NCBI GenBank assembly: GCA_002238725.1
Contig: MPMX01000018.1
Coordinates: 1 to 64,000 of the forward strand
DNA length: 64,000 bases
Source of the DNA: Rhodospirillaceae bacterium bin65
GTDB taxonomy: Bacteria > Pseudomonadota > Alphaproteobacteria > Bin65
Direction: 5' to 3'
Within the stretch, counting starts at the first letter, position 1; each line of letters begins with the position of its first letter. Shown one piece after another: positions 1-64,000 of the stretch. The position numbers and the translations under genes were made by a program. Below the pieces are notes generated by a model. The model searched no databases, had not been told where the DNA came from, and saw nothing but the letters and a program-made list of their open reading frames with translations.

Positions 1-102
1 CCATACGATGTAGGGCCTGTCCTCGGGAACGAGGGCCTCGACATTGCGGTTGTTGAGGGTGATCTTGCGGAGCGCGGTGCGCTTGCCGGTCTGTGTTGAC
101 AT
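1..102 (-). CDS. Tyrosine-type site-specific integrase, N-terminal end only (runs off the window)
   Basis: The leftward frame starts at ATG 102 and leaves the window after 34 codons. The peptide begins MSTQTGKRTALRKITLNNRN and ends with a VPEDRPYIVWD-like stretch, the usual opening of phage-type integrases with an arm-binding N-terminal domain. The catalytic domain lies outside the window, so activity cannot be judged. An excisionase-like HTH gene on the same strand 360 bp upstream (464-682) fits an integrase/excisionase pair at the end of an integrative element. Recognition rests on a short peptide. Confidence 0.55.
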   Translation of the reverse strand, partial: MSTQTGKRTALRKITLNNRNVEALVPEDRPYIVW

Positions 103-239
103 ATTCGGGTCCCTGCGAAAATCCGTCGAAATATCATCATACAGATCAACACGAAAATGGCAATGGGAGGCGTATCCTTGGTGGGTATGGCTTGGGGTGG
201 CGACCCGACGGACTGCTGTAACTCCTTGTATTGTCGAAT

Positions 240-263
240 GTTGGCAAGCCATGCGCTGCCAAC
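240..263. repeat. Inverted repeat upstream of the integrase
   Basis: Perfect 7-bp arms (GTTGGCA at 240-246 and TGCCAAC at 257-263) enclose a 10-nt loop, about 140 bp upstream of the integrase start. It could be an integrase arm/accessory site or a transcript hairpin. No U-tract follows, so it is not called a terminator. Confidence 0.4.
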
Positions 264-318
264 CGTTGCCATGCGTCGTTGATGCCACTAGAACATTCGG
301 ATTCAACCGCGTTGAACT

Positions 319-468
319 CATCGTGACATCACCGTCACCCACTGCGACGAGCGCCGCGCCCGGGCCGACATTGAGGCCTTGGTCGAGACCTCGCCGGTGG
401 AAGTGCTTGTGTTCGATACGACGAGCGGCCGCCCGGTGTCGGTCAACCGCGAGGCGCGGCGGATCATC
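319..468 (+). pseudogene. PAS-domain sensor protein fragment
   Basis: The frame reads RRARADIEALVETSPVEVLV and then FDTTSGRPVSVNREARRII, which resembles the start of a PAS domain in histidine-kinase or response-regulator proteins. Nothing recognisable precedes or follows: a stop lies at 313-315, and the PAS-like sequence ends where the oppositely oriented HTH gene ends (464). The rest of the PAS fold and any kinase domain are missing, so this is read as a decayed fragment. The identification is from motif memory only. Confidence 0.45.
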
Positions 469-682
469 GCGCGCCCAGCCTGTCCGCCTCCGCCGTCGTG
501 GTTGCCCGGCGCTTCACCGCCCACGCGTCCAGATCAGACCTGCGATACCGCACCCGGTTGCCGAAGCGGTGGAAGGCGGGCCCGTTCCCGCTCACGCGAT
601 AGCCGTCCAGCGTGCGGTGCGAGAGGCCGAGATAGTCCGCCGCGCGCCTGGTGTCGAAGAATCCGCTCTCATCGCCGCTCAT
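464..682 (-). CDS. Excisionase/MerR-like helix-turn-helix protein, 72 aa
   Basis: A small DNA-binding protein. Residues about 7-60 form an HTH_17/excisionase-type domain (FFDTRRAADYLGLSHRTLDG, then a wing ending RYRRSDLDAWAVKRR). ATG 682 is chosen because the domain begins directly after it, although the frame stays open to 1054. The leader up to there has no family resemblance and a purine-rich GGGGCGG lies just upstream of 682. It sits behind the integrase on the same strand, so a role as recombination directionality factor or element regulator is likely. A longer protein from an upstream start cannot be excluded. Confidence 0.65.
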   Translation of the reverse strand: MSGDESGFFDTRRAADYLGLSHRTLDGYRVSGNGPAFHRFGNRVRYRRSDLDAWAVKRRATTTAEADRLGAR

Positions 683-1192
683 GTCGCCCGCCCCTTCGAT
701 TGCCCGATGTGCCCGACCGTCCGCCCCGCCGGCCCGGTCCCGCCGACGCGAGACCATGTGGTCAGACGTACGCGGGCGGGCCACGTGAACGTAGGCGGAG
801 CCGCCCACGTTTTCAAAGCCGACGGTTAGGGGAAATCCTGCATTAGCCCGCCGTTCGGCCCCACGCGCGCGCTCCCGCGCGACGGCACCGTCACCGGCCC
901 GCGCTACATACCCGTACCCAGGTATTGCGAGTCCGGTCGCAAGCCTGCCTGGGCGATCCTCGCGGTCATCGCGATACCGCCGCACACGGCATCCCCGATG
1001 CCCTCCCTCAGTGTCCTGGCACCCGCGAGATCGCATCCGGCAATAAGGAGTCATGCGGACGCATGCGTCCGTGCCACAACGCGCGGTTTCGGATCCGGAT
1101 CGCTCTCTGGATGCTTACGGAGCTGGAGTCGGTCCAGCGGGGAAGTTCAGAAAAACCTTATATACTGGCTAGTTATAAGGTTTCTGGGTGTT
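683..1192. other. Gene-free stretch with an AT-rich inverted repeat at its right end
   Basis: No frame here has protein-like features. The left part is only the upstream extension of the HTH gene frame. The right end carries the inverted repeat at 1153-1183, directly next to the truncated MalT-like gene. Confidence 0.4.
1153..1183. repeat. 10-bp inverted repeat at the break of the MalT-like gene
   Basis: AAACCTTATA (1153-1162) and TATAAGGTTT (1174-1183) are perfect inverted copies around an 11-nt loop. They lie 10 bp beyond the premature stop of the truncated ATPase gene, in AT-rich DNA unlike the flanking GC-rich coding sequence. This suggests the terminus of a small mobile element or a recombination junction. 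A hairpin terminator is the alternative. Confidence 0.45.
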
Positions 1193-1534
1193 TCATACGA
1201 CGTGCGTGTCGAGAACGCCAGGCTCATCCTGCTCGTCCACGGAAACCCAACCGGTGCGCACCCCGTCCTCGCGCAGCCGGCGACAGCACTCGGCAAGCAG
1301 GGTCGTCTTGCCGAACCCGCCGGCCGCCTGCACTACTGTGAGACGCCGGCGGGTCGGCATGGCGAGCTCGACCAGCTCCGCGCGGTGGAGATAGCCGGCC
1401 ACCCGCTCGGGAACCGAGACTTTCTGGCCCAGTAGCCAGGGAAGCGACCGCCCGTCGTCGGAGTGTCTGCCGTTGTCCGCGGACGATGACCGCGTGTCGC
1501 CGCCTCCGGTCGCCATCGGATCGGTACCGCTCAT
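1193..1534 (-). pseudogene. MalT/LuxR-family ATP-dependent regulator, N-terminal fragment (113 aa)
   Basis: The protein begins with a Ser/Asp-rich leader, then LPWLLGQKVSVPERVAGYLH, then the P-loop AAGGFGKTT (residues 70-78) and WVSVDEQDEP. This order is typical of MalT-type STAND ATPase regulators, which normally run to about 900 aa with TPR repeats and a C-terminal LuxR HTH. Here the reading frame stops right after VLDT, where the family continues, and unrelated AT-rich DNA with an inverted repeat follows. No sensor or HTH region remains, so it is probably a pseudogene. Confidence 0.7.
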
Positions 1535-2603
1535 CGCTCGTGCCCGGAAAGAGACGGCAGACCGCGCCCAAATCGCGCTCTCTCCCAGACCACCGCAACC
1601 ATCCGCAGACTACGGGGATCGGCACCATTAATTATCGACATACCATGTGTAGACATGCCGTAAGCTTATGGCTCCCATAACACTCTTGCAGCTACTTAAA
1701 TGTGTAGTGTAATACAATAAACAAGCTGCAAATATGACTGCAAATTTACTACAAGTGCGTAAGCGATACGGCAGGGCACCTTCCGCTCAGTCTCGGGATT
1801 TGAGACTCCGTTACGTTCGTGAGGACGTAGGGGAGTTTCTCCATGGAGCGCACTGCGGAGTTTCTCAGTCCGGTCGAGTGACCGCGGCGTCCGCGGTCGA
1901 CGGTGAATTCGCCAACTGAGCACCCGCTGGCCAGAGCTGCGGACCGGGAGCGAACGGCCTTGTCCCTGTCACTCCCGGCACAGCTCTCGGGGGCCGCCGG
2001 CCAGAGGGTCGGCTGCATCGAAGCGGGGACTGCCGACCCCGAAGCGTACGCGCACGGCGTCGATATCGAGCGGAAGCACCGGACCTTCCTCGATCGGAGC
2101 GGCCGGCAGGGACGAGGGGGGGCCGGTCATTGTGCCAGGCGCCGCCCGGACGCCCGGGCGGGCTTGCATATCGTCGTCGAGCCCTTGGCGTCGCCGAACC
2201 GGATGCTGAACGCCATGCCCTATGCCAACGGCGCCGGCGGGCTCTGGAACAGCCGCTTCGAAAACGTTGAACTCCCGCATATGCGGCTCCAGCCGGACTC
2301 GGTAACAAAATCCCAAAATTTGGTTATCTATTCCAGTAAACGACTGCATAACAATTGCCTGACCAGATGTTCTGGTTGTCAAAGACTGGTAGAAATTCTA
2401 CCGAATGTGGATTATATTTGTAGTTTGGTATTGTAGTATTATTGCGGATAGACCCTTCAATCCTACAAAAAATAATTGAGGAAGAACTCGCGTTTTCCCA
2501 GTAACCTTCGGAACCATCGTTCGACAATGAGTGTGTCGGCGCGAATGTCGACGTTGCTTAGCCGGTCGACGAGGGATGACGCTGCAGTACGGGGATATTG
2601 GAC
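1535..2603. other. Gene-free mosaic region
   Basis: AT-rich blocks (about 1640-1760 and 2290-2480) flank a GC-rich block (about 1860-2280). Open frames on both strands of the GC-rich block are low-complexity or Arg-rich and I recognise nothing. One rightward stretch near 2190-2290 looks mildly protein-like but has no family I can name. It may hold decayed gene remnants. Confidence 0.35.
2388..2402. repeat. Perfect palindrome in AT-rich DNA
   Basis: GGTAGAA and TTCTACC face each other around a single A. A second smaller palindrome (CCAGA-TGT-TCTGG, 2363-2375) lies 12 bp away. These are possible operator or element-end sequences in otherwise gene-free DNA. Confidence 0.35.
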
Positions 2604-3062
2604 ATGGCCGAAGATGACACGGTGACCACCGACTGCATCGCAGCCGGGCGCATGTTGCGGAACCCCAAGACGACGATCCATGTGGGCGATTCAACCGACG
2701 GGGACGTCCAGGGCGGCGAGGTGGATTTGCGCGTATGGCATCGATTTTTCCGCGGCGCGAGAGCCAGTGTGGCCGATCTATTTCGCGCGGCTGTGACGCA
2801 ACAAATTGTGAACGCTCTGCGAGGCCCGCTGGACGAGCGATCCGATGAGCCCGGGGACGGCGATGGGGCATGCTCTGACCGGTCCGCGCCTGGGGGAACG
2901 TTGGAAACGTTCGGCGAGTCGGCACTTAGCCCCCCACCAATGCCGCACGGGTATGGAAAAGGTGAAGGAACACTCGAGAAATCCAATCTTGAGCGGGACT
3001 GGCGGCCCGAAGACGGGCTGCTAGACGAGGAGATTCTGGAGCCTCGGTCTTGCATGCGTTAG
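2604..3062 (+). CDS. Hypothetical protein, 152 aa
   Basis: Not recognised. ATG 2604 has a GGGGA 8 bp upstream; an in-frame TTG at 2598 is less well placed. The product is acidic and hydrophilic, with no membrane segment or signal peptide. Residues about 20-75 have mixed alpha/beta character with a VWHRFFRGARASVADLFRAA helix, and the C-terminal half is Gly/Pro/Asp-rich. It lies alone among mobile-element debris, so it could be an orphan gene or a chance frame. Confidence 0.35.
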   Translation: MAEDDTVTTDCIAAGRMLRNPKTTIHVGDSTDGDVQGGEVDLRVWHRFFRGARASVADLFRAAVTQQIVNALRGPLDERSDEPGDGDGACSDRSAPGGTLETFGESALSPPPMPHGYGKGEGTLEKSNLERDWRPEDGLLDEEILEPRSCMR

Positions 3063-3532
3063 TGTCGGTCGGACAATGTTGGATCCCCGGTATAATCTAG
3101 TCTCTGCGGATTCCGACTAATTTGACCGTTGTTCTGTCGAAGTCGGACCGCGACAAAAGCTGGAACCAATTCCGCCACGGTGCCACGTCAATCTGCAATT
3201 ATTGAACAAAATATCTTCTCCTCAGAACCATGAATTGGAGATTTCGGAAACGGTCACCAAATAGAATTTAGATTTTGTCAGTATAGGGACAGCAATCGAC
3301 AGCATGTGGAGACCGGTTACCATTTTCGAATCTGAAGACAAATTCGAAGCCGAGGAAGTTAGGAGTGCGGATGGCGGCTGATCGGGTTCGGAACGGGAGG
3401 GCGCTCAGGCCGGACCGGCCGGTCGACCCGATGACCGGGGAGCGGGTGGCGCCCGTCGGGGGTTTCGCCGCCCGACCTGTCGGCCAACGAGCTCCGCAGC
3501 CTCAGGCGCGCGCCGATGTTGCCGAGACTGCC
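3063..3532. other. Gene-free stretch, AT-richer
   Basis: Nothing recognisable on either strand up to the IS66 remnant. The base composition is clearly lower in GC than the core genes to the right. Confidence 0.4.
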
Positions 3533-3652
3533 GAGGCGCTTGCCTGGCTCGCCGACGTTCTCGGCCGCATCGCCGAGACGCCGCAGGGCTGGCTCGACGA
3601 CCTCCTGCTCTGGAACTGGGAACCCGCGTCCGAGCGCGGCCTGGCCGACTAG
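3533..3652 (+). pseudogene. IS66-family transposase, C-terminal remnant
   Basis: The last 39 residues of a frame open from 3365 match the C-terminal domain of IS66 TnpC transposases: LAWLADVLGRIAETP, then LDDLLLWNWEPAS. Intact TnpC is about 500 aa with a DDE domain and a zinc-finger region, all absent here. The sequence before residue 57 does not look like transposase. It marks past IS66 insertion and later decay. Confidence 0.65.
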
Positions 3653-3696
3653 GCTGGGATCTTTACCGATCGCTCTTCGCCAGCAGGGTGCGGCCC

Positions 3697-4236
3697 TCAG
3701 AGGAAAAAGCCCAGCACGACGGCAACAACCAGCCCTGCTCCCGTTGCGATGGCGCCGTGCCGCCACAGCTCTCGTTCAGACAGAGCGAGCCAGAGCCCCG
3801 CCAAAATTGCGAAGATCAGGCCGATGGCGGTGATGCGCTGCAGCCATTTGAACGCGAGCGGCCCGTGTCCCTTGTGCAGCTCGATCAGCCGCTTCTGCAG
3901 ATCCGGCACGGCTTGGGTCGCCTCGACGCTCCCGTCTGCAACCTTGAAAACGTAATAGGTGCGCGAGGTCGGACGTGTGGTGAGCGTCGAACCACTCTTC
4001 TTGATGTATTCGAAACTGTGGTCGATCCCGGCCTTCTGGAGCAGCGCATCGACGTCCGCCTTCAGGTTTGTGGATTTGGGATCCAGCTTCGCGTCCGCGG
4101 GCAGGGAGACAGCGCTATCGACTGTCGTTCCCTTGATGCCCACAAGGTAAAGTCCCCCCGAGATCGCGATGATCAACAGGATGGGCGTGAAGAACGCGGC
4201 GACCCAGAGGTGCATGTTAATCCATAGTTCGCGCAT
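3697..4236 (-). CDS. PepSY-associated transmembrane protein, 179 aa
   Basis: An inner-membrane protein. A first membrane helix at about residues 8-32 (LWVAAFFTPILLIIAISGGL) precedes a periplasmic region of about 100 residues resembling PepSY-type folds (TYYVFKVADGSVEATQ), and two C-terminal helices follow (about 133-152 and 158-178). This is a small version of the PepSY-TM architecture, whose members are linked to iron uptake or redox partners. Its own role is unknown. It lies 111 bp downstream of the GPP34-Rieske gene on the same strand, so the two may be cotranscribed. A redox or lipid-related partnership is only an inference from position. Confidence 0.7.
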   Translation of the reverse strand: MRELWINMHLWVAAFFTPILLIIAISGGLYLVGIKGTTVDSAVSLPADAKLDPKSTNLKADVDALLQKAGIDHSFEYIKKSGSTLTTRPTSRTYYVFKVADGSVEATQAVPDLQKRLIELHKGHGPLAFKWLQRITAIGLIFAILAGLWLALSERELWRHGAIATGAGLVVAVVLGFFL

Positions 4237-4347
4237 GGCATCTTCATCCTTTCCGTGTATCGATCGAGCGGGTGGGGAGTGCAGGCGGAAGGCCCGCCGG
4301 CGACGGCCCGGGTGCCCGAGTGCGGGCGGGTTTTCGGCGGCGGTGCG

Positions 4348-5292
4348 TCATGTGGCCGGCGCCAGTTCAATCGTTCCGCCCTTCACGCGCACCGCGTAGC
4401 TGCGCAGGCGCCGGCGCTCCAGCGGCGGCTTGACGATAGAGCCGTCCGTCACGTCGTAGGTCCAGCCGTGCGCCGGGCAGGTCAGTCGGCAGTCGTCCAG
4501 GTGTCCCCGGACCAGCCGCGCGCCGGCATGTTCGCAGCGCCCGTCGACGGCGTAGTAGCGCCCGTCCACATTGGCAATCACATACTCCTTGCCGTCGTGG
4601 GACACGGATGCCAGACCGCCCAGCGGGGGCAGTTCAGAATCCGCGCCCACAGCAATAGCGACCCGCTTGGCGGGCGGCGTCCTGCGGTCCTGAACCGCCC
4701 AGGAGACGGCGCGAAGCATCAGGTCCAGCCGGCTCGCCAGCGCGATACGCTCAGAGGCACCCTCGAGTTCCCGCTTCGACAGCAATTGCTTTGAGATGCC
4801 GCAGGTGTCCGCGAGGCCGACGATGGCGCTGTCGCGAGGGTCGGGAATCTCGTCGCTGAACAGCACCGACATGATCCGCAGCTTCACCTCACGGTCGGCC
4901 TTGCCGTCGATCGTCGGGTAGCGACGCGACCGAAGCACCCACATGAAGCGCTGGTCACGGAACTCGAGAATGCCCTGCTCAACAAGGCGTTCGAGCGAGC
5001 GCACCCGAATCCGCTCGGCGCCTTCCGCCGTGGTCTGGACCCAATATCGGGCGTCGAACGTCTCGGGCGTCTCCGCGATTTGAGCGAGGACCGGGTCGAG
5101 GAGGTCGTCGCCGACGGGAGCGGGATCGACCACGAAGAGCCGTTCTGGGTCGGTGTCGATCCGGCCCTCCAGGGCGAGGTCCATCAGCACCCCGCCCGCC
5201 AGCGCGCAATGCAGCGACCATCTGGGTACGCGGGCAAACTCCCCGCCGTCGTCCAGGATGAGAAGCATGATCTCTTCGGCAAATCGCAGCAT
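4348..5292 (-). CDS. GPP34 (GOLPH3/Vps74-like) domain fused to a C-terminal Rieske [2Fe-2S] domain, 314 aa
   Basis: Residues 1-200 follow the bacterial GPP34 pattern: LRFAEEIMLLILDD at the start, LAGGVLMDLALEGRID, a PVGDDLLDPVLAQIAE stretch, and SLERLVEQGILE. In eukaryotes this fold binds phosphatidylinositol-4-phosphate on Golgi membranes; bacterial members are poorly characterised. Residues 210-314 are a Rieske ferredoxin with C253-x-H255 and C272-x2-H275, the complete cluster ligand set. The N-terminus fits the family start, so ATG 5292 is kept despite a weak RBS. The two domains are in one uninterrupted frame. The natural guess is a lipid- or membrane-associated electron-transfer protein, but no oxygenase partner is adjacent. 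It probably forms an operon with the PepSY-like gene downstream. Confidence 0.85.
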   Translation of the reverse strand: MLRFAEEIMLLILDDGGEFARVPRWSLHCALAGGVLMDLALEGRIDTDPERLFVVDPAPVGDDLLDPVLAQIAETPETFDARYWVQTTAEGAERIRVRSLERLVEQGILEFRDQRFMWVLRSRRYPTIDGKADREVKLRIMSVLFSDEIPDPRDSAIVGLADTCGISKQLLSKRELEGASERIALASRLDLMLRAVSWAVQDRRTPPAKRVAIAVGADSELPPLGGLASVSHDGKEYVIANVDGRYYAVDGRCEHAGARLVRGHLDDCRLTCPAHGWTYDVTDGSIVKPPLERRRLRSYAVRVKGGTIELAPAT

Positions 5293-6066
5293 GGGCTCGG
5301 CTCGATCTTTCTTCGGAGACGGTGATCGGAAACGTGCACGACACGGCGGGCTCTCTCGTCGAGAGGGTCGAGCATCTTTCTGGCGGTATCGACGATTCCA
5401 CCGCGCGTCTTTGCAAGTATTCCGACGTACTCGAAGGCGGTGCAGCCGTTGTTACCTCGTCCAGCGAGCACCTTCCTCGATCGAGTGAATCGCTCTCCGA
5501 CGCTAACCGGGTTTGTCGCCGCCAGACTCTTGGCGGTCGCTGCGACAACCCACTTACCCACACCTCCATTGAGGCTCACTCCACCAACACCGTACTCGGG
5601 GGAATGGACAAAAGGCCGAAGTGAGAATTTTTGATCGGCAAAAAAAATAAATGATTTTCAGTCGGAACCGCGGGCCGCCTGGTCCTCGGGTTACCACCAC
5701 GGTGAATGGTCCGCGCCTCCCGTCCGATCGAAGGACCGGTGGGAAAACGGTGAGATTCCGGGAGCGAAGGCCGTACAGGATCGACACGACAACTCAAACA
5801 CGAAAATCTCCGCTTTCAACTGCCCAATGGCTTTCCAGCCAGCTCGAATACTATGCAAAAACAGATATTTTGGAATACCTATTTTGTGTAGATAATCTAT
5901 TGCCATCGTAGTGAGGCATTATTTGGAATTCTACAAATTCCATTTTCTAAGACTACATAATCGCGTTACAAATAAAGCACCCGCCGCACCGCGATCGCAA
6001 GAAAATTGCCGAACCGTTAGGCGGCACAAGAGGGCGCCGATAACGGCCAGTTCCACATTCGCCATC
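5293..6066. other. Gene-free stretch upstream of the GPP34-Rieske gene
   Basis: No supported gene. The leftward frame from 5579 runs into the GPP34 gene in another frame and has no recognisable domain. The part from about 5620 to 5960 is AT-rich. Any promoter of the GPP34-Rieske gene must lie here, but no consensus boxes stand out. Confidence 0.35.
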
Positions 6067-6213
6067 AGGACCGGTGCCGCGAAGAGCAAGGAGCAACAGG
6101 CGATCCCGGTGCTCCACCGGAAGCGCCAGCGGCGTGTGAATTTCCGCACCGCGCAGATCAACGGTTTGCGCGGCCTTCTGACCGAGTATGGCGAGGTGAT
6201 GCCGCGGAGTTAA
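6067..6213 (+). pseudogene. IS110-family transposase remnant
   Basis: The last 48 residues of an open frame (AAKSKEQQAIPVLHR, then RTAQINGLRGLLTEYGEV) match the segment after the DEDD domain of IS110 transposases, normally VPVKSxEQQA followed by a Q-INxxRGLLxEFG motif. The preceding DEDD catalytic part and the following C-terminal domain are not recognisable. A dead remnant. Confidence 0.65.
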
Positions 6214-6729
6214 GGTCTGGCCGGGAGCTCGCCGTTTGATTCGGCTTGGCGCCACGGCACAACGGCACACCCAAGTTTGAAGAGGCGTTCACACAACCAG
6301 ACACGGTTCGCCCGCTCGGCGCACAGTCGGATATCCCAGAAGTCCGAGGTTCCCGGTGACGCGCCGGATATGTCGAGGGGGGGCAGTGCCGGTTTGGCGA
6401 CCGGAGGAACATTGGTAATTTTGTAGTTCCAAAGTGCAATGAATGCATATTGATGAGTTAGTGTTTGTAGACTTAATTTGTAGTACAATGTCCACAATTT
6501 GCAAATGTAAAACGTGCAAACTCTACACTATTTTATCTGATCTTCCTGTTGAAATCTTCGATCCAAGACGGCAAGCTCAAAATGGGTTCTGCAGCTATTT
6601 GGGCGCCGATCGATTGTCCTCGGCGCTGGAGACCGTCTGGATACAGCAGCTCGCGGTGGTTTGGGCGTTCCTCGCGATCAAGGCGGAAAGGAAGGATCGC
6701 GAGGTTTATCTGCGGGACTCTTCCATGAA
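6214..6729. other. Gene-free stretch between the IS110 and RecQ remnants
   Basis: A GC-rich left part and an AT-rich block (about 6400-6560). Nothing recognised on either strand. Confidence 0.35.
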
Positions 6730-6855
6730 ATGCCGGAGTCGCATCGCGAACCTGGTGGCGCGATCGTCTACTGCGCGACACGGAACCAAAGCGAGGAGAT
6801 CGCCGAGTACCTGCAGCTGAAAGAGGTGGCGGCCGATCATTTTCATGCGGGCCTG
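6730..6855 (+). pseudogene. RecQ-type DNA helicase fragment
   Basis: Within a short open frame, GGAIVYCATRNQSEEIAEYL, then VAADHFHAGL, corresponds to the first motif of the RecQ helicase C-terminal RecA-like domain. The next expected part (a P-E-x-K segment leading to the DATNAFGMGI-like motif) is replaced by unrelated sequence. The ATP-binding N-terminal domain is absent. This is a fragment of a once larger gene, perhaps an island-borne helicase. Confidence 0.6.
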
Positions 6856-6978
6856 TTGTTCGGCTCGGCTGTTGGACGCCGATCAGCATGATAACTCATT
6901 GAAGTTGAAGATGTCTGGGGGTCAAAAGCACGCGCCGAATGACAGTTCGGCAAGCGCGCACTCAGTCGACCCAATTTC

Positions 6979-7644
6979 GTGGAACGGCTCGCCGTGCAGC
7001 AGACGGTGACGCTGCAGACGGCAGACCGCCTGCTCGGTTTCCTGGGCGAAGCGCCGATCGGCCCCGTCTTCAGACGCGAGGTCGAGGCCTTCCTCGACGT
7101 CACCGCCACAAGGGCCACGAGGTTCGGAACCGATGCCGCTGGCTATCCGTGGTTTGTCGACGCGCTCGGCGACGGAGCGGCGACGCGACTCTCTGCGGTG
7201 GAACGGGTGCGAGCCTGGATGGTTGACGCCGCAACCCCTTCCGAGCGCGCCGTGATCGCAAGGATGCTCAAGGACGCCGGCAGCACGACATTCATCCATG
7301 GCGCGAGCACGTTCGTGCAGGACGACAGGTCGCAGGGAAAGACCACTCCGGCGTCAGAGGCAGACCAGGCTGCCGGCAGGCATCCACCCGAATATCGCCG
7401 CCAGGTCTTTCTGACCAAGCACGAAGCAGCCAGCGTCCTCAGGATTGGAGTACGCAAGCTGGAACGCCTCCAGGCGGCGGGCGAGGGCCCTGCATGCTGC
7501 AGGTTCGGGAGACAGGTCTGTTATGCGCGTGCCGATCTCCTGACCTGGGCGTGGACGCAGCGCGTGAATGCGCGCGAAAGCAACAGACAGGCCGTTTCCG
7601 CCAAACGGCGTCGAGGTCCACTGAAGCACCGCCAGAATTCGTAA
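6979..7644 (+). CDS. Hypothetical protein with C-terminal excisionase-type HTH domain, 221 aa
   Basis: Residues about 142-195 form an HTH_17-like DNA-binding domain (FLTKHEAASVLRIGVRKLER, then a wing ending VCYARADLLTWAWTQRV), the same type as the small protein at 464-682. The roughly 140-residue N-terminal part, helical and ending in a polar linker, is not recognised. The start is a GTG (6979) without a clear RBS, so the true start may be later. Base composition is GC-rich like the core genes but the surroundings are mobile-element debris. It is probably an element-borne DNA-binding protein. Confidence 0.55.
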   Translation: MERLAVQQTVTLQTADRLLGFLGEAPIGPVFRREVEAFLDVTATRATRFGTDAAGYPWFVDALGDGAATRLSAVERVRAWMVDAATPSERAVIARMLKDAGSTTFIHGASTFVQDDRSQGKTTPASEADQAAGRHPPEYRRQVFLTKHEAASVLRIGVRKLERLQAAGEGPACCRFGRQVCYARADLLTWAWTQRVNARESNRQAVSAKRRRGPLKHRQNS

Positions 7645-7743
7645 AAAATCTGCATTCTACTTGATGACTGATCCTGGACTTTCCGCTTTAAGACGTCGAG
7701 AAATAAGAGATTTATTCAAATATTACAATGACCTATAAGATTG

Positions 7744-7866
7744 GTACGAAGTCCTCTCCGGACTAAGTCCGGGGCTACTCGGGGTGAGGGAGGAGGGAAA
7801 TCGGTTGCCGTCCTTACACTACTCACCCTCACCCTGAGTAGCCGCGAAGCGGCGTATCGAAGGGCG
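7744..7866. repeat. Type A palindromic element, copy 1
   Basis: Two half-palindromes face each other. The left one contains CTACTCGGGGTGAGG and the right one CACCCTGAGTAGCCGCGAAG followed by CGGCGTATCGAAGGGC. The right half closely matches halves at 32537, 55821 and 60580. It lies between two convergent genes (7644 and 7928), so it could act as a bidirectional terminator in RNA. Confidence 0.75.
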
Positions 7867-7927
7867 AGGGTGCTCCGGTGGGGATACCGAGCGCCTTACC
7901 CGGCAGTTCCCGGAACGGACAGCCCGC

Positions 7928-8839
7928 TTACGCACAGGCGTCTAGCGCCCGGAGCAGGGCTTGCCCGGCCGCCGCATCGAACGGGCCGACCAGGACGACG
8001 CGCGCCGGGCCGGGCGATGCTTCGGAGAGGCCGAGCCGCCCGCCGCTCCAGTCGATCCGTTGCAGGCCCGCATCGGTGGCGACGGCGCCCTTGGCGCGGT
8101 GGATCTCAGGCCGGTTGGCGAGGAGACGCCGGAAGGCGGCGGGATCCACCGGACCGGCCGGCCGCCAGACGACCGACGCCAGGCCGTGGCCGGGGTCTTC
8201 CTTCTCTTCGGCTTTGCGGGGCGGCGCCGTCGGTTCCGCGCCGCCGACACCGAACAGGCGCGCCGGGTCGATCCGCGCGAAGCGGGTCTCGACGATGTCC
8301 GCCGTCTCCGCCTGCGCCCGCACCCAGGCGCGCAGCGGCCCGGATTCCTCCTTCGTCAGCAGGTCCAGCTTGTTGAGCACCAGCAGGTCCGCCGCCTGCA
8401 TCTGCTGCACGACCAGGCCTCCGACGAACTTGTCCCGCGCGCGTTCTCGGATCGTCGCGGCGTCGGCCAGCACGGCGGTTCCCGCCGGCCGGCAGCCCGG
8501 CCAGTTGCCGGCGAGGCGCATGACCCGCGCCGGGTCGGCGACGCCGCTCGCCTCGATCACGATGCGGTCCGGCGGCGGCTGGCGCGCGACCTGGGCCTGG
8601 AGCGCCGCGCCCAGATCGTCGGCGATGGCGCAGCAGACGCAGCCGTTGGTCAGCGCCATCGTGTCGCCGCCGTGCTCGGCGATCAGGCCGGCGTCGACAT
8701 TGACCGCGCCGAAATCGTTGACCAGCACGGCGAGGCGCAGCCCGTGCTCTGCCGCCAGAAGATCGTTCACGCAGGTCGTCTTGCCGGCGCCGAGATAGCC
8801 GCCGATCACGGTGACCGGGATAGCGGGAGGGGTGGTCAC
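7928..8839 (-). CDS. CobW/COG0523-family GTP-binding metallochaperone, 303 aa
   Basis: A G3E-family P-loop GTPase. The Walker A motif GGYLGAGKTT starts near residue 13, NDFG (41-44) is the switch region, the CxCC zinc-binding motif is C67-x-C69-C70 (NGCVCC), and NKLD gives base specificity. A CobW C-terminal domain follows an Ala/Pro/Glu-rich linker. The family inserts or traffics metals such as zinc or cobalt into client proteins. GTG 8839 overlaps the stop of the upstream dehydrogenase gene (GTGA), so the two are translationally coupled. The client is unknown; the coupled dehydrogenase is not a known metal enzyme. Confidence 0.9.
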   Translation of the reverse strand: MTTPPAIPVTVIGGYLGAGKTTCVNDLLAAEHGLRLAVLVNDFGAVNVDAGLIAEHGGDTMALTNGCVCCAIADDLGAALQAQVARQPPPDRIVIEASGVADPARVMRLAGNWPGCRPAGTAVLADAATIRERARDKFVGGLVVQQMQAADLLVLNKLDLLTKEESGPLRAWVRAQAETADIVETRFARIDPARLFGVGGAEPTAPPRKAEEKEDPGHGLASVVWRPAGPVDPAAFRRLLANRPEIHRAKGAVATDAGLQRIDWSGGRLGLSEASPGPARVVLVGPFDAAAGQALLRALDACA

Positions 8840-9741
8840 TTGGGCTCCCAGTGCGTAATCGCCCGGGTGAAGTCGGCGCCGGGGCCGAGCGCGGCGTTGG
8901 CCTCGGCCCAGCGCGCCTTCATGGTCACGGCGAGCGGCGCGTCTGCACCGACCGCCTCCGCCAGATCCGCAGCGATGGCGACATCCTTGGCCATCAGCCC
9001 GAGCTTGAAGCCGGTGGCGAAGGTCCGGGGCAGGACGTGCTGCTTCATCGGCACTTCCGAGTTGAAGTTCCGGCCGGTCGAATTGTTGACGATGGTCAGC
9101 AGGGTCTCGCGCTCCAGGCCGAAGGCGTCGCCGACGATCAGGGCTTCGGACGCTGCGGTAAAGGCCGCCGCCGCGATATAGTTGTTCAGCGCCTTTGCCG
9201 CGTGGCCGGCGCCGAGCGGGCCGGCGCGGAACAGCCGGTCGCCCATGGCGCGCAGGACCGGTTCCGCCCGTTCGGCCGCCGGCGCGTCGTCCGCGCCGAT
9301 CATGATGGCGAGCGTGCCGTCGCGCGCTTTCTCGACGCCGCCGCTGACCGGCGCGTCGACCAGGCCGACACCGCGTTCGGCGAGCGCAGCGCCGAGCGCG
9401 CGCGTGCCGACCGGCTCGGAGGAACTCATATCGATAACCAGGCCGCCCCCGGCATTGCCGACGCCGAGGCCGTGGGCCAGCGCGCCGCCCTCTTCCTCAA
9501 GCAGGACCTGCCGGACGATGGCGCCGGTCGGCAACATGGTCACAGCGACCGACGCGGCGGCGGCAAGCGCGGCAAGCGTTGGGGCGGTCCGGCAGCCGGT
9601 CTCCCCGGCGAAGGCGGCGGCGGCCGCGCTGTCGGCATCGTAGCCGACGACCTCGAATCCCGAGCGCGCCAGGCTCGCGCCCATCGGCCGGCCCATATTG
9701 CCGAGGCCGATGAAACCGACGATCTCCCCGGAAGGCGGCAT
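8836..9741 (-). CDS. NAD(P)-dependent beta-hydroxyacid dehydrogenase (3-hydroxyisobutyrate dehydrogenase-like), 301 aa
   Basis: The N-terminal Rossmann motif is GFIGLGNMGRPM (residues 9-20). The family signature DAPVSGG is at 129-135, and the catalytic-lysine region GAGHAAKALNN places K183 at the active site. The family oxidises 3-hydroxyacids such as 3-hydroxyisobutyrate, tartronate semialdehyde or gamma-hydroxybutyrate; the substrate cannot be assigned. ATG 9741 starts the Rossmann fold directly, although the frame stays open far upstream inside the divergent acyl-CoA dehydrogenase. It forms an operon with the CobW gene. The 138-bp space to 9880 carries both divergent promoters. Confidence 0.85.
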   Translation of the reverse strand: MPPSGEIVGFIGLGNMGRPMGASLARSGFEVVGYDADSAAAAAFAGETGCRTAPTLAALAAAASVAVTMLPTGAIVRQVLLEEEGGALAHGLGVGNAGGGLVIDMSSSEPVGTRALGAALAERGVGLVDAPVSGGVEKARDGTLAIMIGADDAPAAERAEPVLRAMGDRLFRAGPLGAGHAAKALNNYIAAAAFTAASEALIVGDAFGLERETLLTIVNNSTGRNFNSEVPMKQHVLPRTFATGFKLGLMAKDVAIAADLAEAVGADAPLAVTMKARWAEANAALGPGADFTRAITHWEPK

Positions 9742-9879
9742 GGCATTGCTCCGTTGGCGCTGCGGACAGGCCGCCCATGATAGCCGCTGCGCGGCGCCGG
9801 CGCTGCCGTCTTTCCCGAACTGGCCGGATTGCCCGACTGTGGCTTCCCCCGCGCGCCATGATGCCGTAACACGCCCGCC

Positions 9880-11052
9880 ATGCAGTTCTTCGCCGACACG
9901 CCGCTGCCCGACCTTGCGCCCTACGCCGGCCTGCGCGCCGAGGTGCGCGTTTTTCTGGCCGAAGAGCGGCAGCGCGCCGGAGTCGACAGCTGGGTCGGCT
10001 CCTGGGAGGGTTTCGACCGGGGTTTCAGCGCGCGGCTGGCGGAACGCGGCTGGGTCGGCATGGCGATCCCGCAACGCTATGGCGGCCACGAGAAGGGCCT
10101 GCTCGAGCGCTATGTCGTGCTGGAGGAATTGCTGGCGGGCGGCGCGCCGGTCGCGGCGCACTGGATCGCCGACCGGCAGACCGCTCCGCTGATCCTGCGC
10201 TTCGGCACGGAGGAACAGCGCGCCTGGTTCCTGCCGCGCATCGCGACGACCGAAATCTGCTTCGCCATCGGCATGAGCGAGCCCGACAGCGGCTCCGACC
10301 TCGCCGCGGCCCGGACCCGGGCCGAGCCGGTCGGCAACGGCTGGCGCATCAACGGCACGAAGGTCTGGTCGTCGAACGCCCACCGCGACGACTGGATGAT
10401 CGCGCTTTGCAGGACCGGGGGCAGGACCGGCGATTCGGGCGAGGACCGCCCCGATGACAGACATGGCGGATTGAGCCAGTTCCTGATCGACCTCAGCGCG
10501 CCGGACATCGCGATCCGCCCGATCCACAATCTGGCGGGCGATCATCATTTCAACGAGGTCGTGTTCGAGGATCACGACATCCCAGCCGACCGGATCGTCG
10601 GCAATCCGGGCGACGGCTGGCGCCAGGTGATGAGCGAGCTGGCGTTCGAGCGCAGCGCGCCCGACCGCTTCCTCTCGACCTTCCGCCTGATCGTCGAACT
10701 GGTGCGGGCCGCCGGAACGGCCCCCGACCCGGTGACGGCCCGGGAGATCGGCACATTGGTGGCGCGGCTGGCGGCAGTCCGCCTGCTCTCGATCCAGGTC
10801 GCCGGCGCGCTCGACCGGGGAGAGACGCCGAACACCGAGGCGGCATTGGTCAAGGAGGTCGGCACCGCATTGGAACAGGACACGCCGGAGATTGCGCGGC
10901 GCATTCTGGCGGAAACCGCGGCCGGTGCGCGCCCGGCACTGCTCGAAGAACTGCTGGCCTACGATGTGCTGCACACGCCGTCCTTCACCCTGCGCGGCGG
11001 CGCGCGCGAGGTGGTGCGCGGCATCGTCGCCCGCGGGCTGGGGCTGCGATGA
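9880..11052 (+). CDS. Acyl-CoA dehydrogenase family protein, 390 aa
   Basis: An FAD flavoprotein that introduces a 2,3-double bond into an acyl-CoA. It has an N-terminal helical domain, the middle-domain signature FAIGMSEPDSGSDLAAARTR near residue 130, and a C-terminal helical domain ending FTLRGGAREVVRGIVARGLG, equivalent to the usual GGTxEIxR motif. Length is typical. It overlaps the next acyl-CoA dehydrogenase by four bases (ATGA), so the two are probably subunits of one heteromeric enzyme, as in the actinobacterial steroid and side-chain ACAD pairs. The substrate is unknown. Confidence 0.9.
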   Translation: MQFFADTPLPDLAPYAGLRAEVRVFLAEERQRAGVDSWVGSWEGFDRGFSARLAERGWVGMAIPQRYGGHEKGLLERYVVLEELLAGGAPVAAHWIADRQTAPLILRFGTEEQRAWFLPRIATTEICFAIGMSEPDSGSDLAAARTRAEPVGNGWRINGTKVWSSNAHRDDWMIALCRTGGRTGDSGEDRPDDRHGGLSQFLIDLSAPDIAIRPIHNLAGDHHFNEVVFEDHDIPADRIVGNPGDGWRQVMSELAFERSAPDRFLSTFRLIVELVRAAGTAPDPVTAREIGTLVARLAAVRLLSIQVAGALDRGETPNTEAALVKEVGTALEQDTPEIARRILAETAAGARPALLEELLAYDVLHTPSFTLRGGAREVVRGIVARGLGLR

Positions 11053-12002
11053 GCCGGAACGGCGATACGGCCGCTGCCGCGTTCGCCGACGCCGTCCGGC
11101 AGGCGTTGGCGCCGCACGCCGCCGCCTATGAGGGGCCGGCGGGCCGGGCGCTCGAATGGTCGGGCGATCATTGGCAGGCGGTCGCCGGTCTCGGCCTGCC
11201 GAAGCTGCTGGTTCCGGAAGCGCGAGGCGGCGCCGGCGCGTCGCTGGCCGAAGCGGCCGCGGCTATCGAGGCGCTGGGTGCGCTCGGCGATCCTTCGCCC
11301 GCCGCCGATACCGCGGTGCTGGCCTGGCTGCTGTCGCGGCAGGGGGCAACCGTGCCGGACGAACCGCTGGTGCTGGCCGAACCGGGCTGCCGCGTGGCCT
11401 GGCCGCAGAACGCGCGCGCCGTCGACCTGGCCGGTGAGCCGGCCGCCGCGGCGGCGGATGGCGGTGCGCTGCTGACCGGCGTGCCGGCTTCGGCCCCGCT
11501 GCCGGGCGCGACCGATGAGATCGCATCGTACCGGCAGGCGATGGCGGCGGCCCGCGCGGTGCAGACTGCCGGCGCGGCAGCGGCAGCGCTGGAAATGACC
11601 ATCGGCTATGTCCGGGACCGAAGCCAGTTCGGCCGGCCTCTCGCGCGCTTCCAGGCGGTGCAGCAGCATATCGCGGTCGCCGCGGCCGAGGTCGCCGCCG
11701 CCGCCCAGATCGCCCGCGCCGCCTTCGCCGGGCTGGACCGGGGGCTCGACCGGGACGACCCGTTCCTCGCCGCTTCGGCGAAAATTGCCGCCGGCCGGGC
11801 CGGCACGATCGCCGCAAAGGCCGCGCACCAGTTCCACGGCGCCATGGGCTTCACCGCGGAATACCCGCTGCACCGGCTGACCCGGGCGATCTGGCAATGG
11901 CGTGAGGATTTCGGCAACGAAGCCTGGTGGAGCCGCCGCCTCGGCGGGCAGGTCTGCCGCGACGGCGCGGATAACCTATGGCCGACGCTGGCGGGCGGGT
12001 GA
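11049..12002 (+). CDS. Acyl-CoA dehydrogenase family protein, second subunit, 317 aa
   Basis: A shorter ACAD homologue. The N-terminal half is Ala/Gly-rich and weakly conserved. The C-terminal half has YVRDRSQFGRPLARFQAVQQ and KAAHQFHGAMGFTAEYPLHR, the standard ACAD helical domain including the QxHGAMGFTxE segment. The canonical middle-domain FAD signature (M-S/T-E-x2-x-GSD) is not seen. That is typical of the non-catalytic or partial partner in heteromeric ACADs and fits coupling to the preceding gene. Which subunit holds the catalytic base is not resolved. Confidence 0.88.
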   Translation: MSRNGDTAAAAFADAVRQALAPHAAAYEGPAGRALEWSGDHWQAVAGLGLPKLLVPEARGGAGASLAEAAAAIEALGALGDPSPAADTAVLAWLLSRQGATVPDEPLVLAEPGCRVAWPQNARAVDLAGEPAAAAADGGALLTGVPASAPLPGATDEIASYRQAMAAARAVQTAGAAAAALEMTIGYVRDRSQFGRPLARFQAVQQHIAVAAAEVAAAAQIARAAFAGLDRGLDRDDPFLAASAKIAAGRAGTIAAKAAHQFHGAMGFTAEYPLHRLTRAIWQWREDFGNEAWWSRRLGGQVCRDGADNLWPTLAGG

Positions 12003-12076
12003 GCGGCGAGGCGGAACCGGGTCGATAACCTCAAGCATAGTCCGGTCACTTCGACCGGAGCCGCCCGCAGTGCCCG

Positions 12077-12096
12077 CCCTGAGCGAAGTCGAAGGG
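12077..12096. repeat. Type B palindrome (CCCTGAG...GAAGGG), copy 1
   Basis: CCCTGAGCGAAGTCGAAGGG, close to the units at 43325 and 49205. It lies between convergent genes in the gene-free stretch 12003-12300, where nothing else is recognised. Confidence 0.6.
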
Positions 12097-12300
12097 ACGG
12101 CGGCGCGGAGGTATCCTTTCGCTACAGCGCGACGACCGGAGCCCCGCCCGGGAAAGATCCGGGAATTATATGCTTGACCATGCACAGGCGTTTTTTGTGA
12201 TTGCGGGGGCCCGCACCCCCGGGACCTTCATCCAAATCAAGCAATTTCGCGGTATCATGGTTCCCCGCTTGAGGCCGATTCGGCACGCCCGGTCACCGTC

Positions 12301-14376
12301 TTACCTGTGCACCGCGGCAACGAGCCCGGCGTCAGCGTGCTTCGGGCTCAGGCCCGAATTGAGATCAAACAAGATCGTGTCTGACGAATTCTCGGCAGAC
12401 GAATGGGCCGGTGCGTGCGACCGTTCCGGGTCGGTGCCCGGAAGGAAAAGATCGATCGAGCCCCGCCGCCCGACGGATTTCACAATGCGGCCGCCGGCCG
12501 AAATCGCTTCCGCAACGGCGCTCCCGCCGAAACAATCCGGAAAATGTTCCAGCACAGAATTTAGATGCCGAACCACGCGGGCGGCGAGCCGCGGATTGCA
12601 CAACCTGTCGAAAGCGCCGTGGCGCACGAAATAGCCGCGGTCGTGATCGACCAGGGTATCGGCGAAGACCCTGACGTTGCCGAGCGTTTTGGCGGCGAAC
12701 AGGGCTTCGGCCATGCGGCAGGCAATCCGATGGTCGTTGCGTTCCGCCTGCGCCGGGTTCAATCCGGCCGTCCGCAGATGAACCGACGCGCCAAGTCCGA
12801 AATCGCCCGCCAGCGTATCGATACAGTCCAGGGTTTCGCACACCGGCGCATCCGGCGGCAGGTGGAACACGAGGCCGGCAAGGGATTCGGCCACAGCCGG
12901 CAGTGCCAGCAGCGCCTCGATCCGCGCCCGGTCCGACGCATCGAATCCGTGATTGATGAAATGGTAATAGCGCCCGGCCTCGGCGCGGATTTCGTCATGG
13001 CCGCGCAGCCGCGAGAGATAAAGCGGCACCCCGGCCGCCGCGGCCGTTGCGGCGATTTCCGGCAGGCTGCACTCGGCTGCTGCCATGTCGAAACCGGCTT
13101 CCCACGCGCTCAACAGGTCCGCATTTTTCTCGATGAGTGCGCGGGCCCGCGGGTCGGGCAGGCCGAAGGTGAACAGCGTGTAGGCAAAGCCGTGTTCGGC
13201 GAGGGCCCGCAGCCGGTCGCGCCGTTCCGGCGTCGCCAGATCGCTCAGCGGGATGCGGAGGTTGCGGATGCCCATTTCCCACAGGCCGAGCAGCGGATAG
13301 TCGTTGCGCGCGCGCTTGCGGCCGAACTCGTCCAGCCCGCCCGAGGGCGGCACTTCAACCGTCTCCATCCAGTCCTGGCGCATGTCGAAACCGAACGCGC
13401 TGTGGCCGATCGTTTTCGGATGCGGCGCGGCGAGGGGCGCAGGCAGGTCGCCCGGCGATACCGGGGCATCGGCTGTCGCGCCGTATGTGCGGACCGGCTC
13501 GCAGACATGCCCGCGCGCATGCACATGGACGAGGACATAGCCGAGCTTCGGCCGATCATTGCGCCCGGCCTCGTCGTCCGGCCCGGGCGGCGCCCGGTAC
13601 ATCTCGCTGTAGTCCTGCCGGACGAAGGCGGTCGACGGCAGGAGGTAGCAGTCGGTTGCGCCGATCCGGTTGAACCAGAAATTGTGGACATGACCGGCGA
13701 ACAGCGCCTCGACGCCGTGTTCGCGCGCCAGGCCGGTCAGCCAGCTTCGCCCCGGCTCGCCGATATTGTCGTAGTGCTCCGGTTCGTCCTCGTCCGCGAC
13801 GAAGGGCGGATAATGGCTGAACAGGATGATCCGCCGGCCCCGGTTCGCCGCGAGACCGGCTTCCAGCCAGGCGCGCTGCTCCGCCTCCGCCTTCAGGCCG
13901 CTGTTCAGCAGCTGGGCGTTGATAATGACGAAATGGCAGTCGCCATGGTCGAACGCGCGGTAGTGCGCCCCGAAATGCCTCTCCCAGCAGGCGAGATAGG
14001 CGTCGCATACGCTCGCAGTCGGCGCCCACGGGTTGGGCTTGTCGCCGACATCGTGGTTGCCCGGCGTCAGATACTGCGTGTGCCGCAGCGCCGCCGACTG
14101 TTCCAGGTAGCGGGCGGCGGCCCGGTCGTAGAGCTCCGGCACGGCCGGGACGGGGTGCAGCAGATCGCCGACATTGACGACGAAGGCGAGGTCGCGCCGG
14201 TTCAGGTCGTTAACGACGTGGCGCAAACGCCGGTTGGCCAGCGCGTTTACCGCGAAAGGCGAATTGCACTCGTCGTCGCCCTGGTTGAGGTGGGTGTCCG
14301 TGACGACGGCGAATGTGAACAGCCGCGCGCCGAGGTCGCGCCGCCGGTCCCGCTCCGATCCCACAGGTTCCGCCAT
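12301..14376 (-). CDS. Calcineurin-like metallophosphoesterase with a large unassigned C-terminal domain, 691 aa
   Basis: Residues about 20-330 are a binuclear metallophosphoesterase with every motif in order: VVTDTHL (D27, H29), NVGDLLH, TPGNHD, FSHYPPF and FAGHVHNFWF. Residues about 350-691 begin GHSAFGFDMRQDW and alternate predicted strands and helices like a TIM barrel, with no family I can name. ATG 14376 is 17 bp from the sulfatase stop, so the two form one operon. Longer in-frame sequence upstream is antisense-like and overlaps the sulfatase. No signal peptide is visible, so it is probably cytoplasmic. It likely removes phosphate from, or further cleaves, the product or substrate of the sulfatase; that link is inferred from position. 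Confidence 0.82.
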   Translation of the reverse strand: MAEPVGSERDRRRDLGARLFTFAVVTDTHLNQGDDECNSPFAVNALANRRLRHVVNDLNRRDLAFVVNVGDLLHPVPAVPELYDRAAARYLEQSAALRHTQYLTPGNHDVGDKPNPWAPTASVCDAYLACWERHFGAHYRAFDHGDCHFVIINAQLLNSGLKAEAEQRAWLEAGLAANRGRRIILFSHYPPFVADEDEPEHYDNIGEPGRSWLTGLAREHGVEALFAGHVHNFWFNRIGATDCYLLPSTAFVRQDYSEMYRAPPGPDDEAGRNDRPKLGYVLVHVHARGHVCEPVRTYGATADAPVSPGDLPAPLAAPHPKTIGHSAFGFDMRQDWMETVEVPPSGGLDEFGRKRARNDYPLLGLWEMGIRNLRIPLSDLATPERRDRLRALAEHGFAYTLFTFGLPDPRARALIEKNADLLSAWEAGFDMAAAECSLPEIAATAAAAGVPLYLSRLRGHDEIRAEAGRYYHFINHGFDASDRARIEALLALPAVAESLAGLVFHLPPDAPVCETLDCIDTLAGDFGLGASVHLRTAGLNPAQAERNDHRIACRMAEALFAAKTLGNVRVFADTLVDHDRGYFVRHGAFDRLCNPRLAARVVRHLNSVLEHFPDCFGGSAVAEAISAGGRIVKSVGRRGSIDLFLPGTDPERSHAPAHSSAENSSDTILFDLNSGLSPKHADAGLVAAVHR

Positions 14377-14393
14377 CGCTGCCCCGGCGGACC

Positions 14394-15932
14394 CTATCGG
14401 CTCGGCCGCGCCGGCTCGACACGGGGTAAGCGCGCCTTCGCCTTGGTATCCGCCGCGCCGGCGTTGCGGACATAGCGGCGGTCGTCGCCCTCGCGTACGA
14501 GGTTGACATAGTCCGGGTCTCCGCCGGTCGTGCGGTGGATGAACAGGCGCTGTTGCTGGTTCTCGGCGATGATGTCGGTGTAGGCCAGCGGATCCCAGTC
14601 CTCGAACAGGATCTCCTCCAGTTCCGCGCGCGTGCCGGCATGGGCCGGATTGCCGGCCAGATCGTCGACCTCCTCCGGATCGTCGTCGAGATTGTAGAGC
14701 AGGGTATCGACGCCCTCGAGCCACATCAGCTTCCACGGCCCCTTGCGCACCATCCGGCTGACGCCGGTCGAGCCGTCGGCGGCGAATTCGGACACGACCG
14801 TATCGGGCATGCCGCTCGTCTCGCCTTCCAGCGCGGGCAGCAGCGAGGCGCCGTCCAGCGGCTTGACGAAACCGTCGAATTTCCCGCCGCTCGCCAGGTC
14901 GGTCAGCGTCGGCAGCAGATCGACCAGCGAGACCGCTTCGGAGACCCGTCCCGGCGCCCAGAGATCGGGCGCGTGGACGATGAACGGCACCTTGCCCGAC
15001 CAGTCGAAGAAGTGCTGTTTGAACCACATGCCGCGCTCGCCCATCATGTCGCCATGGTCGGCGGTGAAGATCACGACAGTGTCGTCGGCGAGGCCGGTCT
15101 CTTCCAGCGTCCGCAGGATCCGGCCGACCTTCTCGTCGATATAGGAGATCATGCCGTAATAAGCGTGCCGCGCGACGCGGCGGTCCTCGACGGTCAGATC
15201 GTAGAGGTGCCGCGCCTGGCAGTAGTGCAGGTTGCGGCTGAGATGGTCCATCGCGTCGGGATCGAGGGGCGGGGTCGCCGGCGCCTCGATCGCGTCGTGG
15301 TCGTACAGGCCCCAATACTTCTCGTCGATGACGTAGGGATGGTGCGGGCTGGTGAAGGACACCGTCAGCATGAAGGGCCGGTCCGCGCCGTAGCGCGCCA
15401 GGTCGTAGAGCGCCTGGACGCTGAAATGTTCGACCTCGTCGTCATAGTCCATCTGCATGGTCCGCACGGCGAGACCGGCCTCCAGGATCGGCGCCATGGT
15501 CAGGTTGGTCGGCCGGTACTCCCGCCCCTTCGACCAGTCGACCGTCCAGGCGAAGTTCGCCGGATAGATGTCCGTCGTGTGGCGCTTCTCGAAGCCGTGC
15601 ATCTGGTCCGGCCCGACGAAATGTATCTTGCCGCTGAGCTCCACACGGTAGCCGAGATGGCGCAGGTAATGGGCGAAGGTCGGAATATCGGCGTGGAACT
15701 CCGAGGCGTTGTCGTACATGTCGATGGCGAACGGCAGGATGCCGGCCATCATGGAGGCGCGGGACGGCGCGCACATCGGCAGGTTGCAATAGCAGTTCTC
15801 GAACACGACGCCTTCGTCGGCCAGCCGGTCGATGTTCGGCGTCAGCGTCGTCCGGTTGCCGTAGTGCCGGAGCGCGCGGGCGCTCATCTGGTCGGCCATG
15901 ATGAACAGGATGTTCGGCTGGTCCGTCGCCAT
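14394..15932 (-). CDS. betC: Choline-sulfatase-like type I sulfatase, 512 aa
   Basis: A formylglycine-dependent sulfatase. PNILFIMADQ (metal D14) opens the protein, CAPSR with C54 is the site converted to formylglycine, and TADHGDMMGERG is the later metal motif. GKIHFVGPDQMHGFEKRHTT and TDIYPANFAW closely resemble BetC choline-O-sulfatase. The C-terminus (QQQRLFIHR, RRYVRN) is a divergent version of the choline-sulfatase tail. ATG 15932 is preferred over TTG 15950 because an AAGGA sits 9 bp upstream. No choline oxidation genes (betA/betB) are nearby, so the substrate could be another small alkyl sulfate. It is cotranscribed with the metallophosphoesterase. A strong terminator separates it from tctC. 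Confidence 0.82.
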   Translation of the reverse strand: MATDQPNILFIMADQMSARALRHYGNRTTLTPNIDRLADEGVVFENCYCNLPMCAPSRASMMAGILPFAIDMYDNASEFHADIPTFAHYLRHLGYRVELSGKIHFVGPDQMHGFEKRHTTDIYPANFAWTVDWSKGREYRPTNLTMAPILEAGLAVRTMQMDYDDEVEHFSVQALYDLARYGADRPFMLTVSFTSPHHPYVIDEKYWGLYDHDAIEAPATPPLDPDAMDHLSRNLHYCQARHLYDLTVEDRRVARHAYYGMISYIDEKVGRILRTLEETGLADDTVVIFTADHGDMMGERGMWFKQHFFDWSGKVPFIVHAPDLWAPGRVSEAVSLVDLLPTLTDLASGGKFDGFVKPLDGASLLPALEGETSGMPDTVVSEFAADGSTGVSRMVRKGPWKLMWLEGVDTLLYNLDDDPEEVDDLAGNPAHAGTRAELEEILFEDWDPLAYTDIIAENQQQRLFIHRTTGGDPDYVNLVREGDDRRYVRNAGAADTKAKARLPRVEPARPSR

Positions 15933-15959
15933 CGGATCGCGTCCTTGCAACAGTCTTTT

Positions 15960-16000
15960 AGGAAAAGGAAACGGGCAGGCGCGGCCGGCCTGCCCGTTTC
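15960..16000 (-). terminator. Rho-independent terminator of tctC
   Basis: Perfect 13-bp arms (15968-15980 and 15988-16000) around a 7-nt loop, followed on the minus strand by a T-rich CCTTTTCC tract. It lies 20 bp past the tctC stop and upstream of the sulfatase start, so it isolates the two transcription units unless read through. Confidence 0.75.
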
Positions 16001-16019
16001 GTAACCTTCGGTCGTCAGC

Positions 16020-16997
16020 CTACTTTTTCAGCTTGGCGACCACTTTCTTGAAGGTCTCGTACTGGTTCTTGACGAAGGCCTTGGTGTCGGCCGGGCTGCG
16101 GATGTCCGGGATCGAGCCCAGATTGCCGATCAGCTTGTTGAAGGCCCGGTCCTTCTTGAGCGACGCCAGCACGCTCACCCATTTGTCGACCACCGGCTTG
16201 GGCAGGCCGGGCGGGCCGAAAATGCCACTCCAGCCGATGATCGCCTCCATGTTCGGATAGCCCAGTTCGCGCACGGTCGGCACGTCCGGCACTGCCTTGA
16301 AGCGCTTGCCGGTGGTGATCGCCAGGGCGCGCAGCTGGCCGCCCCGGATCGCGCCGATCACGCCGGACAGGTTCTGCCACAGGAAATGGACCTGGTTGCC
16401 GACGATGGCCGCGCGCGCCTTGCCGCCGCCCTTGAACGGAATATGGGTGACCTGCTCCGGATCGAGACCCATGTCGTCGGCCATCACCAGCGCCGCCAGG
16501 TGCAACAGTGTGCCGACGCCGGCCGAGGAATAGGTCTTGATCTTGCCCGCCTTGATCCCCGCCTCGAAATCCTTGAACGTCTTGATGTCCGACTTTGCGT
16601 TGACCACCAGGACGAACGGGTTGCGCTCGGTCAGGCCGAGGAAGGTGAACTGGTCCCATTTGTAGGGGATGCTGGGGTTGAAGGCCGGGACGCCGGCATT
16701 GCTGCCGACCCGCGCCGACAGGAGCGTGTAGCCGTCCTTCTTCGCCCGCACGACGTGGAAAGCGCCGATGCTGCCCGCGGCGCCCGCCTTGTTGATCGCG
16801 AGTACGGCATGGTTGAGATATTTCGGCGCCGTACCGGCGACGATGCGGGCGTGCAGGTCCGCCGCGCCGCCCGGCCCGTAGGGCGCAACCAGGGTGATCG
16901 GCCGCGACGGATAGTCGGCGGCCCCGGCCGGGATCGCCGCCACGGCCAGCACCGTCGCAGCGACGGCTGCGGTTGTCCATTTCGTCAGTTTGTGCAC
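16020..16997 (-). CDS. tctC: Tripartite tricarboxylate transporter substrate-binding protein (TctC/Bug family), 325 aa
   Basis: A periplasmic receptor of a TTT uptake system. The signal peptide spans about residues 1-27 (TAAVAATVLAVAAIPAGAA). The mature protein starts ADYPSRPITLVAPYGPGGAA, the Bug-family opening, and ends with the usual lysine-rich helix. GTG 16997 is chosen because a GGGAGG lies 7 bp upstream and the signal peptide begins there; an upstream TTG/ATG would add an uncharged leader. It is divergent from the ROK regulator and tctBA (167-bp spacer), which suggests shared control. Bug ligands vary widely (tricarboxylates, aromatic acids, amino acids) and cannot be predicted. Confidence 0.92.
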   Translation of the reverse strand: MHKLTKWTTAAVAATVLAVAAIPAGAADYPSRPITLVAPYGPGGAADLHARIVAGTAPKYLNHAVLAINKAGAAGSIGAFHVVRAKKDGYTLLSARVGSNAGVPAFNPSIPYKWDQFTFLGLTERNPFVLVVNAKSDIKTFKDFEAGIKAGKIKTYSSAGVGTLLHLAALVMADDMGLDPEQVTHIPFKGGGKARAAIVGNQVHFLWQNLSGVIGAIRGGQLRALAITTGKRFKAVPDVPTVRELGYPNMEAIIGWSGIFGPPGLPKPVVDKWVSVLASLKKDRAFNKLIGNLGSIPDIRSPADTKAFVKNQYETFKKVVAKLKK

Positions 16998-17164
16998 GTC
17001 GTTTCCTCCCTGGAATTTTCCCGTCTGCGACGCGGAAAACAGCACAGATATACGCCTGCACCGGCCCGGATTGCCGGCGCGCCGCACGCGATACAGGAAC
17101 ATGTTGACAGAGCCGGATTTTCAAATCAAGAATTATTTACCGACATAAAAAAATAGGTTGCCCC

Positions 17165-18354
17165 GTGGCATCCTCGGCCTCCACCACCGACCTGCGGCGC
17201 CAGAACCGACATCTCGTGCTGCGGACCATTGCCGAGCGCGGCGCCGTATCGCGCACCGTCATCGCGGAGACCGTGAGGCTGACGAACGCCGCCGTCTCCC
17301 GCATCGTCCGGGAGCTCGTCGAGGCTCGCCTGCTCACCGAATATCCGGCGACCGGCAAGCGGCGGCATGCGGGCCGGCCGCAGATCCGGCTCGGCTTCGC
17401 CGCCGACGGCGCCTTCGTGCTCGGCATGGCGATCACGCTGAACCAGAAGGAGATCGTGCTGGCAACCTGCCGCGGCGAGGTCGTCGCGCGCCGCGACTGC
17501 GCCGGGCTGCCGCTCGACCGGCCGGAACCCGCGCTCGCAGCGCTGGCGCAGGCGGCCGTCAAACTGATGGCGGAATCCGGCAAGGACCGCAGACGCATCC
17601 TCGGCGGCGCGGCGCTGATCGCCGGCCGGGTCGATCCGGCGACGGGGGAATTGCGCAGCGGCGGTCCCCTGGGCTGGCGCGCGGTCAACGCCGCCGACAC
17701 GCTCACCCGCCTGACCGGAGTTCCCTTCGTCGCCGAGGGCCGCGCCGCCGCGCTGCTCCAGGCCGAAGCCCGGCAGGGGTGCGCGACGTCCTGCTGGTCA
17801 ATGTCGGCCTGCGCCTCGGCTCGGCGCTGATGCTCGACGGCGTGCCGGTGCGCGGCGCCGCCAACGAGGCCGGGCAACTGGCCGGATTCCCGTCGGGCGA
17901 CGCGACGCTGGACGATACCGCGTCCGGCCTCGCCATCCTGCGCCAGCTGGACGATCGGGGCCTGACGGGAGGCGCGGGTCCGGCGGACGACGGGCGGCGG
18001 CTGCGCGACGTCGCGGAGCCCGGCCGGGGCCTGCCGGCCGAAGCGCGAGCGGTCCTCGCCGAAACCGGGGCGGAACTCGGGCGGGTACTGCGATTGCTGG
18101 CGACGGTACTGAAGCCCCAGGCCGTGCTGCTGGCCGGCCAGGTCGGGCGGCACCTGGACTATGTCGCCGGCGTCCGGCGCGCTGCGGCCGACCCTGCCCT
18201 GCCGGGCCGCGCCTTCGACACCCAGGTGAGCGCGCTGACCACGGCCCAGTCGGCCGTGTGGCTGGCGCTCGACCGGCACCTGTTCAACGAGCGCTTCGAC
18301 CTCGGCCGGCTGGCGACCGGGCGCGCCGGCGGCGACGCCCGCGCCGCGGCCTGA
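17165..18354 (+). pseudogene. ROK-family transcriptional regulator, frameshifted
   Basis: Residues about 8-60 form a winged HTH (RHLVLRTIAERGAVSRTVIA, TNAAVSRIVRELVEARLL), followed by the ROK kinase-like fold. At a GGGG run (17776-17779) the frame is lost: codons before it read EGRAAALLQAEARQG, and the continuation VRDVLLVNVGLRLGSALMLD lies in the next frame and runs to 18354. One extra G would restore a single protein of about 396 aa. This is either a real one-base deletion or a sequencing/assembly error in a homopolymer. The regulator directly precedes tctBA and is divergent from tctC, so it probably controls the transporter. Confidence 0.8.
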
Positions 18355-18357
18355 GCG

Positions 18358-18867
18358 ATGACGCTCAACCGGAACATCGTTGCCGGACTTTGCTTCCTCG
18401 GCTTCGGCGTCCTCGCGGTCGCCGTGCTCATTCCCTACGGCATCGCGCAGCCGCCGTCGGTCAAATACCGCGCCCTGTCGCCCTCCTTCTGGCCTTACAT
18501 CGTCTGCAGCGCGATCGGGGTTATCGGCGTCCTGCTGCTGATTTACGAACTGGCGGCCGCCTCGCGGAACAGGAATCGGACAGGCGCCGTAGCGGCGCCG
18601 ACGGGCCGGCCTGCATGGATCGCCTTACGACCGTTCTTGGTCATGGCCCTGCTCCTGGCGATTTACCTGACCCTGGAGCCTCTCGGCTTTGTCCTGACCA
18701 CGACGCTCGGGCTGGTCGCGCTGATGCTGCTGGCGGGCGAGCGCCGGCCGACGATCGTGCTGCCGATCGCGTTGCTGTTGCCGCTAGCCCTGCACCTGTT
18801 CTTCGTCAAGGCGGCGCAGCGGCCGATCCCGGGCGGCGTGCTCGACTTCCTGCTCCAGCGGATCTGA
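18358..18867 (+). CDS. tctB: Tripartite tricarboxylate transporter small membrane subunit TctB, 169 aa
   Basis: Four predicted membrane helices (about residues 7-27, 45-66, 88-112 and 118-150) in the length and spacing usual for TctB, with the typical SVKYRALSPSFWPYIV segment after the first helix. TctB pairs with the large TctA subunit in the inner membrane for sodium- or proton-driven uptake of the ligand delivered by TctC. It starts 3 bp after the ROK frame ends and ends 4 bp before tctA, consistent with one transcript. Confidence 0.88.
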   Translation: MTLNRNIVAGLCFLGFGVLAVAVLIPYGIAQPPSVKYRALSPSFWPYIVCSAIGVIGVLLLIYELAAASRNRNRTGAVAAPTGRPAWIALRPFLVMALLLAIYLTLEPLGFVLTTTLGLVALMLLAGERRPTIVLPIALLLPLALHLFFVKAAQRPIPGGVLDFLLQRI

Positions 18868-18871
18868 CGCC

Positions 18872-20368
18872 ATGTGGGAGACCCTCGCCGCCTCCTTCGC
18901 CATGTTCGCCCAGGTCGACAATGTGCTCGCCCTGTTCGTCGGCGTCATGATCGGCACGGTGATCGGCGCCATTCCCGGCATGACGACGCCGATGGGCGTG
19001 GCGCTCGCCTTGCCCTTCACCTTCACCATGCAGCCGATCACCGGCATCCTGCTGCTGCTCGGCGTCTACAAGGGCGGGCTCTACGGCGGCTCTATCACCG
19101 CCATCCTGATCAACGCGCCGGGCACGCCGGCGGCGTCGTGCACAGGGCTCGACGGCTATCCGCTGGCGCGCAAGGGCGAAGCGCGGCGCGCGCTCGACAT
19201 GGCGCTCTACGCCTCCTGCACCGCCGATTTCATTTCCAACCTGTCGCTGATCTTCTTCGCCGGCATCCTCGCCAGCTTCGCCCTCAGCTTCGGCTCGCCG
19301 GAATTCTTCACCCTGATCGTGTTCTCGCTGACGATCATCGCCAGCGTGAGCGGCGACGACCTGCTCAAGGGACTGGGAGCCGCCGGGCTGGGCCTGGCGC
19401 TCGCCATCGTCGGCCTGGACGCGATCTTCGGCACGCCGCGCTTCAATTTCGGCAATTTCGACCTGATGGGCGGGCTGAACTTCATCCCGGTGCTGATCGG
19501 CCTGTTCGCGATTCCCGAGGTGCTGAACTTCTATTCGAAGACCGGGACCGCGCAGAAACTCTCGGCGCTGGCCGGCAAGGGCGCCTCCCTGCTCGATTAC
19601 CGGAAGGCGCTGAAGTCCATCCTGCGCGGCTCGGCGATCGGCGTGATCCTGGGCGTGATTCCCGGCATCGGCGGCGCGCCGGCGGCCTTCCTGTCCTACA
19701 GCGAGGCGCGGCGCACGTCGAAAAACCCGGGCAATTTCGGCAAGGGCGAGCTGGAAGGCGTCGCGGCGGCCGAAGCCGGCAACAATGGCGTGGCCGGCGC
19801 CACCCTGATTCCGCTGCTCGCGCTGGGCGTGCCCGGCGACATCATCACCGCGATCATCCTCGGCGCCTTCATGATCCACGACCTGCGGCCCGGGCCGCTG
19901 ATGTTCCAGCAGAACATCACGCTGATCTATGCGCTTTTCATCGGCATCATGCTGAGCTCGGCCTACCTGTTCATCGTCGGCAAGCTCTCGATCCGGTCGA
20001 TCGCCCGGATCGCCGATATCCCGCAGCGGATCCTGTTCCCGGTCGTGCTGGTGCTGTGCGTGTACGGCGCCTACGCCATCAACAACACGATCTTCGACGT
20101 GCTCGTGATGTTCGTCATGGGGATCGTCGGTTTCGGCATGCTGCGCCTCGGCATCCCGGCCGCGCCTTTCCTGATCGCCTTCATTCTCGGCCCGCTGCTG
20201 GAGGACAATTTCCGCCGTTCGCTGCGTCTCGGCGACGGCGACTGGACCATCTTTTTCCAGGGCTGGATCACCTGGTTCTTCTGGGGCCTCACTGTTTTGA
20301 CGCTCGTCCTGATCGTCTGGCAGCGCATGAAGGGCCGGAGCAACATCCCGCTTGGTAACGGCGCATAG
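18872..20368 (+). CDS. tctA: Tripartite tricarboxylate transporter large permease subunit TctA, 498 aa
   Basis: A polytopic inner-membrane permease with about 11-12 helices. Family motifs include VIGAIPGMTTPMGVALALP near residue 30, YGGSITAILINAPGTPA near residue 70, and the second-half repeat of the first motif, VIPGIGGAPAAFLSYSEARR. Normal length for TctA. Last gene of the ROK-tctB-tctA unit. No convincing terminator follows; only a weak CCGG stem is visible. Confidence 0.93.
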   Translation: MWETLAASFAMFAQVDNVLALFVGVMIGTVIGAIPGMTTPMGVALALPFTFTMQPITGILLLLGVYKGGLYGGSITAILINAPGTPAASCTGLDGYPLARKGEARRALDMALYASCTADFISNLSLIFFAGILASFALSFGSPEFFTLIVFSLTIIASVSGDDLLKGLGAAGLGLALAIVGLDAIFGTPRFNFGNFDLMGGLNFIPVLIGLFAIPEVLNFYSKTGTAQKLSALAGKGASLLDYRKALKSILRGSAIGVILGVIPGIGGAPAAFLSYSEARRTSKNPGNFGKGELEGVAAAEAGNNGVAGATLIPLLALGVPGDIITAIILGAFMIHDLRPGPLMFQQNITLIYALFIGIMLSSAYLFIVGKLSIRSIARIADIPQRILFPVVLVLCVYGAYAINNTIFDVLVMFVMGIVGFGMLRLGIPAAPFLIAFILGPLLEDNFRRSLRLGDGDWTIFFQGWITWFFWGLTVLTLVLIVWQRMKGRSNIPLGNGA

Positions 20369-20761
20369 AGGAAATACCGGTTCGGCCGGGAAATTCTACG
20401 GCAGTCGGCATGCACTCGATTGAGCTTTGCTTCACGCTGTCGTGTCCGTTCGCCATGCTCCTCCGGTCGAATGGGCGTTCCGGAGCAATTGGCGACAGAA
20501 CTCCGGCGGCGCTCACTGCGAATTTCCGGCACACTGACTGTCACCTTCAAGTCGCGACAGGAAGCCGGTTACCGACAACTGCCGAATAATCGATCAACCC
20601 GACACCATTTCCAGCGACACAATCCGCGCGCGGAAAAGACACCGGCAGTTCAGAAAGGGGAAGACTGCAGAATTGAGTGCGGTCGATTGCAGCGGCCCGA
20701 ATCGGACAAGCGGCCATCCGAGAATAAATTTGCCCTGCTTGTGCACCGGGAGCTCGGAGTG
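20369..20761. other. Gene-free spacer between convergent tctA and the SDR operon
   Basis: 393 bp without a supported gene, repeat or clear terminator. Short frames on both strands lack family features. Confidence 0.4.
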
Positions 20762-21550
20762 TCAGCTTTCGGCTTCCTCCGGTGCCATACGCGGCAGCTG
20801 GTTCCACAGACTGAACGACATTCCGCCGTCAACCATCAGGTGCTGGCCGTGGATGAAGCCGGCCTCGTCGGACACCAGAAACGCGACGGCCGCGACGACG
20901 TCCCCGGGCGTGCCGATCCGCCCGGCCGGCACCGCCCGGCCGCTTTCCGCGCGCACTGCCGGGTCGCTGAAGATCGACGTCGACATGCCGGCGTCGACGA
21001 AGCCGGGCCCGACGGCATTGACCCGCACGCCCCGCGGGCCGAGCGCCAGGGCGAACTGTTCGGTCAGCTTGGCAACCGCCGCCTTGGTCGCCGGATAAGC
21101 GCCGATATCCGGCTTCGGCTGGACGGCGTTGAGCGACGTGATGTTGACAATGGCGCCGCTGCCACGCACCGCCATGCGCGCGCCGGCTTCGCGGGACATC
21201 AGGAAGACGCCGACCAGGTTGACCTCCGTCACTTTCCGGAAGTCCTCGACCGGATGGTCGAGCAGTTCGCCGAAACGCACGATCCCGGCATTGTTGACCA
21301 GAATGTCCGGCGGCCCGCCGAACGCCGCCTCGAACCGGCCGAACATGGCGGTGACGGACTCCTCCGAGGTCACGTCGCAGCGGAAGCCCGCCGCATCCTC
21401 GATGTCGGCCGCCGCGCGGACGGCGCCGTCGCCGTCGATATCGATCAGCCCGACACGGCAGCCGTCGGCGGCAAGGCGCCGGGCGATTGCGAGGCCCAGC
21501 CCGCCGGCCGCCCCGGTCACCAGCGCCGATTTTCTGCTCTCTTCGCTCAT
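20762..21550 (-). CDS. SDR-family oxidoreductase, 262 aa
   Basis: A classical short-chain dehydrogenase. The cofactor motif is TGAAGGLG near residue 12, NNAG is present, the catalytic Ser lies in NITSLNAVQP, and the Tyr/Lys pair is YPATK; the C-terminal DGG motif is HLMVDGG. An Asp-Ile-Asp after the second strand favours NAD. Last gene of the leftward operon that starts with the DUF35 protein. It probably oxidises a hydroxy group made by the P450 or Rieske enzymes, but the substrate is not predictable. Confidence 0.9.
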   Translation of the reverse strand: MSEESRKSALVTGAAGGLGLAIARRLAADGCRVGLIDIDGDGAVRAAADIEDAAGFRCDVTSEESVTAMFGRFEAAFGGPPDILVNNAGIVRFGELLDHPVEDFRKVTEVNLVGVFLMSREAGARMAVRGSGAIVNITSLNAVQPKPDIGAYPATKAAVAKLTEQFALALGPRGVRVNAVGPGFVDAGMSTSIFSDPAVRAESGRAVPAGRIGTPGDVVAAVAFLVSDEAGFIHGQHLMVDGGMSFSLWNQLPRMAPEEAES

Positions 21551-21603
21551 GCACGCCGTTCTTCTGCCGCCGGCCCGGCGAAGGACGGCCGCGTTCGTTG
21601 CGA

Positions 21604-22359
21604 TCAGATCGCGGTCATGCCGCCGTCCGGCGTCAGGACCGATCCGGTGCAGAAACTTGCCTCATCCGAAAGCAGGAAACAAATCGGCGCGGCGATTTCT
21701 TCCGGGGCGGCGACCCGTTTCTGCGGCGTGTCGGCCACGACCTGCGCCGCGCCCTTGTCGAAGTCGCCGCCACCCCGTTCGACATAGGCAGCTTCGGTCA
21801 ATCCGGTTCGCACGACGCCGGGCGCCACGACGTTGACGCGGATCCGGTCGCCGGCCAGCTCAAGCGCGAGCTGCCGCGACATCGACAGGATCGCGCCCTT
21901 GGCGGCGGTGTAGGCCACGAGATTCATGCGTCCGACATGCGCCGCGATGGACGAGACGTTGACGATCGAACCGCCGCCCTGGGCGCGCATCGCCGGCACG
22001 GCGGCCTTGCAGACGAGAAAAGTTCCCGTCGCATGAACGGCGATCATGCGGTTCCAACGCGCGAGCGAATAGTCGACGAGCGGGCCGAAATCGGCGTGTC
22101 CCGCCGCGTTCAGGACGGCATCGATTCGCCCCAGCTCCTTTAGGGCTTCGGCAACGGCGCCGTTCACCGATTCTTCGTCGGAGACGTCGCACCGGATGCC
22201 GATGGCGCCCTCCAGCGATGCCGCCATCTCCGCGGCGCGGTTTCCATCGATGTCGGCGACGGCGACCCGGCCCCCTTCGGCCGAGAATTGCCGCGCCGCT
22301 GCCGCTGCGATGCCGGAACCGGCCCCGGTGGCAAAGAGTACCCGACCTGCAAACCTCAT
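21604..22359 (-). CDS. SDR-family oxidoreductase, 251 aa
   Basis: A classical SDR. The glycine motif is slightly modified (ATGAGSGIAAAAA, with the last Gly replaced by Ala), followed by VADID for NAD binding, NAAG instead of NNAG, Ser in VSSIAA, and YTAAK. The C-terminal segment SDEASFCTGSVLTPDGG is standard. It sits 53 bp from the next SDR in the leftward operon and likely acts in the same pathway. Confidence 0.88.
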   Translation of the reverse strand: MRFAGRVLFATGAGSGIAAAAARQFSAEGGRVAVADIDGNRAAEMAASLEGAIGIRCDVSDEESVNGAVAEALKELGRIDAVLNAAGHADFGPLVDYSLARWNRMIAVHATGTFLVCKAAVPAMRAQGGGSIVNVSSIAAHVGRMNLVAYTAAKGAILSMSRQLALELAGDRIRVNVVAPGVVRTGLTEAAYVERGGGDFDKGAAQVVADTPQKRVAAPEEIAAPICFLLSDEASFCTGSVLTPDGGMTAI

Positions 22360-22414
22360 CCCGGTTTCGGCTTCCTTTCAGCGCCGTCAACGCCGCGTCT
22401 CGGGAGCGCGTACC

Positions 22415-23167
22415 TCACCGGAGGGTGGCCCCGCCGTCGACGATGACGATCTCGCCCGTGATGTAACTCGCCCGTGGCGATGCTACGAACACGATCACGT
22501 CGGCCAGTTCCTTCGGGTCTGCGAGCGCACGGAGCGGGATCGACTCCTTCAACCGCCGGGTTTGTTCGTCGGTGGCGAACCGGGCCAGGCGTTCGCCTTC
22601 GACGAAGCCGGGGCTGACGCCGACGACCCGGACGCCGGACCCGGCAACTTCTGCGGCCAGGACCCGCGTAAAGCTCCGCAGCCCTGAGTTTGCTGCGCTC
22701 CCGGCCGGATTGACGGTCACGACGATATCGGTTGCAATCCCGATCACGTTGACGATCGCGCCGGATCCGCGTTCGACCATGTGAGCGGCGACTTTTGTGC
22801 ACAGGTGCGAGGTGCCGACGACCTTGATCCGGTAGTCCCGTTCGTACACGTCGCGCGGGATTTCCCACACGGGAGCGTAGGTGACGTCGCCGCCGGCGGC
22901 GCAGATCAGCATGTCGATGGCGCCGCCGAGGAGGTCCCGGGCGCGCCCGGCCGCGGCCGCCGTCGACGCCTCGTCGCGCAGGTCGATTTCGACCATGCCG
23001 TGCACGTCGAGCCCCGCGGCGCCCAGCGTCCCGGACATCCGGTCGATGGAACGGGCGCCGGCCACGACCCGCGCGCCCTCCGCCAGCAGCCGCCCTACCG
23101 TCGCCCGCCCGATGTCGCCGGTGGCGCCGACGACGAAGGCGCCGCGCCCCTCGATCTCAAGATCCAT
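22415..23167 (-). CDS. Atypical SDR-family protein lacking the Tyr-Lys active site, 250 aa
   Basis: A Rossmann fold with VVGATGDIGRATVGRLLAEG at residues 12-31, AAGG in place of NNAG, and the usual SDR C-terminus ASYITGEIVIVDGG. Where classical SDRs have Ser...Tyr-x3-Lys, this protein reads VNPAGSAANSGLRSFTRVLA, with no Tyr or Lys. Similar G-S-A-x-N variants form a known branch of the superfamily, so this is probably a natural subfamily rather than damage. Its chemistry is therefore uncertain: perhaps a different acid-base pair, or a binding role. Confidence 0.85.
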   Translation of the reverse strand: MDLEIEGRGAFVVGATGDIGRATVGRLLAEGARVVAGARSIDRMSGTLGAAGLDVHGMVEIDLRDEASTAAAAGRARDLLGGAIDMLICAAGGDVTYAPVWEIPRDVYERDYRIKVVGTSHLCTKVAAHMVERGSGAIVNVIGIATDIVVTVNPAGSAANSGLRSFTRVLAAEVAGSGVRVVGVSPGFVEGERLARFATDEQTRRLKESIPLRALADPKELADVIVFVASPRASYITGEIVIVDGGATLR

Positions 23168-23217
23168 GAATGATCCGCCGTTTCCTGCCCGGTGTTCCGC
23201 CTGCCGTCATCAACGGG

Positions 23218-24504
23218 TCACCCTCCCGGTTTCGCCTCGAATTCGATGTGCAATTCCGTCAGGGCCCGCAGGAACATGTGGGGCGCATACTGAAGCTCGC
23301 CCTGCTCGGGGGCCAGCCGCATGTCGTCGACGCGGTCGATGAAGGCGCGGAACCCGCAATACAGCTCCCGCCGGGCGAGAGAGGCCCCGAGGCAGTGGTG
23401 CGTGCCCGATCCGAATGCCAGATGACTCGCTGCATTGGCCCGCTCCAGATCGAGGCGCGCTGGCTCGGGAAAGTGACGTTCGTCGCGATTCGCCGCGCCG
23501 TAGCCGGCCATGATCCGGCTACCCTTGGGAATGCGGACGCCACAGAGTTCCAGGTCCCTTGTCGCAAACCGGAACAGGAACTGGACCGGGCTCTCCAGCC
23601 TGAGAACCTCCTCCACGAAAGTACGCAGGTATTTGTCGGGGTCGGCCTTGAGCTGTCGCCAGGCCCCGGGATTCTGAATCAGGAGCAGAATGCCTCCCGA
23701 CAGCGCGTTTGTCGTGGTCTCGGCGCCGCCGACGAAGGTGTCGGTCATCATCTCGGCGTGGAGTTCGTTGTCGTTCAGCGTGCGGCCCCATTCGGGAATC
23801 TCGGTGTTCACCAGATGGCTGAGCAGCGTGTCGTCGGGCTCCTCGCGCAAGCGCTCGAAGATAGGCTGGAAATAGTGCTGCATCTCTATTTCTTTCTCCG
23901 TCGCCCACACATCCGTCTCGTCGCCGTGCATGAGGCTGAGTCGCTGAACGTAGGCGTCGGTCCAGCCCTTGATGCGCCACATGTCCTCCTCGCGCGCGCC
24001 GACCTGGTGAATGATGACGATGAGCGGCAGGGGAATCGCGAACTCCCGCACCCAATCGCACCGGCCCCGGTCGATGAAGTCGCCGACCAGCCGCTCGCTG
24101 ACCTCGCGCACGAACGGTTCCATTTGTTTGATCCTGCTCGCCCGATACGCCTGTTCGAACAGCTTGCGCATCTGCCTGTGGTTCGGGTCGTCGCGTTTCG
24201 CCAGGTTGGGCGCAGGATACCATCCCTTCTTTTCGTACAGGTTCCGGAGAAGTTCGGTGCGTTCAGGCGTGACGAACAGCCGATCCGGATCGGGGACGTT
24301 GCTGAAACGCTCCGTATCGAGAAGAACCTCTTTCAGGATTTCGTAGCGGGAGATCACGAAGAAACCGGTGTTCGGATCGTGCCAGACCGGTGCTTCTTCG
24401 CGCAGCCTGTCGTAGGCGGCATACGGGCAGTTCTGCGTCTCCGCCCGTCGCAGGTCGATATCGAGCGCATGCGCCTGTTCCGCAACCCGGTCCGCTGCCG
24501 TCAT
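23218..24504 (-). CDS. Cytochrome P450, 428 aa
   Basis: A soluble bacterial class P450. I-helix GGAETTTN at residues 259-266, ExxR at E299-R302, and the heme loop FGSGTHHCLG with C371 as thiolate ligand. ATG 24504 is chosen over the longer frame because GGAGG lies just upstream and the normal P450 start follows. It would insert one oxygen into an unactivated C-H bond of the pathway substrate. It needs electrons from a ferredoxin and reductase, and neither is encoded in the window. Third gene of the leftward operon, 15 bp after the thiolase-like gene. Confidence 0.93.
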   Translation of the reverse strand: MTAADRVAEQAHALDIDLRRAETQNCPYAAYDRLREEAPVWHDPNTGFFVISRYEILKEVLLDTERFSNVPDPDRLFVTPERTELLRNLYEKKGWYPAPNLAKRDDPNHRQMRKLFEQAYRASRIKQMEPFVREVSERLVGDFIDRGRCDWVREFAIPLPLIVIIHQVGAREEDMWRIKGWTDAYVQRLSLMHGDETDVWATEKEIEMQHYFQPIFERLREEPDDTLLSHLVNTEIPEWGRTLNDNELHAEMMTDTFVGGAETTTNALSGGILLLIQNPGAWRQLKADPDKYLRTFVEEVLRLESPVQFLFRFATRDLELCGVRIPKGSRIMAGYGAANRDERHFPEPARLDLERANAASHLAFGSGTHHCLGASLARRELYCGFRAFIDRVDDMRLAPEQGELQYAPHMFLRALTELHIEFEAKPGG

Positions 24505-24518
24505 GGAACCTCCATCGT

Positions 24519-25679
24519 TCACAGGGTTTCTTCGGTACCGAGGATATTCGTCGCCTGGCTCGACAGCACACCGCCGTTGCCGTGACACAAGGCGAGCTTC
24601 GCGCCTTCGACCTGCCGCGCGCCGGCCGATCCTCTCAGTTGCACGACGGCTTCGACCAGGGTGAACAGGCCGTACATTCCCGGATGAACGCAGGAAAGGC
24701 CGCCCCCGTTCGTGTTGACGGGCAGCGGTCCGCCCGGTGCGATGCGCGACTCCCCGACGAAACGGCCGCCCTCGCCCTTGGAGCAGAAGCCGAGATCCTC
24801 CAGAAACAGGATCGTGTTTATCGTGAACGCGTCATAGAGCTGCACGATGTCGATTTCGGACGGCGTTACGCCCGCCGCCTTATAGGCCTGCCGGCCGGAC
24901 TTGACCGCCCCGGTCACGGTCAGATCGGGCATCTGCGCGATTTCCTTATGAGTCACCGCCGAACCCGCGCCCAACAGGAACACCGGCGGTCTCTCCAGGT
25001 CGCGGGCGCGGTCGGCGCGGGTCATCACGATGGCTGCGGCGCCGTCGGTGACGAGACAGCAATCCCGCACCGTGAGCGGTTCGGCGACCATCCGTGCGTC
25101 CAGGCACTCGCCGACGGTAAGGGGGTCGCGCTTGAAGGCCTCGGGGTTGAGTTGCGCCCAGCGGCGGGCGGCAACGGCGACCTCCGCCAGTTGCTCGCGC
25201 ATCGTGCCGTATTCGTGCATGTGCCGCGCCGCGGCCAGCGCGTAACCGGCGAGCGGCATGGCCGGCTGGTACGCCTCCTCGAATGGGGAGCCTCTCCAGG
25301 AGGAAACGAGGCGCCCGGCGCCGGTCCGCTGGTTGCTGCCGTAGGCGATCAAGGCCACGTCGCACATGCCCGCCGACAGCGCGAGGGCGGCCCAAACGGT
25401 ATGGGTCAGGAAACTGGAACCGCCGGTCCGGTTGTTGTCGGTGAGCTTCGGCCGGACGCCGAGATATTCCGCAAGGGTCAGGCCTGACAGGTAATCCTGC
25501 GGCAGCCCGACGAACAAGGCATCCACATCGCCCACGGCAAGGCCGGCATCGCGCAAGGCGGCGAGTGACGCCTGCGCCGCCAGGTCGATTGCCTCGAAGC
25601 CCGGAGACTCCCCGATGCCGAAAGTAGCGGCTCCGGCAATGGCGGTTTGCCCGCGCGGAAATCCGCCATGCGCGTTCAC
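24519..25679 (-). CDS. Thiolase-superfamily protein without nucleophilic Cys (Ltp2/SCP2-thiolase-like), 386 aa
   Basis: The full thiolase fold is present, with C-terminal motifs NTNGGGLSCVHPGMYG and LCHGNGG. At the position of the N-terminal nucleophilic Cys the sequence reads RTGGSSFLTHTVWAA, so Ser replaces Cys and thiolysis is unlikely. Members of this branch paired with DUF35 proteins, such as Ltp2 with the DUF35 part of ChsH2 in steroid side-chain degradation, act as retro-aldolases. The overlap with the DUF35 gene upstream (GTGA) supports such a complex. Expected role: C-C cleavage of a beta-hydroxyacyl-CoA. The start is GTG 25679. Confidence 0.88.
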   Translation of the reverse strand: MNAHGGFPRGQTAIAGAATFGIGESPGFEAIDLAAQASLAALRDAGLAVGDVDALFVGLPQDYLSGLTLAEYLGVRPKLTDNNRTGGSSFLTHTVWAALALSAGMCDVALIAYGSNQRTGAGRLVSSWRGSPFEEAYQPAMPLAGYALAAARHMHEYGTMREQLAEVAVAARRWAQLNPEAFKRDPLTVGECLDARMVAEPLTVRDCCLVTDGAAAIVMTRADRARDLERPPVFLLGAGSAVTHKEIAQMPDLTVTGAVKSGRQAYKAAGVTPSEIDIVQLYDAFTINTILFLEDLGFCSKGEGGRFVGESRIAPGGPLPVNTNGGGLSCVHPGMYGLFTLVEAVVQLRGSAGARQVEGAKLALCHGNGGVLSSQATNILGTEETL

Positions 25680-26071
25680 GCCTGCGCGTCCTCGCCGTTT
25701 GCGCGCACGAAGACGATGAGCGGCGCTGCCTCCTCTTCCACGATTCGCGCTTGCACCCTCATGCCGATATGCACCTGGTCGGGAGCCGGATCCTCGACCC
25801 GGCTCAACAGGCGCGGACCTTCGTCCAGGTCGATCAGGGCGATGTTCCGGTCCGGCTCCGGCGGCCGGCGGCGAATGACCGTGGTCGAGTAGACGCGGCC
25901 CCGGCCGGAGACCTCGACCCAGTCCAGATCCGTCGAGCCCGTGCCCGGCTCTGCGACGCGCGGATAGTGGAAAATACGGCCGGTCGCTCTCGAGCGCTGC
26001 AGGAGGATTCGGCCGTCGTCCAGAAACCTCATGAACTGGGGACCCGGCGTCAGGGTTGCCGATTCATCCAT
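25676..26071 (-). CDS. DUF35 OB-fold protein lacking zinc-ribbon cysteines, 131 aa
   Basis: An acyl-CoA-associated OB-fold protein (DUF35/COG1545) that partners thiolase-like enzymes. The OB-fold half is clear (WVEVSGRGRVYSTTVIRRRP, then IALIDLDEGPRLLSRV and IGMRVQARI). In the N-terminal rubredoxin-like zinc ribbon, where C-x2-C...C-x2-C is usual, the sequence reads LLQRSRATGRIFHYPR and then AEPGTGSTDLDW, with no Cys at all. First gene of the leftward operon, 145 bp from the divergent SDR. Likely a structural subunit for the thiolase-like protein. Confidence 0.85.
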   Translation of the reverse strand: MDESATLTPGPQFMRFLDDGRILLQRSRATGRIFHYPRVAEPGTGSTDLDWVEVSGRGRVYSTTVIRRRPPEPDRNIALIDLDEGPRLLSRVEDPAPDQVHIGMRVQARIVEEEAAPLIVFVRANGEDAQA

Positions 26072-26154
26072 GCGATGTCCGGTGTCGTCGTGTCCGGGCC
26101 CTGTCAGCGGCGGGCCATGAGAGCCGGGAAGGCCGCTTGGTTTGTTATCTGCTG

Positions 26155-26160
26155 TATACT
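26155..26160 (+). promoter_or_regulatory. Possible -10 box/operator of the SDR-Rieske operon
   Basis: TATACT, part of CTGTATACTAG, lies 57 bp before the SDR start in the divergent 145-bp spacer. No good -35 is seen at 17 bp. The same TGTATAC string occurs at 29119-29125. Confidence 0.25.
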
Positions 26161-26216
26161 AGCATTGCATGCAGGGGAGCAACGCGCCGGTATCCGCCGC
26201 GGCGAGGGAAGTCTGG

Positions 26217-26987
26217 ATGGACCTTGGATTGCAGGGCGGCAAGGCGATCGTTACCGGCGCGACCCGGGGCATCGGGCGGCGGATCGCCGAGCTTCTGGCG
26301 GAAGAGGGCTGCGATATCGCGCTTTGCGCCCGTGCGGACAGCGGGGTCGCCGCCGCGGTCGGTTCGCTTCAGAAGCGCGGCGTTCGCGCCTTCGGAACCG
26401 CCCTCGACGTGCGGGACGGCGAGCGCTATCGGCAGTGGCTGTCCGAAGCGACCGAGGCTTTGGGCGGCGTCGATATTTTCATCGCCAACGTCAGCGCCGG
26501 CGGCGGGATGGACGGCCAGGACAGCGAGCGCGACTGGTATCGCAATTTCGAGATCGATGTGCTGGCTGCCGTACGCGGATGCGAACAACTGGCCGACGCA
26601 ATGGAGGGATCCAGCCGCGCTGCCATCGTGATCATCGGCGAGGTGCTGTCCGGCGAAGCGTTCGGGCCGCCGCTGGCGTACAATGCGCTGAAATCCACCC
26701 TGTCGACCTATGCCAAGCAACTCTCGAACGCGCTGGCGCCGTCCGGAATCCGGGTCAACGCGGTGGCGCCCGGGCCGGCCATGTCGGAGGGAAGCCGGTG
26801 GGAAGTGCTGGAGCACGCCGATCCGGGGCTCTACAGGGCGGCCCTCCGGCAGCATCCGTCACGGCGGCTTTCCACGGCCGATGAAATCGCCCGGTATGCG
26901 GTTTTCCTGGCCAGTCCCGCCGCAAGCTGGGTCAACGGCACGCAGATCCCGGTCGACGGCGGCTTTACCCAGCGAATCAATTTTTGA
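26217..26987 (+). CDS. SDR-family oxidoreductase (Rieske-linked, copy 1), 256 aa
   Basis: A classical SDR beginning MDLGLQGGKAIVTGATRGIG. ANVSAGGGMDG replaces the NNAG loop, the active site is YNALK, and the end is ASWVNGTQIPVDGGFTQRI. ATG 26217 has GAGGGAAG 6 bp upstream, so the longer frame from 26169 is not used. It is clearly paralogous to the SDR at 32819, sharing the unusual NVSAGGGM and SWYRNFEID-like segments. Its stop overlaps the earliest start of the following Rieske oxygenase, so it likely acts as the dehydrogenase of that oxygenase's product. Confidence 0.9.
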   Translation: MDLGLQGGKAIVTGATRGIGRRIAELLAEEGCDIALCARADSGVAAAVGSLQKRGVRAFGTALDVRDGERYRQWLSEATEALGGVDIFIANVSAGGGMDGQDSERDWYRNFEIDVLAAVRGCEQLADAMEGSSRAAIVIIGEVLSGEAFGPPLAYNALKSTLSTYAKQLSNALAPSGIRVNAVAPGPAMSEGSRWEVLEHADPGLYRAALRQHPSRRLSTADEIARYAVFLASPAASWVNGTQIPVDGGFTQRINF

Positions 26988-28315
26988 GCCACGAGGTGGC
27001 GTTGACGGCACAGCGACCCGGACCCGGCGCAACAGAGTTCCCGGCAGTGGAAACCTCCGGGTCCGACTTCGGCACGGCAGTCATTCCAAAGGAGTACTAC
27101 ACCAGCCCCGAGGTCATGGACCGGGAATGGGCCGCGCTGTGGACGAAGGTCTGGCTCCTGGCCTGTCGCGAAGATGCGATTCCGGAGGCAGGCGACTACT
27201 ACGTTCACGACATCGGCCGGGAATCGATTCTGGTCGTGCGCCAGCAGGATGGCTCGGTCCGCGCCTTCTTCAATGTCTGCCAGCACCGGGGCAATCGGGT
27301 CGCCCCACCGGGCCTCGGCCATACGGACGAGACGCTGAAATGCGGCTACCATCATTGGGAATACGAACTGAACGGCCGGATTCGCAGAATTCCGGATATC
27401 GAGACATTTCCGCAGGGCGCGCCCTGTCACGGGCTGGTCGAGCTGGCGTGCGACAGCTGGGGCAGTTTCGTCTGGTTCACCATAAATCCGGAGCCGGAAC
27501 CGCTCCTCGAGTTTCTTGATCCGCTTCCAGGCCAGCTCGACGCCTACCATTTCGAGCGGATGGTCATGACCCGGGACTGGACCGTCGAGTGGGACTGCAA
27601 CTGGAAGACCTCGGTGGACGCCTTCAACGAGAGCTACCACGTCCAGGGCATCCATCCCCAGCTGCTCTACTACCTGGACGATTTCAACGTCCGGATCGCA
27701 TGCTTCGACCGTCACAGCCGCTACATCGTGCCGTTCGCCACGGTCAGCCACCGGGTCAGCGAGACCACCGAGATTCCACCGCTGATCAAGCTGATCATGC
27801 GCGAGGCGGACATGGAGCCCGCGGACTTCGACGGCCGGGTGGGAGAGGTGCGCCGCGCGGTTCAGCAATGGAAGCGCGCGCACGGTCCGGAGGCCGGTCT
27901 GGACTACACGGAGCTGAGCGACGATCAGCTCACCGACGACTACAACTACCTGATCTTCCCCAACGTGACTCTGAACACCCACGCCGACGACCTGATGCTG
28001 TTTCGCCATCGGCCGCATCCGACCGACCCCGACCGGATGTATTTCGACCTGCAGAATTTCAGATTGCTGAAGTCGGACGAAGAGCCACCGCTGCGCCGGC
28101 CGAGGCATCTCCATTTCAGGCACGGCGAGAAATCGCTCGGTCGCGTTCTCGACCAGGATGCCGCCAACCTGCCCCGGGTGCAGGCGGGAATGCATTCCAC
28201 GGCGTTCGAGGGTCTTTGGCTCGGAAAACAGGAAACGCGAATCCGCCATTTCCACAAGGTGATCGCCGGCTATCTCGAGCGCCACACGCGAGACAGCCGG
28301 GATGAAGGTGCGTGA
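26984..28315 (+). CDS. Rieske non-heme iron oxygenase, alpha subunit (copy 1), up to 443 aa
   Basis: The Rieske [2Fe-2S] ligands are C99-x-H101 and C120-x2-H123, and the mononuclear iron site is FNESYHVQGIH (H219, H224). This is the two-domain layout of ring-hydroxylating or O-/N-demethylating oxygenase alpha subunits. Three starts are possible: TTG 26984 overlapping the SDR stop, GTG 26996, or TTG 27002 with GAGG 5 bp upstream. Residue numbers use the first. It requires a reductase, and a ferredoxin in three-component systems; neither is nearby. Coupling to the SDR suggests an oxygenation-dehydrogenation pair. Confidence 0.92.
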   Translation: MSHEVALTAQRPGPGATEFPAVETSGSDFGTAVIPKEYYTSPEVMDREWAALWTKVWLLACREDAIPEAGDYYVHDIGRESILVVRQQDGSVRAFFNVCQHRGNRVAPPGLGHTDETLKCGYHHWEYELNGRIRRIPDIETFPQGAPCHGLVELACDSWGSFVWFTINPEPEPLLEFLDPLPGQLDAYHFERMVMTRDWTVEWDCNWKTSVDAFNESYHVQGIHPQLLYYLDDFNVRIACFDRHSRYIVPFATVSHRVSETTEIPPLIKLIMREADMEPADFDGRVGEVRRAVQQWKRAHGPEAGLDYTELSDDQLTDDYNYLIFPNVTLNTHADDLMLFRHRPHPTDPDRMYFDLQNFRLLKSDEEPPLRRPRHLHFRHGEKSLGRVLDQDAANLPRVQAGMHSTAFEGLWLGKQETRIRHFHKVIAGYLERHTRDSRDEGA

Positions 28316-28370
28316 CTCCTGTGCGTGACCGGATCGGCCTCACGCGCAGCGGAGCGGAGGGCTAGAAGAG

Positions 28371-29111
28371 ATGGCTGGACCGATCGATGCCTATCTCGTT
28401 GCCGGAGGGAAGTATCACGACATCGATTTCGCCCGGATCGAACTGCTCAAGCTGCTCGCCGAGCACGAGCGGATTCGCGTGACGGTGGGATCCGACTACA
28501 GCGACACCCGGGCGATCGGCGATTCGGATATCCTGATCACCTACACCTGCGACGTCGTTCCGCGCGGCGACGAAATCGCGGCGCTTGCGCGTTTCCTCGG
28601 CCGCGGGCGGCGCTGGCTCGCCCTGCACGGCACCAACTCCGTGCTGTCGTTCCGCGAAGACAACCGGGTTGAATGCCCGCCGCTCGACCCGGACTTTCTT
28701 GCAATGATCGGCAGCCAGTTCCAGGCCCATCCCTCGCCGATCGGGCGCTACAAGGTGATCAACAAGGCGAAGGAAAATCCGCTGGTCGCGGGCATCGCAA
28801 ACTTCGTCGTCGAGGACGAGCAGTATCTGCAGGACTGCCTCCCCGGCAACCGGCCGCTCCTGGTCACCGAGTTCGGCGGCAAGACGGAACTCTTCGTCCG
28901 CGACACCTGGCCGGAAGAGGAACATGCCGTGATGTATCTGCGCGAGCATGGCGGCGGCGAGGTTCTCTACCTCACCCTCGGGCACGCCCGCGGCCGATAC
29001 GACCTGCGGCCGCTGGCAGATTTCTATCCCTATGTCGAGCGCGGCGCCTGGCAGTTGCCGGTGTTTTACGATCTGCTTCGCCGCAGCATCCGCTGGGCGG
29101 CAGAGCGCTGA
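28371..29111 (+). CDS. ThuA-like glutamine-amidotransferase-fold protein, 246 aa
   Basis: It begins AYLVAGGKYHDIDFARIELL and has ILITYTCDVV, RRWLALHGTNSVL, a FEGG-like segment, and LYLTLGHARGRYD at the end. These are the landmarks of the ThuA domain (class I glutamine-amidotransferase-like fold), which lacks the amidotransferase Cys. Family members occur in sugar and polyol catabolic loci and their chemistry is mostly unknown. It lies between the first Rieske gene and the three dehydrogenase-complex genes, in the same direction, so it probably serves the same pathway. Confidence 0.8.
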   Translation: MAGPIDAYLVAGGKYHDIDFARIELLKLLAEHERIRVTVGSDYSDTRAIGDSDILITYTCDVVPRGDEIAALARFLGRGRRWLALHGTNSVLSFREDNRVECPPLDPDFLAMIGSQFQAHPSPIGRYKVINKAKENPLVAGIANFVVEDEQYLQDCLPGNRPLLVTEFGGKTELFVRDTWPEEEHAVMYLREHGGGEVLYLTLGHARGRYDLRPLADFYPYVERGAWQLPVFYDLLRRSIRWAAER

Positions 29112-29214
29112 GAATCCGTGTATACGAATTTCGCCAGTCTCTATAAACACATGGGGCCGCGCCGATAGACTGCGCCCGAGCGTCCCGATCCTGCCCCGGA
29201 AGGAACTCACCGCC

Positions 29215-30183
29215 GTGCAAATCAGCCGCCAGCAGATGCTCCGCGCCTACCGTCAGATGGCGATGATCCGGGCGTTCGAAGAGCGTCTCCACGTCGAGAA
29301 TCGCACCGGAGAGATTGCCGGCTTCATTCATCTTTACGCCGGCCAGGAAGCGATCGCCGTCGGCGTTTGCGAGAATCTTACCGATCGCGACCACATCATC
29401 AGCACCCATCGCGGTCACGGCCACGCGATCGCCAAGGGCTGCGACGTGACGGCGATGATGCTCGAGATTTACGGAAGCCGCGACGGCATGTGCAAGGGCC
29501 GCAGCGGCTCGATGCATATCGCCGATCTCGACAAGGGCATGCTGGGCGCGAACGCGATCGTCGGCGGCGGCCCGCCGATTGCCGTCGGCGCGGCGATTGC
29601 GTCGAAGGTGAAGAAAGACGGCAGTGTGGCGGTTTCGTTCAGCGGGGACGGCGCGTCCAACCAGGGCACCGTCTTCGAGGCCATGAACATGGCCGTGGTG
29701 CTCAAGGTGCCCAAGGTGTTCGTGTTCGAGAACAACGGCTACAGCGAGCACACGGGCGCGTCATACGGCGTCGGCACCGAAGATCCGGTCAAGCGGATCG
29801 CCGGTTTCGGCCTCCCGGTCTGGGAAGCGGACGGGACGGATTTCTTTTCGGTTCACGAAGCCGCGCGACAGGCGATCGGCCATGCGCGGGACGGCAACGG
29901 GCCGAGCGCAATCTATGCCGAGGCGATGCGGTATTTCGGCCATTTCGAGGGCGATCCCCAGCTCTACCGTGCGAAGGGAGAGGTCGACGCCCTGCGCACC
30001 GGTAACGATTGCCTGCTCAATTTCCGACGCAGAACGACCGACGGCGCGTTGCTCGAAGCGGCCGAACTCGACGGGATCGATCGCGAAACCGCGGACACGG
30101 TCGATGAGGCCGTCTCGGCGGCCAAGGCGGCGCCGCGGCCATCGCCCGAAGCGGTGCTCGAAGACGTCTACGCAACCTACTGA
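29215..30183 (+). CDS. Thiamine-diphosphate 2-oxoacid dehydrogenase E1 alpha subunit (PdhA/AcoA-like), 322 aa
   Basis: The N-terminus RAYRQMAMIRAFEERLH and HLYAGQEAIAVGVCENL are typical E1alpha. The ThDP motif runs from GDGASNQGTVFEAMNMA to ENNGYSEHT. GTG 29215 is preceded by GGAAGGAAC and gives the normal start. Length is close to AcoA of acetoin dehydrogenases and to short PdhA. With E1beta it decarboxylates a 2-oxoacid or diketone and passes the acyl group to E2 lipoyl. The substrate (pyruvate, acetoin or a branched oxoacid) cannot be fixed by sequence reading. Confidence 0.9.
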   Translation: MQISRQQMLRAYRQMAMIRAFEERLHVENRTGEIAGFIHLYAGQEAIAVGVCENLTDRDHIISTHRGHGHAIAKGCDVTAMMLEIYGSRDGMCKGRSGSMHIADLDKGMLGANAIVGGGPPIAVGAAIASKVKKDGSVAVSFSGDGASNQGTVFEAMNMAVVLKVPKVFVFENNGYSEHTGASYGVGTEDPVKRIAGFGLPVWEADGTDFFSVHEAARQAIGHARDGNGPSAIYAEAMRYFGHFEGDPQLYRAKGEVDALRTGNDCLLNFRRRTTDGALLEAAELDGIDRETADTVDEAVSAAKAAPRPSPEAVLEDVYATY

Positions 30184-30197
30184 GCGCGAGCCAGACC

Positions 30198-31211
30198 ATG
30201 CCGACGATGACAATGCGCGACGCCTTGAACGAAGTGCTGTTCAACGAAATGCGCCGGGACCCAAACGTGATCGTGCTGGGCGAGGATATCTCCGGGGGCG
30301 CCGGCGGATCGTCGGGAACCCGCGATGCCGCAGGCGGCATATTCGGCGTCACGAAAGGTCTGATTCACGAGTTCGGGGAAGACCGGGTCATCGATACGCC
30401 GATCAGCGAATCCAGCATCGTCGGCGCCGCGAACGGGGCGGCGCTGGCCGGGCTCAGGCCCGTGGCCGAGATCATGTTCGCCGATTTCGTCGGCGTCTGT
30501 TTCGATCAGATCTACAATCAGGCGGCCAAATTCCGCTACATGTTCGGCGGCAAGGCACGGACGCCGGTGGTGATCCGCATGTCCATGGGCGCCGGCATGA
30601 ACGCCGGCCCCCAGCATTCCCAGACCGTCTACCCGATGCTGACCGCGGTGCCCGGCCTGAAGGTGGCCGTGCCGTCGACGCCGGCCGATGCGAAAGGCCT
30701 GTTGACGACCGCCATCAGGGACGACGATCCGGTCGTCTTCCTCGAGCACAAGGCGCTCTATGCCAGGAAAGGCGAAGTGCCCGAAGGCGATTATGCCATC
30801 CCCTTCGGGGAAGCGGCCCTCGTCCGCGAAGGCGCCGATGCGACCGTCGTCGCCATCGCCCGCATGCGCGGGTTCGCCGAAAGGGCGCTCGACACTCTCG
30901 CCGGGGACGGGATTACCTGCGACCTGATCGATCCGAGGACGACCTCGCCTCTCGACGACGAACTGATCATCGAGAGCGTGGCCAATACCGGAAGGCTCGT
31001 CATCGTCGACGAATCGCCGCCGCGATGCAGCATCGCCGCCGACATCGCCGGCCAGGTGGCACAAAACGGTTTCCACCACCTCAAGGCGCCGATCGTCCAG
31101 ATCACCGCGCCGCACGCGCCGCCGCCGTTCGCCCGCGAGCTGGAACGCGCCTACGTGCCGAGCCCCAACAGGATCGAGGCGGAAATTCGCGCGTTGGTCG
31201 CCGGCGGCTGA
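30198..31211 (+). CDS. 2-oxoacid dehydrogenase E1 beta subunit (PdhB/AcoB-like), 337 aa
   Basis: A transketolase-like E1beta. It begins MTMRDALNEVLFNEMRRDP and VIVLGEDISGG, has the internal TPISESSIVGAANGAALAG motif and RMSMGAGMNAGPQHSQT, and ends with the C-terminal transketolase domain (VVAIARMRGFAERALDTL, VDESPPRCSIAADIA). It follows E1alpha by 14 bp and its stop overlaps the E2 start (TGATG). It forms the alpha2beta2 E1 with the preceding gene. Confidence 0.92.
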   Translation: MPTMTMRDALNEVLFNEMRRDPNVIVLGEDISGGAGGSSGTRDAAGGIFGVTKGLIHEFGEDRVIDTPISESSIVGAANGAALAGLRPVAEIMFADFVGVCFDQIYNQAAKFRYMFGGKARTPVVIRMSMGAGMNAGPQHSQTVYPMLTAVPGLKVAVPSTPADAKGLLTTAIRDDDPVVFLEHKALYARKGEVPEGDYAIPFGEAALVREGADATVVAIARMRGFAERALDTLAGDGITCDLIDPRTTSPLDDELIIESVANTGRLVIVDESPPRCSIAADIAGQVAQNGFHHLKAPIVQITAPHAPPPFARELERAYVPSPNRIEAEIRALVAGG

Positions 31212-32497
31212 TGACGCAGGAGCGAATTTATGCCGTGACCCTTCCCAAGTGGGGCCTTGAAATGACGGAGGGCACGGTTGCCGCCTGGCATGTCGGGGAA
31301 GGCGCTACGGTCGCCAGCGGCGAAGACCTCGTCGATATCGAGACGGACAAGATCGTAAACACGCTCGAGTCGGAGGCCGGCGGATTGCTGCGGCATGCCG
31401 CCCCCGTCGGAGAGACCTTTCCGATCGGCGCGCTGATCGCCGTGATCGCCGATCCCTCCGTTTCGCCCGCCGAGATCGACGCCTTCGTTGCCGGCTTCCG
31501 GCCTGTGACCCTTGCGGAAAACGAAGCCCCGCCCGAATCGGGAGGCGGGCCGGGCAGTTCCGCCGTCGCGACGCCGCCGGCCGCCGCCGCCGGACCGGAC
31601 GGCGGCAATCGCGAGGTAAACGCAAGCCCTTTCGCCCGGCGCAGGGCTGCCGAGCTCGGCGTCGACCTTGCGACGGTGGCCGGGACCGGCCGCGGCGGGC
31701 GAATATCCGAACGCGACGTCGAGGCGGCGGCAGCGGCGCAACCCTCATCGGCGCAGGCCGATCCCGAAATAGGCGCGGTTCAGCCGGACGGCAGAGGCAC
31801 GGCAGAACCGGGGTCCGAAACGGTCGCCATGTCGGCGACGCGGCGCGCTATTGCCAGGACGCTGGTGCAGTCTCAACAGACGATTCCGCGGTTTTCCGTT
31901 GTCGCGGACTTGCAGGTCGAAGAACTGGTCCGGCTGCGCAGCGACCTGACGGTCGGCGCCGGCAGCCCGCAGCCGACTCTCAACGACCTCTTCATCAAGG
32001 CGACGGCCCTCGCGCTGGCCGACGAACCGGGCCTTAACGCCCACGTCTCCGCTTCGGAGATTACGCGGTTCTCCGCCGTCAATGTCTGTTTCGCGGTGGC
32101 GACGGATGAGGGCCTCGTCGCGCCGGTCATACGGGATGCCGCCGTCATCACGGTCACGGCGATCGCGCGCGAGACGGCACGCTTGAGTGCTGCCGCACGC
32201 GCCCGCACGCTGACCCGCGCCGACATCGAAGGCGGCACCTTCACCGTGTCGAATCTCGGCATGTTCGACGTTCGCCAGTTCGACGCCATCGTCACGCCGC
32301 CGCAGGCGGCCGTGCTCGCAATCGGCGCCGTGCGCCGGGAACCGTATGAGGACGACGGCGGAAACGTCGCCTTCCGGTCGGCGGTCGCCGCGACCCTGTC
32401 CTGCGATCACCGCGCCATAGACGGCGCCATGGCGGCGCGGTTCCTCCAGGGCCTGCGCCGCCACGTCGAAACGCCGGCGGCGCTTGCCGGCCGCTAG
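31211..32497 (+). CDS. Dihydrolipoamide acyltransferase E2 component, 428 aa
   Basis: One N-terminal lipoyl domain (residues 7-80) with the lipoylated lysine K47 in IETDKIVN. A Pro/Ala/Gly linker leads to a peripheral subunit-binding domain at about 138-172 (ASPFARRRAAELGVDLATVA, GTGRGGRISERDV). The catalytic domain is about 205-425, with DHRAIDGAMAARFLQGL carrying the active His/Asp. ATG 31211 overlaps the E1beta stop. The E3 lipoamide dehydrogenase is not encoded here, so a shared cellular E3 is assumed. It completes a PDH- or acetoin-dehydrogenase-like complex. Confidence 0.92.
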   Translation: MTQERIYAVTLPKWGLEMTEGTVAAWHVGEGATVASGEDLVDIETDKIVNTLESEAGGLLRHAAPVGETFPIGALIAVIADPSVSPAEIDAFVAGFRPVTLAENEAPPESGGGPGSSAVATPPAAAAGPDGGNREVNASPFARRRAAELGVDLATVAGTGRGGRISERDVEAAAAAQPSSAQADPEIGAVQPDGRGTAEPGSETVAMSATRRAIARTLVQSQQTIPRFSVVADLQVEELVRLRSDLTVGAGSPQPTLNDLFIKATALALADEPGLNAHVSASEITRFSAVNVCFAVATDEGLVAPVIRDAAVITVTAIARETARLSAAARARTLTRADIEGGTFTVSNLGMFDVRQFDAIVTPPQAAVLAIGAVRREPYEDDGGNVAFRSAVAATLSCDHRAIDGAMAARFLQGLRRHVETPAALAGR

Positions 32498-32536
32498 GGC
32501 GTATCCGCCTTAGATGGAACCGCGGCGGCGAGGCGT

Positions 32537-32642
32537 CCCTCGATACGGCGCGCAAGCGCGCCTACTCGGGATGAGGGGAAAAGTGTTCGAAATAACCCCT
32601 ACTCCTCGTCCTGAGTAACCGCGAAGCGGCGTATCGAAGAGC
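32537..32642. repeat. Type A palindromic element, copy 2
   Basis: The left half CCCTCGATACGGCGC...GCCTACTCGGGATGAGG and the right half CGTCCTGAGTAACCGCGAAG plus CGGCGTATCGAAGAGC face each other around an unrelated AT-richer centre. It fills most of the 321-bp gap between E2 and the second SDR; nothing else is recognised there. It may terminate or attenuate the long operon. Confidence 0.8.
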
Positions 32643-32818
32643 TTGTTTCCGCCGCGTCGGAGGTTCCGATTGAAACGGTTTGGTTCTAACCCGGATTGCC
32701 GGACCGCCGCCCCAGCCTTGCGCGGGTCTGCACGGTATGGCCTAATTGTCAGCCTGGGCGAGGGCGCGTCCTTGCCGGACGGTGTCCGTTGCCGCCCCTT
32801 CCCGAGACGGTGCAGAGA

Positions 32819-33580
32819 ATGGATCTTGGCCTGAGAGGCCGCAAGGCAATCATTACCGGCGCAACGCGCGGAATCGGCCGCCGCATTGCCGATTTGCTTG
32901 CAGCCGAGGGCTGCGACGTCGCGTTTTGCGCGCGCAAGGCCGAACAGGTCGCCGAGACCGTCAAGGATCTGGAAAAGCACAGGGTCCAAATTCATGGCTC
33001 GGTCGTGCATGTAAGGGACGCCGACGCCTACAAGGCGTGGCTCGAAGGCGCGGCCGAGACCCTGGGCGGGTGCGATATCTTTATCCCGAACGTCAGCGCA
33101 GGCGGCGGGATGGAGGGGGAAAAAAGCTGGTACCGCAACTTCGAGATCGATCTCATGGGCACGGTGCGCGGCTGCGAAGCCCTGATGCCGACACTGGAGG
33201 AATCCGACGGCGGCTCCATCGTCTTCATCTCGACGACCGCAGCGGTGGAAACCTTCCTGGCGCCGATGGCCTACAACGCGATCAAGGCGGCGCTGATCAC
33301 CTATGCCAAGCAACTGTCGCAGACGACGTTCCGGAACAATGTCCGCGTGAATACCGTTTCGCCGGGGCCGATCTATTTCGAAGGCGGTTCGTGGGAGGAA
33401 ATCAGGGCCGCCAATCAGGCGCTGTACGACAGCACGGTTGCGCAACAGCCGAGCGGGCGGATGGGCAGCCCGGAGGAAGTGGCGCGATGCGTCGCCTTTC
33501 TCGCAAGCCCCGCCGCAAGCTGGGTGAACGGGGCCAACCTGATCGTCGATGGCGGTTTCACAAAACGTGTCCAGTTCTGA
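32819..33580 (+). CDS. SDR-family oxidoreductase (Rieske-linked, copy 2), 253 aa
   Basis: A classical SDR starting MDLGLRGRKAIITGATRGIG, with PNVSAGGGM, a SWYRNFEIDL segment, YNAIK as the Tyr/Lys site, and the ending ASWVNGANLIVDGGFTKRV. ATG 32819 aligns with the start of its paralogue at 26217; the longer open frame upstream has no family resemblance. The RBS is weak (GAGA). It is followed after 68 bp by the second Rieske gene, repeating the order of the first pair. Probable dehydrogenase for that enzyme's product. Confidence 0.9.
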   Translation: MDLGLRGRKAIITGATRGIGRRIADLLAAEGCDVAFCARKAEQVAETVKDLEKHRVQIHGSVVHVRDADAYKAWLEGAAETLGGCDIFIPNVSAGGGMEGEKSWYRNFEIDLMGTVRGCEALMPTLEESDGGSIVFISTTAAVETFLAPMAYNAIKAALITYAKQLSQTTFRNNVRVNTVSPGPIYFEGGSWEEIRAANQALYDSTVAQQPSGRMGSPEEVARCVAFLASPAASWVNGANLIVDGGFTKRVQF

Positions 33581-33648
33581 GCGCATCCCGGAACGGACGA
33601 TAGAGCGTGTTGCGGAGGTCGGATCGTGACCGCCGGAAAAGAACTGGC

Positions 33649-34914
33649 ATGAACCCCGAAGAGGCACTGCGCATCGGTGCCGGAATCGAGTACGAAGCGG
33701 GACGCACGGAACCGCCGGCTGACTTCCCCCATCTTCAGGACATTCCCGGCGGGCGGTATGTCGATCCCGCCTTCCACGCGCTCGAACGCGACCGGCTTTG
33801 GCGCAGGACCTGGCTCTACGCCATCCACGACGACGAGGTGCCTGAGGCCGGCAGCTACATCCGCTGGGACCGGGCGGGCGATCCACTGGTCTTTCTTCGC
33901 GGCACCGACAACAGGGTGCGGTGCTTCTACAACACCTGCCGCCATCGCGGCGCGCCGGTGCTGACGGATGCGCGGGGCAAGGTCAGGCGCGCCTTCTCGT
34001 GCAAATACCACGGCTGGACTTACGACATGGAGGGGCGCCTGGTCGGCGTGCGGGACCGCCGCGATTTCGTCGGCCTCGACGAATCCTGCCGCTCCCTGAT
34101 CGAGGTACGCTGCGAAGCGCTCGGCGGCTGGTATTTCGTCAATCTCGACCCCGAAGCCGGGCCGCTTGCCGACAGCCTGGGGCCGGCATGGGATCATCTT
34201 CTGGAGTTCCAGCCCGGCGAGTTGCGCCTGATCGACAAGGAAGCGTTTACCCTCAAGTGCAATGTGAAGGTTCTGCTCGACGCTTTTCTCGAGGTCTATC
34301 ACCTGAATTCGATCCACAGAAAGTCGGTGGACCGCTTTCTGGATCATCGCGGCTCGTTCATCACTTTGTGGCCGGGCGGCCATTCGCGCATGGTGACGCC
34401 CAACCGGCGCGAAGGCTGGGTCGACCCGGGCGTGGCCGGGCTGCCGGAGATCCCCGGCGTCGATCCGATCTATGCGACGACCAACGTCTCGCTCAATCTC
34501 TATCCCAACCTCGTAACGCCGGTTTCGCCGGCCGGCATGCCGTTCCTGTGCTTCTGGCCGGTCGACCTGGCGACGATGATCATCGAGGTTCACTGGTTCG
34601 CGCCAACGTGGGGAGAGGGCGCGCGTCCGGCCGTCTGGGAAACCCGCCTCGACAATTTCCGCCACATCCTCGACGAGGATCTTCAGTTTGCCGAGGAAAT
34701 CCAGAAATCGGTGCAATCGTCGGGGTTCCGCGGCATGCCGCTCAACTACCAGGAGCGCCGCATCTACCATTGGCATGCCGAACTCGACCGCCGGATCGGG
34801 CCGGACCGGATCGCCCCGGAATTGCGCGTCCCCGATGTCCTCCAGGCCCAAGTAGAGACCTGGAGCGGCACGCAGGGTCCGGTCCGGCCGGCGGACCGGC
34901 AGCTCGCAGGTTAG
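33649..34914 (+). CDS. Rieske non-heme iron oxygenase, alpha subunit (copy 2), 421 aa
   Basis: The cluster ligands are C97-x-H99 and C118-x2-H121 (YNTCRHRG, CKYHGW), and the iron site is FLEVYHLNSIH (H218, H223). ATG 33649 has GGAAAAG upstream; the frame from 33607 would add an Arg-rich leader. It differs clearly from copy 1 outside the motifs, so the two enzymes probably act on different intermediates. No small beta subunit, ferredoxin or reductase gene is near, so it may be of the alpha3 type using a distant reductase. Confidence 0.92.
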   Translation: MNPEEALRIGAGIEYEAGRTEPPADFPHLQDIPGGRYVDPAFHALERDRLWRRTWLYAIHDDEVPEAGSYIRWDRAGDPLVFLRGTDNRVRCFYNTCRHRGAPVLTDARGKVRRAFSCKYHGWTYDMEGRLVGVRDRRDFVGLDESCRSLIEVRCEALGGWYFVNLDPEAGPLADSLGPAWDHLLEFQPGELRLIDKEAFTLKCNVKVLLDAFLEVYHLNSIHRKSVDRFLDHRGSFITLWPGGHSRMVTPNRREGWVDPGVAGLPEIPGVDPIYATTNVSLNLYPNLVTPVSPAGMPFLCFWPVDLATMIIEVHWFAPTWGEGARPAVWETRLDNFRHILDEDLQFAEEIQKSVQSSGFRGMPLNYQERRIYHWHAELDRRIGPDRIAPELRVPDVLQAQVETWSGTQGPVRPADRQLAG

Positions 34915-34948
34915 CGTTGCTGTCTCCGGATCCGGACGCACACCCGGG

Positions 34949-35506
34949 ATGACCGTCCTTCGCACCTTCGCCCTGCCGCCATCGATCGCCCGGCTAGGCG
35001 AAATCGTCCAGTTGGCGTTCATGGCGCGCGATTTCGAGGCCGGGCTTCGCTTCTGGAGCGAGACGATGGGCGCCGGCCCGTTCTTCGTCATCGACCATGT
35101 CAGGTTCGCCGAGGCGCGCTACCGCGGCGCGCCGGCACAAATGGATATAGCGGTCGGCATCGGCTACTGGGGCGACCTCCAGATCGAATTCGTGCATCAG
35201 CACAACGACGCGCCGTCGATTTTCCACGACTGGCAGAAGGACGGGCGCGAGGGGCTGCACCATATCGGCATTCTCGTCGGCGACATCGCGATGGCGGAAA
35301 GAGCGTGTATCGACGCCGGCGCCTCGGTGCTGCTGGAGGGCACGATGTCCGGCGAGCGCGGCCGCTTCTTCTATGCCCGGATGGCCGATTCGGCCCCGTT
35401 TCTGGAGGTCATCGAGCCGACCGGCAAACTGCTGAAAGGCTTCGAATACATGCGCGGGGCCGCGCGGAACTGGGACGGCCGCGACCCGGTCCGCCGCAGA
35501 CCGTGA
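34949..35506 (+). CDS. VOC-superfamily (glyoxalase/dioxygenase fold) protein, 185 aa
   Basis: Two beta-alpha-beta-beta-beta modules: IVQLAFMARDFEAGLRFWSE at the start, and EGLHHIGILVGDIAMAERAC in the middle with the His-x-Gly metal position, ending FLEVIEPTG. This resembles the glyoxalase_4 branch that includes methylmalonyl-CoA epimerases and isomerases. Last gene of the rightward operon, convergent with the acyl-CoA ligase 20 bp away. Possible roles are epimerisation or ring cleavage of the hydroxylated intermediate; the sequence does not decide. Confidence 0.82.
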   Translation: MTVLRTFALPPSIARLGEIVQLAFMARDFEAGLRFWSETMGAGPFFVIDHVRFAEARYRGAPAQMDIAVGIGYWGDLQIEFVHQHNDAPSIFHDWQKDGREGLHHIGILVGDIAMAERACIDAGASVLLEGTMSGERGRFFYARMADSAPFLEVIEPTGKLLKGFEYMRGAARNWDGRDPVRRRP

Positions 35507-35525
35507 CCGTGGCGGGAATTTCGGG

Positions 35526-37148
35526 CTAAACCGGCGTATCCTTGCCGGTGAGCCCGAGTTCTTCGATCAACCGGTCGCGCAGCTTGAATTTCTGGATCTT
35601 GGTCGCGCCCATCGGCCATTCGGAAACGAATCGAACGTGGCGCGGCACCTTGAATCCGGCCACCTTGCCCTTGCAAAAGGCGATGATGTCCCCTTCGCTG
35701 ACGGCGCCCGGGGACTTCAGTTCGACAAAGGCGGCGGGCACCTCGACCAGCCGGTCGTCCGGGCAGCCGACGACCTGGCACAGCCTGACCTCGGGATGGC
35801 TGCCGACCAGCGTTTCGATTTCGAGCGCCGCAACATTCTCGCCCCCGACCTTCAACATGTCCTTGGTGCGGCCGTGAAACATGACATGGCCGGCCTCGTC
35901 GACCGAGCCGATGTCGCCGGTGTGCAGCCATCCGTCTTTCAGGGCTTCCGCAGTCTTTTCCCGGTCCTTGTAGTAGCCGTCGATGATGCCGTAGCCGCGG
36001 ATCGCGATCTCGCCATGGTCGCCCGGTGGCACTTCCCCGCCGTCCGGATCGACGATCCTGACTTCCAGCCCCTGCAGCGGCGTCCCGAGGCGCGCGATGC
36101 GCGCTGCGTAGGAATCGTCGAGCCGGCTCGTCGAAACGGTCCCGGCGGCTTCGGTCAGGCCATAAGTGCTGACCTGAAACGCATTCGGCATCGCGCGGTC
36201 CAACGTCCTGCGCGCCGGCTCCGGCTGCATCGCGAGGCTGCTGTTCATCAGACGGGTTTTCGACAGATCCCGCGCCGCAAAGTCCGGGTGATTTATCAGG
36301 TCGGCGATGATCGGCCAGAAGGCCGCATAGTTGATCGTCACCCCCTCGTCCTCAAGCAGGCGCAGCGCGAGCCCGGCTTCGAACCGCGGCATCGTCACAT
36401 AGCGGCAGCCGACCCAGAACGACGACGCGATCGGCATGATTCCCCCGATGTGATACATCGCCAGCGGCGACCAGAACCGGTCCTGCCCCGACATCCCGTA
36501 GCGCCGGGCCAGTTCGATGCCGTTGCGCACGATGGCTTCGTGGCTGAGCAGGCAGCCCTTCGGGTTGGACGTGGTCCCCGAAGTATAGAGGACGATCCCG
36601 GTATCCCGCAGGCGCACCTGCAAGCGCCGATTGTGAACTTCGGCGACGGGAACCTCGCCCGCGAGGCCGGCAAAGGCGCGCGGGCCGATTGCGCCCGGCG
36701 CCTCGCCGCGCAGCGACACGATGGATTGCAGCGTTCCGATGCCTGCGGTCTCGTTCTCGCCCAGCGCCTCCGACAGGCGCTCGAGAAGGTTGACGCCCTC
36801 GGCGACATCGGACGTGGTGATGACCGCGACCGAGTCCGAATTGTCGACCAGATAACGCAGTTCGTTCCCGCGATAGCGCGCGTTTATCGGTACCGGGACG
36901 GCGCCCGCCAAGGCGATGCCGAACAGGATTTCGACGAATTCGACCGATGTCGGCAGGAACATCGCCACATGATCGCCCGGCCGGACCCCGAGTGCGATCA
37001 GCGCGCGCGCCCGTTCGACGCTCCGCTGCGCCAGGTCGGCGAACGTGTGGCGGGACGTCGGCAACACCAGCGCATCCGCTTCCGGCCAGCGCTCTCCGGC
37101 GCGCACGAGAAGATCGCCGATCGTCGTAGCTTCGATTGTGCTCGCCAT
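35526..37148 (-). CDS. Acyl-CoA synthetase (AMP-forming, class I adenylate-forming), 540 aa
   Basis: ATP/AMP motif VLYTSGTTSNPKGCLLSHEA, TYGLTEAAGT, the adenylate motif GWLHTGDIGSVDEAGH, and the C-terminal hinge GRTKDMLKVGGENV with catalytic Lys in GATKIQKFKLRDRL. It activates a carboxylic acid to its CoA thioester. ATG 37148 is preferred to TTG 37154, two codons upstream. Last gene of the leftward operon that begins with the ABC importer, which suggests that the imported compound is an acid made into a CoA ester. Confidence 0.92.
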   Translation of the reverse strand: MASTIEATTIGDLLVRAGERWPEADALVLPTSRHTFADLAQRSVERARALIALGVRPGDHVAMFLPTSVEFVEILFGIALAGAVPVPINARYRGNELRYLVDNSDSVAVITTSDVAEGVNLLERLSEALGENETAGIGTLQSIVSLRGEAPGAIGPRAFAGLAGEVPVAEVHNRRLQVRLRDTGIVLYTSGTTSNPKGCLLSHEAIVRNGIELARRYGMSGQDRFWSPLAMYHIGGIMPIASSFWVGCRYVTMPRFEAGLALRLLEDEGVTINYAAFWPIIADLINHPDFAARDLSKTRLMNSSLAMQPEPARRTLDRAMPNAFQVSTYGLTEAAGTVSTSRLDDSYAARIARLGTPLQGLEVRIVDPDGGEVPPGDHGEIAIRGYGIIDGYYKDREKTAEALKDGWLHTGDIGSVDEAGHVMFHGRTKDMLKVGGENVAALEIETLVGSHPEVRLCQVVGCPDDRLVEVPAAFVELKSPGAVSEGDIIAFCKGKVAGFKVPRHVRFVSEWPMGATKIQKFKLRDRLIEELGLTGKDTPV

Positions 37149-37222
37149 CTTCAAACGCCCATGGTCCGGCGGTCCGAATCGTCATTCGGCCTTGCGCGGA
37201 AGATCCTTTGTGCGCGGACGGT

Positions 37223-37690
37223 TCAGTCGGGACTTACCCATCCCGGCGCAAAATAGTCGACGCGATCGAGCACGAGGCGCCGTTCGCGGAACAGCCACCT
37301 GTCGCCGCGGCGCACCAGGATATCGTCGAAAACGCCCAGGCCGTGGGGTTTGACGTGTTCCCCGCTGGAACGTCCGACGACAAACACCACGATGGTGGTA
37401 CGCACGCCCGCTTCGTCGGGGGTCAGCGATTCGACGACCACGTTCAACATGACGTGGCGGCGCTGTTCCCTGTCGGCAAAGGTTCGCCACCGCCTCTCGA
37501 TGCCTTGACGGATGCCGGCGTTGCCCCGAAGCGGCGAGTCGACGCCCGGGTCGGGGCCGACGTGGAATTCGGCATCTTCCGTGAACAGGGCCTGGAGACC
37601 GTCGAAATCGCCCCGATCCAGGCAATTTCCGTAGTGGCCGATCATTTGGGTGATTTCGGTCGTCGCGACAGCGCGTTGCGTGCGATCCAT
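37223..37690 (-). CDS. SnoaL-like (NTF2-fold) protein, 155 aa
   Basis: An alpha+beta NTF2-like fold: ITQMIGHYGNCLDRGDFDGL, FTEDAEFHVGP, RRHVMLNVVVESL and RWLFRERRLVLDRV. The family covers ketosteroid-isomerase-like enzymes, dehydratases and small subunits; no catalytic pair is evident. ATG 37690 lies just inside the next gene's end. It is 74 bp upstream of the ligase gene and adjacent to a second family member. Confidence 0.85.
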   Translation of the reverse strand: MDRTQRAVATTEITQMIGHYGNCLDRGDFDGLQALFTEDAEFHVGPDPGVDSPLRGNAGIRQGIERRWRTFADREQRRHVMLNVVVESLTPDEAGVRTTIVVFVVGRSSGEHVKPHGLGVFDDILVRRGDRWLFRERRLVLDRVDYFAPGWVSPD

Positions 37691-37692
37691 CG

Positions 37693-38136
37693 TCAGGTCC
37701 CCAGCGCGTCGAGCACCAGCCGACGCTCCGCGATCAGCCAGGAGCCGTCCATCCGCCGCAAGCGGTCGTGATAGACGCCGGTGCCGCGCAGTTCGACGGG
37801 GCCGCCGCTCTTCGGGACCGACAGGACGGTCAGGAAGCATCGGGTGACCGCTTCATCGTCGCCGAGCTCGTCGATCACGATATTGGTTATCAGATGGCGG
37901 CGCTGATCGACTTTGGATACGACGTCGTAGCGCCCTTCGAGAGTCTCGCGGACTTTTTGGCGTCCGATCGCAGGCAGCGCGACAATTTTCGGGTCCGGCG
38001 TAATGTCGAAAGTCGCGTCGCTGGCGAAAAGCGTTTCCAGACGGTCGAATTCCCCATCGTCGACGTAGACCGCGTAGCGACAAAGGACTTCCGATATCTC
38101 CTGCCGCGAGGCGGCTGCGTCCCGTGCGCTCAGCAT
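37693..38136 (-). CDS. SnoaL-like (NTF2-fold) protein, 147 aa
   Basis: The same fold as its downstream neighbour: ISEVLCRYAVYVDDGEFDRL, FASDATFDITPDP, RRHLITNIVIDEL and SWLIAERRLVLDAL. The two share layout and the RRH motif but differ strongly elsewhere, suggesting an old tandem duplication and perhaps a heteromeric enzyme. They are separated by only two bases. Placement between amidohydrolase and ligase indicates the same pathway. Confidence 0.85.
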   Translation of the reverse strand: MLSARDAAASRQEISEVLCRYAVYVDDGEFDRLETLFASDATFDITPDPKIVALPAIGRQKVRETLEGRYDVVSKVDQRRHLITNIVIDELGDDEAVTRCFLTVLSVPKSGGPVELRGTGVYHDRLRRMDGSWLIAERRLVLDALGT

Positions 38137-38172
38137 CCATTTGCTCCCGGTAGTTCGGCGTCCATCCGGCGG

Positions 38173-39042
38173 CTAATTTGCAGCTGCCGCGCTGGCCGCA
38201 ATACGCGCCAGCAGCCTGTCGGCGTTGCCGAACAGCACGTTGTCCGCAACGTCGCCGTTGAAAGGCAGGGTTCGGAACCTACGGAGCGTTTCCCCCAAAG
38301 GCGCGAAGGGATAGGCCGACGCATACAGCATCTTGTGGCCGATCATGGTGTTTGCGGCTTCGACCAGAACCTCCGCGCCGGGCGCAAAGTGGTAGAACGA
38401 ATTTTCGAAATAGACATTCTCGCAGCGCCACGCGACGGCGATCATTTCAAGCGGAAACGGCCATCCGCCGTGCGACGCAATCAGGACCAGATCCGGGAAT
38501 CGTTTCGCGACAATGTCGATCGCAAGCGGCGTGGAATTCCGAAGCGGCGTCGGGATGCCCGGCAACCCGCCCAAGGTCACGACCGCCGGTACGCCGAGGT
38601 CGCTGCACATCCGGTAGATGACGTCGAACCTTTCGTCGTCCGGCGCGGCTTGCAGCAAGAACGGATCGAAACAGACGCCGAGCAGGCCGAGGTCGCGCAC
38701 GGCGCGCCTGGCAGCCTCGGCGGCCGACTCCGGGTTGCTGGCGTCCACGCCGGCAAAGCCGACGATCCGGTCGGGGGCGGCGCGTACGCATTCGGCGACG
38801 AAGTCATTGGTCAGCGTCCAGTCCGGGTCGGTGCCGGACCGGTCCCGCGCGGCAAAGACGGCGCGTTCTATGCCCGCGTTGTCGAGCTGCTTGAGAAAGC
38901 CGTCGAGCGATTCCTCGTCGGCCGTGTACTCGCCGTATTTCATACCGCCGGCTTCGGTGCGGATGGTCCTGGTGCGGCGCGCCAGGTAACGCGCCCATTC
39001 CGGGGTGTTCGGCCGCGCCCGGAAATCGATCACGCCGCTCAT
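38173..39042 (-). CDS. Amidohydrolase_2-family protein with altered metal site, 289 aa
   Basis: A TIM-barrel protein of the ACMSD/resorcylate decarboxylase family (PF04909): GFAGVDASNPESAAEAARRA, LIASHGGWPFPLEMIAVAWR, and VYFENSFYHFAPG. The N-terminal HxH metal motif is replaced by R8-A-R10 (VIDFRARP). The late Asp of GSDxP is A243 (YASAYPF), while H191 of SHGG is retained. Metal-dependent hydrolysis or decarboxylation is therefore doubtful. It overlaps the ABC ATPase gene by four bases. Confidence 0.82.
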   Translation of the reverse strand: MSGVIDFRARPNTPEWARYLARRTRTIRTEAGGMKYGEYTADEESLDGFLKQLDNAGIERAVFAARDRSGTDPDWTLTNDFVAECVRAAPDRIVGFAGVDASNPESAAEAARRAVRDLGLLGVCFDPFLLQAAPDDERFDVIYRMCSDLGVPAVVTLGGLPGIPTPLRNSTPLAIDIVAKRFPDLVLIASHGGWPFPLEMIAVAWRCENVYFENSFYHFAPGAEVLVEAANTMIGHKMLYASAYPFAPLGETLRRFRTLPFNGDVADNVLFGNADRLLARIAASAAAAN

Positions 39043-39872
39043 GTGCGCCTATCATCCTCCGCGATGATGGGCACAATCTCCTTGCGCAGAACGGACCAGA
39101 TCGCGTCGCGCAATTCGGTGACCCGGTCGCCGTGGGCGCGCAAATCGTCGGTCACGTCGAATGTGGAAACGATCCGGCCCGGCCGCGTTCCCATCACCAG
39201 GATCCGGTCGGACAGACGAATCGCTTCGTCGACGCTATGGGTCACGAAGATAATCGTCTGACGCGTCTCCGTGCGAAGCCTCGCCAACAGGTCCTGGAGG
39301 ATCTCGCGGGTGATCGCGTCAGCGCCGCTGAACGGCTCGTCCATCAGCATCACCTTGGGCGCGCACGCAATTCCGCGCGCCAGCGCGGTACGCTGTTGCA
39401 TGCCGCCCGACAGCTGCCAGATGTGGTGGTCCGCGAACCCGTCCAGCCCGACCATCTTCAGATTTTCGAGGGCCCGCTCCCGTCTTTCCGCGCGCCCGAC
39501 ACCCGCCACCTCCATCGGGAATTCGACATTTGCGGCGACCGTGCGCCACGGAAACAGCGCATATTGCTGGAAGATGACCACATGGTCGGGGCCCGGTCCC
39601 TCGATCTCCTCCCCGTCCATGAGAACCCGGCCGCGCGTCGGCGTCTGCAAGCCGGCAACGATCTCCAGCAGAGTCGTCTTGCCGCAGCCGCTCGGCCCGA
39701 CCAGGCTGACGAACTCGCGATCCGCGACGGCGCAATTCACCTCTGTCAGCGCGAGGAACGTGCCGCCGGTTTCCGTGGCGAATTCCTTCGTCACGCCCTC
39801 GATCGCGATCTTCGCTTGTTGCGGCACGGCGTTCGCTGCGGGTCGATCGGCGGACGCAACGACCGAAGTCAC
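39039..39872 (-). CDS. ABC transporter ATP-binding protein, NitT/TauT family, 277 aa
   Basis: Walker A GPSGCGKTT, Q-loop FQQYALFPWRTV, signature LSGGMQQRTALARG, Walker B VMLMDEPFSGAD and H-loop THSVDEAIRLSDRI. The YALFPWRTV segment and order are those of SsuB/TauB-type ATPases, which energise uptake of sulfonates, nitrate, taurine, aromatic acids or pyrimidine precursors. It overlaps the permease gene upstream and the amidohydrolase downstream, so all are translationally linked. Confidence 0.92.
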   Translation of the reverse strand: MTSVVASADRPAANAVPQQAKIAIEGVTKEFATETGGTFLALTEVNCAVADREFVSLVGPSGCGKTTLLEIVAGLQTPTRGRVLMDGEEIEGPGPDHVVIFQQYALFPWRTVAANVEFPMEVAGVGRAERRERALENLKMVGLDGFADHHIWQLSGGMQQRTALARGIACAPKVMLMDEPFSGADAITREILQDLLARLRTETRQTIIFVTHSVDEAIRLSDRILVMGTRPGRIVSTFDVTDDLRAHGDRVTELRDAIWSVLRKEIVPIIAEDDRRT

Positions 39873-40735
39873 CCGCGGCCTTTCCAGGGAATGAGCACTT
39901 TCTCGATCCAGAGAAGGCTGTAGTTGAGCACGATGCCGAACCCGGCCAGAATCAGGATCGCCGCGTACATCTCGGGTATTTTGAAAATGTACTGATTATT
40001 CAGGATGAGATAGCCGATTCCGGAATCGGCGCCGATCATCTCCGCCGCAACAAGGACCAGGAACGCATAGGACGCGCCGAGCCTGATGCCCGTCATGGTC
40101 GTCGGCAGGGCCGAAGGCAGGGCGACCTTGAAGAACAGATGGCGCCGCCCCGCACCGAGCGTGCGTGCGGCCTTGACCAGCCTGACGTCTACATTCTGCG
40201 CGCCGCTGATCGTATTCAGAAGGATCGGCCACAGCGCGGCCCAGAGCACGATCGCGACCTGGGACCGGATACCCAGGCCCAGAAAGAGCAGGAACACCGG
40301 CAACATGGCGAGCGGCGGCAATTGCCGTAAAAACTCGATCACCGGACTGAGGGCGCGCGAGAAGGATTTGACGAACCCGATGATCAGCCCGAGCGGGATG
40401 CCGACCGCGATGGCGAGCGCCAGGCCGATACCGCCCCGCTCGAGGCTCGATCCGAGGTGGGGAAATATCTCGCCGCTGGTGAAATAGGTAACGGCGACGG
40501 ACAGCGCCGTCGACGGCGGCGCCAGCAGCGAAGCGCTGACCCAGTTGAGCTGCGCCACCACTTCCCATAGCAGAAACACCGAAAAAATCGGCAGACTGGA
40601 GACCAGGACCACGCCCAGCAATCCGGACGGCTTTTTCCAGCCGGGAAATGGCGGCCGCCAGACGCGCGAACGCGCTTTGTCGAGCGTCTGCCCGACATGC
40701 ATTCCGGTCGTCTGACGGCCGTCGGTCTGTAACAT
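39869..40735 (-). CDS. ABC transporter permease, NitT/TauT (SsuC/TauC-like) family, 288 aa
   Basis: An inner-membrane permease with about six helices and the BPD_transp_1 loop (VKAARTLGAGRRHLFFKVAL, then PSALPTTMTGIRLG). ATG 40735 gives a short basic N-terminus; an internal ATG at 40702 is also possible. The frame extends upstream into the end of the receptor gene and is not credible there. It pairs with the ATPase and receptor of the same operon. Confidence 0.9.
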   Translation of the reverse strand: MLQTDGRQTTGMHVGQTLDKARSRVWRPPFPGWKKPSGLLGVVLVSSLPIFSVFLLWEVVAQLNWVSASLLAPPSTALSVAVTYFTSGEIFPHLGSSLERGGIGLALAIAVGIPLGLIIGFVKSFSRALSPVIEFLRQLPPLAMLPVFLLFLGLGIRSQVAIVLWAALWPILLNTISGAQNVDVRLVKAARTLGAGRRHLFFKVALPSALPTTMTGIRLGASYAFLVLVAAEMIGADSGIGYLILNNQYIFKIPEMYAAILILAGFGIVLNYSLLWIEKVLIPWKGRG

Positions 40736-40778
40736 CGTCCGCGGGGTGCGGTCGCGGTCTCCTGTGGCGGAACCCGTG

Positions 40779-41789
40779 TCAGCAACCCGGGTTGAAGCGG
40801 TTGGTGAACCATCCGGCGGGCTTGACGCTTCCGGCCTTGATAGCGCCCAGGTTGGTGAGAATCTTGATCCATTCGGCCGCCGCCCCGGCATCGACACAGC
40901 CGCCCTTGGCGAACTTGGGAATCAGCAGGAGATTTTCAGGCAGGCCCGTCCGCTTGGCGATGATTTTCGTGGCCGCCTCCGGGTTCTTGTCGATGAACGC
41001 CATTGCATCCTTCATCCCGGCGACGAACGCCCGCACGATGTCGGGATTCTTCTCGGTGTATTCGGTGGTGAACGTGTAGGCCGAATACAGTTTGGCCGAA
41101 GGCGGCAAGGCGTCGTTGTCCTTGGCGAGCAGGTGCAGCTTGCCCGGATTCTTCCGGGTGCAGGCGATGTAGAACAGGCTGTACAACGCAACGGCATCGA
41201 CCTGCTTGGTGAGCAGCGCCTCGCACATCGACGGGAGCGGAACCGTCAGGCGCCGCACTTTCGAAAGATCGAGCCCCGCGCCCTTGACGAATCCGGCCAG
41301 GATATAGTCTGCGTAGGAACCCGCATTGTGGATCCCCACCGTCTTGCCGATCAGGTCCTTGGCGGTCTTGACCCCACTCCCTGCGAGCGAATAGAGCCGG
41401 AAATCGCCGTCGGTGGAAATGATACCGGCCAGCACGGTCGTTATCTTTGCGCCGCCGGCCAGCGCCTGGATCGTCGGCGGTGCGCCCCAACCCTGGCCCG
41501 TCGGCACATGGCCGGCGATCATCGCCTGCATGCCGCGCACGCCGTGGCCGACCTGCTTCACCAGTTCGACGTCCAGGTTATACTTCTTGAAGAACCCCTG
41601 ATCCTTCGCGATCTGCTCGGGCGAGAAGTACGGCACCATGAGCATCTTGAACGGCGTCAGTTTCTTCAGTTTGGCGTCCTGTGCGGCGGCAGGATTGCCG
41701 GCCAGCAGAAGTGCGCCGGCCACGGCCAGCACAGCAAGTTTCACGACGCCCCGGCACCATGACGGTGCGTGGTTCCAGTACGCAGACAT
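40779..41789 (-). CDS. ABC transporter substrate-binding protein (SsuA/TauA/NMT1-like), 336 aa
   Basis: A periplasmic receptor. The signal peptide is about residues 1-36 (VVKLAVLAVAGALLLAGNPA, cleaved near AAAQDA). The mature part has FKMLMVPYFSPEQIAKDQGF, GKTVGIHNAGSYADYI and the usual type II periplasmic-binding fold. ATG 41789 has GGAGGG 7 bp upstream. First gene of the leftward import operon. Ligand unknown; the neighbouring CoA ligase suggests a carboxylate. Confidence 0.9.
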   Translation of the reverse strand: MSAYWNHAPSWCRGVVKLAVLAVAGALLLAGNPAAAQDAKLKKLTPFKMLMVPYFSPEQIAKDQGFFKKYNLDVELVKQVGHGVRGMQAMIAGHVPTGQGWGAPPTIQALAGGAKITTVLAGIISTDGDFRLYSLAGSGVKTAKDLIGKTVGIHNAGSYADYILAGFVKGAGLDLSKVRRLTVPLPSMCEALLTKQVDAVALYSLFYIACTRKNPGKLHLLAKDNDALPPSAKLYSAYTFTTEYTEKNPDIVRAFVAGMKDAMAFIDKNPEAATKIIAKRTGLPENLLLIPKFAKGGCVDAGAAAEWIKILTNLGAIKAGSVKPAGWFTNRFNPGC

Positions 41790-42187
41790 AGGGTACCCTC
41801 CCTCTTGGATCCTGTTGCCGCCACCCCGGATATCGTGGAGGGGGCTCGAACCGATTCCATAATATACATTATACACTATCCCGACTCGCGCGACGCGGCA
41901 CGAAAAAAATGGGATTCATGCGCCTGACCGGCCAAGCCCGCCGACCGGCGGGTTGGCAGCAATCCTGGTCGGTGCACCTGCAAACGCCGCGAAACCGGGT
42001 GTGCCGGCACAGGCCGGGCAACCGGATTGCGGGCTTTGCCGCCGGCCGCCTCGGGTACGAATCAAACCCTTGTCGCCGTTTGCCGAATCGCTTTGCGGCG
42101 CGGGATCGTGTTACTCGTTTTGTCGGCGCACCGGCTCAACGATGGCGCGCTCGGCCGCCCGCGACGACGTTGGAATCGGATCGAAAG
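41790..42187. other. Divergent regulatory region without genes
   Basis: 398 bp between the leftward import operon and the rightward SDR. It contains an AT-rich cluster at about 41855-41882; the rest is GC-rich and unremarkable. No regulator gene is present. Confidence 0.4.
41868..41873 (-). promoter_or_regulatory. Candidate -10 box of the ABC importer operon
   Basis: On the minus strand the sequence is TATAAT inside GTGTATAATGTATATTATGG, a partly palindromic block 79 bp upstream of the receptor start. The -35 position has no consensus. It may be an activator-dependent promoter or an operator. Confidence 0.35.
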
Positions 42188-43066
42188 ATGTCAGACGCAC
42201 AGATCGACAACGCCGGCGAAAAATGGCGCCTCGGGAGCGATGTCCTTGCCGGGCGCCCGACCGTCTTCCGCAACGACCTGTTGGCCGGCCAGGTGTTCCT
42301 GGTCAGCGGCGGCGGCACGGGAATGGGCCGCGTGATGACGTTCCTGCTCGCCCGGCTTGGCGCCCGGGTCGTGATTTGCGGGCGGCGCGAGGCGGTCTTG
42401 CAGGAAACACGGGATGAGGTTGCCGAGGCGGTCGGCGGCAAGGTGCATGCGGTGCCGATGTCGATTCGCGAGCCCCATGCCGTCGATCGGCTCATGGACG
42501 AGACCTTCTCGAAATTCGGCCGTCTCGACAGCCTGGTCAACAACGCCGGAGGTCAGTTCCATCAGGACGCGATCGAGTACAGCCATAAAGGATGGCAGAC
42601 GGTCATCGACCTCAACCTGAACGGAACCTGGTACATGATGCAGGCTGCGGCCAGGCGATGGCGCGAACGAAAGACGCCGGGCAGCATCGTCAGCATCGTT
42701 GCCGTGGTATCGCGCGGCCTGCCCCAGATCGCCCACACCTGCGCCGCCCGGGCGGGCGTGATCGGTCTGACGCGGAGCCTGGCCGTTGAATGGGCGCCCC
42801 TCGATATCCGGGTCAACTGCATCGCGCCGGGCTCGATTTCGACGGAAGGGCTCGCGGTCTATCCGCCGCAAGCGAGCGCCCGGCTTCGCGACGCCAATCC
42901 GCTGCGCCGCCTCGGCGATCCATGGGACATCGCCGAAGGCGTCGTCTATCTTTCCGCCGCCAGCGGGAATTTCATCACGGGTGAGCTCCTGGCCATCGAC
43001 GGCGGCTTCCAGATGTGGGGCAATCCCTGGCCGGGTGGCGTGCCGGATCATTTCAACGTCGTGTGA
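42188..43066 (+). CDS. SDR-family protein resembling peroxisomal trans-2-enoyl-CoA reductase (PECR), 292 aa
   Basis: SGGGTGMGR is the cofactor motif, NNAGGQF is present, and IVAVVSRGLPQIAHTCAARA followed by GVIGLTRSLAVEWA stands where other SDRs have Tyr-x3-Lys. Human PECR has a closely similar HSGAARAGV segment, so this is a normal feature of the enoyl-CoA or dienoyl-CoA reductase branch. ATG 42188 is chosen by fit to the family; the frame is open far upstream. It likely reduces an unsaturated acyl-CoA of the pathway. Divergent from the import operon. Confidence 0.83.
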   Translation: MSDAQIDNAGEKWRLGSDVLAGRPTVFRNDLLAGQVFLVSGGGTGMGRVMTFLLARLGARVVICGRREAVLQETRDEVAEAVGGKVHAVPMSIREPHAVDRLMDETFSKFGRLDSLVNNAGGQFHQDAIEYSHKGWQTVIDLNLNGTWYMMQAAARRWRERKTPGSIVSIVAVVSRGLPQIAHTCAARAGVIGLTRSLAVEWAPLDIRVNCIAPGSISTEGLAVYPPQASARLRDANPLRRLGDPWDIAEGVVYLSAASGNFITGELLAIDGGFQMWGNPWPGGVPDHFNVV

Positions 43067-43300
43067 CCGCCATCGAGGAGACGCGGGGTTTACGGGAACC
43101 CTACGCTCTCCAGCCTGCCTCGTTGGGTGCGCCGCGCAAACCGAATCGGCCGCCTTCGATCATCCGCGTTTCCTGTCGCCCGGTCTCGCGTTCGGTTGCC
43201 GGTCGGTGTTGTTCGGAGTGGCCGTTTGACCCCCCGGCATAAAGGCGAATCGCTACGTTGCTGCGCCGGGCGGCCTTCAAAGTGCGTGCCGAACACCACC

Positions 43301-43344
43301 TGAAGGGGCGTATCGAAAGCCAGTCCTGAGATTGTCGAAGGGGG
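43301..43344. repeat. Hybrid palindromic element (type A end plus type B unit)
   Basis: GGGGCGTATCGAAAGC is followed by CCTGAGATTGTCGAAGGGG. It lies between convergent genes (43066 and 43358) and shows the two repeat families side by side. Confidence 0.6.
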
Positions 43345-43357
43345 CGGACTTCGCACC

Positions 43358-44365
43358 TCACGCCGCGTCGGCGGCGGCCTTCCCGGCGTCGTAGGGGGCG
43401 CTCCAGGCGGTGAGACGGGCCCTGGCGGCGTCGTATTCGCGTTGCAGCTGCGCGACGACCTCGGCGGTCGGGCGGATGTCCTTGACCATGCCGGCGCTCT
43501 GCCCCGCGCTCCAGATGTCGCGCCAGACCTTGCGGCTGGAACCGCCGCCGGAGCCGAAATCCATCTTCGACTTGTCGGCTTCCGGCAGGTTGGCCGGGTC
43601 CAGGCCCGCCGCCGCCACGCTCTTGGCCAGGTAGTTGCCTTTCACGCCGGAGAAGAGGTTGGTGTAGACGATGTCCTCGGCGGTGCTGTCGACGATCATC
43701 TCCTTCTGCCGGTCGAGCGCGTTCGCCTCGGTCGTCGCGATGAAGCGGGTGCCGAGATAGGCGAGATCGGCGCCCATGGCCTGGGCGGCGAGGATCTGGC
43801 CGCCGGTCGCCATGCTGCCGGAGAGGATGACCGGACCGTCGAAGAATTCGCGCACCTCGGCGACCAGCGCGAACGGGCTGAGCGCCCCGGCATGGCCGCC
43901 GGCCCCGGCGCACACCAGGATCAGCCCGTCGGCGCCCTCGGCCAGCGCCTTCTTCGCGTGCCGGATGTTGGTGATGTCGTGGAACACCAGCCCGCCATAG
44001 CTGTGCGCCGCCGGCGCGACATGGGTCGGCGCCTGCAGGCTGGTGATCATGATCGGCGCCTCGTATTTTACGCAGAGTTCGACATCGTGTTCCAGCCGGT
44101 CGTTGGACTTGTGGACGATCTGGTTGACGGCAAAGGGCGCAACCGGCCGGTCCGGATGCTTGGCGGCATACTCTCCCAGCTCGGTCACGATCCGGTCCAG
44201 CCACTCGCCCAGCACTTCCTTCGGGCGGGCGTTGAGCGCCGGGAAAGAGCCGATGATGCCGGCCTTGCACTGCTCGATCACCAGGTCCGGGTTGGAGACG
44301 ATGAACAGCGGCGCGCCGATCAGCGGCAGGGACAGCCGGCCCTTGAGGGCTTCCGGAATGGCCAT
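43358..44365 (-). CDS. Nitronate monooxygenase family flavoprotein, 335 aa
   Basis: An FMN TIM-barrel enzyme of the NMO/2-nitropropane dioxygenase family. GAPLFIVSNPDLV starts the barrel, CAGAGGHAG carries the catalytic His (H158) and FMN phosphate contact, and SGSMATGGQILAAQAMGADL is the second phosphate-binding motif. Many family members are not true nitronate oxidases and act on other substrates. A GGGAG precedes the start. It is 23 bp downstream of the CoA ligase gene and probably cotranscribed. Confidence 0.9.
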   Translation of the reverse strand: MAIPEALKGRLSLPLIGAPLFIVSNPDLVIEQCKAGIIGSFPALNARPKEVLGEWLDRIVTELGEYAAKHPDRPVAPFAVNQIVHKSNDRLEHDVELCVKYEAPIMITSLQAPTHVAPAAHSYGGLVFHDITNIRHAKKALAEGADGLILVCAGAGGHAGALSPFALVAEVREFFDGPVILSGSMATGGQILAAQAMGADLAYLGTRFIATTEANALDRQKEMIVDSTAEDIVYTNLFSGVKGNYLAKSVAAAGLDPANLPEADKSKMDFGSGGGSSRKVWRDIWSAGQSAGMVKDIRPTAEVVAQLQREYDAARARLTAWSAPYDAGKAAADAA

Positions 44366-44388
44366 GATTTCGGGAACTCCCGCTGTTG

Positions 44389-45924
44389 TCAGATCCTGCG
44401 GTCCTTGCCGGCCCAGTACGGGTCGCGCAAATGGCGCTTGAATATCTTGCCCGAGTCTTCCCGCGGCAGCGCATCGTGGAAGGTGACGATGCGCGGCACC
44501 TTGTATCGGGCCAGCCGCCCGGCGACATGGGCGCGGATGGCCTCACCCGTCGCCTCCCCGCTCAGCTCGACGGCGGCGGCGACCGCTTCGCCGAACTCCT
44601 CGTCTGGTATGCCGAAGACGGCGCAGTCGCGCACCGCCGGATGGTCGCCGATGACGCCTTCGATCTCCGACGGATAGATGTTGACGCCGCCGGAGATGAT
44701 CATGTCCTTGCGGCGGTCGCACAGATAGAGATAGCCGTCCTCGTCCCGGTAACCGATATCGCCGTTGGTGAACCAGGCGCCGCCCCTTGTGCCTTCGTCC
44801 AGCTCCGGCCGGTTGCGATAGGTGAACCCGAACGCCGCGTTGAGCTGCATATAGAGTTCGCCTTCCTGCCCCGGCGGCAGGATCGCGCCGTCCGCGCCGC
44901 GCACCTGCACCGGCGTCGTCTCGCGCGGCCTGCCGACCGTGCCCGGCCGGGCCAGCCATTCCTCGCTCGACGCGACCGAGACGATGGCCGCTTCGGTCGA
45001 GCCATAATATTCGTGGATTACCGGCCCCCACCAGTCGATCATCGCCCGCTTGACGCCGGGCGGGCATGGCGCCGCGCCGTGAATGACGTATTTGAGGGAG
45101 GAGACGTCGTATTGCTCCCGCACCTCCTCGGGCAGGCGCAGCAGGCGGCTGAACATGGTCGGCACCATGTGCATCGCCTCCGCCTTGCGCTGCTCGATCG
45201 TGCGCAGCAGGCCTTCGGCGTCGAAGCGCGGCATCAGGAAGAGGTCGCCGTCGAGCGCCAGGCAGCCGGAGGAGTAGGCGAAGGTTGCGCTGTGATACAT
45301 CGGCCCGGTCATGACGGCGTTCATGCCGCTCCACTGGCCGAACGCGTCGGCCATCATCGCGCTGCCGCGCTCGATCGCCTCCGCGCCGGTGGATTCGCGG
45401 GTCACGCCCTTGGGCTGCGCCGTGGTACCGGAGGTGTAGATCATGCTGAAGCGGCCCGCGGGCGGCCCGGCAGCCGGATCGAAGCCTTCGAGCCAGTCAT
45501 CCCAGCGATCGAGACCGTCCGGCGCGCGCGCGGCCTCGTCGGCAATCCGGTAGGCGGCGATCATGGACGGCGACGGCTCGACCGCGAGAATTCGAGCCTT
45601 GTCCGGCACGAAAGGCTGGATTTCGGCCAGCAGATCGGCATGGACGACCAGCACGTCCGCGCCGCAATCGGCCAGGATCGCGCCCACTTCCGCGCCGCGC
45701 AGGTGCCAGTTGACCGGCACGATATAGGCGCCGGCCCAGTTGGCCGCCAGCACCGTCTCCAGGAACGGAATGTCGTTGCGCAGCACCATGGCGACGGCGC
45801 TGCCGGGCCCGAGGCCGAGCGCGCGGAACCCCGCCGCGGCCCGGCGCGCGTTGTCGAAGAGCGCCGCCTTCTCCAGCACCCGGTCGGGCGTCGCGACGGT
45901 TCCGTTCGGGGGGGCGAACGTCAT
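44389..45924 (-). CDS. Acyl-CoA synthetase (AMP-forming), 511 aa
   Basis: IYTSGTTAQPKGVTRES is the nucleotide motif, YGSTEAAI follows, AWFTNGDIGYRDEDGYLYL binds the adenylate, and DRRKDMIISGGVNIYPSEIE is the hinge, with the catalytic Lys in DSGKIFKRHLRD. It belongs to the fatty/bile-acid-type CoA ligases. ATG 45924 has AGGAA upstream. It is only distantly similar to the ligase at 35526, so a different acid is likely. Confidence 0.92.
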   Translation of the reverse strand: MTFAPPNGTVATPDRVLEKAALFDNARRAAAGFRALGLGPGSAVAMVLRNDIPFLETVLAANWAGAYIVPVNWHLRGAEVGAILADCGADVLVVHADLLAEIQPFVPDKARILAVEPSPSMIAAYRIADEAARAPDGLDRWDDWLEGFDPAAGPPAGRFSMIYTSGTTAQPKGVTRESTGAEAIERGSAMMADAFGQWSGMNAVMTGPMYHSATFAYSSGCLALDGDLFLMPRFDAEGLLRTIEQRKAEAMHMVPTMFSRLLRLPEEVREQYDVSSLKYVIHGAAPCPPGVKRAMIDWWGPVIHEYYGSTEAAIVSVASSEEWLARPGTVGRPRETTPVQVRGADGAILPPGQEGELYMQLNAAFGFTYRNRPELDEGTRGGAWFTNGDIGYRDEDGYLYLCDRRKDMIISGGVNIYPSEIEGVIGDHPAVRDCAVFGIPDEEFGEAVAAAVELSGEATGEAIRAHVAGRLARYKVPRIVTFHDALPREDSGKIFKRHLRDPYWAGKDRRI

Positions 45925-46122
45925 GGCGGTTCCTGCTGGATCGCTTGCGGCCCGCGATACGGCGCAGAGCGCGTCCCGAGCGAAGCCGCGGGGCGCCTGC
46001 CCGCGGCGTCGCGGGCCTCAACCCTAGGCCCCGCTACACTTTTCGGCCCGCTCCCGGTACCGAACGGGGCCGGTCGAACGCCCGGACGCGTCGCAGGCCG
46101 TGACTGTGGCGAGAAATCCGGG

Positions 46123-47667
46123 CTAGCCCTTCGACATCGCATGGGGCAGGACGAAGTTGGCGAAGTGGCCCTTGAACTTCAGGCCCGTCTTGAACACCAC
46201 CGGCTGGACCTGCTGATAGAGCGGGAAGACATAGGCCTTCTCGGCGATATAGCGGTTGACCTTCTGCCAGCCGGCAATCCGCTTGGCCTCGTCCTTCTCG
46301 CCCCACAGCGGGCCGATCATGCCGTCGAGATCCTTGGTGTCCCAGGTCGAGTGCGGCGACGGGCCGAACATGGCGTGGCCGGTCGAGGTCGTCGGATCGC
46401 CGATCGAGTTGCCCCAGTTGTAGAAGGCGGCGGGCGCCAGCTTGTCCTGGGCGCGCAATTCGAAGTGCTTGGCGACCTCGTAGACCTCGATCTCGGCCCG
46501 GATGCCGACCTTGCGCCACATGCCGACGATGGCCTGGATGACGTCGTAGTCCTTGGCGATATATCCGCGGGTCGTCTGGATCTTGAAGGTGACCGGCTTG
46601 TCCTTGGAATAGCCGGATTTCGCGAGCAGCGCCGCCGCGCCCTTCGGATCGTAGGGCGTCTTCACGTTCGGATCGAAGCCGGTGTAGGGCGGCGCCAGCA
46701 GGGTCTCGATGGGCACGCCGTAGCCGCGCAGCAGCCGGTCGACGATGGCCTTCTTGTTGACCGCCATCACCGCCGCCTTGCGCACGTTGATGTCGGTCAT
46801 CGGCTCGACATCGTTGAAGAAGATCATGGCGATGTCGGAGACCGGCGTCGCGACGCCTTCGAGGCCGTCCTTCGCCCGCAGCCGGTCGTATTCCTCGAAC
46901 GGGATGTTGAGGGTGAGGTCCGAACGGCCGCTTTCGATTTCGGCGATGCGCGCCGCCGGATCGGTCACGAACTTGAACACGACGGTCTTGAAGGCCGGCT
47001 GATCGCCCCAGTAGTTGGGGTTCGCCTTCAGACGCACGAAGGAGCCGCGCTGGAACTCGTCCACCGTGTAGGGGCCGGAGCCCATCGGCTGCTTCTCGAA
47101 GCCCGCCTTGCCGACTTTCTTGTAGTGATGCGGCGGCAGGACATAGGCCGTCAGGAACGCCATCCACTTGAACAGGTCCGGCGTATACTGCTTGACGTCG
47201 CCGGTGACGACGTTGCCGTCCGCCTTCAGGTTGGCGACCGAGGCCCAGACGAAGGATACCGGATTGCCGGTCTTCGGGTTGGCGACGCGCTGCAGGTTCC
47301 AGACAATGTCCTGCGCCGTGATCGGTGTGCCGTCCGACCATTTGGCGCCCTGGCGCACTTCCATGCGAATCTTCGTCTTGTCGTCGTTCCAGCCCCACTT
47401 GGTCAGCAGGCCGGGCCGGAAGCTCAGGTCGGCGTTCTGATCGACATACTGGTCGAAAACGCATTTGTAGATCGACATGAGCTGCGGGTTGACCGATGAC
47501 AGGCCGGTCGTCGGATCCCAGGCCGGCAGCGGCACGTGATAGGCGATGGTGAGCGTATCGCCGATCGCCGCCGCCGCGGCATGGCTGAACAGCAGAGAGC
47601 CGAGGCCGGTCGCGGCGCCGGCGGCGCCCGCGGTGTGCAGGAATTGCCTGCGGTCGAGTTGGGTCAT
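46123..47667 (-). CDS. ABC-type peptide/solute-binding protein (SBP_bac_5), Tat-exported, 514 aa
   Basis: The twin-arginine signal is DRRQFLHTAGAAGAATG at residues 5-21, ending in an Ala-rich cleavage region near AAAAAIG. The body has the SBP_bac_5 features LLTKWGWNDDKTKIRMEVRQ, GAKWSDGTPITAQDIVWNL, and a KANPNYWG motif. Such receptors feed peptide, nickel or opine importers. No permease or ATPase gene is adjacent, so it is an orphan here. A GGAGG-like RBS precedes the start. Confidence 0.9.
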   Translation of the reverse strand: MTQLDRRQFLHTAGAAGAATGLGSLLFSHAAAAAIGDTLTIAYHVPLPAWDPTTGLSSVNPQLMSIYKCVFDQYVDQNADLSFRPGLLTKWGWNDDKTKIRMEVRQGAKWSDGTPITAQDIVWNLQRVANPKTGNPVSFVWASVANLKADGNVVTGDVKQYTPDLFKWMAFLTAYVLPPHHYKKVGKAGFEKQPMGSGPYTVDEFQRGSFVRLKANPNYWGDQPAFKTVVFKFVTDPAARIAEIESGRSDLTLNIPFEEYDRLRAKDGLEGVATPVSDIAMIFFNDVEPMTDINVRKAAVMAVNKKAIVDRLLRGYGVPIETLLAPPYTGFDPNVKTPYDPKGAAALLAKSGYSKDKPVTFKIQTTRGYIAKDYDVIQAIVGMWRKVGIRAEIEVYEVAKHFELRAQDKLAPAAFYNWGNSIGDPTTSTGHAMFGPSPHSTWDTKDLDGMIGPLWGEKDEAKRIAGWQKVNRYIAEKAYVFPLYQQVQPVVFKTGLKFKGHFANFVLPHAMSKG

Positions 47668-47709
47668 CGTTTCCTCCCTCGGAAAATGTGTTGTCGGCGG
47701 TAGGCCGGC

Positions 47710-48975
47710 CTATTCGGCGGCTTCCGCCGGGGCGCTTTCGGCCCAGCGTTTCATGAGCGTGTTGGACGGCTGCGTCTCGTCGAGCATCTTGTCCGCCGTC
47801 GCCCGGCCGGCGGCCGGCAGGTCCGCCGCGTCGAGCAGGCCGATCTGGACCAGGACGGAGGCCTGATCCCAGTAGATGTGCTCGTGATAGAGCTTCGGGC
47901 CGCGGAAGTTGATGATGGCGACGAGCGGGATGCGCACCCGCTTGCCGGTCGGCGCCACGCCGGGCAGCATCCAGTCGATCTCGCGGTCGTGGGTGAACTC
48001 GAAGATCATCTCGTCGACCACCCGGTCGGCGCCGACAGTGCGCGACACCGGGATCAGCGCCGTATCGTCCGGGTTCGCGTTGACGAAATGGTTCTTGTAG
48101 AAGCGGTGCAGCTCGGTATAGCCGACGCCGCCGGTCATGGTCGGGATGTGGTTGACGTAGGGCTGCGCCACCATCGTCGCCATCGTGGCGTCGACGTCGC
48201 GGGTCGCGAACTCATAATAGCAGTGCATGTCCCACAGATGCTCGAGGTCGTAGCTGGGGCCCATCGTGCCGCGCAATAGCGCGATGGTGCGGGAATGGGC
48301 CATGCCGGCCGCCGCCTTGTCGTAGCTGACGCGGAAGCGGTTGGCGAAGCCGTGGGGCGCGCCTTCGTAGACGTTGACCAGCACATGGTCCCTGCCGGCG
48401 AAGGCCTCGCGGATCTGTTCGACCGCCTCCATCGGGACATGCTCGTCCTCGCCGCCGAAATGCAGCACCGTCGGGCAGTCGATCCTGTCCTTGAGATCAA
48501 GCTGCTGCTCGATGCGCACGCCGTAGTAGCTCGCCGCCGCGGCGACGCCGCAATGGGCCGCCGCCTGGTAGGCCAGCGCGCCGCCCAGGCAGTAGCCGAG
48601 CGTTCCCACCTGGGTCGCCCCGCCCTTGCCCTGGCCCTTTACCGCGTCCATGCCCTTGAGATGCTCGACGGTCGCGGTCATGTCTTCGACCGACTTGGCG
48701 AAATCGAACCGGCCGAAATAGTCGAACGCCTTCGTGCGTTCGGCATCGGAATAGCCGAGATCGACTCTCGCCTCCATGCGGTGGAACATGTCCGGCGCGA
48801 GGACGACATAGCCTTCTTCGGCGAAATAATCGCAGGTCGCGCGGATCGATTCGTTCACGCCGAAAATTTCCTGCAGGATCATCAGGCCCGGCCCCTTGCC
48901 GCCTTCCGGCAAGGCCAGATAGCCCTGGAATGTGCCGCCGTCTCCGGCGGCAATGTCGATGAATTCGCCGGCCAT
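47710..48975 (-). CDS. Dienelactone hydrolase fused to a SnoaL-like domain, 421 aa
   Basis: Residues 1-240 are a dienelactone-hydrolase alpha/beta-hydrolase: GLMILQEIFGVNESIR, nucleophile C129 in GYCLGG, D177 in GGEDEHVP, and H208 in APHGFAN, the complete Cys-Asp-His triad. Residues about 245-421 are an NTF2/SnoaL-like domain (MHCYYEFATRDVDATMATMV, EMIFEFTHDREIDWMLPGV). GGAGG lies 6 bp before ATG 48975; the longer frame upstream is not used. The fusion suggests channelling between ester or lactone hydrolysis and an NTF2-fold function. It lies 42 bp upstream of the SBP gene on the same strand. Confidence 0.9.
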   Translation of the reverse strand: MAGEFIDIAAGDGGTFQGYLALPEGGKGPGLMILQEIFGVNESIRATCDYFAEEGYVVLAPDMFHRMEARVDLGYSDAERTKAFDYFGRFDFAKSVEDMTATVEHLKGMDAVKGQGKGGATQVGTLGYCLGGALAYQAAAHCGVAAAASYYGVRIEQQLDLKDRIDCPTVLHFGGEDEHVPMEAVEQIREAFAGRDHVLVNVYEGAPHGFANRFRVSYDKAAAGMAHSRTIALLRGTMGPSYDLEHLWDMHCYYEFATRDVDATMATMVAQPYVNHIPTMTGGVGYTELHRFYKNHFVNANPDDTALIPVSRTVGADRVVDEMIFEFTHDREIDWMLPGVAPTGKRVRIPLVAIINFRGPKLYHEHIYWDQASVLVQIGLLDAADLPAAGRATADKMLDETQPSNTLMKRWAESAPAEAAE

Positions 48976-49187
48976 GTCGCTCCTCCCGATGCGCCGCGGC
49001 TGTCTCAGCAGCGCGGCGGCGTGCCGATGCAGTGGTATGGCCGGATCATAGCCCGCCGGTCCGGCGGTGGCGAGGGTGGCTGCGCCCGGCAATCGGACGC
49101 GCCGTTTCGGCATCGGAGCATTTCCGGCTAGCTGGAATTTCCCAAAAAATCCTTGTGTGCCGCCCCGGACGAAGCGCAGCGGAGATC

Positions 49188-49286
49188 CGGAGTCCAGGAG
49201 CCTGCCCTGAGCTTGTCGAAGGGGCCACAGGCGAGGCCTTTCGGGTCGGCCCTTCGGCTTCGCTCAGCGCAGGCTCCTGGGCCCCG
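49188..49286. repeat. Type B palindromic element, inverted pair
   Basis: CCAGGAGCCTGCCCTGAGC...GTCGAAGGG on the left is mirrored by CCCTTCGGCTTCGCTCAGC...AGGCTCCTGG on the right. It lies in the 391-bp gene-free gap between the dienelactone hydrolase start and the Gld operon end. Confidence 0.75.
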
Positions 49287-49366
49287 GATCAGGTCCGGGC
49301 GGCAAGGGCGTTGGTGATTCGACGGCCCGGGTACGCGGGAGCGATGCAGGCGCGCGGTTCCGCCGG

Positions 49367-50500
49367 CTACTCTTCTTTCTTGTCCGGCGTTTCCGCGTCG
49401 CCGGCCTTTTCCTTCGGCGGCGGTTTCAGGATGTCGGCCATGGTGTAGCGCATGAAGCGGGTTACCGTGGAGGAGACCTTGTAGGCCCAGCCGGCCGTCC
49501 GCGCCTTGATCGCTGCCGCTTCCTTGCGGACCGCGTCCGCCGCTTTCAGATCGGAGCCTTTCTTCGGCTTTTCCTTGAGCAGCGCCGCTTCGTCGACGCC
49601 GGCCTCGAAGGTCATCCAGTATTTGTCGTCGTCGTCGGGCTTGCCGGTCCGGGCCAGCGTCGCGGTGACGACCAGGCCGTCGAAGGTCCGGAATACGGCG
49701 CGGCCCGCAGCCTTGCCGGCAAAATCGATCTCGCCCGCCGGCTTGACATCCTCCAGCGTCAGGTTATCGAGGCTCTCGCCGATATAGCGCAGGAAGCGCT
49801 CGCCCTTGATCTCGCGGCCTTCCGGCTTGTTGCGCAGCGTGAATTCGGCGTCCGCGGGTTTGTCCTTTCCGACGATAACCTCTTCGGTTCCGGCGCCGAT
49901 CTGGACGACCTTGCCGATCCGCCCGGTCTTGACGTCGAATATGCTGCGGTCCAACCAGTCGCCGATCTCGGCGGCCAGCTTCGGGTCGCCGACGGCGAGC
50001 CAGCTCTGCTTGTCGTTCGGCAGGCGGACGTAGACCAGCGAACGGCCGAACAGGATTTCCTTGGAATTGCTCTTGCCGACGATCACGTCGGCCACCGTCT
50101 TGTCGCCCGTGAACGCGGTCAGCCGCTTGGACGACGCGCCCTTCCCGGCCGGGTCTTCCAGATCCAGCTTGTCGTAGCGCGCCGGGTCGCTCGTCTTGCG
50201 CTCGAACTGCTTCAGCTGCGAAAGCGATACCAGCGCCTCTTTCACCTTGGCGAAGGTCGCCGGATAGCCGCCCTTCTCCCGGGCGACCCATTTGCCGGCC
50301 TTGCGCTCCAGCGTGAAGCTCTTGCCTTCGGCGGTAATGCGGATGCGGTCCACGGCGTTGACCGCCCCGGCGTCGAGCGCCGGGAAGAACCGGGCGCCGG
50401 CCGACGGGGCCGCCGCGTCGGTAACGGGCCGCAGCGCTATGGCGCCGGCGATCAGCGCGGCGGTAATGCCGGTGAGGACCAGGAAGCCGGTTTTGTTCAT
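49367..50500 (-). CDS. DUF4340 domain protein of a Gld-type ABC system, 377 aa
   Basis: A membrane-anchored protein with one N-terminal helix (FLVLTGITAALIAGAIALRP). Long periplasmic repeats of the DUF4340 type follow: ITAEGKSFTLERKAGKWVAR, DKTVADVIVGKSN, and a repeat with GEIDFAGKAAGRAVFRTF. The tail is Lys/Glu/Pro-rich. DUF4340 proteins are standard partners of GldG-like ABC operons. ATG 50500 starts just before the helix. Last of four leftward genes. Confidence 0.85.
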   Translation of the reverse strand: MNKTGFLVLTGITAALIAGAIALRPVTDAAAPSAGARFFPALDAGAVNAVDRIRITAEGKSFTLERKAGKWVAREKGGYPATFAKVKEALVSLSQLKQFERKTSDPARYDKLDLEDPAGKGASSKRLTAFTGDKTVADVIVGKSNSKEILFGRSLVYVRLPNDKQSWLAVGDPKLAAEIGDWLDRSIFDVKTGRIGKVVQIGAGTEEVIVGKDKPADAEFTLRNKPEGREIKGERFLRYIGESLDNLTLEDVKPAGEIDFAGKAAGRAVFRTFDGLVVTATLARTGKPDDDDKYWMTFEAGVDEAALLKEKPKKGSDLKAADAVRKEAAAIKARTAGWAYKVSSTVTRFMRYTMADILKPPPKEKAGDAETPDKKEE

Positions 50501-50544
50501 GATGGCATGGTCATTGTGGGGCAATCCCGTTTCGAACGGCGCAA

Positions 50545-52494
50545 TCAGGCAGTTTCGTAGCGCCGCCGCCGGCGCCTTGCACGCCAGATGGCGACCAGGA
50601 TGGCAAGCACGGCGATGACCAGCGGGATCAGCGCGATGTTGAAAAACTTGGTTCGCGCTTCCAGCGCATCCACATCCGCGCGCAGGCTGGCGAGCACGGC
50701 GCGCTGCTCCTGCCGGACGGCGATGAACTTGGTCAGATAGCCGGCCAGGGTTTCCTGCTGAGCCTCGGTAAGGACGGTCTTGCCGTCCTCGCTCGCCGAC
50801 CTGGCGTCCGCGATTTTTTTCTGCAGGCCCTCCAGCTCGCGCGCCAGCTCCAGTTGCTTGGCCCGCAGCTTGTCCTGGGACGCCTTGCGCAGATCCTCGA
50901 CCACGGTGAACGGCCGGGCGGGTGCGCCGCGCCCGCGCAGCCCGGCCAGCGGGTTTGCGCCCGTCAGGTCGTCCAGCGCATTGACGACGAAATCGGCATT
51001 GTTGGCGAACGGCGTGTAAACCGCGCCCTCGCCGACAGTCGACGTTTGCGCCCAGAATCCGGTTTCCAGAAAATCGGCATCGGCGACCAGGATGAGGTTC
51101 AGCGGCTTTTGCGTCTTGGCGATGTGCGCCGGTTTCGCCTCTGCCTTGCCGTCATCCTTTTCCGCATTTTCCCCGGCTTCCTTTTTCTTGGCGTCCTCTT
51201 TCTTGGCATCCGGGTCGGCAGGCCGGCCCTTGGGGAAGGCGGTGGCCGCGTTGCCGGTCACGCGCACCGCCAGCGACAGTTTCCTGTTGCCCGGCGCGTA
51301 GGTGCGATAGAGGTCGAGCAGGTCCGGCTCCTGCCGGTAATCCGCCGCCTTGCGCACCATCGCGACGTCGGTCGTCGTCGCCAGCGGCGTAACGGTCGTC
51401 CCGCCGCCCTCGGCCTTGGCCAAATGGCCGGGTATGCCGAAGATCAGCAGCTTGATCCGGGCGGTGACCGGGTCGCCGGCGTTCAGGTCCGGCTCGCTGA
51501 GCTGCACATAGGCGATGTTCGGAACCTTGTAGATGCGGCCCTGCTGGCGAAACTCCATCTCGATGGCGCGCCTGGCGTCGGTCGCCACGGCAGCGCTGTC
51601 GTAGGCGATGCCCCAGGCCTTCAGCAGCTTCGGCAGGTCGGAGCCGGGCGGGACCGGCCCGGCGCCCATGAAGGTCCGGCGGCGCGGAGCGGACAGCGGC
51701 ACCGGATCCACCATGACCAGGGCCCTGCCGCCCTTCAGGACATACTGGTCGATGGCGTAGAGCGTCTTGTCCGACAGGCTCTGCGGATGGAAAATCATCA
51801 GCACGTCGATATCGTCCGGGATGCTGTCCCTGGTCTCGTCGACCGTCTCGACCTCGAACAGCTTCTCGATCTCTTTCATGACCGGCCAGGGCTGCTGCAT
51901 GCCGCCCTGCATGCTGAAAGTGCCGTTGATCGGCAGGCCGGCGATCAGGCCGACCACCTTCTTTTTCACGCCCAGGCTGTGGACCAGCCGGGTGATATCG
52001 TATTCGATGAAGCGCTGCCGCGTCGGGTGGAAGAAGGCGATCTTTTCTTCCGCATCCACCGTGTTGGTGCCGGCGAGGCCGAAATAGACGACCTCGCCGC
52101 TGGCGTCGATCGGAACGCCTTCCATGCCGTAGGCCGCCGCCTTGTCCTCGTCCACCGAATAGGGCTCGGGCCGGTAGGTTTCCAGCCGGATCTTGCCGTC
52201 CGACAACGCGACATACCGGTTGAGCAGATTGCGCACCCGGTCCGCGGCCGCGCCGTAGCTCGGCACCCGCTCGACCAGCGACGGCGACAGGAACAGGCGC
52301 AGCACGATCGGCTCCTGCAGCGACTTCAGTACCCTCTCGGTGCCTGCAGAGAGGGTGAATTCCTTGTCCGCGGTCAGGTCGGCCGAAACGTTGCGGGCCG
52401 CGTTGCCGACAAAGGCGTTGAAGGCGAACAGGAAGATGAAGGCGACGATCAGGGTTGCGACCGTCAGGTTGCGCCGCTCGTTGAAGAACGCCAT
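50545..52494 (-). CDS. GldG-like ABC-system auxiliary protein (ABC_transp_aux), 649 aa
   Basis: An N-terminal helix (about residues 11-32), then a large periplasmic ABC_transp_aux domain: LSAGTERVLKSLQEPIVLRL, SVDEDKAAAYGMEGVPI, and a DIDVLMIFHPQSLSDKTLYA-like segment. A Lys/Glu/Ala-rich low-complexity insert lies near 430-465. A predicted coiled coil at about 560-600 and a C-terminal helix (about 618-640) with a basic tail follow. It works with the permease and ATPase of the same operon. The exported or organised substrate in non-gliding bacteria is unknown. Confidence 0.88.
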   Translation of the reverse strand: MAFFNERRNLTVATLIVAFIFLFAFNAFVGNAARNVSADLTADKEFTLSAGTERVLKSLQEPIVLRLFLSPSLVERVPSYGAAADRVRNLLNRYVALSDGKIRLETYRPEPYSVDEDKAAAYGMEGVPIDASGEVVYFGLAGTNTVDAEEKIAFFHPTRQRFIEYDITRLVHSLGVKKKVVGLIAGLPINGTFSMQGGMQQPWPVMKEIEKLFEVETVDETRDSIPDDIDVLMIFHPQSLSDKTLYAIDQYVLKGGRALVMVDPVPLSAPRRRTFMGAGPVPPGSDLPKLLKAWGIAYDSAAVATDARRAIEMEFRQQGRIYKVPNIAYVQLSEPDLNAGDPVTARIKLLIFGIPGHLAKAEGGGTTVTPLATTTDVAMVRKAADYRQEPDLLDLYRTYAPGNRKLSLAVRVTGNAATAFPKGRPADPDAKKEDAKKKEAGENAEKDDGKAEAKPAHIAKTQKPLNLILVADADFLETGFWAQTSTVGEGAVYTPFANNADFVVNALDDLTGANPLAGLRGRGAPARPFTVVEDLRKASQDKLRAKQLELARELEGLQKKIADARSASEDGKTVLTEAQQETLAGYLTKFIAVRQEQRAVLASLRADVDALEARTKFFNIALIPLVIAVLAILVAIWRARRRRRRYETA

Positions 52495-52497
52495 TGC

Positions 52498-53241
52498 CTA
52501 TGCCCCCTTCTTCAGGTCGAGGACCAGGACGGTCGCGAACAGGAACACGCCGATCACCGAGAGGAAATAGAGCAGGTTGCGCAGGTCGATGACGCCTTTG
52601 CGCATTTCGGCGAAATGGTTGAGGAAGCTGAAGGAGGAGACGAGCTCGACGGAGCCCGCGGGCAGCAGTTCGCGGATCGGGCCGAGCACGACTTCCGCGC
52701 CGGCCATCGAAAATACGAAGCAGACGATAGCCGCCAAGACGAAGGCGATGACCTGGTTCTTGGTCGTCGCCGACAGGCAGGAGCCGATGGCGAGATAGCC
52801 GCCGGCCATCAGGAAACTGCCTATATAGCCGGCGAGGATCGGGCCGTGGTCGGGCGCGCCGAGCGTCGCCACGGTGATCCAGATCGGGAACGTCAGCGCC
52901 AGCGCGATGCCGGCGAACAGCCAGGCCGCCAGGAACTTGCCCATAACGGCGTGCCAGGTCGCGATCGGCAGGGTGAACAGCAATTCCACCGTGCCGGTCT
53001 TGCGCTCCTCGGCCCACAGCCGCATGGCGATGGCCGGCATCAGGAACAGGTAGACCCAGGGATGGAATACGAAGAAGCTGTCCAGATCCGCCTGGTTGCG
53101 CTGGAAGAAGCTGCCGAAGAAGAAAGTCATCGCCCCGGCCAGCGCCAGGAAGACGATCAGGAAGACATAGGCGACGGGGCTGGCGAAATAGCCGGTGAAT
53201 TCGCGCCTGAAGACGACGGCGACGGTGCGGGCGGCGGTCAT
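52498..53241 (-). CDS. ABC-2-type permease, GldF-like, 247 aa
   Basis: Six predicted helices in an ABC2-type membrane domain. Characteristic are VFRREFTGYFASPVAYVFLI at the start and MRLWAEERKTGTVELLFTLP before the third helix. ATG 53241 overlaps the ATPase stop (ATGA). Separated from the GldG-like gene by 3 bp. Confidence 0.88.
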   Translation of the reverse strand: MTAARTVAVVFRREFTGYFASPVAYVFLIVFLALAGAMTFFFGSFFQRNQADLDSFFVFHPWVYLFLMPAIAMRLWAEERKTGTVELLFTLPIATWHAVMGKFLAAWLFAGIALALTFPIWITVATLGAPDHGPILAGYIGSFLMAGGYLAIGSCLSATTKNQVIAFVLAAIVCFVFSMAGAEVVLGPIRELLPAGSVELVSSFSFLNHFAEMRKGVIDLRNLLYFLSVIGVFLFATVLVLDLKKGA

Positions 53242-54224
53242 CGGGCAGCCTCCCTTCCGGCATCCCCGCCGGCCGCGGCCCCGCCGGTCGTGATTTCGCC
53301 GGTCGTGATTTCGCGGAAAACGTCGTCCAGCCGGCCCTGCTCCAGGCGCATCTCGTCGACCTCCCAGCGATGTTCGGTGACATAGGCGCTGACCGCGGGC
53401 AGGACGGCGGCGCCGTCGCGCGGGATCACCCGGAAGGACGGCATGTCCGTCTCGCCGTCCTCCTCGACCTTCAGCACGCCGTCGAGCCGGGCGAGGCCGG
53501 CGCGTTCGGCCGACGGCGGCAGGGCGCGGGTCCGCAGGGTGACGGTGTTGTGGCGGTGCGCCAGGGCTTCGAGTTCGGCGGGGGTGCCATCGGCCAGCAG
53601 CCGCCCCTGGGCGATGATCATCGCCCGGCTGCACACCGCGTGGACCTCCTCGAGGATGTGGGTGGAAATCACGATGGCCTTGTCCGGCGCCATTTCGTCG
53701 ATCACCTGGCGCACATGGTGCTTCTGGTTCGGGTCCAGGCCGTCGGTCGGTTCGTCGAGGATGAGGACGTCCGGATCGTGCAGCAGCGCCTGGGCGAGGC
53801 CGACCCGCCGGGTAAAGCCCTTGGACAGGGTCTCGATCGGCTGGTCGAGCACCGCGGACAGCTGCGCCATGTCGACGACCCGGTCCACGGCCTGCGCACG
53901 GCCGGCGCCGCTCAGGCCCCGGCTGGCGCCGATAAAGTTCAGAAAGCCGCGCGCCGTCATGTCGGCATAGAGCGGCGCGCCCTCCGGCAGATAGCCGATG
54001 CGGGTCTTGGCGGCGATGGCGTCATGGCGGATGTCGTGGCCGCAGACCACGGCCGTGCCCGAAGTCGGCGCCAGGAAGCCGGTGATCATCTTCATGGTCG
54101 TCGACTTGCCGGCGCCGTTCGGGCCGAGGAAGCCGAGAACCTCGCCTTTCGCCACCGAAAAGGAAACGTCGTCGACCGCACGGATCGGGCCGAAATGCTT
54201 GGTAAGCGACTGAACTTCGATCAT
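53238..54224 (-). CDS. ABC transporter ATP-binding protein, GldA-like, 328 aa
   Basis: Walker A GPNGAGKST, Q-loop region GYLPEGAPLYADMT, signature LSKGFTRRVGLAQAL (a KGF variant of SGGQ), Walker B VLILDEPTDGLDPNQ and H-loop STHILEEV. The C-terminal part holds a short tandem repeat ITTGEITTGG caused by a 15-bp duplication near 53284-53313. ATG 54224 is set by the family start MIEVQSLTKHFG. First gene of the four-gene exporter operon. Confidence 0.9.
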   Translation of the reverse strand: MIEVQSLTKHFGPIRAVDDVSFSVAKGEVLGFLGPNGAGKSTTMKMITGFLAPTSGTAVVCGHDIRHDAIAAKTRIGYLPEGAPLYADMTARGFLNFIGASRGLSGAGRAQAVDRVVDMAQLSAVLDQPIETLSKGFTRRVGLAQALLHDPDVLILDEPTDGLDPNQKHHVRQVIDEMAPDKAIVISTHILEEVHAVCSRAMIIAQGRLLADGTPAELEALAHRHNTVTLRTRALPPSAERAGLARLDGVLKVEEDGETDMPSFRVIPRDGAAVLPAVSAYVTEHRWEVDEMRLEQGRLDDVFREITTGEITTGGAAAGGDAGREAAR

Positions 54225-54420
54225 TCGGTTCAACGCCTCGCAGGTATGGCGGGCAGGTGCAGCGATAGATGCAAAAAACCCGGCTGAACGGTCTGGCCCC
54301 CGATTGTCGGGCCAGGCCGGCCGGGCGGCGGCGACCGGAACGAAAACCGCCCCGGACCGGACGCAGGTATCGCGCCCGTTCACCGTGCCGCCGCTATAAA
54401 TGCGCCGGACTTTGGCAATT

Positions 54421-55782
54421 TCAAGATGGATTTGTACCCGTGGCGAAGGACGCGGCGATGCGCGGCAGCCACAGGAACAGGATCGCCGCCCGCGCGATCA
54501 GGAAGATGTAGAGCGACAGCCACAGGCCGTTGTTGCCCCAGAGCTCCAGCAGCGTGTAGCCGGCGGCGAGATAGACGGCGAGCGCGAACGCCATGCCGTT
54601 ACGCATTTCGCGGGTCCGCGTCGCGCCGATATAGATGCCGTCGAGCTGGAAGCTCCATACGCCGGCGAGCGGGATCGCGATCGCCCAGGGCAGGTAGACC
54701 CGGGCGAGGTCGCGGACCTTTTCGATATCGGTCAGCGTGTCGATAACGAGGCCGCCGGCCGCCAGATAGGCGAGCGCAAAGCCGGCCGCGACGATCCCGG
54801 CCCAGACGGTGGTCAGCCGGATGGCCTCGCCGTAGCGGGTGCGGTCCCTGCGGCCGATGGCGCTGCCGACCAGCGCCTCGGCGGCGAAGGCGAAACCGTC
54901 CAGGCCGTGGCCGATCAGCAGGAAGAAGTGGAAAAGGACGGCATTGGCCGCCAGCACCGTCTCGCCCAGTTTTGCGCCCTGGGCGGTGAACCATGCGAAG
55001 GCGAAGATCAGGCACAGGGTGCGCAGGAAGATGTCGGTATTGGCGCGCAGCAGGCCCGCCGTCTTGCTGCGGTCGGAAAGCAGCCCGCGCCGGCGCCAGC
55101 GCCCGCCGAGCGGCCGGTGCAGCCAGGCGATGACGGCAATGCCGATAACCGCTGTCGAAACTTCCGCGATCAGCGTCGCCAGCGCCACCCCTTCGATGCC
55201 CCAGCCGAAGACCGGCACGAACAGCAGGTCGAGAGCGATGTTCAGGCCGTTCATGTAGAGCGTCAGCGCCAGCACGGCGCCGGTCCGCTCCATGCCGATC
55301 AGCCAGCCGATGCAGACATAGACCAGCAGGGTTGCCGGGGCGCCCCAGATCCGGATGTCGAAATAGGCGCCGGCCAGCGTCTCGACCCGCGGCGTCGCCT
55401 CGACCGCCCAGAAGGCGAACCACTGCGCGGGCGCCTGCAGGGCGACGATGGCCAGCCCGAGCATCGCCGCCAGCAGGCCGGCGCGCAGGGCGACATCGCG
55501 GATTTCCTGATGATCGCCGGCCCCGCGCGCCTGGGCGATGAAGCCCGTGGTCGCCATGCGCAGGAAGCCGAAGGCCCAGTACAGGAAGCTGAAGATCAGC
55601 GCCCCGATGGCCACGCCGCCGATATAGGCCGGCGACGGCAGATGCCCCATCACCGCCGTGTCGACCGCGCCGAGCAGCGGCGTGCCGATATTCGCCAGAA
55701 TGATCGGCACGGCGAGCCGCAGCACCCGGCGGTGGGTGACGGCGTCGGCGGGGTTTACTGCGGTGGCAGGGGATGGAGGCAA
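54421..55782 (-). CDS. MATE-family efflux transporter (DinF-like), 453 aa
   Basis: Twelve predicted helices in two MATE halves: RLAVPIILANIGTPLLGAVD, TAVMGHLPSPAYIGGVAIGA, and the second half with RTLCLIFAFAWFTAQGAKLG. Such antiporters export drugs or metabolites using sodium or protons. The nearest match is to the DinF branch. It is separate from the Gld operon (196 bp), and a type A repeat lies just upstream of its start. Confidence 0.9.
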   Translation of the reverse strand: MPPSPATAVNPADAVTHRRVLRLAVPIILANIGTPLLGAVDTAVMGHLPSPAYIGGVAIGALIFSFLYWAFGFLRMATTGFIAQARGAGDHQEIRDVALRAGLLAAMLGLAIVALQAPAQWFAFWAVEATPRVETLAGAYFDIRIWGAPATLLVYVCIGWLIGMERTGAVLALTLYMNGLNIALDLLFVPVFGWGIEGVALATLIAEVSTAVIGIAVIAWLHRPLGGRWRRRGLLSDRSKTAGLLRANTDIFLRTLCLIFAFAWFTAQGAKLGETVLAANAVLFHFFLLIGHGLDGFAFAAEALVGSAIGRRDRTRYGEAIRLTTVWAGIVAAGFALAYLAAGGLVIDTLTDIEKVRDLARVYLPWAIAIPLAGVWSFQLDGIYIGATRTREMRNGMAFALAVYLAAGYTLLELWGNNGLWLSLYIFLIARAAILFLWLPRIAASFATGTNPS

Positions 55783-55820
55783 CGGAGCGCCTGTTATCTC
55801 TTTACCAAATCGCTGTAAGT

Positions 55821-55932
55821 CCTTCGATACGCCCCTTCGGGCCTACTCAGGATGAAGGAGAGTGTTGTAGGGACGGAAATTCAATCCCCAACTCCCCTCA
55901 TCCCGAGTAGGCCCGCAGGGCCGTATCGAGGA
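55821..55932. repeat. Type A palindromic element, copy 3
   Basis: The left half CCTTCGATACGCCCCTTCGG plus GCCTACTCAGGATGAAGG and the right half CCCTCATCCCGAGTAGGCCC plus GCAGGGCCGTATCGAGGA are inverted copies around a 30-40-nt centre. It lies between coq7 (end) and the MATE gene (start), both leftward. Confidence 0.8.
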
Positions 55933-56018
55933 CGCCTCGGTCCGGCAAGAAAACGACATGCTTCAAACAGGCTGCAGAAAGCAAGGAGCCTGCTGCGTCG
56001 CGAGGACAGGCGCGATCC

Positions 56019-56582
56019 CTACACCCGCTTGGAAATCCAGATGGCGGTGCGAGAGATGTCCCTGATCGCCCGGGTCAGCAGCGGATAGGCCGGCGCGGCC
56101 TCGGCGTTGCGGGCGAGCGCGGTGTCCTTGTGCGCCAGCTCGTCGGCGCGGAACTCTTCGACCGTTTGCTTGAGTTCCGCCTCGCTCTCGTCGAGCCTTG
56201 CGGCCTGGTCGGCGTAATGCTCGTCGATCACCTCCTCGACCGCGACGGTGCAGGCCATGGCGGCTTCCCGGCCCATCAGCGCGGTCGCCGCGCCGAGCGC
56301 GAAACCGGCGAGATGCCAGACCGGGGTCATGACGGTCGGCCGGACCTGCCGCTCGACGATCATCCGGTTGAAGGTGTCGAGGTGTTTCTGTTCCTGTTCC
56401 GCCATCTCGCGCAGCACCGGCCCGTCCGCGCTCTCGCCGAGCACGGCAAGCTGGCCGGCATAGATGCGCGCCGCACCGTATTCGCCGGCCTGGTTGACCC
56501 GGATCATGCTGTGGACCAGCGCCTCGCCGGCCGGTTCGCCGGGCATCGGCCGGCGCGGCTTTTCGGGCCCGTCGCCGGTCAT
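56019..56582 (-). CDS. coq7: Demethoxyubiquinone hydroxylase Coq7, 187 aa
   Basis: A di-iron monooxygenase of ubiquinone synthesis. The metal ligands are all present: NQAGEYGAARIYAGQ, AEQEQKHLDTFNRM, VAVEEVIDEHYADQ and FRADELAHKDTA, giving the E...ExxH...E...ExxH pattern. It hydroxylates demethoxyubiquinone at C6 on the inner membrane surface. ATG 56582 overlaps the dsbB stop (ATGA). The dsbB-coq7 order is frequent in Alphaproteobacteria. Confidence 0.94.
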   Translation of the reverse strand: MTGDGPEKPRRPMPGEPAGEALVHSMIRVNQAGEYGAARIYAGQLAVLGESADGPVLREMAEQEQKHLDTFNRMIVERQVRPTVMTPVWHLAGFALGAATALMGREAAMACTVAVEEVIDEHYADQAARLDESEAELKQTVEEFRADELAHKDTALARNAEAAPAYPLLTRAIRDISRTAIWISKRV

Positions 56583-57076
56583 TGCGCCGTCTTCCCCAGG
56601 GCGCGCGCGCCGGAAGCCAGCGCGAAGATCGCCATCGCCGCCGAGATCAGCGCGTTCCAGCCGGCCATCGAGATCCCGGCCAGCGACCACGGAATGGCGT
56701 CGCAGCGTGCCGGCGGCGCCGCGCCGATCATGTCTTTCAGGCTGCCCGCGGTGACCTTGCCCGCGTCGAACCCGCCGCCGCCGCTGCAGGTGCCGGGGCC
56801 GGTCCACAAGGCATATTCCACGCCGGCATGATAGACGCCGACCCCCGCCGTCACCGCCAGCGCCGCAGCGATCGCGAGCAGCAGAAGACCGGGCAAGCGC
56901 CCCCGCAGCACGAACAGGCCGAGCAGCGCGAGCGCGACGACAACCATGTGCGGCCAGCGCTGAACGTGGCACATCGGGCACGGCGTCAGGCCCTCGATAT
57001 ACTGGAATTCGAGGGCGGCGAGCAGCATTCCGCCGCTGCCCAGCAGCAACAGGTAGAGGGGTGTCCGGCCGGTCAT
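56579..57076 (-). CDS. dsbB: Disulfide bond formation protein DsbB, 165 aa
   Basis: A four-helix quinone-reducing membrane protein. The first Cys pair is CPMC after EFQYIEGLTP. The second periplasmic Cys pair is split as TCSGGG...ARCD, the GTCSG form common in Alphaproteobacteria. ATG 57076 has GAGG 6 bp upstream; ATG 57079 directly before it is too close to the RBS. It reoxidises DsbA-type oxidases and passes electrons to ubiquinone, a natural link to the coupled coq7. Confidence 0.9.
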   Translation of the reverse strand: MTGRTPLYLLLLGSGGMLLAALEFQYIEGLTPCPMCHVQRWPHMVVVALALLGLFVLRGRLPGLLLLAIAAALAVTAGVGVYHAGVEYALWTGPGTCSGGGGFDAGKVTAGSLKDMIGAAPPARCDAIPWSLAGISMAGWNALISAAMAIFALASGARALGKTAQ

Positions 57077-57168
57077 CATCGCCTCGAATACATAGGATCG
57101 GCGGCCCGTCCGGCCTGCACGCCGGATCGCCGCATCGGGGTGTCCGGCGGACGGGCTGTCCGGCGGGC

Positions 57169-58197
57169 CTACGCCCCGCAATTCTGATCGGGGTCGGGCG
57201 CAACCCGGATCATGCGCTTGCCGCGATTGTCGCCGCCCAGCAGGCCGATCAGCCCCTTCGGCGCCATCTCCAGCCCGTCGAGAATGTCCTCCTCGACGAC
57301 CATTTTACCGTCCCGGAACCAGCGGCCCATGTCGCGCACGGCCTCGGCGTCCCGGTCCGCGAAGTCCATGACGATGAAGCCCTCCATGCGCAGCCGCTTG
57401 AACACATGGATGCCGGGCACGCCGCGCGGGCTGGTCATCTCGGTGGTGTCGTACTGGCTGATCGCGCCGCAGCACACGATCCGGCCGTGCATCGCCATGT
57501 TGAACAGGGCGGCTTCGAGGACCGGCCCGCCGACATTGTCGAAATAGATGTCGACGCCGTCGGGCGCGAGCTCTGCGATCCGGTTGCGGTAGGGCTCGTT
57601 CTTGTAGTCGATGCAGGCGTCGAAGCCGAGCATGTCCGTCACCCAGGCGCATTTTTCCGGCCCGCCGGCAAGGCCGATCGCCCGGCAACCGAGATTTTTC
57701 GCAATCTGCCCGACGAACATGCCGACCGAGCCGGCGGCGGCGGAGACCAGCACGGTCTCACCCTCTTTCGGCCGCCCGACCAGGACGAGGCCGTGATAGG
57801 CGGTCTTGCCGGCGATGCCGTAGAGCGAGACCAGGTGGCTGAGCGGCTTCGCCTCCTGCGGCGGCTTCTCCAGCCAATGCGCCTTGTGCACGGAATAGTC
57901 CTGCCAGCCGACCGCCGCGCCGACGATATCGCCGGCGGCGAACCCGTCCGCTTTGCTCTGCGTGACGACGCCGATGCCGTAGCCGTCCATCACATCGCCG
58001 GCGCCGACCCCCTTGCGGTAGGTGTCGCCGTGCATCCAGGCCCGGTTGGCGGCGTCGAGCGACAGCAGCAGGCTGCGCACCTGGACCTGCCCGTCCTGCG
58101 GCGCCGGAATGTCGCCGGCCCGCATCTCGAAATGGCTTTCCTGCAGCTTGCCGGCCGGCTTTTCGACCAGGAAGATCTGGCGGTTCTTCTCGGGCAT
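57169..58197 (-). CDS. NADP-dependent medium-chain reductase, CurA/PTGR-like, 342 aa
   Basis: A zinc-independent MDR-family reductase. SLLLSLDAANRAWMHGDTYR is the family N-terminus, VLVSAAAGSVGMFVGQIAKN binds NADP, and FDNVGGPVLEAALFNM is characteristic of CurA and prostaglandin/leukotriene reductases. It reduces the double bond of alpha,beta-unsaturated ketones or aldehydes. Divergent from the MFS gene, with a tandem repeat in the spacer. Confidence 0.92.
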   Translation of the reverse strand: MPEKNRQIFLVEKPAGKLQESHFEMRAGDIPAPQDGQVQVRSLLLSLDAANRAWMHGDTYRKGVGAGDVMDGYGIGVVTQSKADGFAAGDIVGAAVGWQDYSVHKAHWLEKPPQEAKPLSHLVSLYGIAGKTAYHGLVLVGRPKEGETVLVSAAAGSVGMFVGQIAKNLGCRAIGLAGGPEKCAWVTDMLGFDACIDYKNEPYRNRIAELAPDGVDIYFDNVGGPVLEAALFNMAMHGRIVCCGAISQYDTTEMTSPRGVPGIHVFKRLRMEGFIVMDFADRDAEAVRDMGRWFRDGKMVVEEDILDGLEMAPKGLIGLLGGDNRGKRMIRVAPDPDQNCGA

Positions 58198-58298
58198 GGG
58201 GAATATCTCCGGGATGGACGGGGTTCGTGCGCACTTAGCGAGAGGCGCAACGCGCGGTCAACCGCGCCAACCCGCCATGCGCCTTTCGCGCGGGCGCC

Positions 58299-58326
58299 AA
58301 TTGACCGGGCGCGAATTGACCGGGCG
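58299..58326. repeat. Tandem 13-bp direct repeat in the MDR/MFS divergent spacer
   Basis: AATTGACCGGGCG occurs at 58299-58311 and 58314-58326, a 15-bp period (about 1.5 helical turns). It lies 50 bp before the MFS start, a position suited to a regulator binding site. Confidence 0.5.
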
Positions 58327-58375
58327 GGCGATTTCCTCTTGATCGCCGGCCCGTCCCGCTCTTTGACACGCCCCC

Positions 58376-59659
58376 ATGCCGGAAGAATCGTCCGACAAGC
58401 CGCTCATCGGCCGGCTCTGGGTGCTCTGCCTGATCGTGTTCATCGACATGGTCGGCTTCGGAGTCATCATCCCGTCCCAGCCGTTCTGGACCAAGTCCTT
58501 CGGCGCGACCGCGTTCGAGATCGCGCTGATCATGTCGGTCTACGCCGGCTGCCAGTTCGTCTTCGCCTTCCCGCTCGGCTGGCTGTCCGACCGGGTCGGG
58601 CGCAAGCCGATCCTGGTGCTCAGCCTGTTCGGCTCGGTCATCAGCTTCACGCTCGTCGGGCTGGCCGATTCGCTCTTGATGATCGTGCTGGCGCGCGCCC
58701 TGGGCGGCGTGATGGGCGCCAACATCGCCGTCGCCTATGCCTATGTCGCGGACGTCACGACCGGCGAGGAGCGCGCCCGGGCGATGGGCCTGCTGGGCGC
58801 GTCGATCGGCGCCGGCTTCGTGCTCGGCCCGTTTATCGGCGGCGCGGTGGCGGGGCCGGACCCGGCCAATCCGGGGCAGATCGGCTTCTTCGTCGGCGCG
58901 GCGATCAGCGCGGTCGCGGTCATCGCCGCCATCCCGTTGCTCAGGGAGCCGGCCAGCCACCGTTCGAGCGCCGAGACCGGCGGTTTCCGGGCGCGCCTGC
59001 GCGGCTTCGGCCTCGCCCTCTCGATCCCGATCGTCCTCATCCCGATCGTCGTGGCCGGCATGGCCGGACTCGCCATGACCGGGCTGGAGGCGACCTACGC
59101 CCTTTGGGTCAACGAAGTCCATGGCTGGGGCGCGCAGGAGACCGGCCTGTTCTTCGGCTATATCGGCGTCATCCTGGTGATCGTGCAGGCCGGGCTGGTC
59201 GGGCCGGGGGCACGGCTGATCGGCGAGCGGCGCATGCTCTATCTGGGCCTCGCCTTCGCCGCGGCCGGCATGGTGCTGATCGCCGTGTCCGATACCGTGT
59301 TGCTGGTCTTCATCAACGGCGCGCTGATTGCTTTCGGCTACGGCTTCATCGATCCGTCGATCAGCAGCCTGATCTCGCGCAATACGCCAGCGGGCCGGCA
59401 GGGCGCCATCATGGGCGTGGCGCAGTCGGTCGCCAGCCTCGCCCGGATCGTCGGGCCGGCGGTCGCCGGCCTGCTGTTTTACAAGCTGGGCCACGACGCG
59501 CCCTACGTCGCCGGGGCCGGCGTGCTCGCCCTTGCGCTGGCCTTCGCCGTGTGGCGGCTCGCCGGCGTCGAGATGCCGCCCTCGGCGCGGGCGCGGGCCG
59601 GCGCGCAGGCCGAAGCGCAGGCCGAAGCGCCGGCCGGCGCGCGCACCCCGCCCCGCTGA
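58376..59659 (+). CDS. MFS transporter, TetA-like drug:H+ antiporter family, 427 aa
   Basis: Twelve predicted helices with the MFS motif A GWLSDRVGRKPILVLSLFGS between helices 2 and 3, and the motif C-like GASIGAGFVLGPFIGG in helix 5. Sequence and length are close to the tetracycline-efflux-like group, so drug or metabolite export is likely. The C-terminus is a low-complexity Ala/Gln/Glu tail from a 12-bp tandem repeat near 59611-59640. Confidence 0.9.
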   Translation: MPEESSDKPLIGRLWVLCLIVFIDMVGFGVIIPSQPFWTKSFGATAFEIALIMSVYAGCQFVFAFPLGWLSDRVGRKPILVLSLFGSVISFTLVGLADSLLMIVLARALGGVMGANIAVAYAYVADVTTGEERARAMGLLGASIGAGFVLGPFIGGAVAGPDPANPGQIGFFVGAAISAVAVIAAIPLLREPASHRSSAETGGFRARLRGFGLALSIPIVLIPIVVAGMAGLAMTGLEATYALWVNEVHGWGAQETGLFFGYIGVILVIVQAGLVGPGARLIGERRMLYLGLAFAAAGMVLIAVSDTVLLVFINGALIAFGYGFIDPSISSLISRNTPAGRQGAIMGVAQSVASLARIVGPAVAGLLFYKLGHDAPYVAGAGVLALALAFAVWRLAGVEMPPSARARAGAQAEAQAEAPAGARTPPR

Positions 59660-59802
59660 CCCGGCCTATCTAACCGGGCCTCGCGAACCGGACCCGGATT
59701 TTACTGGCGGGCGAATCGCGCTATGAACCCGCCGGGACGCTAACGCCGGCGCCCGCGAAAGGGGCGGCCGGGACTTTATTGCAAGCTTTGGGAGGGAACC
59801 CG

Positions 59803-60570
59803 ATGGATCTGAACGGACATTCGGCAATCGTGACCGGCGGCGGCTCCGGTCTGGGCGAGGCGACGGCGCGCCTGTTCGCGGCCAAGGGCATGACGGTCGC
59901 GATCTGGGACCTGAACCTGGACGGCGCGAAGCGCGTCGCCGGCGAGATCGGCGGCGTGGCGATCCAGTGCGAGGTGTCGAGTGCGGATGCCGCCGAAGCG
60001 GCGATCGAGCAGACCCGCGCCGCCGTCGGCACCGCCCGGGTGCTGGTCAACTGCGCCGGCATCGGCCCGGCCCGCACCATCGTCAGCCGCCAGGGCGAGC
60101 CGATGCCGCTCGAAGCCTTTGCCAAGGTCGTCGAGGTCAACGTCATCGGCACCTTCAACTGCCTGCGCCTCGCCGCGGCCGACATGTCGAAGGCCGAGCC
60201 GCTCGACGGCGGCGAGCGCGGCGTCATCATCAACACCGCCTCGGTCGCGGCCTTCGAGGGCCAGATCGGCCAGGCGGCCTACGGCGCGTCGAAGGGCGGT
60301 GTGGTCGGCCTGATGGTGCCGGCGATGCGCGAGCTCGGCCGCCACGGCATCCGCGTCCTGACCATCGCGCCCGGCTATATCCAGACGCCGCTGATGGATC
60401 AGGTGCCGGAGGATTTTCAGGAGAACCTGAAATCGTCGCAGATCTTCCCGCGCACCCGCTTCGGCCAGCCGGAGGAATACGCCCAGCTCTGCGTCCATAT
60501 CTGCGAGAACCAGATGCTCAACGGCGACACCATCCGCCTCGACGCCGGCACAAGAATGCCGCCGCGGTAG
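59803..60570 (+). CDS. SDR-family 3-hydroxyacyl-CoA dehydrogenase type 2-like, 255 aa
   Basis: TGGGSGLGEATARLFAAKG, WDLN for NAD, NCAG, Ser in NTASVAAFEGQIG, and YGASK at the active site. The long insert around MSKAEPLDGGERGVIINTAS resembles 17beta-HSD10/HADH2 enzymes, which oxidise short-chain 3-hydroxyacyl-CoA. ATG 59803 follows a strong GGGAGGGAAC. Monocistronic. Confidence 0.9.
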   Translation: MDLNGHSAIVTGGGSGLGEATARLFAAKGMTVAIWDLNLDGAKRVAGEIGGVAIQCEVSSADAAEAAIEQTRAAVGTARVLVNCAGIGPARTIVSRQGEPMPLEAFAKVVEVNVIGTFNCLRLAAADMSKAEPLDGGERGVIINTASVAAFEGQIGQAAYGASKGGVVGLMVPAMRELGRHGIRVLTIAPGYIQTPLMDQVPEDFQENLKSSQIFPRTRFGQPEEYAQLCVHICENQMLNGDTIRLDAGTRMPPR

Positions 60571-60579
60571 GGGGGGCGC

Positions 60580-60690
60580 CCCTCGATACGGCGCTGGCGC
60601 GCCTGCTCGGGATGAGGTTTTCTTTGCGAAGGCATCCTCGCCACAACAATCCCTCACCCTGAGTAGCCCCGAAGGGGCGTATCGAAGGGC
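60580..60690. repeat. Type A palindromic element, copy 4
   Basis: The left half CCCTCGATACGGCGC, GCGCCTGCTCGGGATGAGG and the right half CCTCACCCTGAGTAGCCCCG, AAGGGGCGTATCGAAGGGC are inverted around a non-conserved centre. It lies directly after the SDR stop and before tRNA-Arg. Confidence 0.8.
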
Positions 60691-60759
60691 GGCCCGTTTC
60701 GCCGCGTTGCCATCGGGCGGTTCCCTGTCTATGTCGCCTCCTGCCCTGTATGGGTCCGC

Positions 60760-60836
60760 GCGCCAGTAGCTCAGCTGGATAGAGCGTCGCCCTCCGGAGG
60801 CGAAGGTCAGGGGTTCGAATCCTCTCTGGCGCGCCA
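60760..60836 (+). tRNA. tRNA-Arg (anticodon CCG)
   Basis: The acceptor stem GCGCCAG pairs with CTGGCGC, discriminator G60833, and CCA is encoded (60834-60836). The anticodon stem TCGCC/GGCGA holds a 7-nt loop with CCG at 60794-60796, reading codon CGG. T-loop GGTTCGAAT and D-loop AGCTGGATAGAGC are standard. Such tRNAs are frequent integration sites, but no integrase or attachment repeat is seen next to it. Confidence 0.95.
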
Positions 60837-61016
60837 TTTTCTCCGGCCCTTCCCGAAATCCCGAACGCCGGCGCGCCGATTGCGCCGGCGGCCGCTTTCG
60901 TGGCATGGTTTTGCCTTGCAGCGCCGCGCTTCGGTCCGGTGCCGGTCCGGCTTCGGCCCGGCTTCGGACAGCGGCGGCGCGCGACGGCCTTCGACGGACG
61001 GGAAAGGAGAAGGCGC

Positions 61017-61556
61017 ATGACTCAAGCGACAGCGGCAACGAACGGCGGCCACCCCGGTAATGGACACAAGGGCACGGCCATCGTGGTCGGCCCGGAAGAG
61101 GGCGACAGCTTCTGGCAGCCCCTGCCCTCGACCGGGCATATCACCGCCAAGATCACGCCCTATACCGCGCCCTACGACGATTTCGCCTCCGGCATCCAGG
61201 TGCTGGAGCCGGGCGCGGCGATCCGCGAGCACGGCCATCAGCGCGCCCACGAGCTGATCTTCGTCTACCAGGGCACCGGCCACGCGATCATCGACGGCGA
61301 GCGTTACGAGCTGAAGCCGGAAACGCTGATCGTCGTCGGCCGGCGCGTCCTGCACTATCTGGAGAACGAGGGCGACGACCAGATGCGCATGCTCTGGGTC
61401 ATCTTCCCGCCCGGGCTGGAGGACTGGTTCCGCGCCATCGGCCGCCCGCGCACTCCCGGCGAAGGCCCGCCCCCGGTCTTCGAGCGGCCGGACAACGTGC
61501 GCGAAATCCAGGACCAGCAGAAATTCCTCCGCCCCGAGGATGCGGCGGCCGGCTGA
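61017..61556 (+). CDS. Cupin-domain protein, 179 aa
   Basis: A single cupin barrel: GIQVLEPGAAIREHGHQRAH followed by ELIFVYQGTG is motif 1 with His/His/Glu metal ligands, and ERYELKPETLIVVGRRVLHY is motif 2. ATG 61017 follows a GGAAAGGAGAAGG. No catalytic assignment is possible; related small cupins are oxygenases, isomerases or ligand binders. Stands alone, convergent with two leftward membrane/secreted genes. Confidence 0.87.
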   Translation: MTQATAATNGGHPGNGHKGTAIVVGPEEGDSFWQPLPSTGHITAKITPYTAPYDDFASGIQVLEPGAAIREHGHQRAHELIFVYQGTGHAIIDGERYELKPETLIVVGRRVLHYLENEGDDQMRMLWVIFPPGLEDWFRAIGRPRTPGEGPPPVFERPDNVREIQDQQKFLRPEDAAAG

Positions 61557-61605
61557 GCGGCGGCTGAGGCGCTCCGGCTGCGCCTTCGACGCCCTGACGC
61601 CGGCC

Positions 61606-62076
61606 TCAATCCCCCGCGAACGCGATCAATCGCCCACAGACGAGCGCGCCAAGCCAGCACACCGTCGAGAGGATGGCGTGACCGGCCAGGCGGGCGCGCG
61701 GGGCGTCCTTGAGCAGGAACCCGTGGGTCCAACACAGGGCGAGCGTGGACAGGACCCCGACCGCGATGAAGAGCAGCTTGAGCTGCAGGAATTCGACGCC
61801 GCTGTATTCCCGCGCCCGGACCGCGAACAGCAGCGGCCCCGTGAGCAGGGCGAGGATCAGCCCGCTCGCCGCGACGGGCGCGAGCACCCGCACCACCGCT
61901 TCGCGGGAAATCCCGCGCCACACGCCGAGAAGCCGCAGATTGAGCGGGATAACGGAGCCGATCAGCAGGGCGATGGCGAAGATGTGCGCGGCGTTGACGC
62001 CGGCATAGAGCCAGCGGGAGCTCCGCAGGATCTGCGCCAGGGCCGTGCCCTCGAGCGCTGCGAACAGGGCCTCCAA
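61606..62076 (-). CDS. Small integral membrane protein (DUF6644-like), 156 aa
   Basis: Four predicted helices (about residues 22-45, 64-86, 97-117 and 130-150) with short loops. The segments RWLYAGVNAAHIFAIALLIG and IPLNLRLLGVWRG resemble uncharacterised DUF6644/DUF2214-type membrane proteins with a conserved His that could bind heme or metal. It starts 4 bp after the DUF6152-like gene and probably forms an operon with it. Confidence 0.72.
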   Translation of the reverse strand: MEALFAALEGTALAQILRSSRWLYAGVNAAHIFAIALLIGSVIPLNLRLLGVWRGISREAVVRVLAPVAASGLILALLTGPLLFAVRAREYSGVEFLQLKLLFIAVGVLSTLALCWTHGFLLKDAPRARLAGHAILSTVCWLGALVCGRLIAFAGD

Positions 62077-62080
62077 GGTC

Positions 62081-62449
62081 TCAGTTGCGCCCGGGGTAAA
62101 GGATGTATTCCCGTTTGCCCAGGAACAGCCGTTCCACCTTGACCCGTCTTTCCGACAGGTCGGCGGCCGGCTCGCCGATCACCCGGATCTCGACCCCTAC
62201 GGCCAGATCGCCGTCCTTGAGGCCGGCGCGTCGGTTGCGCCAGGGCTGACCGACCTCGACCCGCCACTCCTCGCCCTCCACGTCGACCTTCAGGATGCCG
62301 TGGGGATTGCCCAGGCGGACGGCCTTGATGATGCCGGTCAGATCGATGTTGCCGCCGGTCGTCCACGACCAGCCGTGATGGGCCAGGGCGCCGGCCGCCG
62401 GAGCCGTGAGTCCCAGGGCAAGGAACGCAATGAACAACAGCCTTCTCAT
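62081..62449 (-). CDS. Secreted DUF6152-like protein, 122 aa
   Basis: The N-terminal signal peptide MRRLLFIAFLALGLTAPAAG ends near ALA-HHG. The mature part begins HHGWSWTTGGNIDLTG, has NPHGILKVDVEGEEWRVEVG, and ends EYILYPGRN, as in the DUF6152 family of short periplasmic beta proteins found beside membrane proteins of the DUF6644 type. ATG 62449 has GGAG upstream. The N-terminal His-His may bind a metal; role unknown. Confidence 0.78.
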   Translation of the reverse strand: MRRLLFIAFLALGLTAPAAGALAHHGWSWTTGGNIDLTGIIKAVRLGNPHGILKVDVEGEEWRVEVGQPWRNRRAGLKDGDLAVGVEIRVIGEPAADLSERRVKVERLFLGKREYILYPGRN

Positions 62450-62751
62450 CGTGCGTCTCCGATGCCTCGAGCGTTGCCGGGAAGGTTGCGTCGCACGACC
62501 GGACATTCAAGCCGGCCCGTCCCGGAAATCCGTCAAGGCGATGGCGATCGTACCGGACCCGGTCCGGAACGGGATGTCCCGATGTCCGACATCGGCTATT
62601 GGAGGGGCTGACATCGCCATAGCCCGGCCCGGCGAGGGCCGGGGGCACGGGCAGGGCCGAGTCCGGGAATTCGATGGACGCTCGGCCGGGATCCGGCGAA
62701 TAACGCGGAGCTGTCCGGATCACGTCTCCGCTCGAAGGCGAACCGATATCG
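62450..62751. other. Gene-free divergent spacer
   Basis: 302 bp between the DUF6152-like gene and the PanB-like gene. GC-rich with several short palindromes; no gene, clear promoter or terminator recognised. Confidence 0.4.
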
Positions 62752-63627
62752 ATGGAGCAATCTTCAATGACCGAATCCCGCCCCAGACTCACGATTCCGG
62801 ATCTCGCGGCCAGGAAGGCGGCGGGCGAGCGCCTGGCTATGGTGGCGGTTGGCGAATGCCTGACCGCGGCCTGGGCGGAGCGGGCCGGAATCGACATTCT
62901 GGGCGTTGGCGACAGCCTGGGCATGACGCTTTACGGGCACGAGAACACGCTGCCCATGACCGTCGATCAGATGATCGAGCACACCAGGGCCGTCCGCCGC
63001 GGCGCGCCGAACACCTTCTGCCTCGTCTCCATGCCCTACGGCTCTTACGCCACCGCCGACCTGGCGGTGACGAACGCCGTGCGGATGATGAAGGAAAGCG
63101 GCGCCGAGGCGGTGAAACTGCAGGGCGGGCGCGAGATGTTCGACGTCATCAGGGCCGTCGCCGACGCCGGCGTGCCGGTCATGAGCCATGTCGGGCTGCT
63201 GCCGCACTATGTGCATCGGTTCGGCGGCTTCAGGATGCAGGGCCGTACGGCGGAGGACGCGCTGAAGATCGTCGACAATGCCCGGGCGATCGAAGAGGCC
63301 GGCGCCATCGGTCTGGAGATCGAGGCGATGCCCTACGAAGTCGGCAAGGCCGTCGACGAAGCGGTGAGCATCTTCACCTTCTCCATCGGCGCGGGCTCTG
63401 CCGGGACCTGCCAATTGTTGAACGCCTACGACCTGATCGGCGCGTTCGACACATTCAAACCGAAATTCGCCAAGCGCTACGGCAACATCAACGAAGTTGC
63501 GACCCGGGCCTTTGCCGAATATGCCAGGGAAGTGCGATCCGGCGTCTTTCCGGACGAGGATCACAGCTACAAGATGAACGCCGGGGAAGCGGCAACGCTG
63601 GCCGAAGCCCTGAACGACGGTCCGTGA
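62752..63627 (+). CDS. PanB-like ketopantoate hydroxymethyltransferase family protein, 291 aa
   Basis: A PEP-mutase-superfamily TIM barrel. VGDSLGMTLYGHENTLPMTV and AVRRGAPN match PanB closely, and FGGFRMQGRT and FAEYAREVRSGVFPDEDHSY match its end. Compared with E. coli PanB, D54 is kept but the second metal Asp is S93 (LVSMPYGS) and the metal Glu is Q124 (VKLQGG); the catalytic Glu region IEAMP (E191) is kept. It may therefore be a paralogue with other chemistry rather than the pantothenate enzyme. ATG 62752 or 62767 could start. No panC is adjacent. Confidence 0.82.
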   Translation: MEQSSMTESRPRLTIPDLAARKAAGERLAMVAVGECLTAAWAERAGIDILGVGDSLGMTLYGHENTLPMTVDQMIEHTRAVRRGAPNTFCLVSMPYGSYATADLAVTNAVRMMKESGAEAVKLQGGREMFDVIRAVADAGVPVMSHVGLLPHYVHRFGGFRMQGRTAEDALKIVDNARAIEEAGAIGLEIEAMPYEVGKAVDEAVSIFTFSIGAGSAGTCQLLNAYDLIGAFDTFKPKFAKRYGNINEVATRAFAEYAREVRSGVFPDEDHSYKMNAGEAATLAEALNDGP

Positions 63628-63729
63628 CACGCCGGCAAGGGCATTCGATCCCGGGTTTCAGATAGAATTCGGGCGCTGCCGGCCAGAAAGCCGGCCCCGA
63701 TCGCCAGGCCATTGACGAGGGCCCCTGCC

Positions 63730-64000
63730 ATGAAAGACACAAACAAACGCGGTCTCGACGACTCCTATAGCTCAGGCTCGGCGGACGACAACCGCCGCGT
63801 CTATCGCGACTGGGCGGAGACCTATGACGAGGAATTCGCCGGGCGCAGCGGATACCGGTTCGGTCGGCTGATCGCCGACGCCTTCGTCGCTGCGGGCGGA
63901 CAGGGCCCCGTCCTCGATGCCGGGTGCGGCACGGGCCTGGTTGCCGATCATCTGCCGGCCCCGATCGTTGCAGACGGCGTCGATCTTTCGCCGGACATGC
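63730..64000 (+). CDS. Class I SAM-dependent methyltransferase, 5' part only (runs off the window)
   Basis: ATG 63730 with a GAGGG about 10 bp upstream. The N-terminus has RRVYRDWAETYDEEFAG, typical of UbiE/Mta-like methyltransferases, and motif I is VLDAGCGTGLVADHL; the motif II region DGVDLSPDM reaches the window end. Substrate not determinable from 90 residues. The gene is 102 bp downstream of the PanB-like gene and may be cotranscribed. Confidence 0.85.
   Translation, partial: MKDTNKRGLDDSYSSGSADDNRRVYRDWAETYDEEFAGRSGYRFGRLIADAFVAAGGQGPVLDAGCGTGLVADHLPAPIVADGVDLSPDM

Follow-up and report, generated by a model that had tools for sequence, protein, structure and literature searches.

GOLPH3-like proteins have been called not previously described in prokaryotes, and Streptomyces SCO4440, which has a GOLPH3 domain only and is encoded next to a carboxypeptidase gene, affects peptidoglycan and wall-deficient cells (PMC12402492). 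The PepSY_TM proteins FoxB and CrpH carry haem or haem-binding His residues on both membrane faces; PepSY_TM reductases pass electrons via two haems, and the electron donor of FoxB has been called unknown (PMC13038864). Members of both families meet in the DNA analysed here, a stretch of 64,000 nucleotides at the start of contig MPMX01000018.1 of Rhodospirillaceae bacterium bin65 (the window), in which a GPP34 (GOLPH3/Vps74-like) domain is fused to a Rieske [2Fe-2S] ferredoxin domain and the fusion gene is followed by a gene for a small PepSY_TM protein.

The fusion gene (4348..5292) is located on the minus strand and runs without a stop from 5292 down to 4348, confirming the single uninterrupted frame of 314 residues given in the initial annotation; a reading of 4348-5292 on the plus strand was rejected, as a stop is present in this register. 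Residues 1-201 (4690..5292) form the GPP34 domain, with Pfam GPP34 (PF05719) matching residues 5-201 over profile positions 2-199 of 201 (131.2 bits against a cut-off of 29.1, E = 6.7e-38). A linker of residues 202-212 (4657..4689) leads to the Rieske domain, residues 213-299 (4396..4656), which matches PF00355 with 64 bits against a cut-off of 20.3 (E = 1e-17). The ligand set of Rieske-type ferredoxins, CxH-X16/17-CxxH, is complete and comprises C253-E-H255 (4528..4536) and C272-P-A-H275 (4468..4479). All four ligands are conserved in the only other copy of the fusion, at locus L019, where the first motif is the same and the second reads CPVH; standalone ferredoxins of Chloroflexota share the first motif and have CPLH as the second. 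The protein, 314 residues long, ends directly behind its Rieske domain and lacks the C-terminal catalytic mononuclear-iron domain of Rieske oxygenase alpha subunits. The Rieske domain almost certainly serves to carry electrons. With both Pfam matches far above the curated cut-offs and the four ligands at the positions named initially, the proposed joining of GPP34 to a complete Rieske domain holds. Our literature search found no paper mentioning both 'GPP34' and 'Rieske', and the earlier statement that no GPP34-Rieske protein had been described agrees with the literature searched. The fusion is thus a genuine domain architecture, which is new and combines two known families.

An AlphaFold2 model of the fusion had a mean pLDDT of 76.6, with values of ~90 across most of GPP34, mostly 50-70 in the Rieske part and low at residues 205-218. 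Superposition of the GPP34 model on five GOLPH3/Vps74 entries gave Z scores of 16.8-18.3 over 177-192 residues (VIA-align Z 18.3 to Vps74 2zih and 18.2 to GOLPH3 9qpq), and the GPP34 fold initially assigned to the N-terminal part passed this comparison. Fusion residues 1-203 have the fold in common with GOLPH3 and Vps74 (Z 18, ~22% identity), whereas two insertions present in the eukaryotic proteins are missing from the fusion, which is bacterial and carries a redox domain. The model of the Rieske part (residues 207-312), of moderate pLDDT, aligned over ~100 residues with the dioxygenase Rieske ferredoxins 2qpz and 5bok, with a Z score of 12.4 to both. Fold, CxH...CxxH ligands and domain size are those of dioxygenase Rieske-type ferredoxins (NDO ferredoxin 2qpz, BphA3, CarAc); these, however, are single-domain proteins with oxygenase partners, whereas the fusion has an N-terminal GPP34 domain and a PepSY_TM neighbour.

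PI4P is contacted in human GOLPH3 by residues that we take to be W81, R90, R171 (or K) and R174. The corresponding columns of our alignment hold P, A, E and R in the fusion, so that only R174 is kept; the W81 column lies near a loop, where the alignment is possibly off by a few residues. R90 is missing from every bacterial GPP34 aligned. The fusion differs from a GOLPH3-type PI4P effector in lacking W81, R90 and R171, and because three of the four contact residues are absent a GOLPH3-like mode of PI4P recognition is unlikely.

Scanning the genome collection with the fusion returned 80 loci, and the whole query was spanned by one of them only. This locus, L019 (5729-6670) in genome G096 (Alphaproteobacteria bacterium isolate jk18x34bins.19, another alphaproteobacterial lineage), encodes the same fusion at full length with 91% identity. 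The remaining GPP34 matches end at about residue 200-235 and belong to standalone GPP34 proteins of ~217 aa. Window and L019 share a block of 1.6 kb (3686..5293, minus strand, 90.4% DNA identity) that extends from the fusion start codon to ~11 nt past the PepSY_TM stop and contains just these two genes, whereas the flanks are unrelated. The borders at 3686 and 5293 are gene-precise, and a search for repeats, promoter or terminator sites there gave nothing convincing. The check proposed in the initial annotation, that is, both domains in one protein elsewhere with the PepSY-like neighbour kept, had a positive outcome, as in L019 the fusion is followed by PepSY_TM. As for homologues in which a stop would separate the halves, the result is twofold: the sole full-length homologue is also fused, but in Chloroflexota the halves are separate genes at different loci.

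The two copies of the fusion gene show 90 differences, distributed 18/13/59 over codon positions 1/2/3. The resulting dN/dS is ~0.18 for the whole fusion, 0.18 for GPP34, 0.11 for Rieske and 0.12 for PepSY_TM, and it peaks at ~0.42 in linker codons 201-212, a value derived from 36 nt only. Both copies keep all ligands without a stop or frameshift. These ratios indicate that GPP34, Rieske and PepSY_TM are under purifying selection.

The neighbouring PepSY_TM gene (3697..4236, minus strand) is separated from the fusion gene by 111 nt, of which 91 positions are conserved in L019 without any length change. The well-conserved end of this spacer contains AAAGGAT (4246..4252, minus strand), the probable Shine-Dalgarno sequence of the PepSY_TM gene. 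Its product, P0002 (179 aa), has three predicted TM helices and scores 32.4 bits with Pfam PepSY_TM (cut-off 28.8), the match covering positions 3-163 of the 295 in the profile. This bears out the PepSY-type downstream neighbour of the initial annotation, and the same gene follows the second fusion copy. Two His residues, H9 and H121, are conserved, one near each membrane face. FoxB/CrpH-type proteins have at least four TM helices and two His per face, as compared to three predicted helices and one conserved His per face in P0002. Given a single PepSY unit, three predicted TM helices and H9/H121, a P0002 homodimer could supply the His pairs and so rebuild a two-haem arrangement. Sequence and fold searches of the PDB with P0002 gave no meaningful match, a solved PepSY_TM member included, and its model is so poor (pLDDT 56) that it cannot exclude any family.

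Fusion and PepSY_TM genes were found only together among the congeners of the window genome, the relatives of G096 and a 385-genome sample of the class. Both are absent from six congeners and from six G096 relatives, and P0002 is absent from every other genome of the class sample. The GPP34 domain of the fusion shares 63% identity with the standalone GPP34 encoded in the window genome; in G096 the nearest other GPP34 reaches 48%, as against 91% between the two copies of the fusion. The two hosts are probably not close relatives, since G096 is not among the eleven genomes sampled for the window's order and in the tree its close relatives have standalone GPP34s that cluster on their own, separately from those of the window genus. 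A genus-typical acyl-CoA dehydrogenase gene at 9880-11052, with counterparts of 81-95% identity in each of the six congeners, places the window contig in its genus. Only from 7758 onwards is the contig syntenic with G005, the nearest congener; the pair therefore sits in sequence specific to this genome, which occupies at least the first 7.7 kb of the contig (1..7757) and has no counterpart in G005. Excisionase-like HTH_17 genes flank the pair in this region (464-1054, minus strand; 6979-7644, plus strand), and the ORFs tested in 1-7757 included neither a transposase nor an integrase. The 'mobile-element debris' of the initial annotation is hence supported only in part, by the genome-specific region and by the HTH_17 genes at both its ends, but not by any transposase or integrase among these ORFs. 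Near the pair, at 1193-1534, is a truncated fragment of a STAND/MalT-like ATPase; the contig of the other genome carries a relative of it (79% DNA identity) ~10 kb away from its own copy of the pair (L145:17682-17931). Defence-system models gave no match, viral contigs contained no relative of either gene, and plasmids yielded no match over 80% of the fusion, with partial matches below 60% identity only. Taken together, the second copy, the differing flanks, the relatives without the pair and the purifying selection demonstrate that fusion and PepSY_TM gene are a real, selected and horizontally moved two-gene module.

Separate relatives of the parts are found in Chloroflexota. Several of the 400 genomes sampled from this phylum (for example G524, G657, G681 and G779) encode a standalone GPP34 (62-67% identity) and a standalone Rieske ferredoxin (52-62%, mostly ~112 aa) at different loci, and relatives of P0002 with 46-51% identity occur in three Chloroflexota genomes only. 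In both loci examined around the latter, a heavy-metal P-type ATPase gene adjoins the PepSY_TM relative (L158:1452-4459 and L159:1540-4596); the small PepSY_TM protein of these loci carries a His-rich insert. The separate Rieske and PepSY homologues of Chloroflexota are not adjacent, and the pairing is restricted to the two fusion-bearing genomes. Because Chloroflexota encode the halves apart, the fusion looks assembled from separately existing genes, most likely from a Chloroflexota-like source, although this direction is presumed. Neighbours of the standalone Rieske genes were considered as a clue to the redox partner and rejected. In Chloroflexota the gene is preceded by one for a GNAT acetyltransferase, in most cases with an overlap between the two, and a short-chain dehydrogenase gene is oriented divergently (L179:3176-4544; similarly L177, L180, L182 and L184); in Latescibacterota the standalone relative follows a LysM/SLT gene; neither GNAT nor LysM/SLT explains a partner. 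Standalone GPP34 proteins at L020-L098 show 57-66% identity, unusually high for hosts as distant as Chloroflexota, Gemmatimonadota, Actinomycetota, Latescibacterota, Deinococcota and Pseudomonadota metagenome genomes. Side-by-side GPP34 duplicates are present in L022, L023 and L041, and no shared neighbour of standalone GPP34 stood out across phyla.

The fusion is not an isolated case. It is one of at least three architectures in which GPP34 is joined to a redox protein, and in the bacteria concerned GPP34 is also commonly encoded as a standalone protein. At 22 loci from several phyla, GPP34 is followed by a cytochrome P450 in one protein of ~660-700 aa (among them L103:2221-4245 (G000:C50), L107, L110, L113, L139-L144, L160, L161, L163-L165, L170 and L172-L174). 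One of these proteins is encoded in the window genome itself (L103), next to a KshA-type Rieske oxygenase; such a KshA-like gene precedes the GPP34-P450 gene in L103 and L140, and a sterol-methyltransferase-type gene adjoins it at L173. In a Chloroflexota genome (G460, L168:3969-6032) the GPP34-P450 gene is broken by a single in-frame stop codon. At eleven further loci (L105, L106, L108, L135-L138, L166, L167, L169 and L171) GPP34 precedes a His-rich multi-TM domain with invariant His in its membrane part, for which L108 gave a weak DUF4079 match. A multihaem cytochrome c gene starts ~16 nt after this fusion gene in both loci scanned (L108 and L166), and a Tll0287-like gene is located near the fusions of L108 and L135. 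GPP34-redox fusions occur in the window genome, its congeners and G096. All 50 genomes of a set that, by name, represents at least six phyla had GPP34, and in 36 of them the match lies in a frame of at least 600 aa, the size of the P450 fusions; this count is by frame size, P450 identity having been checked in the retrieved loci only. Many of these genomes presumably come from marine sponges, judging from the metagenome names. No description of GPP34-P450 fusions was found in the literature searched. In the tree of GPP34 domains the membrane-domain fusions form one supported group and the Rieske pair another, with the P450 fusions largely separate, and because the three types sit apart the joinings to redox modules appear to have been independent.

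As these partner types recur, GPP34 is most easily seen as a redox-docking module. The coupling of a lipid surface to electron transfer suggested in the initial annotation has therefore to be divided: the repeated fusions to P450 and to the His-rich domain argue for redox docking, whereas lipid binding is weakened because human W81, R90 and R171 have become P, A and E. For the fusion itself, our preferred reading, with a probability of about 0.36, is a GPP34-docked Rieske ferredoxin at the inner membrane face that would probably feed electrons to the PepSY_TM protein. The N-terminal GPP34 domain would tether a soluble Rieske-type ferredoxin either to the cytoplasmic membrane, on its inner side, or within a complex bound to the membrane. 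The likeliest partner of this ferredoxin would be the PepSY_TM protein transferred along with it, which is related to the haem-carrying FoxB and CrpH but has half their size. A cytoplasmic reductase would reduce the Rieske cluster, GPP34 would keep the carrier near the membrane, and the cluster would pass its electrons to a PepSY_TM haem on the cytoplasmic side (H9), from where they might traverse the membrane, possibly within a homodimer, to reach a haem at H121 on the opposite side. There they would reduce a substrate outside the cytoplasm, for example a metal or a metal chelate. Membrane docking, PepSY_TM haem, direction of electron flow and substrate are all putative elements of this scheme. 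In its favour are the fusion with its ligands, both model folds, the low dN/dS, the inseparable gene pair, the other GPP34-redox fusions, the haem sites of FoxB and CrpH (PMC13038864) and the heavy-metal P-type ATPase beside the Chloroflexota P0002 relatives. Against it stand the PI4P contacts W81, R90 and R171, which are not conserved, the shortness and poor model of P0002, and the lack of Rieske-PepSY adjacency in Chloroflexota.

The chief rival to this reading is electron supply to the GPP34-P450 or KshA-like oxygenases: the fusion would be the ferredoxin of a monooxygenase system, perhaps for sterol or lipid oxidation, brought to its partner by GPP34-GPP34 assembly or shared docking. Eukaryotic Vps74 and GOLPH3 can self-assemble, the best matches of the Rieske domain are dioxygenase ferredoxins, the GPP34-P450 gene of the same genome adjoins that for a KshA-type oxygenase, and a sterol-methyltransferase-type gene lies beside the GPP34-P450 gene of L173. 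However, the congeners carry GPP34-P450 without the fusion, which is therefore not needed for GPP34-P450, and the companion with which the fusion travels is PepSY_TM and not an oxygenase, so that we regard this role as doubtful. A redox sensor or switch, in which the Rieske cluster sets the binding state of GPP34 (and PepSY_TM) under oxidative or metal stress without a catalytic current, is improbable. Such a role would suit one small cluster on an adaptor-like domain as well as the metal-efflux-type ATPase beside the Chloroflexota PepSY relatives, but no regulatory gene is conserved with the fusion, and its Rieske domain resembles carrier ferredoxins rather than known sensors.

Functionless passenger DNA that arose by chance fusion and now drifts would account for the very patchy distribution over two genomes and for the location in a genome-specific region with remnants. 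The dN/dS of ~0.1-0.2 on GPP34, Rieske and PepSY_TM, the retained ligands and the intactness of both copies make this quite improbable. An error of assembly or binning comes to mind as the window genome consists of 94 contigs and that of L019 is metagenome-assembled, but the same fusion on two contigs with ~10% DNA divergence and unrelated flanks, and the genus-typical acyl-CoA dehydrogenase on the window contig, leave such an artefact scarcely credible; the independent second copy refutes it in practice.

The main value of the fusion is that it belongs to a pattern not described before, in which bacteria combine GPP34 with redox modules. Tentatively, and with considerable doubt, we propose that GPP34 is a bacterial redox-docking module which, across many phyla, became linked in separate events to P450, to a His-rich membrane domain and to Rieske, bringing electron-transfer partners together on the membrane, the cassette being a mobile electron-supply unit. 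If so, the cassette would combine a membrane-tethered Rieske ferredoxin with a mini PepSY_TM haem protein and point to the donor of PepSY_TM reductases, for which it is a compact candidate. Bacterial GPP34 has almost no assigned role, and the recurrent redox fusions provide a first testable functional theme; had GPP34 begun as a bacterial membrane-enzyme adaptor, this would be relevant to how the eukaryotic Golgi adaptor originated.

Compared with the described systems, the fusion shares a bacterial GPP34 domain with Streptomyces SCO4440, for which, in contrast to the fusion, no redox domain is reported (PMC12402492). P0002 resembles FoxB and CrpH in matching PepSY_TM and in having conserved His residues near membrane helices (PMC13038864), but is about half their size, with one PepSY unit and a weak Pfam match. 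The closest architectures are the GPP34-P450 and GPP34-membrane-domain fusions, which are encoded in this genome and its relatives and likewise carry a redox module behind an N-terminal GPP34, whereas the GPP34 of the Rieske pair lies inside neither of their tree groups.
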